Below, piece by piece: positions 1-35,902 of a DNA stretch of 35,902 nt; position 1 is the stretch's first letter; every line of letters begins with the position of its first letter. The position numbers were made by a program, and so were the translations under genes. Below the pieces are notes generated by a model. It had not been told where the DNA came from and did no database searches. It was given only the letters and a program-made list of their open reading frames with translations. The stretch is from Okeania sp. SIO3B5 (GTDB lineage Bacteria > Cyanobacteriota > Cyanobacteriia > Cyanobacteriales > Microcoleaceae): assembly GCF_010692555.1 (NCBI RefSeq), contig NZ_JAAHHG010000055.1:1-35902 (forward strand), in the 5' to 3' direction.

Positions 1-128
1 GACACGGGGACACGGGGACACGGGGACACGGGGACACGGGGACACGGGGACACGGGGACACGGGGACACGGGGACACGGGGACACGGGGACACGGGGACA
101 CGGGGACACGGGGACACGGGGACACGGA
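1..128. repeat. 8-bp tandem repeat (GACACGGG)n
   Basis: About 16 head-to-tail copies of GACACGGG run from the window edge and decay to GACACGGA at the end. The array probably continues to the left of the window. The unit is 8 bp, so it is not a codon-phased repeat, and no open frame of interest uses it. It is G-rich on this strand and likely to vary in length. Confidence 0.97.
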
Positions 129-149
129 GATTATGGTTTCTGCATTTGT

Positions 150-172
150 AGGGGCGAATACCATTCGCCCTC
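150..172. repeat. Short stem-loop repeat
   Basis: GGGCGAAT and ATTCGCCC pair around an ACC loop. Hairpins of this GGGGCGAAT...ATTCGCCC form are common dispersed repeats in cyanobacterial intergenic DNA (family knowledge). No U-tract follows, so a terminator role is not supported. Confidence 0.6.
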
Positions 173-178
173 CCCATA

Positions 179-240
179 ATATCATGTCCGGATAAGAGCG
201 TGATGAAAAAACTTATCATGAGTGCTTCAACAGAAAATCT
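179..240. repeat. Orphan left end of M1 element
   Basis: The M1 terminal repeat ATATCATGTCCGG is followed by an end-specific segment that is almost identical to the left end at 8773 (both continue GATAAGAGCG and later CTTATCATGAGTGCTTCAAC). C/T-rich short repeats (CTCCTCTGCTCC, CTACTCCC) follow, up to about 310. No matching right end is found before the SDR gene, so the copy is truncated. It lies in the 5' region of that gene. Confidence 0.8.
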
Positions 241-343
241 TTCTATTTTCCTTACTCCTCTGCTCCTCTGCTCCCTTACTCCCCTACTCCCTACTCCCCT
301 ACTCCCTACCATTTTCTACACTTTAAAAAAGGATTAAATTCTA

Positions 344-1096
344 ATGTTTTCTCAAGAATTAAAAGGAAAAGTGGCACTGGTGACAGGAGGTTCATCAGGT
401 ATAGGTAAAGCAAGTGCGTTAGCATTAGCTAGAGCAGGAGCAACTGTTGTTGTCGCTAGTCGGCGAACCGTTGAAGGAGAGCAAACTGCACATGAAATAC
501 ATGAAAGAGGTGGTGATGCCATCTTTATCAAAACTGACGTATCAAAGTCTAGCGATGTAAAAGCATTGGTAGAAAAAACGGTGGATACCTTTGGTAGCCT
601 AGATTATGCTTGTAATAATGCTGGTGTTGTCATGATGGGAACACTTATTGAGACATCAGAAGAGGATTGGAATCAAATCGTTAACGTGAATCTTAAAGGA
701 ACTTGGTTGTGCCTCAAATATGAAATTCAAGCAATGCAAAAACAGAGTAAGGGGGCGATCGTGAATATAGCTTCTGGTGCCAGTATAGTTGGCGGTGCTG
801 GCTATTCTATATACTCAGCTAGTAAAGGAGGGGCGATCGCTTTGAGTAGAGCTGCAGCGCTAGAGTATGCCAAATCTCGCGTCCGCATTAATGCTATCAG
901 TCCTGGCCCTACAAAAACCTTGATCTGGGACAGTCTCCCTTCAGACATATTAACCCAATTTGAAGCACAACTACCTATTGGACGTATAGGTGAACCAGAA
1001 GAAATTGCTGAAGCAGTTGTCTGGCTTTGTTCTGATAAAGCCTCGTTTATTACAGGTCATAATCTAGTAATTGACGGAGGATATACTGCTCAGTAA
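344..1096 (+). CDS. SDR family NAD(P)-dependent oxidoreductase
   Basis: A classical short-chain dehydrogenase/reductase of 250 aa, the usual family length. It should oxidise or reduce an alcohol/carbonyl substrate with a nicotinamide cofactor in the cytoplasm; the substrate cannot be told. Visible motifs are TGGSSGIG at residues 14-21 (cofactor loop), NNAG at 91-94, Asn116, Ser144, and the catalytic pair Tyr157/Lys161 in YSASK. The segment SRR at 39-41 after the second strand suggests NADP(H) preference (inference). The C-terminus has the typical GHNLVIDGG. An AAAGGA box sits about 10 bases before the ATG. The gene stands alone, between an M1 end upstream and an M1/M2 pair downstream. It resembles the FabG/glucose-dehydrogenase branch, but that is not specific. 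Confidence 0.92.
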   Translation: MFSQELKGKVALVTGGSSGIGKASALALARAGATVVVASRRTVEGEQTAHEIHERGGDAIFIKTDVSKSSDVKALVEKTVDTFGSLDYACNNAGVVMMGTLIETSEEDWNQIVNVNLKGTWLCLKYEIQAMQKQSKGAIVNIASGASIVGGAGYSIYSASKGGAIALSRAAALEYAKSRVRINAISPGPTKTLIWDSLPSDILTQFEAQLPIGRIGEPEEIAEAVVWLCSDKASFITGHNLVIDGGYTAQ

Positions 1097-1149
1097 AAGC
1101 ATTATATAAGGATTTCACAAAATCATTGTCAAACACTAGTTGTAGTGTA

Positions 1150-1442
1150 ATATCATGTCCGGATAATCAGTGATAAAAAAACTTTATCTCTTCTAATCTT
1201 TTCTTCCCTTCTGCCTTCTGCCTTCCTTCCTCCAAAGTGTAAATATTCGGTAGTCCTGCATGGTAATGGTAGAAGATATATATTTTTTAATTTCTCCCAC
1301 ACTCCCAATCCCCCAATCTCCCAATCTCCCAATCTCCCCATCTCCCAATCTCTCAATCTCCCCATCTCCCCATCTCCCCATCCCCCCACACTCTCTCTAC
1401 CATTACTATGCACCACCACCAATATTCAACCGGACATGATAT
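1150..1442. mobile_element. M1 MITE-like element, 293 bp
   Basis: The outer 13 bp are perfect inverted repeats (ATATCATGTCCGG / CCGGACATGATAT). The left inner end is of the GATAAT...GTGATAAAAAAAC type and the right inner end of the ATATTCAA type. The core is a C/T-rich array: TTCTGCC units near 1208 and CCCAATCT/CCCCATCT units at about 1303-1383. No transposase is encoded. The frames that cross the array are repeat translations and are not called as genes. Confidence 0.88.
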
Positions 1443-1444
1443 AA

Positions 1445-1750
1445 CCCACATTCCGCACTTCAATTTGTCTCATTAAAAGTAGTATATGAATCTGTAGCTT
1501 GGTAGGTATTTATACTATGCAAATCATCTCAATACTTTTTTCGTTCATCAAATTCCGAGTAAATAATTTACGCATAAATACTTGCTTGATCGTGTACTTG
1601 ATCGCGGCAGCTATGATTTTCTTCTAAAATTCTGTCTCCTGTCTCCCCCTCCTGGGAGGGGCTAGGGGTGGTTTGGGAGGGGGAGGGGTTAGGGGTGGGT
1701 GGTCTCCTGACTCCTTCTTCTATACTACATTTTGTGGTGCGGAATGTGGG
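1445..1750. mobile_element. M2 MITE-like element, 306 bp, with 6-bp target duplication
   Basis: Perfect 14-bp inverted ends: CCCACATTCCGCAC at 1445 and GTGCGGAATGTGGG ending at 1750. The flanks are the direct repeat ATATAA at 1439-1444 and 1751-1756. The target lies at the right tip of the preceding M1 element. The core contains a GTCTCCT-type short-repeat array (about 1630-1715). A second, inverted copy is at 20496-20751. No coding potential was seen. Confidence 0.92.
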
Positions 1751-1790
1751 ATATAAGGTGTGTTGCAACACATTCTACAGTTAGAGTTCC

Positions 1791-1802
1791 TGCGTAAGTC
1801 CT
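1791..1802. repeat. M3 end fragment
   Basis: TGCGTAAGTCCT matches the right terminus of the M3 elements at 33588 and 35056, but no partner end is nearby. It lies just downstream of the stop of the large kinase on the minus strand. It is either a solo relic or chance; at 12 bp it is only suggestive. Confidence 0.4.
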
Positions 1803-1814
1803 GTATATTTACGA

Positions 1815-4800
1815 TCACGAGACTTCTTGAATGACTGATCCCTCAATAGGAATTTCTATAATAAATTCTGTGCCTTGTCCCGGTTGAGAAATACACTTCA
1901 ACTGTCCTCCATGTTGATCAGTAACGATTTGGTAACTAATAAACAACCCCAGTCCAGTTCCTTGGCCAATCGGTTTAGTGGTAAAGAACGGTTCAAATAC
2001 CCGTTGGCAAGCGATGTCGCTCATTCCTATCCCATTATCAGCAATGCGAATTATAGCAATTTGTGCGTCTCGCACCTCAGTAGTAATCAAAATTTCGAGG
2101 TAATTTCCAGTCTCCGAAGTTGTTAAAGCATCGATCGCATTGCTGATAATCTGTAGGAATACTTGATTTAGTTGACTGGCCCAGCAGTTGACTAGGGGTA
2201 ATTTTCCGTAGTTTTTGATTATAGCAATTTCTGGATGGGAGTGATTAGCTTTGAGCCGATGTTGCAAAATCATTAAGGTATTCTCTAATCCTTCGTGGAT
2301 ATCTACCTCCTTCATGTCTGATTCATCAAGGCGAGAGAAGTTCCGCAAACCAAGAATAATTTTACTAATGCGATCGCTCCCTGTTTGCATAGAATCAAAC
2401 AATTTTCCTAAGTCCTCACACAAAAATTCTGGTTCTAACTCTTCTAATTTCTCTTCTATGACTGAATTAGAACTGGAAGAGTTTTGTTTGTAAATATCGA
2501 GCAGCTCAAGTAAGTCGTGGAAATATTGGCGAGCATGAGTGATATTACTAGAGATAAACGTGATGGGATTGTTAATTTCGTGGGCAATTCCTCCGACCAT
2601 TTGTCCCAAAGCAGACATTTTTTCTGTTTGGATCAATTGAGTTTGAGTGTGTTGCAATTTAAGCAGGGTTTGCTGTAAGTCTAGGTTTTTCTCCTGAAGT
2701 GCTTGAGTTCTGTTTTTGACTTGGACTTCCAGATTGGAGTTGTATTCTTCTAGATTCTTATAAAGTCTGGCGTTTTCTATGGAGATTGCAGCTTGGGTCA
2801 TAAGTAGATGGAGGACTTTTATGCGGTCTGGAGTAAATGCTCCTGTAGCGAGGCTGTTTTCTAGAAGAAGGAGAGCAAGAAATTTTCCTTGCTTGATGAT
2901 AGGAGTACACAATAGACTTTTTGGCTGGTTTTCTAGCAGGTATGGATCTCCAGCGAAGGTAGTTTCTGTTTCAAACTGATTGATAAGTATAGTTTGTTGA
3001 GTCTGTTTGACAGTGTTGATAACAGTATGGGGTAAACTTTTAGTTGGATCGTCGAAATGTGTGATGCATGAGTCATAGTTGCCACTCAGGCATTGAATAG
3101 GAATTTCCCAATTACCAGAGTTGTTCAAAACTAAAGTTCCTTTGTTTGCTCCAGCATTTTCCATGAGGATGTGCATCAATTTATCAAGCAACGTATTTAG
3201 TTCGATTTCTTCTGATATAGTTTGGGAAGCTTTGATAATAGTGTAAAAGTCGAGGTTTTTGCTAGTTTTGCTGGTGATTGAAGATATAGTTTTTGTGATG
3301 TCAAGTTTTGTTATTTCTGGTGTTTGGGTGCGAATAATTAACTTGGAGTGGCGTTCTTCTAAATCTTTGATTTTGGCAGTAGCACCCCAATTAATATAGC
3401 AGTAATAGGCTTCCGTCATGTAGGTTTTGGCTACTTTTTCTCTGCCAAGAGACAGATAAAATTCTGCTGCTCGTTCGTTGGCGATCGCTTCTTCATGAAT
3501 GTACTCGTTTTCTGAGGCTCCAGAAATTGCTTTTTCGTAGTAGTTTGCTGCTGTTTCATTTTCACCTAAAACTCTGGCTATTTCTGCTTCTACTAGGTCG
3601 TATTTGTGTTGGAAATTCATGGGGGCGTGCTGTGCCCATGTTTTCATTTGTTTTTGGTTAGCTCTAACTTTTTTGAGGTATTGTTGCTCTATTAATAATT
3701 TTTGACTGTTGTCGCTACCCGCCAACCAACTTAAAGAACTATAAAAGTTATAGACTGCCAACATAACTTGCCCCTGTAGATTTGTCAAATGCTCTTCTAG
3801 TAAATCCAAAGTTTTTGCCCCATTTATGCGGTCGCCAAACAAGTAACACAAAAATAACTTTGACAAATATAAATAAGCTATTCCTGTATAGTTTTTCACT
3901 CCCACCATAACTGATAAAATTTCAGATTCATTCAGAAACTTCCCATTTAAGATGCAAGGTGTTTCAGAAATTTTCACAATATTTGCTACTGTTTGAGCCC
4001 AGATTTTTATTAGATCTTCATTAAAACTCTGTTTGTAGTCTCTCACAAACTTGAGATATTTAGACTGTTCTTGCGCTACCCAATCTAAAGGCTTACCTAC
4101 GGAAAATATGTTAATTGAGTAATGTAAAGCTGAATAACCAGCATATTCTATGTCTCCTGACTCTATCCCTGATTTTATCCCTTCTATAAATGGTTCTAAC
4201 GTAGATGTTATATGTTCTTTCCATTCTCTGACAAAACTGTTAAAAAGTAGATAAATTTTAGATTTGATTTCTTGGGCATTAAATTTTTCCAATAGTTTTA
4301 AAGCCAGTTTCCCAAATAGATGTCCTGTAGGAATATCTCCAAATATCGTACACAATAACATTCCATACATACAATATCCATAAGCAGATAAAGCAGAATT
4401 TCCATGTTTAATTGACAAAACCACAATTTTAAATACAACCAGTGGATACAAACTAGGATTAGCTGCAAAAGCTGCTGGTACAATACTCACCAAAATTCTC
4501 ATGGCTGCCAGTTTTGCTGGATCTGTCATTATTGCATAGTCTGCCAACTCTTCAATAGTCTTATTCCCGATTATGAATTTCGTCTTCACAAAGCTCCCTG
4601 TTACATCCAATTGACTTATCTTTTGAGGAAAACAAATATCAAGTTTTTTCAACGCTGATAATGCAATATCTATAGCTAACTGTGGTTGATTCTGAGATAA
4701 ATAATATGGAATTTGTAACTCATCAATCTTCACTCGTTCCATATTACTTTGAATCTTAGACAAAAGTAGTTCCGACAATTGTTGTGCCGATTCAAAGTTC

Positions 4801-7274
4801 ACATTCAAATATTCAACTTCCAGTGTCTCAAAATAAATATCCCGCGTCAATTTATAATGACTCTCCCAACTATCTTTTGGTAACAACTCTAACCCTACAT
4901 TTAAATATTTACCTGCAGCCTTATAAGCCGTAGATCTTTTGGCTTTTTTCCCTGCCCATAAATTTAATTTTAGCAACCCTTCTTTTAACTCTTTTTCTGT
5001 GATTAAATCACGCCCTATATTCAACTGATTTACAAGATCAAATATGTTCTCTTCTATTTGTTCAGATGGTATACTTTTCCACAACAACTTACCGATTTGT
5101 AGATGAATTTTTTTTCTATTTTCTTCAGGAATAAGTGAATATGCTGCTTGCTGCACTCTGTCATGCAAAAAACGATAACTTACCCTAGATTCATCAAATA
5201 ATAATTCTTCGGCATTGTCAGTTTCTGAAAATAATAAGGGAATTTTATAATCCTGAGTCAGTGGTAATATTAAACCGTTTTGTAAAGCACTCCATAAATC
5301 TTTTGCTGTCTGAGTTGCAGATTTTTCATTAACAACCGCCAACACATCTAAACTAAATTTATTACCAATACAAGCTGCTAGTTTTAAAACTTTTTGGGTA
5401 GTTGTTGATAGTTTTTCAATATTCCTAGCAACTAATTCTACTACTCCTAAATCTGCTATTCCAAAACTTTGAATTTCTTCAATATTCCACATCCAAAATC
5501 CAACTGTAAAATCGAATGTTAATAATTTGTCTGTATACAATGTTTTGAGGAGTTGAGTTAAGAAAAAAGGATTACCTTGGGTTTTACTGTATAGTAAGTC
5601 TGATAATTGAGTAACCCGCTCATTAGTTGTAGTAGCTTCTTCTGATAATGTTTCTGCTACTAATTGTCTGATGTAATTTATTTTTAGAGGTTCTAATATA
5701 ATTTGATTAACTGTTGTGCTGGTTTTTTGGATTTTTTCTATAGTTTGGATGGTTGGATGTACTGGGTTAACTTCGTTGTCTCGATAAGCTCCAATAAATA
5801 ATAAGTGTTGGGTTTCACTGTCCGTCATTAATTGTTCGATCAGATTTAATGATGCTAGATCTGCCCACTGTAAGTCATCGAGAAATAAAACTAATGGATG
5901 TTCTGGTTTAGCAAATACACGGACAAATTTTCCGAATAGTTGATTGAAACGGTTTTGTGATTCAGTTGCTCCTAACTGGGTTACTTTTCTTTGTTTACCG
6001 ATGATTAATTCTAATTCTGGGATGACATCAATGATGATTTGACTATTTTCCCCTAATGCAGTTAATAGTTTCTTCTTCCATTCAGTAACTTTCAGTGTGG
6101 TTTCTGTAAGTAGCTGACGAATTAACTGTTGAAAGGCTTGACTGATAGCAGCATAAGGAATATTCCGTTTAAATTGATCAAATTTGCCACTAATGAAATA
6201 GCCTCTGGCTTTAACTATAGGTTTATGTACTTCATTAACAACTTTGGTTTTACCGATCCCGGAGTAACCTGTAACTAGAATAATTTCTTTATTGCATTGA
6301 CTGATGCTATTTTCATTGTTCTTGCTGACACGTTCAAAAGCTTCTAAGAGGAGTTTGACCTCTGTTTTTCTACCATATAGCTTTTGGGGTATGCTAAATT
6401 GACCTTTTTTGTCCTTTTTCCCTGGAGTAAAAGCTTGAATTCTGTTAATGGTTTCTAGTTTACTCAAGCAATATTCAAAGTCTGCTTTTAATCCTAGAGC
6501 GCTTTGATAGCGGTCTTCAGCATTTTTTGATAGCAGTTTCATCACTATTAAGGATATAGCAATGGGAATTTCTGGGTTAATTTGGTGTGGAGAGATAGGG
6601 GTTTTAGCTATGTGGGAATGGATGACTTCCATTGGATCATTGCTATAGAAGGGAAGCTGTTTAGTAAGCATTTGATAGAAGGTGACACCCAAGGAGTAGA
6701 AGTCACTACGATAGTCTATGTTACGGTTCATGCGTCCAGTTTGTTCTGGAGACATATATGCTAGAGTGCCTTCTATATAATTTGGATTGATGATGGTCTG
6801 AGTTTCTGTTTCTAGACGGGTAGCGATACTAAAGTCGATGATTTTTGTTTTTTGTATAGTGGAATTGATTAGGATGTTATGGGGTTTAATATCTTTATGG
6901 ATTATTTGTTGTTGATGTATTTTATCTAGGGTGTCACTAAGTTGGATGGCTATGCCGAGAAATTGGGAAATTGCAATCGATGATTCTGTTATATATTGTT
7001 TGAGAGATAGGGAATTGAAGTATTCGAGGATGAGGATGAGGCGATATTCCTGGTGGATCAGGTCTATAGATTTGACAATTCCTTCAAAGTTAAGGTTTTT
7101 GAGGATATTGTATTCATGTCTAACACTCGCAATTTCTTCTGGGGCAGGGTATTCAGAAATTTGCGTCTTGAGGACAACTAGAGTATAATCTGACTGGCGT
7201 AACGCCCTATATATTATACTGTTGATGCCTTGGTATAAAGTTTGTAAATTTGAATAGCCAGGGAGAGTTAACAT
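1815..7274 (-). CDS. Hybrid Ser/Thr kinase - AAA ATPase - GAF - histidine kinase
   Basis: A very large cytoplasmic signalling protein of the cyanobacterial 'multi-sensor signal transduction multi-kinase' type, 1819 aa from the ATG. An upstream TTG would add 10 residues; the ATG followed by LTLPGY fits the family start better. Domains in order: protein kinase at about 5-275 (HKDIKPHN at 126-133, DFS at 147-149, SPEQ near 175); AAA/STAND ATPase with P-loop GYSGIGKT at 336-343 and a Walker-B-like LVLFLDDLQWAD; a long helical TPR-like middle at about 700-1330; GAF at about 1370-1530; a coiled segment; HisKA with its histidine in GIAHEINNP (His about 1565); and HATPase_c with ADNGIGM and GTGLGLFI. 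Both kinase ends look intact. The signal sensed, the phosphorylation target and any partner response regulator are unknown, and none is encoded nearby. It is transcribed alone. Nearly 1.9 kb of repeat-filled DNA lies upstream. Confidence 0.95.
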   Translation of the reverse strand: MLTLPGYSNLQTLYQGINSIIYRALRQSDYTLVVLKTQISEYPAPEEIASVRHEYNILKNLNFEGIVKSIDLIHQEYRLILILEYFNSLSLKQYITESSIAISQFLGIAIQLSDTLDKIHQQQIIHKDIKPHNILINSTIQKTKIIDFSIATRLETETQTIINPNYIEGTLAYMSPEQTGRMNRNIDYRSDFYSLGVTFYQMLTKQLPFYSNDPMEVIHSHIAKTPISPHQINPEIPIAISLIVMKLLSKNAEDRYQSALGLKADFEYCLSKLETINRIQAFTPGKKDKKGQFSIPQKLYGRKTEVKLLLEAFERVSKNNENSISQCNKEIILVTGYSGIGKTKVVNEVHKPIVKARGYFISGKFDQFKRNIPYAAISQAFQQLIRQLLTETTLKVTEWKKKLLTALGENSQIIIDVIPELELIIGKQRKVTQLGATESQNRFNQLFGKFVRVFAKPEHPLVLFLDDLQWADLASLNLIEQLMTDSETQHLLFIGAYRDNEVNPVHPTIQTIEKIQKTSTTVNQIILEPLKINYIRQLVAETLSEEATTTNERVTQLSDLLYSKTQGNPFFLTQLLKTLYTDKLLTFDFTVGFWMWNIEEIQSFGIADLGVVELVARNIEKLSTTTQKVLKLAACIGNKFSLDVLAVVNEKSATQTAKDLWSALQNGLILPLTQDYKIPLLFSETDNAEELLFDESRVSYRFLHDRVQQAAYSLIPEENRKKIHLQIGKLLWKSIPSEQIEENIFDLVNQLNIGRDLITEKELKEGLLKLNLWAGKKAKRSTAYKAAGKYLNVGLELLPKDSWESHYKLTRDIYFETLEVEYLNVNFESAQQLSELLLSKIQSNMERVKIDELQIPYYLSQNQPQLAIDIALSALKKLDICFPQKISQLDVTGSFVKTKFIIGNKTIEELADYAIMTDPAKLAAMRILVSIVPAAFAANPSLYPLVVFKIVVLSIKHGNSALSAYGYCMYGMLLCTIFGDIPTGHLFGKLALKLLEKFNAQEIKSKIYLLFNSFVREWKEHITSTLEPFIEGIKSGIESGDIEYAGYSALHYSINIFSVGKPLDWVAQEQSKYLKFVRDYKQSFNEDLIKIWAQTVANIVKISETPCILNGKFLNESEILSVMVGVKNYTGIAYLYLSKLFLCYLFGDRINGAKTLDLLEEHLTNLQGQVMLAVYNFYSSLSWLAGSDNSQKLLIEQQYLKKVRANQKQMKTWAQHAPMNFQHKYDLVEAEIARVLGENETAANYYEKAISGASENEYIHEEAIANERAAEFYLSLGREKVAKTYMTEAYYCYINWGATAKIKDLEERHSKLIIRTQTPEITKLDITKTISSITSKTSKNLDFYTIIKASQTISEEIELNTLLDKLMHILMENAGANKGTLVLNNSGNWEIPIQCLSGNYDSCITHFDDPTKSLPHTVINTVKQTQQTILINQFETETTFAGDPYLLENQPKSLLCTPIIKQGKFLALLLLENSLATGAFTPDRIKVLHLLMTQAAISIENARLYKNLEEYNSNLEVQVKNRTQALQEKNLDLQQTLLKLQHTQTQLIQTEKMSALGQMVGGIAHEINNPITFISSNITHARQYFHDLLELLDIYKQNSSSSNSVIEEKLEELEPEFLCEDLGKLFDSMQTGSDRISKIILGLRNFSRLDESDMKEVDIHEGLENTLMILQHRLKANHSHPEIAIIKNYGKLPLVNCWASQLNQVFLQIISNAIDALTTSETGNYLEILITTEVRDAQIAIIRIADNGIGMSDIACQRVFEPFFTTKPIGQGTGLGLFISYQIVTDQHGGQLKCISQPGQGTEFIIEIPIEGSVIQEVS

Positions 7275-7932
7275 GGTTTTTATTTTTTGAAGATTATTCA
7301 GCAAGAGTATTAAAAAGTAGGGAAAAAAAATAAAGAGTGAATGATGCCTAGTGCCACTATGCGGAAGTTAAAATCATGCATCGAGTGTGTAATTCTGAGG
7401 TTTCCTACGGCGCTTTTAAAGTACAGAAATGGTTCCGCACACATCGCCTCCAGAATGTAAGATGCACATCTGACAGTTAAAAGTCAAAAGCATTGATTTG
7501 TAATTGTTTTAGGATTTTGTAACTGGTCAGTTATTTCCGCCATCCTGCACTGGTATCTAAAAAGTACAAACATAAACTATTTTTAATTTTATTTCATTAA
7601 CTTGTTAATCGTCAAGAAAAAAACTCGGATGGAGAAAATTTAGAAAGAAGAAGTCAATAATTAAAGATGCGGAAAATTTTGATTCTTTTACACCATAAAT
7701 ACAATTTTATGCCTCAGTATTTATATCGTTTTATATGAAATATTAATACTTTAAAAAAACATACGTAAAAATTCCCTTCTCTGAGTGAGGTACAAAATTC
7801 ATTTGTTTTAGGGAGTAACTCACAAGAGTAGGTTTTTTACTTTTTGGTTGTGACTAGATTTGGAGGATAAGGTAAACAAGGGAGAAAAGAGTGTAGATGT
7901 TATGTGTTTGAATATTCCTTAGTTGGAAGAAA
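7275..7932. other. Intergenic, no gene seen
   Basis: AT-rich DNA upstream of the minus-strand kinase. There is no long frame, no RNA gene and no convincing inverted-end element. It must hold the kinase promoter, but no box could be assigned with confidence. Confidence 0.5.
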
Positions 7933-7936
7933 TATT

Positions 7937-8056
7937 AGACATTTCCAATAATAAAAAATAAAATTAATTATCGCAGTGTTATTTATCAATTATTTCCCCC
8001 CTACGGCCTAGGGACGTTGTATGTAACGTCCCTACTCTCTATTTTCTGGAAATGTC
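7937..8056. mobile_element. M6 MITE-like element, 120 bp, 4-bp target duplication
   Basis: The ends are AGACATTTCCA and TGGAAATGTC, flanked by TATT at 7933-7936 and 8057-8060. The interior (about 40 bases after the left end) aligns with the copy at 16750-16850. Where that copy has a CCCTATT array, this one has a palindrome GGGACGTT...AACGTCCC near 8012-8033. Confidence 0.8.
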
Positions 8057-8180
8057 TATTGAAAATAAAAAAGACAAATCATAGATATAGCTTTCTAAAA
8101 TAAATTGGAAAAGCTCTTTCTTTTGTAGAATTCTTTTTTTATGCCTGAGGTGTTGGTGAAGCGCGTGTATAATATTAATC

Positions 8181-8306
8181 ATAATTCCAGAAAAGAGGGA
8201 GTAGGGAGTAGGGAATCCACCCCTCGCCCCTCCCCCGACCGTGGAGGGGAAGAATTGATAATTTCTTTGGGATAATTGATTTTATTTTTTATTATTGGAG
8301 ATGTCT
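8181..8306. mobile_element. M6-related element, inverted, one end degraded
   Basis: The segment up to TGGAGATGTC at 8306 is the reverse complement of the left part of the M6 copies (AATAAAAAATAAAATCAATTATC on the other strand, here shortened by changes). The opposite end keeps only TTCCAGAAAAG near 8187. GGGAGTA short repeats and a CCCCTCGCCCC tract fill the core. The target duplication cannot be read. Confidence 0.55.
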
Positions 8307-8309
8307 ACT

Positions 8310-8334
8310 AATTATCCGGACATAATATTATTAT
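8310..8334. repeat. Orphan M1 right end
   Basis: CTAATTATCCGGACATAATATT is a slightly mutated M1 terminus (CATAATAT instead of CATGATAT). No left end pairs with it; it lies between an M6 relic and a complete M1 copy. Confidence 0.6.
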
Positions 8335-8347
8335 CTTTTCTCTGATG

Positions 8348-8454
8348 ATATCATGTCCGGTAGTATCGGAGCGTGTATAAAATAAGGCAGCAATGGGAAA
8401 AAATTTTCTGCTTTCCTTCTACCAAAATCTAATTATTCAACCGGACATGATATG
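8348..8454. mobile_element. M1 MITE-like element, 107 bp (type C left end)
   Basis: Perfect 13-bp M1 inverted ends. The left inner end is of a distinct type (TAGTATCGGAGCGTGTATAAAATAAGG). It recurs, inverted, at the right end of the copy at 35772-35899. The right inner end is the common TTATTCAA type. This is the shortest complete M1 copy here and has no heptamer array. Confidence 0.85.
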
Positions 8455-8584
8455 AGTTTCAATCCTGACTGTCTACATGATGTTAATGCTATTGCTTATA
8501 TCAAGTCTCATAATTAGCCATAATAAATTAGCTATCTTTAGTCATCTTTAAGATGACTTCTGCTTTGAGCCAAGAAATTTATTT

Positions 8585-8738
8585 ATATCATGTCCGGATA
8601 ATAGCGTGATAAAAAAACCTTTTCCCTTCTAACCTTTTCTTTCCTTCTGCCTCCTGCCTCCAGCTCCCGCTGCCTTACCTCCTCCAAAGTGTAAGTATTC
8701 AACCGGACATGATATAAGTATTCAACCAGGCATGATAT
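8585..8738. mobile_element. M1 MITE-like element with duplicated right terminus
   Basis: A complete element runs from 8585 to 8715, with ATAGCGTGATAAAAAAAC at the left and AAGTATTCAA at the right, around a TTCTGCCTCC-type array. It is followed directly by a second, mutated copy of the right 22-23 bases (AAGTATTCAACCAGGCATGATAT, ending 8738). The tandem duplication of one terminus is unusual among the copies. Confidence 0.82.
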
Positions 8739-8772
8739 TAAATCCCCATCAACCCAATTCTCAGTCCTACTG

Positions 8773-9055
8773 ATATCATGTCCGGATAAGAGCGATCTGG
8801 AAAAAAACTTATCATGAGTGCTTCAACAATAAATCTTTCCCTACTCCCCTACTCCCCTACTCCCCCACTCCCCCACTCCCCTACTATCTTAATTATAAGT
8901 ATTCAACCGGCAGGGCAAACGCATCTTATTTTGAAGTTCTGACAGGGCAAGGATGTCAGGCTTATAAGTATTGATACTCATTACCTCTCTAAAGCTTAAC
9001 AGTAGAAACTTCCAGAATTTAGATGCGTTTTCCCTGATTCAACCGGACATGATAT
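8773..9055. mobile_element. M1 MITE-like element, interrupted by M7
   Basis: Left end ATATCATGTCCGGATAAGAGCG, core of (CTACTCCC)-type repeats at about 8838-8885, right end ATTCAACCGGACATGATAT. The right terminus is split by a 126-bp M7 insertion at 8911-9036 that duplicated ATTCAACCGG. Without the insertion the element is about 147 bp. Confidence 0.88.
8911..9036. mobile_element. M7 MITE-like element, 126 bp, 10-bp target duplication
   Basis: The inverted ends CAGGGCAAACGCATCT and AGATGCGTTTTCCCTG match at 15 of 16 positions. The 10-bp direct repeat ATTCAACCGG lies at 8901-8910 and 9037-9046, inside the right end of an M1 element. No coding frame. Long duplications of 10-12 bp are known from IS4/IS231-like transposases (family knowledge); assignment to that group is inference. 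Only one copy is in the window. Confidence 0.9.
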
Positions 9056-9203
9056 GACTACTTCTTCAAGGCTAATTGACTGGGCACGATCTAATCCAAG
9101 AGTTATCATTTTTGAAGTCTCCCTTTATCTGATAGAAAAACGAGAGTAAGATTAATTTCAATGCCTATGAATGCACAGATTATTTCAATCTGTCTAAATT
9201 AAT

Positions 9204-10160
9204 ATGTTTACAAACAGGGTGATAGATGGTCGCTATAGGGAAAAGCGAGAATGGTTGACGGTTATTCTAAAAATGCGATATTCGGTCATTCCAGCTATTG
9301 TTTTTCGGGTGACATTCTGCGGATTTTTTGGCTTTTTAATTTCTTTACTTGACTCTTTTAATTTTCCTGTGACTTTGCCGATTAAAAGTAGTATTGTTCC
9401 TAGTTTAGTCTTGGGTTTACTATTAGTTTTTAGAACAAATACTGCTTATGAAAGATTCTGGCAAGGTCGGCAATTATGGGGGAAAATTGTTAATACAGTT
9501 CGTAATTTTGCTCGACAAATTTGGGTTTCTGTTGAAGAAAATGAACCAGCAGATCGAAAGGCAAAAGAGGAAATAATCAGGTTATTAGTAGCCTTTGCTA
9601 TTGCTGGTAAATTATATTTGCGCCGTCAGAGTGTCAATAGAGAATTAGAGGGATATATGCCTAAACAATGGTATGAAAAACTCAAAACAATGAATCATCC
9701 TCCTATTCATATTGCTTTTTGGATTAGTGATTATCTCCAGCATCAATATGAACGTGGTTGTATTAATCCCTATCAACTTACTGCTATGTTTAAGTTGTTG
9801 GATAGAATGGTTGAAGCATTAACTTGTTGTGAGGGTATTTTAAATACACCAATTCCTTTGGCTTACTCTATTCATCTGAGGCAATTATTGTTAATTTATT
9901 GTTTGTCATTACCATTGCAAATAGTTAATGAGTTTCATTTTTGGACTGGTGTAGTAGTTGCTTTAATTAGTTTTACAGTATTTGGAATTGAAGAAATTGC
10001 TCTAGAAATAGAAAATCCTTTCGGTTACGATCCTAATGATTTACCTTTAGATGCTATTTGTGTTGCAATGCACCGTAATATTGAAGATTTAATTACTTTA
10101 GCGCCTAGCGTTAGACATTGGAAGCGTACTCCAGTTAATTTAGAATCCCATAATTTTTAA
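9204..10160 (+). CDS. Bestrophin-family (UPF0187) membrane protein
   Basis: A 318-aa protein of the bestrophin/YneE family, which forms pentameric anion or cation channels in the inner membrane. Recognisable features are the N-terminal REW...R segment, the hydrophobic stretch at about 33-52 (IVFRVTFCGFFGFLISLLDS), the FRTNTAYERFWQGRQLWG signature at about 78-95, a charged helical middle, two hydrophobic segments at about 222-262, and the C-terminal EIENPFGYDPNDLPLD motif at about 271-286, which is highly typical of the family. Length is normal. In cyanobacteria and chloroplasts, relatives have been linked to ion balance across membranes; the ion here is unknown. An M5 element is inserted right on the stop codon (duplicated target AACTA overlaps TAA), so its 3' untranslated region is MITE-derived. 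No operon partner. Confidence 0.93.
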   Translation: MFTNRVIDGRYREKREWLTVILKMRYSVIPAIVFRVTFCGFFGFLISLLDSFNFPVTLPIKSSIVPSLVLGLLLVFRTNTAYERFWQGRQLWGKIVNTVRNFARQIWVSVEENEPADRKAKEEIIRLLVAFAIAGKLYLRRQSVNRELEGYMPKQWYEKLKTMNHPPIHIAFWISDYLQHQYERGCINPYQLTAMFKLLDRMVEALTCCEGILNTPIPLAYSIHLRQLLLIYCLSLPLQIVNEFHFWTGVVVALISFTVFGIEEIALEIENPFGYDPNDLPLDAICVAMHRNIEDLITLAPSVRHWKRTPVNLESHNF

Positions 10161-10269
10161 CTAGGGTTTGCGCTCAAAAGTCTGATGGTGATGATAGGGA
10201 ACAGGGAACACTTAACTGGGAACAGGGAACAGTTTAGACCATCTACTGCGGCCAAATTTTCTGATAGTA

Positions 10270-10418
10270 ATATCATGTCCGGTTGAACAGTGATAAATAA
10301 ATAACTACGGAGGAGTCAGTCCTCAGGAGGAAAGAGTCAGGAGGAAAGAGGGAAGAAAGAAGAAGAACTGGAGTTGAAGGAGAAAGTTTTTTTATCACTA
10401 ATTATCCGGACATGATAT
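10270..10418. mobile_element. M1 MITE-like element, 149 bp, inside M5
   Basis: Perfect 13-bp M1 ends. The orientation is opposite to the copy at 1150: the TTGAA end is on the left and the TTTTTTTATCACTAATTAT end on the right. The core has (GGAGTCA/GGAAAGA) short repeats. Confidence 0.87.
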
Positions 10419-10551
10419 AAGGGGAAAAATATTAACATTTTGGTAAGCATTTCCTGCGGACTGCTGCGCAAACAGCCGTCAGCTATCAGCTATCAGCTAT
10501 TGCTTTTAGTTTTAGATAAAAGCTTTACTAATTGAGTCAGAATTTATACTT

Positions 10552-10683
10552 ATATCATGTTCGGATGATCACTTACAATAAAGTCATTGCGACTGAAACG
10601 GAGTGGAAGGAAGCAATAGATACGGGTTTGAGATATCTCTTCCATCTATATCCTAATCATAACTATTCAACCGAACATGATAT
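10552..10683. mobile_element. M1 variant element, 132 bp (TTCGG ends), inside M5
   Basis: Both termini carry the same C-to-T change relative to the main family: ATATCATGTTCGG left and CCGAACATGATAT right, so the inverted repeat stays perfect. The interior (10575-10660) is unlike other M1 copies and has no heptamer array. Confidence 0.85.
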
Positions 10684-10877
10684 TACGCCTAAAAGCTGAC
10701 TTTAAAGCCTATATTCATTAAAACCCCGTCATAATAGCTGAGAGCTGACAGCTAATAGCTGAATGCTTACACATTTTGAGACAAATTGAGCCAAAAACCT
10801 TGCACCCCCTCAGCAATATTTAATTCTGGAAGCCTTTACAGGTATTGATTACAATTTTATTCAGCAAGCCCTAACTA

Positions 10878-11440
10878 GCTATGGACTAAAAGCTTTCAGT
10901 GATCGGCTTAGATTGAAATCCTCATTTAAATTGCATTTCTCTCGGTTTCACTATAAATCTAAGCCGTTTGTAGGGCATAACCCTAGGAAATGCTAACTGC
11001 AGTAATTGCTGTTTGCGGAGCATTCCATCAGGAAATGCTTTTTTTAATTCCGATTTGCGTAAAAAATAATACACATTTATTTTGTGTTTTGTGGTAATGG
11101 CGATCGCTATTAATTATGTTTCATAATTTTGCCTAAATTGCAACAAAAGAAAAAATTATGTTAAGATTTCTAAAATAGAGTTATAGATTTAAAGTTAATA
11201 GCGCTCTAAATCCAGAATTGCTGAGGACTTTATCTATCTCTAGTTTTGCAGACATGGCTTTAATGCTATAGCAAGGAACGAGTTGGTGTTTGACAGAGAT
11301 TGATGATGAACCTGAGACAGAGAAAAGTTTTTGCCACTGTTCCCTGTTCCCTGCTATATATCTGCTTAATTTTAATATCCGCAATAATTTATAGACTTTC
11401 GCCCATCAAATCAAATGATTAACAATATTAATTTGACCTT
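10878..11440. other. Intergenic, no gene supported
   Basis: This holds imperfect palindromes of the GTTTGCGGAGCATTCC...GGAAATGC form near 11008-11040, related to 20461-20490. A possible long stem pairs GGCTTAGATTGAAA with the complementary ATAAATCTAAGCC at about 10905-10965. A short minus-strand frame at 11181-11384 has no recognisable content and is not called. Confidence 0.45.
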
Positions 11441-11549
11441 GAGTTTACCGAAAAATTGGGTTTAAAGCCTCGCCCATAAGCGGGCGACTTTTTAGTTTAT
11501 TTTTTCCCAAAATTATGTCCTTAATGCTTTTTAGTTCAAAAGTCATTTT

Positions 11550-12754
11550 ATGAAAGCGAGATTTAAGTACCGTATATATCCAACACCAGGACAAAAATAC
11601 CAATTAGCAAAGCTATTTGGTTGTGTCCGTGTTGTTTGGAATGATAGTCTAGCTTGGTGCCCGTGAAAAGTATCAATCTGGAGAGAATAAACCTGTTAAC
11701 TCACAGCTACAAAAACAGTTTATTACTCAGGCTAAAAAGATTGAAGACAGAGAATGGCTATCAGAAGTTTCTGCTATACCGTTGCAGCAATCTTTAAACG
11801 ATTTAAACCAGGCGTTGCTCTAACTTTTTTAAATCAACTCAAGGTAAGAGAAAGGGTAAACCTATTAAACCTCCTAAATTTAAAACTAGAAAATCAAGAC
11901 AGACTGCAAGGTTTACAAAGGGTAGATTTAAAGTTGGTCAACATAAGGTGTATTTAGCCAAAATAGGAAAGCTGAAAATTGTGTGGTCAAGGGAACTACC
12001 AGCTATTCCATCATCAGTAACAGTAATCAAAGATTCAGCTCATAGATATTTTCTGAGTTTTGTAGTAGAAATACAACCAGAAACCTTACCTAAAACTGAT
12101 AATTCAGTAGGTATAGATTTAGGAATTAAAACTTTTGCAACTTTGAGTGATGGTCAAAAAATTGATGGGCCCAAACCACTCAAGAAACGAATTAAGAAGT
12201 ACCGAAAACTAAGTAAGTCATTATCTAAAAGAACTAGAGGTTCTAAACAATATGAAAAAGCTAGACTAAAAATAGCTAAGTTCCATGCCAAACTGAAAGA
12301 TACTAGAACAGATTTTTTACATAAATTGTCTACTGAAATAATTCGTGAAAACCAAACAATTGTTTTAGAAGATTTGAATGTTTCAGGAATGGTAAAAAAT
12401 CGGAAATTATCCAGAGCTATATCAGATTTAGGTTGGAAAAAGTTCCGAACACTTTTAGAAGGAAAGGCAGAAAAATACGGTAGAGAATTTAGAGTCATTG
12501 ATAGATGGCAACCTACTTCTCAAGTATGTTCATGTTGTGGTTTTCGTGGAGGCAAATTAGACCTTTCAGTTAGAGAATGGGAATGCCTTAATTGCGGTAG
12601 AAAACATGACCGTGATACGAATGCAGCAATAAACATATTAGTCGCCGGGGGGCACTCGGAGACAAAAAACGGACATGGAGGCAAGCATAAGACTACTGCC
12701 AAAGTAGCAGCAGCCTATGAGATGTCAACTCACCGAGGAGCTACGGCTCGGTAG
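11550..12754 (+). pseudogene. tnpB: tnpB, RNA-guided nuclease gene with two frameshifts
   Basis: Translation starts with MKARFKYRIYPTPGQKYQLA, the classic TnpB N-terminus. It hits TGA at 11664 in the first frame, continues in the next frame from about 11656 (AREKYQSGENKPVNSQLQKQ), stops again at 11821, and resumes in a third frame from about 11819 (NFFKSTQGKRKGKP) to the end. So two small indels, near 11655 and 11819, break the first 90 codons. The remainder is intact: counted from the in-frame ATG at 11948, RuvC-I Asp57 (GIDLGIKTFATL), RuvC-II Glu141 (VLEDLNVSGM), a zinc ribbon (Cys194, Cys197, Cys213, Cys216) and RuvC-III Asp223 (DRDTNAAINIL). A start at 11948 would remove the N-terminal wedge domain, so activity is doubtful unless the indels are sequencing errors. 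Confidence 0.9.
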
Positions 12755-12790
12755 GAATCCTCGCGCCTTTAGGCCGGGGAGGATGTCAAC
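12725..12790 (+). ncRNA. Candidate omegaRNA 3' scaffold / IS605 right end
   Basis: Two hairpins follow each other. ACCGAG-GAGCTACGG-CTCGGT (12732-12752) overlaps the tnpB stop. A GC-rich stem around CGCGCC-TTTA-GGCCG (about 12761-12777) comes before GGGGAGGATGTCAAC. In TnpB systems the transcript across this right end is the omegaRNA, and the bases after it act as guide (established for the family). The guide would then begin near 12791 (TATACCAGCGATCGC). Expression is inference. Confidence 0.5.
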
Positions 12791-12923
12791 TATACCAGCG
12801 ATCGCTTTAGCATTTACTCATTTAGGTGGTTTGATTTGGCAGTCAGTTCAAGACAACAAAAGTCAATTAGATAATAATGAACAGCAGGAAACAGGACAAG
12901 GTTTCAATGCTTCAACATCATAG
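12791..12923 (+). pseudogene. Possible C-terminal gene fragment next to the IS605 end
   Basis: Immediately after the element end an open frame reads PAIALAFTHLGGLIWQSVQD, followed by a polar Q/N-rich tail, ending at a TAG. The first half is hydrophobic. The ATG in this frame (12783) is inside the IS right end, so the native start is missing. It may be the tail of a gene cut by the insertion, but no matching upstream half was recognised before 11461. No function is assigned. Confidence 0.25.
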
Positions 12924-12961
12924 ATAAAATTAGCATAAAACTATTCTCTGAAAAAAAAGTA

Positions 12962-13076
12962 ATATCATGTCCAGTTGAATTATAAAGAATTGAGTAGAAA
13001 GTAGGGAGTAGGAAGAGGTTTGTTTTTGAAGTGAGAAAATGATTTTTTTCATCACCCTATTATTCGGACATGATAT
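12962..13076. mobile_element. M1 MITE-like element, 115 bp
   Basis: Left terminus ATATCATGTCCAGTTGAATTA (one mismatch, CCAG for CCGG), right terminus TATTATTCGGACATGATAT. A short GTAGGGA repeat lies in the core, and TTTTTTTCATCACC precedes the right end as in other copies. Confidence 0.78.
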
Positions 13077-13722
13077 GTTCAATCATTGATATTCATCTCT
13101 TCATATTTATTTTTGGAGAGATTTTTATTTGGGAATAGAAATTGCTGGCTACTTTGAGATAATACCAATTTGATAAATGTTTACTACAAATAGCTAGGGT
13201 ATTTCTTAGAATCCATAATTCATAATGGATATCTTTAAGACAATTTTTGATGTTGCAAATTATCTTTTTCGTCAAATAGACTTTATTTGAAAGTTTATTT
13301 ATGATTCTTATTATTCGTAACATTCTTTTTTCAAAATGGTATAACAGGAAATAAGCAATAGTGGAAAAAAACTTTCTTCGTTTTAAGATTCATTCAGATC
13401 AATCTCTTTCCTAAAAAAGCCTTTGTTTGCTGTATAATTAGTCCTACTTTGAAAACTTATAGATGAAAATGTTTGATAGAAAAGAGAGCTGAATATAATT
13501 GTTTTTCTGATGTTGGTTTTAAATAATTTACTACTAACTTTATTTTTATTTATTCACAATAAAATATTATCATACTATGATTAATAGTATAAGTATTATA
13601 AAAAATGGTAAAAAGTTTGGCCAATATATAAATTTTTTTGACATTGATAAAAAATATTGAGCATAGATGATTTACTATATGGTAAAGGATAAAAAATTGA
13701 TTGAAAAAATTTAGTAAAGAAG
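13077..13722. other. Intergenic, AT-rich leader of the TPR gene
   Basis: No recognisable gene or element. A 76-codon minus-strand frame (13093-13323) is open, but it is AT-rich, has no clear ribosome site and no recognisable content, so it is not called. The last 200 bases before 13723 are very AT-rich and probably hold the promoter of the TPR gene. Confidence 0.45.
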
Positions 13723-16500
13723 ATGGAAAAGAATAAAATTGATATCGCAGTTATTTATGAGCAGGCACTTGCTCGTTACCAATGGGAAGATTATTATGGA
13801 GCGATCGCTGATTACACGACAGTGATAGAGATAGAATCAAATAATGCAGAGGTTTACTTCAATAGAGGTATTGCTAAACATCAAATAGAAGATTATCAAG
13901 GTGCAATTTTTGATTATACCGAAGCGATTAGAATTAATCCCAGTAATAGCGATTTTTATAATAATCGTGGTTTAGCTTTTTCTCAAATGGGGTACTATAC
14001 CGAAGCGATCGCTGACTTAGATGAAGTACTTCGACTTAATCCTAATGATGCTGATAGTTATTACAATAGAGGTTTTGTATATGAGGCAATAGCAGATTAT
14101 GAAAAAGCTATTGCCTCATACACAGAAGCACTAAAAATCAATCCTGATTATAATGAAGCTAATAAAAAACGAGAGTATCTGCTTTCTCAGATTGAGAGTC
14201 AGACTGCAGCAGTAGTAGAAGAAACAACAGTAGTAGAAGAAACAACAGTAGTAGAAGAAACAACAGTAGTAGAAGAAACAACAGTAGTAGAAGAAACAAC
14301 AGTAGTAGAAGAAACAACAGCAGAAGCACCACAGACTGAGATTGAGGTGGAGAAATCTCCACCAGTTGCAGTAGAAGAGACTTTACCAGAGAAACAAAAA
14401 AATGATGTGGAGACTAAGAAATCTCCTAATTCAGCTAAATCAACTATGAAAAGCGTGTTACATCGCTATTTGCATAGAGGTGGATCGGCAAAGAAGACTT
14501 CACCAAAGAAACAAAAAAATGATGTGGAGACCAAGAAATCTGCGAAATCTCCAGATGTATCTGTGGAGGAAACTATAGCAGAAATACCACAGACTCAAAA
14601 GACTGAGATAGAGAAGAAAAAATCTCCAGATGTATCTGTGGAGGAAACTATAGTAGAAATACCACAGATTGAGATAGAGAAGGAAAAATCTCCAGATGTA
14701 TCTGTGAAGGAAACTATAGTAGAAATACCACAGATTGAGATAGAGAAGGAAAAATCTCCAGATGTATCTGTGAAGGAAACTATAGTAGAAATACCACGGA
14801 CTGAGATAGAGAAGGAAAAATCTCCAGATGTATCTGTGGAGGAGACTATAGCAGAAATACCACAGACTGAGATAGAGAAAGAAAAATCTCCAGATGTATC
14901 TGTGGAGGAGACTATAGCAGAAATACCACAGACTCAAAAGACTGAGATAGAGAAAGAAAAATCTCCAGATGTATCTGTGGAGGAGACTATAGCAGAAATA
15001 CCACAGACTCAGGCCAAGCAATCTCCAGATGTATCTGTGGAGGAGACTATAGCAGAAATACCACAGACTGAGATAGAGAAGGAAAAATCTCCAGAAAGAT
15101 CAGATACTTCCGATAATTCAACTAACTCGCTTGTGAATAATTTGTTAAATCGTTATTTACGGAGAAATCTATCAGTAGAGGAGACTTTACCACAGACAAC
15201 AGAAACAGAACAGAAACAGTCAACACCAGTATCTGTAGAGGAACCACAGACACCAGAAACAGAACAGAAACAGTCAACACCAGTATCTGTAGAGGAACCA
15301 CAGACACCAGAAACAGAACAGAAACAGTCAACACCAGTATCTGTAGAGGAACCACAGACACCAGAAACAGAACAGAAACAGTCAACACCAGTATCTGTAG
15401 AGGAACCACAGACACCAGAAACAGAACAGAAACAGTCAACACCAGTATCTGTAGAGGAACCACAGACACCAGAAACAGAACAGAAACAGTCAACACCAGT
15501 ATCTGTGGAGGAACCACAGACACCAGAAACAGAACAGAAACAGTCAACACCAGTATCTGTGGAGGAACCACAGACACCAGAAACAGAACAGAAACAGTCA
15601 ACACCAGTATCTGTGGAGGAACCACAGACACCAGAAACAGAACAGAAACAGTCAACACCAGAGATTTTGAAAGATGCTTTGCCCCTGACATCAAAAAATC
15701 ATGTTTCTAATTTTAAAGATAGTGATGCTCGCTACAAACAAAAACAAATTCAACCTGAAGAACAAGATCCTCAAGAAACCATCGCTAATTTAACTGAAGC
15801 ACTTCGACTTAATCCCAATGAAGCCGAACTTTACTACCAGAGAGGTAAGCTCAAGTCTCAACTAGGAAATTATCAGGAGGCGATCGCTGATTTTACTGAA
15901 GCACTCACATTGAATCTCGATCCAGATCAAATTTATGCCTGTTATAATGAAAGAGGTGTTGCTTATTCACATTTAGAAGATTATCAAAATGCACTTACTA
16001 ATTATACTACTGCGATTAACATCGATCCTAACGATCCTAATGCTTGCCACAATCGAGGAAGTCTTCACTCTGTCATGGGAAATTATCAGGAGGCGATCGC
16101 TGATTTTACGACAGTGATAAAATCTCATCCCAAAGATGCTGATGCCTATAATAATCGAGGTATTTGTCTTTATGAAATGAAAGACTTTTATGGGGCGATC
16201 TCTGATTTTACTGAGGCAATTAAGATTAATCCGGATTATGCAGATGCTTATAATAATAGGGGCATTTCTAATTATGAAATAGGGGATTATCAGCAGGCAA
16301 TAGATGATTATACAGAAGCAATTAAGCTTGAACCAAAAGATGCTAAAACTTATTATAATCGTGGTATACTTCGTTACTTTACCAAAAAATATCAAGAGGC
16401 AATAGATGACTTTGAAAAAGCAGCAGATCTTTATCAACAACAAGGAAAAAACGAAGACTATCAGGAAGTGATGAAAATGATTAGAAAATTAAAGAATTAA
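13723..16500 (+). CDS. TPR protein with three in-frame tandem-repeat blocks
   Basis: 925 aa. An N-terminal TPR array (about residues 8-155: ALARYQWEDYYGAIADYT, INPSNSDFYNNRGLAF) and a C-terminal TPR array (about 695-915) flank a low-complexity middle. The middle has VVEETT x6 (residues about 164-199), SPDVSVEETIAEIPQ-TEIEKEK units x8 (about 276-456), and STPVSVEEPQTPETEQKQ x8 (about 500-643). Two similar basic helices, MKSVLHRYLHRG and VNNLLNRYLRRN, sit before the second and third blocks. No signal peptide or membrane segment was seen, so it is probably a cytoplasmic scaffold holding partners at its two TPR ends; the partners are unknown. The acidic, Pro/Thr/Glu-rich linker should be disordered and extended. 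The start ATG follows a purine-rich AAAGAAG. The gene is monocistronic. Antisense open frames across the repeats are artefacts of the repeat composition. Confidence 0.9.
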   Translation: MEKNKIDIAVIYEQALARYQWEDYYGAIADYTTVIEIESNNAEVYFNRGIAKHQIEDYQGAIFDYTEAIRINPSNSDFYNNRGLAFSQMGYYTEAIADLDEVLRLNPNDADSYYNRGFVYEAIADYEKAIASYTEALKINPDYNEANKKREYLLSQIESQTAAVVEETTVVEETTVVEETTVVEETTVVEETTVVEETTAEAPQTEIEVEKSPPVAVEETLPEKQKNDVETKKSPNSAKSTMKSVLHRYLHRGGSAKKTSPKKQKNDVETKKSAKSPDVSVEETIAEIPQTQKTEIEKKKSPDVSVEETIVEIPQIEIEKEKSPDVSVKETIVEIPQIEIEKEKSPDVSVKETIVEIPRTEIEKEKSPDVSVEETIAEIPQTEIEKEKSPDVSVEETIAEIPQTQKTEIEKEKSPDVSVEETIAEIPQTQAKQSPDVSVEETIAEIPQTEIEKEKSPERSDTSDNSTNSLVNNLLNRYLRRNLSVEETLPQTTETEQKQSTPVSVEEPQTPETEQKQSTPVSVEEPQTPETEQKQSTPVSVEEPQTPETEQKQSTPVSVEEPQTPETEQKQSTPVSVEEPQTPETEQKQSTPVSVEEPQTPETEQKQSTPVSVEEPQTPETEQKQSTPVSVEEPQTPETEQKQSTPEILKDALPLTSKNHVSNFKDSDARYKQKQIQPEEQDPQETIANLTEALRLNPNEAELYYQRGKLKSQLGNYQEAIADFTEALTLNLDPDQIYACYNERGVAYSHLEDYQNALTNYTTAINIDPNDPNACHNRGSLHSVMGNYQEAIADFTTVIKSHPKDADAYNNRGICLYEMKDFYGAISDFTEAIKINPDYADAYNNRGISNYEIGDYQQAIDDYTEAIKLEPKDAKTYYNRGILRYFTKKYQEAIDDFEKAADLYQQQGKNEDYQEVMKMIRKLKN
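14212..14319 (+). repeat. 18-bp in-frame tandem repeat x6 (VVEETT)
   Basis: Six perfect copies of GTAGTAGAAGAAACAACA with no synonymous change between them, inside the TPR gene. Each unit adds six residues, so slippage changes length without breaking the frame. Perfect identity implies recent expansion or ongoing homogenisation. Confidence 0.95.
14548..15090 (+). repeat. 60-75-bp in-frame repeat x8 (SPDVSV[E/K]ETI...)
   Basis: Eight units beginning TCTCCAGATGTATCTGTG. Unit lengths vary in whole codons: most are 22 residues, two carry an extra QKT-type triplet (25 residues), and one ends QAKQ instead of TEIEKEK. Units 2-4 share VEIP and, in two of them, VKET, which suggests local duplication of neighbours. 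Confidence 0.92.
15220..15651 (+). repeat. 54-bp in-frame tandem repeat x8 (STPVSVEEPQTPETEQKQ)
   Basis: Exactly 8 x 54 bp. The only visible difference is GTAGAG in the first five units and GTGGAG in the last three, a silent change. This polarity suggests that the array grew by duplicating blocks from each side. Confidence 0.95.
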
Positions 16501-16567
16501 AGAATATTATCAGAAGGAGTCAGGAGTCAGGAGGGAAGAAGAAGGAGTTTTAGGGTATGATTCAATA

Positions 16568-16680
16568 ATTGATAATTACCTCTCCCTAAAAGGAAGAGGA
16601 TTGAATAAAAGGAAAATTTTTTCTTGTTTCTCCTTGCTCATGAGAGGCTTTAAACCGTAAGGATTCAGGTGAGAGAAAGT
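16568..16680. repeat. M4 dispersed repeat
   Basis: AATTACCTCT...AGAGGATTGAATAAAAGG...ATTTTTTCTTG...CATGAGAGGCTTTAAACC matches the order of segments at 23010, 33567 and 34820. It lies between the TPR gene end (after a GGAGTCA short repeat) and an M1 right end. Confidence 0.65.
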
Positions 16681-16712
16681 TTTTTTTGTCACTAATTATC
16701 CGGACATGATAT
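16681..16712. repeat. Orphan M1 right end
   Basis: TTTTTTTGTCACTAATTATCCGGACATGATAT is the A-type M1 terminus. No left terminus is present between the TPR stop and the M4 repeat; the AATATTATC at 16503 could be its decayed remnant. Confidence 0.7.
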
Positions 16713-16749
16713 AACGCTCTATTGGGAGTAAATAAATATTTATACTAAT

Positions 16750-16850
16750 AGACATCTCCAAAAATCAAAAATAAAATCAATTATCGTACAGAAATTATCA
16801 GTTATTTCCCCCTATTCCCTATTCCCTATTCCCTATTTTCTGGAGATGTC
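16750..16850. mobile_element. M6 MITE-like element, 101 bp, 4-bp target duplication
   Basis: The ends are AGACATCTCCA and TGGAGATGTC, flanked by TAAT at 16746-16749 and 16851-16854. The core is CCCTATT x3. The right tip contains an ATG (16846) that opens the frame of the downstream U32 peptidase gene. Confidence 0.85.
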
Positions 16851-16881
16851 TAATGAGTTAAATATTTTTATCCAAAACAAA

Positions 16882-18084
16882 ATGCAATTTAACACTTTTG
16901 CCTCATCTGTCAATGATTTAAAACGGTGTGTCAACGCTCCTAAATTGCAAGAGGTTTTATTAGAACCTACCTTACTTGCCAGACAAGGGAAACTTTCACA
17001 AGAGGAATTACTGTTGTTAGCATCAACAGCAGTAGAATTAGGTTTGCGCCCGATTTTAGTGTGGGATATTCTGATGCCAGAACAGGTCATGAATAGAATT
17101 GGCGAACAACTGATTCAGTGGGACCTTAGCAAGTTTGAGGCAGTTAGAGTTTCCGATCCAGGTGCTGCCTGGTGGCTGAAAATTAATCATCCAACTATAG
17201 CGCTGCAACTTATTGTGGAAACAGGTAATCACAATTTAGAAGCATTACGGGGTTGGTGCGAGATTTTGTCTGATTCCTTGGAACGTTTAATACTATCCAT
17301 TGAACTGCCAGAACAAAAACTAATTGAATATTGCCAAACTCTTCCTATCAGTTGCGAAGTTTTGGGAGTGGGGCAAATTTTGTTATTTTATTCGCCACGT
17401 TCCCTACTATCTCCACATTTATTAGATTCTGAGTCTCAGCAAAAAGTACCTCTGCAAACTACAGTATCATCGGAAGATAGTAATAACCGACCTTTTCCTA
17501 CTTTAGAAACGGTGCATGGTACGTTTATGTTTTTGGATAAAGACCAGTTTATTTTGGATAAACTTGATAGTTTACAGGAAGCTGGTTTACATACTGTCTG
17601 TTTGGACTTGCGACATTTGGGGAAAGGTGCTGATGTAGCAGTAGATGTTGAGCAAATTTGTAGTCAGATTTTAACTAACCCCATTTCTTTGCGAAAAAAT
17701 TGGCCAAGACCGACGCGATCGCCTTTTTTTAATGCCAACCGCACTACTTCTATATTTTCTCGGATGAAGTCTAAGCATAAGTTAATTCAGTATCGACAAG
17801 AGGTTGGTTTAGCAGAGGTTTTAGCAGGAGAAAGTGGGAATTATGTTGTGTTTCACTCTTTACGACCTTTTGCTATTTCTCAAGTGGAGAAAATAATTGT
17901 ACCTACTGGGGAAGAAATAGAGATTCCAGAAGAAATAGTATTTCGTAACTTAAATGGTGAGGTAATTGAGTCATGCGATCGCGAACAAATTCTCATTACA
18001 GACTGGATCAAAAAAGCGATGCCAGGTTCATTATTGTTGGGTATAGCGCAAGTCAGAAGTCAAAAGTCAAAAGTCAAAAGTTAG
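16882..18084 (+). CDS. U32-family peptidase
   Basis: About 400 aa from the ATG at 16882. It belongs to the U32 (YhbU/PrtC-like) group, whose members are peptidases or hydroxylase-related proteins that often bind an iron-sulfur cluster. Visible family traits are the early V[L/I]LEPTLLARQGKLS segment, AVELGLRPILVWD, the repeating beta/alpha pattern, VLGVGQILLFYSPRSLLSP, and a C-terminal domain with HGTFMFLDKDQFILDKL. Its specific substrate is unknown. The frame is open from an ATG at 16846, but that ATG belongs to an inserted M6 element, so the internal ATG (residue 13 of the longer frame, QFNTFASSVNDLKR following) is the more likely native start. The last dozen residues (QVRSQKSKVKS) are translated from an AGTCAAA heptamer array, so the native C-terminus was probably shorter. 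It is convergent with comB. Confidence 0.8.
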   Translation: MQFNTFASSVNDLKRCVNAPKLQEVLLEPTLLARQGKLSQEELLLLASTAVELGLRPILVWDILMPEQVMNRIGEQLIQWDLSKFEAVRVSDPGAAWWLKINHPTIALQLIVETGNHNLEALRGWCEILSDSLERLILSIELPEQKLIEYCQTLPISCEVLGVGQILLFYSPRSLLSPHLLDSESQQKVPLQTTVSSEDSNNRPFPTLETVHGTFMFLDKDQFILDKLDSLQEAGLHTVCLDLRHLGKGADVAVDVEQICSQILTNPISLRKNWPRPTRSPFFNANRTTSIFSRMKSKHKLIQYRQEVGLAEVLAGESGNYVVFHSLRPFAISQVEKIIVPTGEEIEIPEEIVFRNLNGEVIESCDREQILITDWIKKAMPGSLLLGIAQVRSQKSKVKS

Positions 18085-18211
18085 AAGTAATCAGGAATCC
18101 TGTCCTCTCTCTGCCCGTGGCCGAAGGGAACAAGGGTATAAAACCCCACTTTCAACGGGATGCTGACAATTGCTTGGGGCAAGAAACCCTATCCAATTGT
18201 TCCTTCTGCAC

Positions 18212-18247
18212 TCTGCCTTCTGCCTTCTGCCTTCTGCCTTCTGCCTT
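18212..18247. repeat. Heptamer repeat (CTTCTGC)n
   Basis: About five copies of CTTCTGC/TTCTGCC lie between the convergent U32 peptidase and comB genes and touch the last codon of comB. STRR-type heptamers are characteristic of filamentous cyanobacteria. Confidence 0.85.
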
Positions 18248-18250
18248 CGT

Positions 18251-18985
18251 TTATGCTTTAATTAAAACTCCTGGTTCTTTCTGCATAGGCAAAATATCTA
18301 AAGTGTCAGTTTGAGAGCAATATTTGAGGTCTTCATAACATTCTAAGCGTTGGAGGCGTTTGCCGTGACTGGCATAATTTAATAGTTCATATAATTTTTG
18401 CTCCCACTGAAGATAGAGGGATACTGCGCCAAATACTTCATCATTTCCTACAGTTTCATCTGGGAGAGAATTAGTTTCTGTGAGTAGAGTGTGAGCGATC
18501 GCTCCTGCACAGACTGTATCTTCCAATGAATAACTACCTTCCCACCCAGACCCCAAGATCCAAATAGTTTCTGGTTTATTGGTTTTGAGATATTCAACTA
18601 CGGAACGACGGTTGACAAGTGCTGCTGCTAGGACAACTTTAGCATTTTGAATGCGCTGAAGACAACGAGTGCCATTAGTAGTAGTCATAAATAAGCGTTT
18701 ATCTTTGACCACTTCTGAAGTAAAGTTGAGGGGTGAGTTGCCTTCATCACAACCTTCTACCTTTTTGCCTCCTCTTTCTCCTACACGAATACGTTTGTCA
18801 GCAGGCCATTGTTCGCTGACTGCCATTAATTCTTGAACATCGCTAAATACTTGTACTGCTTCTGCACCTGCATCTAATGCTGTGGCCATTGTTGTTGTAG
18901 CTCTGAGGACATCAACCGCGATCGCGCAGTCTGGCATATTTTCGGTGGGGGTTTCTTCGGGAGTGTGGTAGATGAATATTTTCAC
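18251..18985 (-). CDS. comB: Probable 2-phosphosulfolactate phosphatase
   Basis: ComB family, 244 aa from the GTG at 18985. A GAGGAA ribosome site sits 7 bases before this GTG, and the family start is [11 protein letters not shown], so the five extra residues of the longer open frame (MRNLI) are not native. Conserved stretches: [18 protein letters not shown], a [18 protein letters not shown] segment, [25 protein letters not shown] and [22 protein letters not shown], all typical of the Mg-dependent ComB fold. In methanogens the enzyme makes sulfolactate for coenzyme M. Most cyanobacteria carry a homologue although they do not make coenzyme M, so the true substrate is uncertain. The gene ends against a heptamer array. 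Confidence 0.9.
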
Positions 18986-19112
18986 GATTAAATTCCTCAA
19001 ATATTAACAATAATATTTATAGCGCTACTAGGGAATAGGGAACAAGAGAGGGCAAGAGGAACAATTAATTTCCTTCTGCCTTCTGCCTCCTACCCTCTGC
19101 CTTTCCTGATAA

Positions 19113-19172
19113 CATCAAAAAAGTGGCGTTTTTACCTCCTGTATTATCAGATAGATATTCATACGCCACTTT
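19113..19172 (-). terminator. Probable terminator of the psaL-psaI unit
   Basis: The 10-bp arms AAAGTGGCGT (19120-19129) and ACGCCACTTT (19163-19172) are perfect inverted repeats. Read on the minus strand, the second arm runs into six T residues (CGCCACTTTTTTGATG), about 40 bases after the psaI stop. The 33-base loop is long for an intrinsic terminator. Confidence 0.5.
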
Positions 19173-19208
19173 ATTCAATTAACTTATTGACCTAGAAGGA
19201 TAAAAAAA

Positions 19209-19325
19209 CTAGGCTTCACTCTCAATGTAAATGAATAATAAACCCATAACTACAATTGGCATTAACCAGGTAACTACAGGAATTAAAATCCAAGGTAAGT
19301 AAGATGCTGCATAAGAACCAGTCAT
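19209..19325 (-). CDS. psaI: Photosystem I subunit VIII (PsaI)
   Basis: A 38-residue single-span thylakoid membrane protein: [20 protein letters not shown] followed by [18 protein letters not shown]. The length and the P-W-I-L-I-P-V-V...[13 protein letters not shown] pattern are those of PsaI, which helps hold PsaL in the photosystem I trimer/tetramer contact region. A GGAG box lies 9 bases before the ATG. It follows psaL in the same direction after an unusually long 447-bp gap that carries an IS605-like relic, so cotranscription is uncertain. Confidence 0.93.
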
Positions 19326-19439
19326 TTCAAATTCTCCTTAAATTACACTATTTCAAAGTAGGTGATTATCTGATTTAATCAAAATTTTACTTGTTTTTTT
19401 GGCAAAATTTGACTGTAATTATTTCACCCATTAAAGCAA

Positions 19440-19710
19440 GATTTGACTTCTCCCCGCGATAAATCGACGGGGATTCTAAAAGGATACTGCGATTGGGGGT
19501 TAAAACCGCATTGGGTAGTGTCTTTTTAGCTGACCAGAATTTTAACTTCTGGGGACGAGTCAAAACGCCCCTAGACACTCGACTTAAATCAAAATTAAGT
19601 GTCGTGCTTACTTCTTGATTCAGTGCACGGCTTTTCCCAAGAAAGAAAAAGATAGGATGGATTAAAATCCATCAAGTTGCATTTCATCCATCGCTTCAAA
19701 GACGATGGCT
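19440..19710 (-). mobile_element. Transposase-less IS200/IS605-like relic between psaL and psaI
   Basis: On the minus strand the segment opens with a hairpin, CCATCG-(tctttgaag)-CGATGG at about 19687-19708. It closes with GAATCCCCG-hairpin-CGGGGAGAAGTCAAA at about 19445-19478, the same layout as the right end of the tnpB element at 12754-12790 (GAATCC, stem, GGGGAG, GTCAA). A third stem, GATGGATT/AATCCATC (19656-19673), follows the first and is trailed by a T-rich stretch, so it could act as an attenuator for psaL. A 63-codon frame across it has no recognisable content. Confidence 0.5.
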
Positions 19711-19772
19711 TTCATGCTCCCGTGTTAATTTAGTAAAAATCAGATTTACATCTTCAATTATTTAAGAGGTAT

Positions 19773-20255
19773 TTAATTAAATACACCTCGGAAAATAGAG
19801 TCTACAATTTCAAAGTTTTCTATTAGGAAGAAAGCCACAACGGCACCACCCATAGCACCAATGAAGAAACCACCAGTAAACTGACTCCAACCTTCAGAAG
19901 TTTTTAGTGGGTCTGCACCTTCAGCGCTCTCTCCTTGGAAGGAGACTATGCCATAAGCGGATAGGCAGATAGTAGCAATTAGAATTAGGGCGATCGCAGA
20001 AATTAATCCCCCAATGTTAGCAACTGCAGAATCTCGTAATGGACCAAGCTTTGCCCAAGGGCCAACGATGAAATAACCATGGGCCATACCTACTTCTAGA
20101 CCCCGTAAAATTGGAGATAGACCTTGACGGTAGATAGGTAAGTTACCGATAAATGTTCTCGTAAAGTCAGAATCACTGATTGGAGTAGATAAATGACCAA
20201 CGAAAGGGTCTCCTTTATAGGGTTGAACAAATCCTGTATCTGTAGCTTCTGGCAT
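19773..20255 (-). CDS. psaL: Photosystem I reaction centre subunit XI (PsaL)
   Basis: 160 aa, the normal length for cyanobacterial PsaL. The conserved opening ([18 protein letters not shown]), [28 protein letters not shown] and [12 protein letters not shown] are all present, followed by membrane helices at about 79-103 and 128-150. PsaL forms the centre of the photosystem I oligomer in the thylakoid membrane. The ATG is preceded by the purine-rich AAAGGAAAG on the minus strand. psaI follows downstream with a repeat-bearing gap. The upstream 240 bases hold short CAGTCAG-type repeats, then an M2 element. Confidence 0.97.
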
Positions 20256-20495
20256 ACTTAATTCTTTCCTTTGAGTAGGACTTCAAAAATCTTTAGAAGA
20301 TATTAAGCTCATATTTTACGAGGTAGCTGCATTCTATTATCAAAATTCGTTTTCAACTTTAAAAAAATTAATCTAATTTGGTTATTTTTAAAAAAGCGGT
20401 CAGCAGTCAGCAATCAGCAGTCAGTAGTCAGCAGTAAACGTGCTGTTAAAAGCTGATAGCTGTTTGCGGAGCATTCCGGTACGGAAATGCTAAAA

Positions 20496-20751
20496 CCCAC
20501 ATTCCGTACCACAAAATGTAGTATGGAAGAAGGAGTCAGGAGTCAGGAGACAGGAGACAGAATTTTAGAAGAAAATCATAGCTGCCGTGATTGAGTAATC
20601 ATATCTAGCAAGTATTTATGCGTAAATTTTTTACTCGGAATTTTATGAACTAAAAAAGTAATTGAGATGATTTACATGGTATAAATACTTACCAAGCTAC
20701 AGATTTATATACTACTTTTAATAATACGCTCTTGAAGTGCGTATGGGTGGG
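20496..20751. mobile_element. M2 MITE-like element, second copy, 6-bp target duplication
   Basis: The reverse complement aligns over most of its length with 1445-1750 (shared blocks include AAGTATTTATGCGTAAAT and ACCAAGCTACAGATT). One end is CCCACATTCCGTAC; the other has decayed to GTGCGTATGGGTGGG. The flanks are CTAAAA at 20490-20495 and 20752-20757. The core array here is (GGAGTCA)/(GGAGACA), shorter than in the first copy, which explains the 256 bp length. Confidence 0.9.
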
Positions 20752-20794
20752 CTAAAAGCTAATTAATAAATTTTTGATTTTTATTTATTAAATA

Positions 20795-21048
<254 letters not shown>

Positions 21049-21050
<2 letters not shown>

Positions 21051-21735
21051 AAATATGGCTACGATACCATCGTGCTAGTCTTTGTGGAGATACCCCAAGT
21101 AGATAAGCAATGATAACTATTTGATTAATGAAAGTAGTTTTAAGTATTCCTAATTTTTGCCACCGACGTCCAGAAGTCAATACTGGAGTTGGTACAATTG
21201 CTATTTGTCCTCTTTTTTTTAACTGTCGTACCAATTCAAAATCTTCCATAATTGGTATTTCTGGAAAACCACCAATTTCTTGAAAAATTTTGGCTGGGAG
21301 AAAAATTCCTTGGTCTCCATAAGGCATTTGCAAATAACGCGACCGCCAATTTACCATTCTTTCAACTATTCGTAAACTTTTTTTTGTTCCTCTAATACTT
21401 AATTCAAAAGCACCTGCAATAATTTTCGGTTTGACCAATATATCTTGTAAAAGCTGATCAAAATTTAAAGGTAAAAAGGTATCTCCATGTAGAAATAAAA
21501 GAATTTTTCCCCTTGCCATTTTTGCTCCACAATTCATCTGAGTGGCACGACCAGGAACAGAAGAAATAATTTGGATATTTAAACATTTAATCAGCTCAAT
21601 TGTTCCATCATTACTGCCTCCGTCAACAACTATTATTTCTATATCTTTATCTTTTGCTGTTTGAGCTGTTGAAATTGTTTGGGTAATCGTACTAACTTCA
21701 TTTAAAACAGGAATAATAATCGAAATACTGGTCAT
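21049..21735 (-). CDS. TIGR04283-type family 2 glycosyltransferase (arsenosugar-linked)
   Basis: A GT-A fold glycosyltransferase of 228 aa. IIIPVLNE at 7-13, VVDGGSNDGT at 36-45, GRATQMNCGA at 62-71, the metal/sugar-nucleotide motif HGDT at 83-86, YGDQGIF at 139-145 and MEDFEL at 163-168 are those of the TIGR04283 family. This family is often encoded beside a TIGR04282 protein and has been named for arsenosugar biosynthesis; activity here is inferred from that pairing. The partner is 287 bp upstream on the same strand. The stop codon TAG is made at the junction with an M5 insertion; the reconstructed empty site reads TAA at the same codon, so the protein is unchanged. Confidence 0.88.
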
Positions 21736-21770
21736 TTCAGTTATCAGTTATCAGTTATCAGTTAAAGAAA

Positions 21771-21821
21771 GGCAGAAGGCAGAAGGCAGAAGGCAGAAGG
21801 CAGAAGGCAGAAGGCAGAAGG
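21771..21821. repeat. Heptamer repeat (GGCAGAA)x7
   Basis: Seven near-perfect GGCAGAA copies. A (TTATCAG)x3 array lies just before them, directly upstream of the start codon of the glycosyltransferase gene. The array probably was the core of the damaged M1 element that ends at 21902. Confidence 0.9.
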
Positions 21822-21852
21822 GAAAGAAAGGTTTAAGGCCAGAAGTTTTTTT

Positions 21853-21902
21853 TATAACTGATTATCCGTTAGCGTAGCTCCCCCGGAAGGGGCACATGAT
21901 AT
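21853..21902. repeat. M1 right end interrupted by a small palindromic repeat
   Basis: TTTATAACTGATTATCCG...CATGATAT is an M1 terminus whose centre is replaced by about 27 bases containing TTAGCGTAGCTCCCCCGGAAGGGG. That sequence has the layout of the short GTTAGCGTAGC...CCGGAAGG repeats common in cyanobacteria. Half of the conserved CCGGACATG is lost. Confidence 0.7.
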
Positions 21903-22022
21903 AAACTCAGACTATAGAGCATCCTAATTTTTGGGGTGCATCTCATATTTACAAAAATACTTTTCTCCTATTCCCTATTCCCTGTTCCCTGTTCCCTAAA
22001 AGCGATAAATTTTTAGCTTTCT

Positions 22023-22652
22023 TCAAAACTGAGATGTACCCTTAATTTTAAACTGTAAATTTTCTAAGTCTTCTGGACGGTCAATATCAGAAAGCTTTGG
22101 TAAATAATTAATAGCTAACTTCAAACTTTGAGCGATCGCTACAGTTTTTGACAATACTTCAGAGGTTCCCCAATTAATTCCTTGAAATAATTCTGGAGTA
22201 ATTTTTCTTAGACCAATTAAATAATAACCACCATCTGTTGCAGGACCAATTATTACATCAGATTGAGTCAGTTTAGTAAAAGCTTGTAAAATAATTTCAG
22301 GGGTTAAACTAGGGCAATCTATACCAATAATAATCGCAGATTTCATCCCCCGATTAAAAGCAGATTGAAATGCTCTTGCCATACGTTCCCCTAAATCCCC
22401 TATACCTTGTTCTTGATATTTTAAATCTGACCCTAACCAATTTTTCATTAATTGTAAATCGCCACCTACAAATCGGACTTCAACAGATAATGAAATAAAA
22501 TCAAATAACTTATTAGCTTTTTTTACAGTTGTTTCAGTCATCTGACGTTGCAAATTTGCTGCACCTTCAGCCCCCAAAGCAGGTATTAATCGTGTTTTAG
22601 TTTTTCCTGGTTCTGGATAGCGAGTAAAAATAATTAGTTGTTGATGTTCCAT
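22023..22652 (-). CDS. TIGR04282-type nucleotidyl/glycosyltransferase (DUF2064)
   Basis: 209 aa, family DUF2064/TIGR04282, a Rossmann-like nucleotidyltransferase fold related to CofC. Key stretches: IFTRYPEPGKTKTRLIPALG at about 8-27 (nucleotide-binding loop), IIIGIDCPSLTPEII at about 106-120, IGPATDGGYYLIGL at about 135-148, and YLPKLSDIDRPEDL near the end, typical of the family. It is upstream of the TIGR04283 gene on the same strand. The two are repeatedly neighbours and linked to arsenosugar biosynthesis, but no ArsM or radical SAM partner is in the window. The 287-bp gap to its partner is filled with repeats. Confidence 0.88.
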   Translation of the reverse strand: MEHQQLIIFTRYPEPGKTKTRLIPALGAEGAANLQRQMTETTVKKANKLFDFISLSVEVRFVGGDLQLMKNWLGSDLKYQEQGIGDLGERMARAFQSAFNRGMKSAIIIGIDCPSLTPEIILQAFTKLTQSDVIIGPATDGGYYLIGLRKITPELFQGINWGTSEVLSKTVAIAQSLKLAINYLPKLSDIDRPEDLENLQFKIKGTSQF

Positions 22653-23196
22653 AGTGATACAATATAAGCTAGAGTTAAATCTATTTTTGAGAATAAATTT
22701 GAGTTTAATTCTACAATAAATTAAGTAAAGAAAACTTCAATAGAGTTATTCACTATGTCATTTCAGTTATCAGTTATCAGTACCTCTAGCTGTTTGCGCA
22801 GCATGACCTAGGAAAGCCTGATGCTTGAGATAAGAAATATTCCCTTTTCTCTTGGTCAATTGGATATGGCAGACCGCTTTTTATCCCCTTAAAAGGAGAG
22901 GCTATTGACAAAAATTTTTCGGTCAAAAAAACGATTGGATAGATGAGATTTAGTAAATAGCAGCTAATCTTTAAAGTATTCCAAATATTTCTATTAAGCA
23001 ATTAACAATTAATAATTACCTCTTCTTAAAACGGATAGGATTGACTAAAAGGATTTTTTTTTGATTTTATCCCCTTAAAAGGGGAGCCTTCAAGGCGTGA
23101 ATTGTTGAATGAATAATTATTAACTATCAGCTCTTAATTATTCATTATTCATTATTCGGTAATTCAGAGAAAATAGTATTGGCAAAAAAAGTAAAT
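22653..23196. other. Intergenic with two M4-type repeats
   Basis: M4-like segments occur at about 22835-22945 (ATCCCCTTAAAAGGAGAGGCT) and 23010-23095 (AATTACCTCTTC...AGGATTGACTAAAAGGA...CCCCTTAAAAGGGGAGCC). The CCCCTT/AAGGGG hairpins are internal to the repeat. An ATTATTCATTATTC short repeat comes before the phosphoesterase gene. No gene was seen. Confidence 0.6.
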
Positions 23197-24126
23197 ATGA
23201 CAGATAATCTAGAAAAATTGAGTAAAATTGCCATTGTTGGAGATGTTCACAATCAATGGGAACCAGAAGATGAAATAGCCCTCAAATATCTAGGGGTTGA
23301 CTTAGTACTATTTGTGGGAGATTTTGGTAATGAAGCAGTAGAGGTTGTAGAAAAGATCGCCACTATTGATATCCCTAAAGCAGCAGTTTTTGGTAATCAC
23401 GATGCTTGGTATACCGCAACAGAATGGGGCAGAAAAAAATGCCCTTATGACCAAACTCAAGAAGATAGAGTGCAGCAACAAATAGATTTATTTGGAGAAG
23501 CTCATGTAGGTTATGGACATCGAGACTTTCCAGAGTTAGGCTTAACAGTTATTGGGACTCGTCCTTTTAGTTGGGGAGGTCCAGAATGGAAATATCAAGA
23601 TTTTTATCAGGAAAGATTTGGGGTCAATAGTTTTGAGGAATCTACTAATTTAATAGTGAAGGCTGTAAAGAATGCAGTCTGTCAAAATATAATTTTTCTG
23701 GGCCATAATGGACCTGCTGGTTTAGGAGATGCTCCCGAAGATCCAGCGGGACGTGACTGGCAACCCAGAGGAGGAGATTTTGGCGACCCTGATTTTAGGG
23801 ATGCCATTGTAAAATCTCGGCAATTGGGCAAGAAAATTCCCTTAGTGACTTTTGGTCATATGCACCATAGATTGCGACATACTCAGGAAAGGTTGCGTAA
23901 GCGTGTTGATGTAGATACCGAAGAGACATTATATTTGAATGCAGCAAGTGTACCACGCATCATAGAAATTGATGGCCAGAAAAAGCGGAATTTCTCAATT
24001 GTATCTATGCAAGCAGGTATAATATCTCAAGCTGATTTAGTTTGGGTTGGCCATGATTTTACAGTAGATTCTGAAGAATTATATTCCCAATCAAAATCTG
24101 TTGTTGAATCGGCACAAGTGCTATAA
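23197..24126 (+). CDS. TIGR04168-family metallophosphoesterase
   Basis: 309 aa from the ATG. The frame can be opened six codons earlier at a TTG, but neither site has a strong ribosome box. The calcineurin-like metallophosphoesterase core is clear: GDVH near residue 15, GDFGNE near 41, GNHD near 66, GHNGPAG near 169 and GHMHHR near 222, which supply the two metal sites. The long WGGPEWKYQDFYQERFGV insertion and the DWQPRGGDFGDPDFRDAI segment are typical of the cyanobacterial/plastid TIGR04168 group. The substrate is unknown. The gene stands alone, downstream of M4 repeats and upstream of a tRNA gene. Confidence 0.9.
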   Translation: MTDNLEKLSKIAIVGDVHNQWEPEDEIALKYLGVDLVLFVGDFGNEAVEVVEKIATIDIPKAAVFGNHDAWYTATEWGRKKCPYDQTQEDRVQQQIDLFGEAHVGYGHRDFPELGLTVIGTRPFSWGGPEWKYQDFYQERFGVNSFEESTNLIVKAVKNAVCQNIIFLGHNGPAGLGDAPEDPAGRDWQPRGGDFGDPDFRDAIVKSRQLGKKIPLVTFGHMHHRLRHTQERLRKRVDVDTEETLYLNAASVPRIIEIDGQKKRNFSIVSMQAGIISQADLVWVGHDFTVDSEELYSQSKSVVESAQVL

Positions 24127-24275
24127 TATATAAATGTCAAAACAGTTATAGCAGTCGAAGCAAAGTTTAGGACATTCCTAAATGCTCAAACCTAGTCAGA
24201 GATTACTTCTGACTTCTAATTTGCGTGTAGCGCCATAGAGTATCCTTACTCTTGAAAAAAAATTAAAAATTACTT

Positions 24276-24350
24276 TTAACTTTTGATTTTTAACTTTTAA
24301 CTTTTAACTTTTAACTTTTGACTTTTAACTTTTGACTTTTGACTTTTGAA
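24276..24350. repeat. Heptamer repeat (TTTTAAC/TTTTGAC)n
   Basis: About ten copies of TTTTAAC, switching to TTTTGAC and again to a mixture, end two bases before the tRNA-Ser gene. The array therefore occupies the place where the tRNA promoter would be expected. Confidence 0.9.
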
Positions 24351-24351
24351 T

Positions 24352-24436
24352 GGAGAGGTGGCAGAGTGGTCGAATGCGCTCGACTTGAAATCGAGTGAGG
24401 GTCAAACCTCCGTGGGTTCGAATCCCACCCTCTCCG
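24352..24436 (+). tRNA. tRNA-Ser (anticodon UGA)
   Basis: 85 nt. The acceptor arm GGAGAGG pairs with CCTCTCC and is followed by discriminator G. The D arm contains AGAGTGGTCGAATG, the anticodon stem CTCGA/TCGAG holds the loop CTTGAAA with anticodon TGA, a class II long variable arm follows, and the T arm has GGTTCGAATCC. CCA is not encoded. A T-tract follows directly and may terminate the transcript. Confidence 0.96.
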
Positions 24437-24744
24437 TTTTTTTTCTAACTCTAAGCTATAAGAATGGGAATCTGATCCCCTGCTACGAATTTAAGTTGTA
24501 TATTATTCTATTTGATAGTGATGCCTCAAACTTTATTCACTTTTGACTTTTGACTTCTGTGAAGTGGTTGACTTTTGGTTTTGAATAATTACAGCAGATT
24601 TCAAACTAATGGGGTATGACTGACGGGGTAAATATTTTTTGCTTTTTCACTACCCTAATTCCCATCTTCTCTACTGCCTACTCCCTAAAAACATCAATGT
24701 ATGTACCTCATAACTTTGGAAACTGCTGTAAGAGTTAAACTATC

Positions 24745-25350
24745 GTGAAAATTATTAACTCGCAACAATCTTATACTTTCAGTAAAATCTTTGAACTAAA
24801 AATTGAACCTAAAGATTTAGCGAATTATTTCGGTTATTCCTTTGCCAGAACAAGGTTGAATTTACCTCAATATCAGGGAAATTTAGATAGAATTAAGCAG
24901 TTAAAAGAACGTATTGAGGAAATTTTACCTTATGCTTCTTTATCTAGTGAAGCAGCTAGGAGAGAAATTTTGATTTCACCTTTAATTTTCGATTTGGTTT
25001 ATTATACTAAATCTGAAATTTTTATTGAATATTATATTAAGGTTAATGAACAGTTACAAGGATATTTAGATTACTTTTTAGAGAGGGTAAATGATTTATT
25101 GGTTATAGAAGCCAAAAAAGAGAATTTAGATTATGGAATGACTCAGCTTATTGCTGAATTAATTGCTTTAGAACAATGGCAAGAAAACAAGGAACAAATC
25201 TATCTAATTGGTGCTGTAACAACGGGAAAAATTTGGGAGTTTGCCCGCTTAAATCGCGATCAAAAACAAGTTGAACAAGGTTTGGAAAGTTATCGTGTCC
25301 CTGAAGATATTGAACCTTTAATGGGAATTTTAGTGCAAGCATTATCTTAA
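24745..25350 (+). CDS. PD-(D/E)XK nuclease-like protein of unknown role
   Basis: 201 aa, starting at GTG. I do not recognise a named family, but the arrangement fits the restriction-endonuclease-like fold: Glu69 in SSEAARREILISPLI, Asp109 in GYLDYFLE, Glu122-X-Lys124 in VIEAKK, and Gln134 in MTQLIAELIAL. Such cyanobacterial proteins are often orphan nucleases or former restriction subunits. No methylase or toxin partner is adjacent, which argues against a restriction system. The GTG has only a weak upstream AAGAG box. It is convergent with the DUF4347 protein gene, with a strong hairpin between them. Confidence 0.72.
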   Translation: MKIINSQQSYTFSKIFELKIEPKDLANYFGYSFARTRLNLPQYQGNLDRIKQLKERIEEILPYASLSSEAARREILISPLIFDLVYYTKSEIFIEYYIKVNEQLQGYLDYFLERVNDLLVIEAKKENLDYGMTQLIAELIALEQWQENKEQIYLIGAVTTGKIWEFARLNRDQKQVEQGLESYRVPEDIEPLMGILVQALS

Positions 25351-25403
25351 AAGGAAGGAACAAAGTTTTTGTTTGTAGTAGGGCTTGATCCTCTGAAATA
25401 CTT

Positions 25404-25427
25404 ATAGTAGGGCTAAAGCCCTACTAT
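25404..25427. terminator. Symmetrical stem-loop between convergent genes
   Basis: ATAGTAGGGCT and AGCCCTACTAT form a perfect 11-bp stem with an AA loop. The position between two convergent stop codons fits a bidirectional terminator, but there is no U-tract. The same TAGGGCTAAAGCCCTA form is also a common dispersed repeat. Confidence 0.5.
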
Positions 25428-25438
25428 GAGCCTAATTA

Positions 25439-25462
25439 TAACTATTCTACCGAACATGGTAT
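25439..25462. repeat. Degenerate M1 right end (TTCGG variant)
   Basis: TAACTATTCTACCGAACATGGTAT matches the terminus of the 10552-10683 element with three changes. No left end is nearby. Confidence 0.6.
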
Positions 25463-25498
25463 AAGTGGCAACACAACCCAACAATAATTTGATTTATT

Positions 25499-27889
25499 CT
25501 AAAATCCCTCTACAAAATCATCAGAAGCGATCGCCAACTCATCAGCTCGTGTTATCGTACCAATAACTTCTCCACTGCTAGCAACAATAATAGAAATAGT
25601 ATTATCCTCACCAGGAACGATCGCTAGCTGAGAAAATGTCAACTCTTCTTTTAGCTCAATCAGATCGATACCATCTTCAAAATCTAATATTGTATTGTTT
25701 CCTGTATCTACCTTCAACTGAAACACATCTTCCCCTCTACCACCAATAAGGGTATTATCCCCTTTACTACCAACCAGGGTATCGTCGCCCAAATCTCCAC
25801 TTAAGCGATCGCTACCCGTGCCACCATTAAGATAATCTCCTCCCTTACCGCCAAATAAGCTATCATTGCCATCCTCACCCTCAAGAGAATCGTTGTCTCG
25901 TTCTCCTAGGAGCAAATCATTACCACCATTACCCAAGATAATGTCATTGTCTTTACCACCATAAATCTTATCGTTATTAACATTACCGTCAATGCTATCG
26001 AAACCCTGATTGCCGGAAATTACATCAGCACCACTACCACCATTAATACTATCATCTCCCTGTAAACCAAAAATAGAATCCTGACCATCTATGTCTACTA
26101 AAATATCATCCTCAGCAGTACCGATCAGAGGTTGAAACGGATCTACATCGCTAACATCTTCGTTTGCCAGCAAATTGTCAACAACAAAAACATCTGACCG
26201 TTGGTTAGTATCACCTGACACCAAATCATCAAGCAAAGAATTAAATGCTATGAGACTACCATCAGCAGAGATAGAGGAAAATTCAGGTGTCCACCCAAAG
26301 GGTAGAGCGGGAGTGAAAGATTGGGTTCTTTGAGCTTCTGACTCCTCAACAGTAAAAGCGGTGGTGGTAATATTGGAGCGTAGATCATGTATAAAAACCA
26401 TTCCATTTCCTGCTCGAATGATTGTACCTGTCGTAGAAGCGATAAATCTTCCATCAGCAGAAAAGACAGGAGCTTGACCTCCCGGAATACGATTAGTCTC
26501 GACCGTTACGCGATCGGATACGAAGACTTGGGGAATAGGACGATCGTCACCCGCCAAACCTGTCGGTAAAACAGGAGTGGTTAGAGATGTGAAAGCTATA
26601 AAACGCCCATCGTTAGAAATTGTACTATCACCAATACGATCTCCAGGGTGAGACTCTGCCGTAATACAAGAGTTTGTTCCAGTTTCGCGATCGTGAATAT
26701 ACATCTGACAGTTTTCCTCCCCAGGTACTAAGTTATCTGCATCAGAGGAAAAAATGATAAATCTTCCATTGCTAGACATAGAGTAAATTCTGGAACTGCT
26801 GTTAAACTGATTTCCCGAAGAGTCTGGATTAAATTGGGTGGTAATACCTGTTTCTAGCTCCCGTATAAAAATATTTTGCTTTTCATTAGAATCTCCTGGC
26901 ACTAGGTTGTCGGCAAGAGAGTTAAACCAAACTTCACTTCCATCAGCAGAAATTATAGAAGATTGAGAATTTCTGTTTCCCGGTTCTCCTGCAGAGTTGA
27001 GAGAAACTATACTGGTTATACCCGTTTGTTGATCGCGTAAAAATATATCCCACGTCTCGTTCGTATCTCCTGGTACCAAATTATTAGCAAAAGAAGAAAA
27101 GGCGATGAACCTTCCATCTGCAGAAATAGAGGGGTTAATGGAAGAATCATTTCCCTGTTTTCCTGCGGAGTTGACAGAAACCAAGCTAGTGACACCTGTT
27201 TGTCGGTCATGGACGAACACATCCTGCGCTCCATTAGTATCTCCTGACACCAAATTATTAGCAAAAGAAGAAAATGCGACAAATCTACCATCACTAGAGA
27301 TAACAGGAGAGCTAGATACCCCATTTGCTTCATTTCCAAACGAATCTACCGACACCCGGTTAATAGCAAAAACTGAATTATAATTGGTAGCGATCGCTTC
27401 TAAAAAAACTCTAGTGCTTTCTATCTCCCCTAGTCTAACTTCCAGTTCCCAGTCTCCTCCTAAAGCAGCACTTCCAGTCAGGTTAGCAGATGCAGCAATA
27501 TTTGCGCTAGTTATTTTCTGGAATCTCTGTAAAAATTCTGCTCCTGCATCTCCAGCAGCAATATTGCAACCATACAGAAAAATGTCTCCTTGCCACTGTT
27601 GCAAGTCCCAAATATAATTATTGATTGTATCAAGACTTAATTGAGCGTTGCCGAGATACAAGCAACCAGGGGAACCGTGACTGATGATGTGAATGGTATT
27701 TACATTTGACCTTTGAGCGAGAACTTCGGTTATTTGTTTTATTCCATCACGGTTGCTCTCGAGAGCGATCGCCTCTGTTTCCTCAATCACTCCAGCGACT
27801 AACATTTGATAATTGTCTACTCCCTTGTCTATGACGACGATAGCTCTTGACTTCTGGGAATAGGAAGTTGAGTAGTTTTGTCGATACAT
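25499..27889 (-). CDS. DUF4347 - PD40 propeller - RTX calcium-binding protein
   Basis: 796 aa, probably secreted or cell-surface. Order: DUF4347 (about 16-170, with TIHIISHGSPGCLYLG, FLYGCNIAAGDAGAEF and GGDWELEVRLG); six or so PD40/TolB-like blades (about 185-560), each with an SxDGRFIAFSSxADNLVPGDTN core and a DVFVHDRQTG strand; then hemolysin-type repeats (about 585-720) with many GGxGxDxL nonapeptides (GGTGSDRLSGDLGDDTL); and a C-terminal acidic domain. No N-terminal signal peptide is seen. RTX repeats and a C-terminal signal point to type I secretion (family knowledge); no exporter is encoded nearby. The start codon is 3 bases from a degraded M1 end, so the promoter region is repeat-derived. 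Short frames on the other strand are shadows. Confidence 0.9.
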   Translation of the reverse strand: MYRQNYSTSYSQKSRAIVVIDKGVDNYQMLVAGVIEETEAIALESNRDGIKQITEVLAQRSNVNTIHIISHGSPGCLYLGNAQLSLDTINNYIWDLQQWQGDIFLYGCNIAAGDAGAEFLQRFQKITSANIAASANLTGSAALGGDWELEVRLGEIESTRVFLEAIATNYNSVFAINRVSVDSFGNEANGVSSSPVISSDGRFVAFSSFANNLVSGDTNGAQDVFVHDRQTGVTSLVSVNSAGKQGNDSSINPSISADGRFIAFSSFANNLVPGDTNETWDIFLRDQQTGITSIVSLNSAGEPGNRNSQSSIISADGSEVWFNSLADNLVPGDSNEKQNIFIRELETGITTQFNPDSSGNQFNSSSRIYSMSSNGRFIIFSSDADNLVPGEENCQMYIHDRETGTNSCITAESHPGDRIGDSTISNDGRFIAFTSLTTPVLPTGLAGDDRPIPQVFVSDRVTVETNRIPGGQAPVFSADGRFIASTTGTIIRAGNGMVFIHDLRSNITTTAFTVEESEAQRTQSFTPALPFGWTPEFSSISADGSLIAFNSLLDDLVSGDTNQRSDVFVVDNLLANEDVSDVDPFQPLIGTAEDDILVDIDGQDSIFGLQGDDSINGGSGADVISGNQGFDSIDGNVNNDKIYGGKDNDIILGNGGNDLLLGERDNDSLEGEDGNDSLFGGKGGDYLNGGTGSDRLSGDLGDDTLVGSKGDNTLIGGRGEDVFQLKVDTGNNTILDFEDGIDLIELKEELTFSQLAIVPGEDNTISIIVASSGEVIGTITRADELAIASDDFVEGF

Positions 27890-27892
27890 ATT

Positions 27893-27915
27893 ATATTATG
27901 TCCGCTTGAATACTT
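27893..27915. repeat. Degenerate M1 end next to a start codon
   Basis: ATATTATGTCCGCTTGAATACTT is the TTGAA-type M1 terminus with two changes. It begins 3 bases upstream of the DUF4347 gene start and abuts an M5 element; the partner end is missing. Confidence 0.6.
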
Positions 27916-27916
27916 A

Positions 27917-28205
27917 GGGTTTGCGCTCAAAAGTCTTATGGGTGAGGGTAGGAGACAGGAGACAACCCACCCCTCGCCCCTCCCAGGAGGGGAATAGGGA
28001 ATAGGGAATAGTTAAGAGTCAGGAGGAACGGGGAGTTATAGAGAAGGTGATCGTTCATGATAGCAAGAGTGATTTTTCTGCCCCCCTCACCCCAAAATCC
28101 GCTCCTTTATGCAGCTCTTTGAGCTAAAAACCTGGTACAATTTCTAGATCCAAAAAGGCTAAAACCTTTATCTGTAAATGCTTTTAGATTTAATCAGCAA
28201 GCCCT
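27917..28205. mobile_element. M5 MITE-like element, 289 bp
   Basis: Left end GGGTTTGCGCTCAAAAGTCT, then a GGAGACA short array and a CCCCTCGCCCCTCCCAGG tract. The conserved right half CAAAAAGGCTAAAACCTTTA...TTTTAGATTTAATCAGCAAGCCCT follows. The flanks (ACTTA / AATTA) match imperfectly, so the target duplication is unclear. Confidence 0.82.
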
Positions 28206-28220
28206 AATTATTCTTATAAG

Positions 28221-28252
28221 GTGTGTGGGTGAGCGATAGCTAACCCACACCC
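28221..28252. repeat. Short hairpin repeat
   Basis: GTGTGGGT and ACCCACAC pair around GAGCGATAGCTA, between the M5 element and the gene fragment. GGGTGAGCGATAGCTAACCC-type hairpins are recurrent intergenic repeats in cyanobacteria. Confidence 0.55.
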
Positions 28253-28357
28253 TCTAATCGAACTACTGAAGAAACTGCTACAAAGGTCATTCGTGGTGGC
28301 TCCTGGTTCTACAATCCAGGGTGGTGTCGCTCTGCGTACCGCAACAACTGTTTTGCG

Positions 28358-30354
28358 GTATCCACTCAATATGATGGGGTAGGGAATGATTATAACTGCC
28401 AAGGCCAATCAAATGGATTGATAAAATAGGGAGCGATCGTATCGCCTAAATCAATAAGGGTCACCAAAAAAGAATAAAGGATAAAGAATAACAACAGAAG
28501 AACACAGAAGGTTATAGAATATGACACATGAGACAAGCAGGATGACAACCAAAAATTAGTAGAGCAGGTTCTGCAAACGATAGACCCTACCGAAATTGCA
28601 GACAAGTCCTTGTCTCAAAAAGTAGAGAGCCTACTGAACCTGATAGAAAAATTACACGTACAACTCAAAGACCTGCAACAAGAAAATCAACGCTTAAGAG
28701 ACGAAAACAACCGCCTCAAAGGAGAACAAGGTAAGCCAAATATCAAAGCTAAAAAACCAAGAGGGTTCTCAAACAATTACTCATCAGAAAAAGAACGAAA
28801 GCTACCTCAAAACCATTCTAAGGGTAGTAAAAAATCTAGGGTCAAAATAGATAGAGAAGAAATATTAGAGTATCCGATGGAATTACTGCCCATGGATGCA
28901 CAGTTTAAAGGTTACGAAGAAGTAATCATTCAAGACATCACCCTGGGAACTGATAACGTATTATTCCGTAAACAGAAATATTACTCACATTCTAGGGGAA
29001 AAACTTATCTAGCAGAATTACCAGCAGGTTATGAAGGAGAATTTGGTCCGGGAGTTAAAAGCTTAATCATAAGTTTGTACTATGGGGGAAATATGACCCA
29101 AGGCAAACTATTAGAGTTTCTAGAGGACATGGGCATCTTAATCTCAGCCGGGAATTTGTCTAATTTATTAATCAAAAACCAGTCTTTTTTTGAAACAGAA
29201 AAAAGCGAAATTTATGAAGCAGGACTATTAAGTAGTCCCTGGCAGCACTTTGACATGCGCAGGAGCCCGTGTGGGAGGAGTCAACTATACCACGAATGTA
29301 GTGTGTAACCCTCTCTATACGGTCTACTTTACCACTGTCAACAAAGATCGATTAAGTGTACTTCAAGGTTTACTGAACGGAAAAGAACTAGAGTTTATTC
29401 TCAATCCCTTCACCAACTCAATGTTGGAAACCTTACGTGTACCAGATAAATGGAAGAAGTCTCTGGAATTGTTGCCCCAAGAAACTGTATTGAATTCCAC
29501 AGAGTTTAATGGGCTAGTAGATAGACATTTACCATTATTAGGGTCACAAATGCGTAAACGTATTTTAGAAGCAGCAGCAATCGCTTTTTATCATCAGCAA
29601 AGGGACTGGCCAGTCATCAAGACTCTCATAAGTGATGATGCACCGACCTTCAAGTTACTAACTGATGAGTTGGCTTGCAAGTGGATACATGAGGGACGAC
29701 ATTATAAAAAGTTAACTCCCAAGGTTAATTATCATCAAAAACTCCTGGAACAATTCTTGGATGATTTTTGGGATTACTATAGAAAGTTACTTGCTTATAG
29801 AGATGCTCCCACACTTTCAACTGCACAAAGACTACGCTCTGAATTTTCTCGACTTTTCACTACTGAGAGTGGTTATCAACAGTTGGATGAACGAAAACGA
29901 TTAACTGCGAGCAAAATCTCGGAGTTGCTGTTGGTGTTAGAGCATCCGGAATTGCCATTACATAATAACCCGGCGGAGTTAGCTGCTAGGACTATGGTGA
30001 GAAGACGCCATATCAGTTATGGAACTCAGACGATTGAAGGGACTGCATCTTGGGATACTTTTATGTCCCTTGTTGCTACTACTCGTAAGCTGGGATTGAG
30101 TTTTTTTGAATATGTACGTGATCGCATTTCCCAGATAGGTAATATTCCCTCTCTAGCAACTATTATTTACGTTCGCGGAGCGTGGCGTCAGCCGTATCGC
30201 TCTTCTGTTAATTCCTTTGGTTTGTCTTGGCAGAAATAATTGCCTACCCCATCATATTCAGTGGATACGATACGATCGCTCCCTATTTTATCAATCCATT
30301 TAATTGGCCTTGGCAGTTATAATCATTCCCTACCCCATCATATTGAGTGGATAC
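28358..30354 (+). mobile_element. IS66-type insertion sequence, 1997 bp
   Basis: The long terminal inverted repeats begin GTATCCACTCAATATGATGG and stay nearly perfect for about 85 bp (28358-28443 against 30269-30354), ending near a GCGATCGTATCG segment. An exact 8-bp target duplication, GTTTTGCG, lies at 28350-28357 and 30355-30362; 8 bp is the IS66-family size. One transposase gene (TnpC-like, no tnpA/tnpB helpers) fills the element. Because the repeats are clean but the gene is frameshifted, the copy arrived recently relative to the older MITEs or is mobilised in trans. Confidence 0.93.
28521..30239 (+). pseudogene. IS66-family transposase (TnpC-like) with frameshifts
   Basis: The main frames are 28610-29308 (an N-terminal coiled coil, LHVQLKDLQQENQRLRDENN, then a zinc-finger-like/DUF region) and 29250-30239 (DDE core with SDDAPTFKLL, WIHEGRHYKKL, FWDYYRKLLAYRD and the C-terminal LHNNPAELAARTMVRRR). 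They overlap, and the protein jumps frame near 29252, in the conserved WQHFD(D)T segment, so a base or codon is lost at the first catalytic Asp region. A second indel is likely at the start: ATG 28542 runs into TAG after MTTKN, and adding one T restores LVEQVLQTIDPTEIADKSLS into the 28610 frame. Without it the first part would need the TTG at 28610. Probably inactive. Confidence 0.85.
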
Positions 30355-30428
30355 GTTTTGCGGATGGCTCGAACGGCCCTTTTGGCTTTCGTGTATTACG
30401 TATCTCCGTTCTTAGAAACCTACGATAA

Positions 30429-30679
30429 TCTATATAAATCTATGATTATCTGTTCTATTCTTGCTTCTACCTGGCAACGTCGGCGCCTGTCCAGTCCACA
30501 AGCTGACACGGTCGAACTGACCGCCTGAGCTAGATTTAAACTAGCATTCAAATCTCGTTCGCGCTAGCGTTGCGGAGCAATCGCAACTGAAACCCCCAGA
30601 ACTCTTGAAAGAAAATAGAATTTATGATACTCGTCCAAATAATGCTAGGAACAAACTTAACATTCATCGGTGCGTGTGA
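30429..30679. other. Intergenic, no gene seen
   Basis: It contains a short palindromic patch (CGTTCGCGCTAGCGTTGCGGAGCAATCGC at 30556-30584, shown here only for location) of the cyanobacterial GCTAGCG/GCGGAGC repeat type. The frames that run through it from the SUMF1 fragment are not supported as genes. Confidence 0.4.
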
Positions 30680-30766
30680 CGGAGAGGGGGGGATTCGAAC
30701 CCCCGTATAAGTCACCCCATAACAGCATTTCCAGTGCTGCGCCTTAAACCACTCGGCCACCTCTCC
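30680..30766 (-). tRNA. tRNA-Ser (anticodon GGA)
   Basis: 87 nt on the minus strand. The acceptor GGAGAGG/CCTCTCC has discriminator G. The D arm holds CCGAGTGGTTTAAGG, the anticodon stem AGCA/TGCT holds the loop CTGGAAA (anticodon GGA), a long class II variable arm TGGGGTGACTTATACGGG follows, and the T loop has GGTTCGAATCC. CCA is not encoded. It is a different serine isoacceptor from the gene at 24352. Confidence 0.96.
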
Positions 30767-31016
30767 AAAAAGCAAAAATATTAAATTTTATATTTGCTCA
30801 CAATTATACTATTGTAGCAGAATAATTCTAAATTTTGCAAGTCTTTCTGGCAAAAAAATTTTATATTGGATCTTGGGCCTAGTTTACTAAGTCATAAGTC
30901 AGAACTCAGAAGTCAGAAGTTATTTTTGTAACAGGGATTTGAGATCCGCTCCAAAAATATTTCGCCTTAAAAGGCAGGGTTTTAGACCCAATTATTTTGA
31001 TAACATAAGATTAAGC

Positions 31017-31062
31017 TTGACATCCTCCCGACGCTGCTATACGCGAGACAGCGCGGGATTCC
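31017..31062 (-). mobile_element. IS605-type right-end relic (omegaRNA-scaffold-like)
   Basis: Read on the minus strand: GGAATCCCG, a stem CGCTG...CAGCG, then GGGAGGATGTCAAG. This is the same right-end design as 12754-12790. No tnpB or tnpA remains; the upstream side is replaced by unrelated sequence and an M5 element. Confidence 0.65.
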
Positions 31063-31110
31063 CTAGCATCGCTGTTAGGGGCTTTCTGTTTCAATGCACC
31101 CGCATAAACG

Positions 31111-31353
31111 AGATTTACTCTCTTCGGGTCTTACAGGTGAGGGTAGGAGTCAGGAGCCAGGAGTCAGGAGTCAGGAGGAATGGGGAATGAGCGAGGAGGC
31201 AGGAGAGAGAATTATCCCAAGATTGTTCTACGATAGTTAACCCAAAATCCTAACTTTTTGAGTTCCCTAGAACGATAACCTTGCACTTTTTCAAGGTCCC
31301 AAAAGGCTAAAACCTTTATATATCAATACTTTTAGATTTCATCAGCAAACCCT
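31111..31353. mobile_element. M5 MITE-like element with diverged left end
   Basis: The right two thirds match the family closely (GGTGAGGGTAGGAG array, CCCAAAATCCTAACTTTTTGAG, AAAGGCTAAAACCTTTATATA, ATCAGCAAACCCT). The left end has drifted to AGATTTACTCTCTTCGGGTC. The right flank is AATTA. It lies 60 bp upstream of the ferredoxin gene and likely forms part of its leader. Confidence 0.78.
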
Positions 31354-31412
31354 AATTAAAATTTAATACCTCAATAACTAATAATAACTATAAATTATAA
31401 TCTCAAATTATT

Positions 31413-31781
31413 ATGGCCCGTCATCACCAAATTCGCATACACGATCGCCAAAAAGATACATATCATACAGTCCAGGTTCCTGAAGACCGCTACATCCTCC
31501 ACAGTGCCGAAAATCAAGGAGTAGATTTACCATTTTCCTGCCGTAATGGTGCTTGTACTACTTGTGCAGTGAGAGTTATATCTGGCCAACTATATCAACC
31601 AGAAGCAATGGGACTATCATTAGAACTGCAAAAACAGGGTTATGCTCTTCTGTGTGTCAGCTATGCTCGTTCTGACCTATTTGTAGAGACACAAGATGAA
31701 GATGAAGTATACGAACTCCAATTTGGTCGCTATTTTGGCAAAGGAAAGGTAAAAGCGGGATTGCCATTGGATGAAGACTAA
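31413..31781 (+). CDS. Plant-type [2Fe-2S] ferredoxin
   Basis: 122 aa. The cluster ligands are Cys43, Cys48, Cys51 (FSCRNGACTTCAVR) and Cys81 (ALLCVSYARSD). The protein is about 20 residues longer than photosynthetic PetF, through a longer N-terminal strand region and a charged, glycine-containing tail (GRYFGKGKVKAGLPLDED). It is thus more like the accessory or FdxC/petF-like ferredoxins that feed specific enzymes. The electron donor and acceptor are unknown. Its last 11 bases overlap the start of the thermonuclease-family gene, so the two are translationally coupled, an odd pairing with no obvious metabolic link. Confidence 0.92.
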   Translation: MARHHQIRIHDRQKDTYHTVQVPEDRYILHSAENQGVDLPFSCRNGACTTCAVRVISGQLYQPEAMGLSLELQKQGYALLCVSYARSDLFVETQDEDEVYELQFGRYFGKGKVKAGLPLDED

Positions 31782-32292
31782 AATCATTTATCTACTTATA
31801 GTCTGGATATTTTTCACTGGTTGCCAAAACTCAAATCCCCGCTCGGGCAAAATAATTAGAGTAGAAAGGGTAGTTACTGGACAAACTATCGAGATAACTG
31901 ACCGTTCTGCTGCTGTACCCATACTAGAACCCATTCGCTTGATAGGTATTCAGGCACCGGATACCAGACAAAAACCTTGGGGACAAGAAGCTAGAACCCA
32001 ACTAGAAAAGTTAACCTTGGGGCAAGAAGTTTTATTAGAGTTTGATGTCCAGAAAAAAGATAAATTCGACCGCCAACTAGCTTATATTTGGCTGAATGGG
32101 AAACTAATTAATGAATATATGGCAGAAGAAGGTTTGGCCTTGGCAGAGCCATATTTTCCTAACAATAAATATACAGAACGTCTTGCTAATGCCCAAGAAA
32201 AAGCTAGACTGATGGGGCGAGGTATCTGGAATCCAGAACGCCCAATGCGTCAAACTCCAGCACAATTTCGTCGTGAAAATCTTAAACAGTAG
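31771..32292 (+). CDS. Thermonuclease (SNase-like) lipoprotein
   Basis: 173 aa. A short N-terminal hydrophobic segment ending in a lipobox (IFFTGC, Cys18) marks an exported, lipid-anchored protein. The staphylococcal-nuclease-like domain follows: KIIRVERVVTGQTIEI, RLIGIQAPDT (Arg56), GQEAR, DKFDRQLAYIWLNGKLINEY (Arg101) and EARLMGRGIW-type ending. The catalytic residues are mostly present, though the Asp/Glu pattern after APD differs from S. aureus, so nuclease activity is probable but unproved. The ATG lies inside the ferredoxin gene (11-bp overlap). The 3' end is partly duplicated downstream. Confidence 0.9.
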   Translation: MKTKIIYLLIVWIFFTGCQNSNPRSGKIIRVERVVTGQTIEITDRSAAVPILEPIRLIGIQAPDTRQKPWGQEARTQLEKLTLGQEVLLEFDVQKKDKFDRQLAYIWLNGKLINEYMAEEGLALAEPYFPNNKYTERLANAQEKARLMGRGIWNPERPMRQTPAQFRRENLKQ

Positions 32293-32386
32293 AAAGTCAA
32301 AAGTCATGCATTCAAAAGTAATTCGTTGTGAAAATCTTAAACAATAGAATTAAGCAACTCAAAAGTCATGCATTCAAAAGTCAAAA
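32268..32386 (+). repeat. Partial duplication of a gene 3' end
   Basis: GTGAAAATCTTAAACAGTAGAA...AAAAGTCATGCATTCAAAAGT (32273-32320) recurs as GTGAAAATCTTAAACAATAGAA...AAAAGTCATGCATTCAAAAGT (32327-32377). The second copy has one substitution and a small insertion. The duplicated part includes the last codons and stop of the SNase-like gene. It is flanked by AGTCAAA heptamers, a likely slippage substrate. Confidence 0.8.
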
Positions 32387-32423
32387 GTAAGAAGTTATTG
32401 TTGTTATCAAAATAATGTGGATC

Positions 32424-32690
32424 TAAAACCCCCCCTTTTCAGGCTATGCTTTATCAGCAAAATTCTTTACAAAATTGGATAATGCCTATTATCAAAAGCT
32501 TACGAGCATTTTGTTGGTTTTATAAGCTTTGACAAATTGACTAACTTGTGTGTTCCTAAAAGTTATTTTTTGTCGTTGCGATCGCAACGACACTAGGAGC
32601 TTTCAGGATGTAATACATCAAATGATATTTTTGTCAAGTTTTATGTTAAGAAAGATGTTTATAAAGCATAGCTTTTAAGGCAGGGTTTCC
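32424..32690. repeat. Possible inverted-repeat-bounded segment
   Basis: GGCTATGCTTTAT (32441-32452 core) and its inverse ATAAAGCATAGC (32661-32672) are perfect over 12 bp. They are embedded in longer, weaker inverted ends (ACCCCCCCTTTTCAG / CTTTTAAGGCAGGGTTT). A perfect 20-bp palindrome lies in the middle. It is MITE-like, but without a readable target duplication. It fills most of the gap before the inositol-monophosphatase-family gene; no gene was seen in it. Confidence 0.45.
32572..32591. repeat. 20-bp perfect palindrome centred on HIP1
   Basis: GTCGTTGCGATCGCAACGAC is fully self-complementary, with the HIP1 octamer GCGATCGC at its centre. HIP1 sites are usually single octamers; extension to 20 bp is unusual and could form a small cruciform. 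Confidence 0.9.
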
Positions 32691-32718
32691 TATTAATTAA
32701 TTAAGTTAATTATTTTTT

Positions 32719-33546
32719 ATGAGTGCAGAACAATTACAAGTTTTCTTAGATATTGCTACTGAAGCTGCTCTTGCTGGTGGTGCAGAGTTGATGTCTTATT
32801 GGGGCAATCTTCAAGATATTCAAGAAAAGGGCAGTCCAGGAAATTTGGTAACTGAAGCTGACAAAGCTGCGGAAAAGGCGATCATCAAGGTTTTACAGCG
32901 ACATCTACCAGACCATGGCATTCTAGCTGAAGAGTCGGGAGAGTTGGGAGATACAACAAGTAGATATCTATGGGCAATAGATCCTTTGGATGGTACTACT
33001 AATTTTGCCCACCAATATCCTTTTTCAGCATCCTCGGTAGGATTATTAATTGATGGGGTACCACAGGTGGGGGTGGTATTTAATCCGATTTTGGATGAAC
33101 TGTTTCGTGCAGCTAAGGGTTTGGGGGCAACTCGTAACCGTAAACCAATTAGTGTTTCTCAGACTACTACGTTAGAAAGAAGTTTGACAATAACGGGTTT
33201 TGCTTACGATAGACGGGAGACTACTGACAATAACTACAAAGAATTTTGTCAAATATGTTATCTCACTCAAGGGGTACGACGTTCTGGTTGTGCTTCTATG
33301 GATCTATGTTCTATTGCTTGTGGTCGTGCAGATGGTTACTGGGAAAGAGGTTTGTCGCCTTGGGATATTGCTGCAGGTATAGTAGTGTTGGAGGAAGCGG
33401 GAGGTAAAGTTACGGCTTATAATGGTAGTCCTTTTGATATGAGTTCGGGTAAGATTTTAGCTACTAATGGCAAAATTCACGATTTAATGAGCAAAGCTTT
33501 GATTGAAACTCCGCTTTTGTCTCATTGGTCTACGGTTAGAATTTAG
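32719..33546 (+). CDS. Inositol-monophosphatase-family phosphatase
   Basis: 275 aa. Metal-binding and catalytic motifs of the family are present: the early EAALAGG and VTEADKAAE, EE at 71-72 (LAEESGE), DPLDGTTN at 88-95, and WDIAAG at 215-220 followed by VLEEAGG. It hydrolyses a phosphate monoester with Mg2+. Cyanobacterial members act on inositol phosphate, histidinol phosphate or fructose-1,6-/sedoheptulose phosphates, and the sequence alone does not decide. Length is normal. The ATG is preceded by an AT-rich leader without a clear ribosome site. The 3' end runs straight into an ATTTAGA array and an M4 repeat. Other genes in the region show no functional link. Confidence 0.92.
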   Translation: MSAEQLQVFLDIATEAALAGGAELMSYWGNLQDIQEKGSPGNLVTEADKAAEKAIIKVLQRHLPDHGILAEESGELGDTTSRYLWAIDPLDGTTNFAHQYPFSASSVGLLIDGVPQVGVVFNPILDELFRAAKGLGATRNRKPISVSQTTTLERSLTITGFAYDRRETTDNNYKEFCQICYLTQGVRRSGCASMDLCSIACGRADGYWERGLSPWDIAAGIVVLEEAGGKVTAYNGSPFDMSSGKILATNGKIHDLMSKALIETPLLSHWSTVRI

Positions 33547-33566
33547 AATTTAGAATTTAGAATTTA

Positions 33567-33805
33567 GAATTACCTCTTCATTATAAATAGGACTTACGCA
33601 GATACGCTATATATAGCGCTCAAAACTATTGTCCAATAGTACTTGGACTATATAAATAGTGCCTTTGCGTAAGTCCTGATAAATTAAGAGGATTGGATCA
33701 AAGGATTTTTTTTCTTCTATTAGTTGATTGGATATGGCACAGGTTTCTTCCCCATCCCTCAACCACTTTTTTCTCCATGAATGGAGAGGCTTTAAACCTT
33801 AATTA
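33567..33805. repeat. M4 dispersed repeat, interrupted by M3
   Basis: ATTACCTCTTC before the insertion, and TTAAGAGGATTGGATCAAAGGATTTTTTTTC...CTCCATGAATGGAGAGGCTTTAAACC after it, match the copies at 16568, 23010 and 34820. CTCCAT-GA-ATGGAG is an internal hairpin. An (ATTTAGA)x4 array (33536-33570) precedes it. Confidence 0.7.
33588..33678. mobile_element. M3 MITE-like element, 91 bp, 5-bp target duplication
   Basis: Inverted ends AGGACTTACGCA / TGCGTAAGTCCT, flanked by ATAAA at 33583-33587 and 33679-33683. It is inserted in an M4 repeat. The reverse complement differs from the copy at 35056-35146 at only about three positions over 89 bp, so both moved recently. The interior is itself partly palindromic (GCTATATATAGC). 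Confidence 0.92.
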
Positions 33806-33861
33806 TTGGGTAAAGATTTAGTTTAGATTCAATGCAATTTTGTTAAGGAAAAGTTGTTATT

Positions 33862-34782
33862 ATGTCTTTTACATTTAAACAAGGATTATTCCAATTTGAT
33901 TTCACAGATCATCATGCAATTTTAGGGGTTTCTCTAGATGCAGAATTTGGTGAAATTCGTAAACGTTATATGCGAGTGGCGCGTCGTTTACATCCTGATA
34001 CTTCACCCTTTGAAAGTGAAACTGATAAAGAATTTGCTAATCAGTTGTTATCTAAGTTGGTGAGTCCAGCTTATAATAAATTTTCTAAGGAAGGCGACCG
34101 CGCTGAACTGTTTGTGGTTATCAAAAATCTTAGTAATACTGTTAGTCAAAAGTGCAGTCAAATTAAGTTTACTACTGATGCAGCTCAAAAAATTGCTAAG
34201 GCGGGAGATTACCAAAAAGTATATAAGGAAGCTCTCAAGGAATTAAGCGATCGCGAATATGAATCTATTGACAAAACTTTAGATATCATTGGAGAAATTA
34301 GTGAATTGAATTTAGCTTATTTACTGCGCAAAAGTGGTTCTGGAGTTGTTAAACCCGCACCTCCACCTACACCGAAACCTCCTAGTGATTCTGTCAAACC
34401 CACAACTATAAAACCCTCAACTAAAAATCCTTTGGTAGAGCAAGCTTGTAATAGGGCTAAAACATTAATATCTAATAAAAATTATGTTAAGGCAATTTCT
34501 GAGTTAAAAGGAGCTTTGAAATTTGAGCAGAATGATAGTCTTTGTCATGCTTTATTAGGTTTTTGTTACTTCCAGCAAAAGCAACGCAAAATGGCAATAT
34601 ATGAAGTTAAAAGAGCTCTTTCATTAAATCCTCAAGAGCCAAAAGCATTAGAGGTAAAAAAATTATTAGAACAAGGTGCAACTGGCAATAAGAAACCAAG
34701 TAAACCAAAAGATAAAAAAGAAACTAAATCTGATAAAAGCGGTGGTTTATTTGGAGGTTTTTTTGGCGGAAATAAAAAGTAA
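33862..34782 (+). CDS. J-domain protein with C-terminal TPR
   Basis: 306 aa. An N-terminal J-domain (about residues 17-80) has the HPD tripeptide at 44-46 (RRLHPDTSPF), so it can stimulate an Hsp70/DnaK ATPase. The loop after HPD is longer than in DnaJ itself, and no G/F or zinc-finger region follows. A helical middle, a proline-rich linker (about 168-192, KPAPPPTPKPP), two TPR units (about 195-270, ISNKNYVKAISELKGALK) and a Lys/Gly-rich tail ending GGLFGGFFGGNKK follow. It is a likely specialised co-chaperone; the client is unknown. The start lies after an AAGGAAAAG box. It is a single gene between two M4 repeats. Confidence 0.9.
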   Translation: MSFTFKQGLFQFDFTDHHAILGVSLDAEFGEIRKRYMRVARRLHPDTSPFESETDKEFANQLLSKLVSPAYNKFSKEGDRAELFVVIKNLSNTVSQKCSQIKFTTDAAQKIAKAGDYQKVYKEALKELSDREYESIDKTLDIIGEISELNLAYLLRKSGSGVVKPAPPPTPKPPSDSVKPTTIKPSTKNPLVEQACNRAKTLISNKNYVKAISELKGALKFEQNDSLCHALLGFCYFQQKQRKMAIYEVKRALSLNPQEPKALEVKKLLEQGATGNKKPSKPKDKKETKSDKSGGLFGGFFGGNKK

Positions 34783-35048
34783 TTCAAGAATTTAGAATTT
34801 AGAATTTAGAATTTAGAATTACCTCTTTTTATAAATAATTAGGATTGGTTAAAACTGGAGTTTAGACTAAATTTTGGGGTCTTCAGATAATTTGCTCAGA
34901 AGCAATGAATACTTGAAACTCATAACCCTTGGAAAATATAAAGGGTGCAGATGTTTTCAATGCTCTTGATTATTTTTCTTTTTTGGCGAGGCAAGGGTGA
35001 AGCTGACATTATTCAAACTATTCAAAAAGTCTTTCCAGGGCACAATTA

Positions 35049-35275
35049 ATATCATCAGGACTTACGCAAAGGCACTATTTATAGAGTGCAAGTACTATTG
35101 GACAACAGTTTTGAGCGCTATATATAGCGTATCTGCGTAAGTCCTAATCATGTTCGGTTGAATACTTATAATATCTGCGGACCGAAGGCAGCTATGCTGA
35201 GGGCAGAAGGCAGAAGGGAAAGAGCAAGGTTAGAAGGCAGAAGGTTTTTTATAACTGATTATCCGAACATGATAT
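35049..35275. mobile_element. M1 variant element (TTCGG ends), split by M3, inside M8
   Basis: Removing the M3 insertion restores the left terminus ATATCATGTTCGG, the exact inverse of the right terminus CCGAACATGATAT; the element is then 131 bp. The core holds a GGCAGAAGG-type array. TTTTTTATAACTGATTATCC precedes the right end. Confidence 0.9.
35056..35146. mobile_element. M3 MITE-like element, 91 bp, 5-bp target duplication
   Basis: Ends AGGACTTACGCA / TGCGTAAGTCCT, flanked by ATCAT at 35051-35055 and 35147-35151, inserted in the left terminus of an M1 element. It is inverted relative to the copy at 33588-33678. Confidence 0.92.
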
Positions 35276-35399
35276 AACCTATAGCACCCTAGTGGATAAT
35301 TGACTGAAAAGTCTTTGCAATGCTGATTTAGAAATAGTCTCAGTCTTGTTGGCCTATCTCACTATTCTCCCTCGGCAAGTTTCTGGCCTGCCTTAATTA

Positions 35400-35634
35400 T
35401 GGTTTGCTGAAAAAGTCTTTTAGTAGGGGTAGGAGACAGGAGACAGGAGACAGGAGAAATTGGAATTATAGAGGAGGTAGGAGCTAAGTTTTGTAAGAAT
35501 GATTTTTCTGCCATAATCGTCCCAAAATACTAGCTTTTTGAGCGTTTTAGACTGAAACAGGCACACTTTTTCAAGGCCCCAAAAAGGCACTTGTCTTTAT
35601 ATATCAATGCTTTTAGATTTATTCAGCAAGCTCT
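35400..35634. mobile_element. M5 MITE-like element, 235 bp, 5-bp target duplication
   Basis: Left end TGGTTTGCTGAAAAAGTCTT, (GGAGACA)x3 array at about 35430-35456, the conserved CCAAAAAGGC and CTTTATATATCAATGCTTTTAG blocks, right end ATTCAGCAAGCTCT. AATTA lies at 35395-35399 and 35635-35639. It is inserted just inside the right terminus of the M8 element. Confidence 0.9.
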
Positions 35635-35771
35635 AATTAGTCTAAACTCCAGTTAAAAGGATTTTTTTTCTTTTTTCTCCATGAATGGAGAGGCTTTATA
35701 CCTGAATTTTTCGGTAAGTTTTAGTATTATAGCGCTACGCATTAAGGTGTTTGACATTTCTAAACCCTGTT

Positions 35772-35899
35772 ATATCATGTCCGGTTGAATAATTAGACAA
35801 TGGTTGTCCGAAGGCAGGAGGCAGGAGGCAGGAGGCAGAAGGTTTTCTTTCATTGTCACCTTAATTTTATACACGCTCCGATGCTACCGGACATGATAT
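35772..35899. mobile_element. M1 MITE-like element, 128 bp (type C right end)
   Basis: Perfect M1 termini. The left inner end is the TTGAATAATTAG type. The right inner end is the inverse of the special type seen at 8348 (CGGAGCGTGTATAAAAT). The core has a (GGCAGGA)x3 array. Confidence 0.88.
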
Positions 35900-35902
35900 T
35901 AG

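Follow-up and report, generated by a model that had tools for sequence, protein, structure and literature searches.

Short tandem heptamers have long been known in the Cyanobacteria, where STRR sequences and small dispersed repeats are familiar. MITEs are known there as well: those of prokaryotes, including the cyanobacterial Nezha, have been reviewed (PMC10969869), and the properties described in the accessible part of that review, namely short length, lack of coding capacity, terminal inverted repeats, target duplications, many copies and ends shared with insertion sequences (IS), are also found in the nest of repeats considered here, from Okeania sp. SIO3B5. We regard this nest as a good, if ordinary, example of something already known, MITEs nested in one another in the genome of a repeat-rich filamentous cyanobacterium. 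The term "nested" is absent from the accessible text of the same review, and none of the literature matches listed dealt with nested MITEs of Okeania, in a search that left most subscription journals outside.

The window (the whole stretch of DNA analysed) is the full 35,902 bases of contig C501, in a genome of 11.06 Mb assembled in 789 contigs. The nest is found in the last 1.1 kb of the contig, immediately 3' of a gene for a DnaJ/TPR protein (Table 1). Seven relatives of this gene were found, the five closest all from Okeania (73–92% identity) and the remaining two at 42–44%. Beyond the nest site, relatives have what reads from its sequence as a putative hisS-like gene; the window contig stops before this position is reached. 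The ORFs in 34817–35715 are all shorter than 80 aa, and an Rfam scan of 27900–35902 up to E 0.1 returned a tRNA and a plastid 3'UTR model on the strand opposite it, so a coding or RNA role for the nest was rejected. A MIR7994 match on the palindrome of M3 (28.8 bits against a gathering threshold of 100, E 0.026) was set aside as a chance hairpin likeness. No sign of a function for the nest other than intergenic bulk was found.

Table 1. Features of the nest and its immediate surroundings, in window positions.
Feature	Position	Strand	Remarks
Second M4 copy	33534..33815	+	3' of inositol monophosphatase gene; without M8; own M3 inside
M3 in second M4	33589-33677 (plus G at 33678)		ATAAAT on either side
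DnaJ/TPR protein gene	33862-34782		immediately 5' of nest
M4 left part	34783..34854	+	starts directly after DnaJ/TPR stop codon; first TTAAAA (34849-34854) at its end
AGAATTT heptamer array in M4 left part	34787-34820
M8	34855..35652	+	798 bp including inserts; ends CTGGAGTTTAGACTAA / TTAGTCTAAACTCCAG
TAA target duplication of M1	35047..35049		copy on the left of M1; that on the right is 35275-35277
M1 outer left terminus TATCAT	35050..35055	+	severed by M3; last five bases are the left M3 duplication
M3	35056..35146	+	91 bp; ends CAGGACTTACGC / GCGTAAGTCCTA; ATCAT at 35051-35055 and 35147-35151
M1 remainder, up to CATGATA	35147..35274	+	short GGCAGAA heptamer run and CTATGCTG interruption
AATT duplication of M5	35395-35398 and 35635-35638		right copy overlaps inner end of M8
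M5	35399..35634	+	236 bp; ends ATGGTTTGCTGAA / TTCAGCAAGCTCT
AGGAGAC heptamers in M5	35431-35457
M4 right part	35653..35717	+	second TTAAAA (35653-35658) at its start
M9 (TAGCGCTACG..), left part	35730..35772	+	adjoins nest; split by second M1
Second M1, inside M9	35773..35898	+	TTA at 35770-35772 and 35899-35901; last base of contig is 35902

Other traces of mobile elements are found elsewhere in the window. Between 28300 and 30420, a match to the IS66 family, below the cut-off, covers 29250–30239 and lies between long inverted ends, with about 8–9 bp (GTTTTGCGG) found on both sides of the insert. The ORF preceding the match (28610–29308) has no match itself, and the insert appears, by reading, to split a gene for an RGGSWF..CRSAYR-type domain. 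A TnpB fragment of 268 aa (an IS200/IS605-type RNA-guided endonuclease) is located at 11948–12754.

The first-pass annotation of this region had described repeats interrupted one by another, and its main features were confirmed in the sequence, coordinates included: M4 is split by a 798-bp M8 with perfect 16-bp ends (18 bp if the AA/TT of the duplication is counted) and TTAAAA on both sides, and within M8 an M1 is split by the 91-bp M3, with ATCAT duplicated in the M1 terminus. It had also proposed target duplications at three levels; these are present, but the TAA pair at M1 has to be added to them, so that all four insertions have one. M4, which it treated as a nested element in its own right, is indeed split by M8, but has neither terminal inverted repeats nor a clear duplication (30 loci, by eye), and so may not have arrived by transposition. 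M1, M3, M5 and M8 all have both.

Exact duplications were counted among copies in the fetched loci and compared with 500 random pairings of left and right flanks, the ends being paired at 60–300 bp for M1, 60–140 bp for M3 and 150–330 bp for M5, limits that longer copies would escape. Three-base duplications flank 52 of 61 M1 copies, against a shuffled mean of 21.6 and maximum of 31 (49 of 58 on a smaller locus set), and all are of the form TNA (TTA 24, TAA 21, TGA 5, TCA 2). For M3 the duplicated length is five bases, in 13 of 19 copies (shuffled mean 1.0, maximum 6); none of the 19 is duplicated in a 4-bp frame. M5 had been assigned a duplicated AATTA, and this sequence does flank it, but the exact duplication measures four bases (AATT here), a length found in 33 of 37 copies (shuffled mean 20.7, maximum 26). 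The duplicated bases are AATT in 26 copies, and since a T precedes and an A follows in 32 of 33, giving the context T-ANNT-A, a six-base TANNTA reading is equally possible. Two-ended copies of M8 other than that in the nest, mostly 316–338 bp long, carry duplications of 6–8 bp (for example GCACTA, TTATTGA, TTGCTA, TTAAGA, TTACTA, GAGATG, GTAGAA, TAAGTTTA and TTAATTA), less constant in length than those of M1, M3 and M5. Copy C529 is an exception, with a duplication of 7 bp if its outer end is used and 3 bp with a second, inner end.

Unoccupied versions were found for each host, as expected from the nested insertion first proposed. Five Okeania orthologues of the nest site were fetched (L107, L108, L109, L110 and L111). 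Both of those having M4 here, L108 (Okeania SIO2B3) and L110 (SIO1I7), have it uninterrupted by M8 and with one TTAAAA, reading ..GGATTGGTTAAAAGGATTTTTT..; in the other three, M4 is absent directly after the DnaJ/TPR gene. The M4 copy upstream of that gene is also present in L108 and L110, without M3. Fourteen other copies of M8 were examined, four from the same genome (C332, C178, C529 and C1) and ten from relatives (L226, L227, L228, L229, L231, L232, L236, L240, L245 and L250), a count taken from the matches listed, with two short M8-like matches (G002:C35 and G002:C16) outside it. M1 is missing from the nest position in all 14, and M5 in all 11 that have a right end (C1, L226 and L250 have no recognisable one, and L231 is without the left). 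One copy (L227) has a different insert further along. The window M8, with its inserts removed, can be aligned with the other copies. For M1, the two closest siblings (C368 and C84) are 99.2% identical over 127 bp, with intact ends, TAA duplications and no M3.

Two further observations concern these orthologues. In Okeania hirsuta (L107:4034–4225) the same intergenic region holds a reversed and diverged M4 (70–74%), displaced downstream by about 110 bp. The neighbouring stack has a distribution of its own: M9, whole and undisturbed in L110 and absent from L108, is common to the window and L110, whereas an internal deletion in the nest M4 (comparison of 35653–35772) is common to the window and L108. 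These are conflicting histories, perhaps reflecting recurrent deletion between T-runs.

Ends in common with transposase-bearing elements were found for M3, M5 and M8. An element of 1976 bp (C498) has the exact 16-bp ends of M8 within 79-bp inverted repeats, is flanked by duplicated TATCAA, and encodes a frameshifted NF041680-family transposase; NF041680 elements in two relatives, G004 (TTACTAA duplicated) and G003 (TTATAA), also have M8 ends, one side with one mismatch. Eight NF041680 pieces were found in the Okeania sp. SIO3B5 genome, all below the cut-off, and the only uninterrupted frame above it is in G001 (L172), with ends that match those of M8 in 12 of 16 bases. The likeness of M8 to these NF041680 or IS701-IS4-like IS lies in the 16-bp ends and the 6–7-bp duplications, while the sequence common to M8 and the C498 element is confined to the terminal 16–18 bp. 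In its duplications of 6–8 bp and its C-----YT end, M8 is nearer to IS1634 (5–6 bp in the accessible part of PMC2266710), but no match to an IS1634 model was found at E 0.001. Four tandem units repeating every 179 bp, all bearing an M8-like end (CTAGAGTTTAGACTAA), were also seen in the SIO3B5 genome, at L094 (G000:C138:8549–9101).

For M3, its ends, AGGACTTACGC, flank two elements (1.43 and 1.15 kb) that carry pieces of the IS701-family transposase NF049921. Two separate pieces match at E 2.5e-24 and 1.4e-10, both far below the whole-protein cut-off because they are broken. No clear duplication was found at these two decayed elements; M3 duplicates 5 bp, in contrast to the 4 bp given for IS701 in the accessible text of PMC2266710. 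M5 ends are present on both sides of two of seven PF05598 loci (in G002 and G004), with AATT or ACTT duplicated, and on one side of a locus in the SIO3B5 genome itself. NF033578 (IS5 family) was recognised on all five pieces tested, which come from the two M5-ended loci and the one-sided locus; being broken, all score below the whole-protein cut-off. M5 thus shares with the IS5 family ends that bound NF033578 pieces.

No such element was found for M1 in the fetched loci; its ends number 568 and 592 in the SIO3B5 genome at two mismatches or fewer. A TNA duplication is known for IS1031/ISL2-type IS5 elements, and from this rule the helper of M1 is probably an IS5-like transposase. The 3-bp duplication agrees with the IS5 family, but no autonomous partner was found among M1 end pairs 600–2600 bp apart in the fetched loci, and no transposase between M1 ends around the fetched PF01609, PF13359 and PF05598 loci. 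One candidate from the end-pair scan (L143) held a sugar-epimerase-like gene, and another end pair with three mismatches (L255) was rejected. Stop codons interrupt 11 of 15 PF01609 and 9 of 13 PF13359 matches in the SIO3B5 genome. Intact multi-copy elements may drop out of an assembly in 789 contigs.

Taken as a whole, the explanation that we hold with high confidence is that the stack would have been built by successive cut-and-insert events between the DnaJ/TPR and hisS-like genes. M4 would have been there first, and M8 would have entered it through a 6-bp staggered cut; M1 (by a 3-bp TNA cut) and M5 (by a 4-bp ANNT cut) would then have inserted into M8, and M3 (by a 5-bp cut) into the M1 terminus, disabling M1. 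Each family would have been moved in trans by the DDE transposase of an IS with the same ends, of NF041680 type for M8, IS701-like for M3, from the IS5 family for M5 and probably IS5-like for M1, with staggered cutting, insertion and repair leaving duplications of 3 to 8 bp. Whether any of these families still moves is doubtful to judge from the sequences, since the NF041680, IS701-like and IS5-like copies seen in the SIO3B5 genome are broken.

The order M4, M8, M1 and M5, M3, as proposed at the outset, is mostly right. M3 must have come after M1, since it breaks the terminal repeat of M1 six bases in from the end, and M1 and M5 necessarily entered after M8 existed; the nesting sets no order between these two, nor does it force their entry after M8 had landed in M4. 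The idea that the stack might serve as a "usable clock" was too strong. Compared with its nearest sampled sibling, M1 is 99.2% identical, M8 about 96–97%, M5 95% over the whole length (97% over 200 bp in C363) and M3, of which few copies were sampled, 93.5–94.9%. This is not the nesting order: M3, necessarily younger than its host M1, is the most diverged. The sampled copies are part of each family, the ends of M3 alone numbering 265 per strand. With sibling identity out of step with nesting, the stack gives a relative order but no dates, and dating by divergence is ruled out.

For the lowest level there is another account. M4 is a dispersed intergenic repeat and may not be a transposon. It could be old intergenic DNA that is not mobile, having multiplied by duplication or recombination and disappeared from some relatives, with transposition restricted to the upper levels; we would put this somewhat short of an even chance. 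The lack of terminal inverted repeats and clear duplications in 30 loci speaks for such an origin, and there is no orientation bias to neighbouring genes, as the gene upstream shares the strand of M4 in 13 of 24 loci and that downstream in 15 of 25 (counts on which M4 was also rejected as a gene-end element). Its presence is moreover unrelated to gene similarity, the closest orthologue, L107, being without M4 at the nest site. Against this, M4 has at least 46 matches in the SIO3B5 genome (the best 40 of 930 first-look candidates scored), and it is present or absent at orthologous sites, with the reversed copy elsewhere in the L107 intergenic region.

Higher up, the question is whether M8 was filled where it now lies. 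It might have been loaded with M1, M5 and perhaps M3 elsewhere and then have jumped into M4 as a unit, the M4–M8 insertion being the latest event. Nesting as such is compatible with this, and a loaded M8 could be mobile, since its 16-bp ends are still perfect. However, M1 is at the nest position in none of the 14 other M8 copies examined, in this genome and four others of the same genus, and M5 in none of the 11 with a right end; no second joined block was among the matches listed for the whole nest as query (the best 40 of 2241 first-look places scored); and when the whole genome was scanned for M8 ends, no further pair was spaced at about 800 bp. As the assembly is in 789 contigs, a second loaded M8 could be hidden, but we consider this history improbable. 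It is scarcely credible that the nest is an assembly chimera of misjoined repeats, which its closeness to a contig end in so divided an assembly might suggest: the two halves of M4 correspond to one and the same M4 at the orthologous site in relatives, both with TTAAAA, and each insert has its own duplication. Insertion in place, rather than transfer of a loaded M8, is what we infer.

Seven-base arrays add a further kind of repetition. Arrays with different units occur in M4, M5 and, as a short run, M1 of the nest. Exact lag-7 runs of at least 14 were found in 16 of 58 M1 copies, 15 of 32 M5 copies, six of 13 copies of a family with ends TTAGACATCTCC and none of 19 M3 copies. Lags of 4–6 and 10–12 gave no runs, lag 8 gave four in M1 and one in M5, and lag 9 gave one in the TTAGACATCTCC-ended family; in the window as a whole there are 15 lag-7 arrays of at least 14 and five lag-8 ones, the remaining lags tried giving no such array. 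Some of the M1 arrays (35199–35244 and fetched copies) are broken by pieces of 28 bp (ACCCACCCCTAACCCCTCCCAGGAGGGG) or 8–9 bp (CTATGCTG, CGGGAGCTG). The arrays are not restricted to MITEs, since several in the window lie, by eye, outside recognisable elements. They might form an independent module, open to exchange, that has spread into several unrelated Okeania MITE families, a suggestion that we think unlikely; if it were true, the nest would gain a fifth and sixth level beneath the MITEs. No paper on the small dispersed repeats of cyanobacteria was among the matches listed.

The nest leaves knowledge of how such elements work unchanged. What it provides is a clean stratigraphic record of non-autonomous families within a single intergenic region, for which sister species supply natural empty sites, with three of the four inserts tied to proposed types of IS helper, and it makes Okeania tractable for dating MITE bursts by orthologous presence or absence and not by divergence alone. 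Set beside the MITEs in the accessible text of the review (PMC10969869), the Okeania nest differs in having several families stacked together, with an unoccupied version known for every host level. BrickBuilt of Porphyromonas gingivalis, as described in the accessible part of its source (PMC4596501), is similar in that a tandem repeat lies inside a MITE, but it is a single family with a 23-bp unit, whereas the Okeania units are of 7 bp and are found in several unrelated families.
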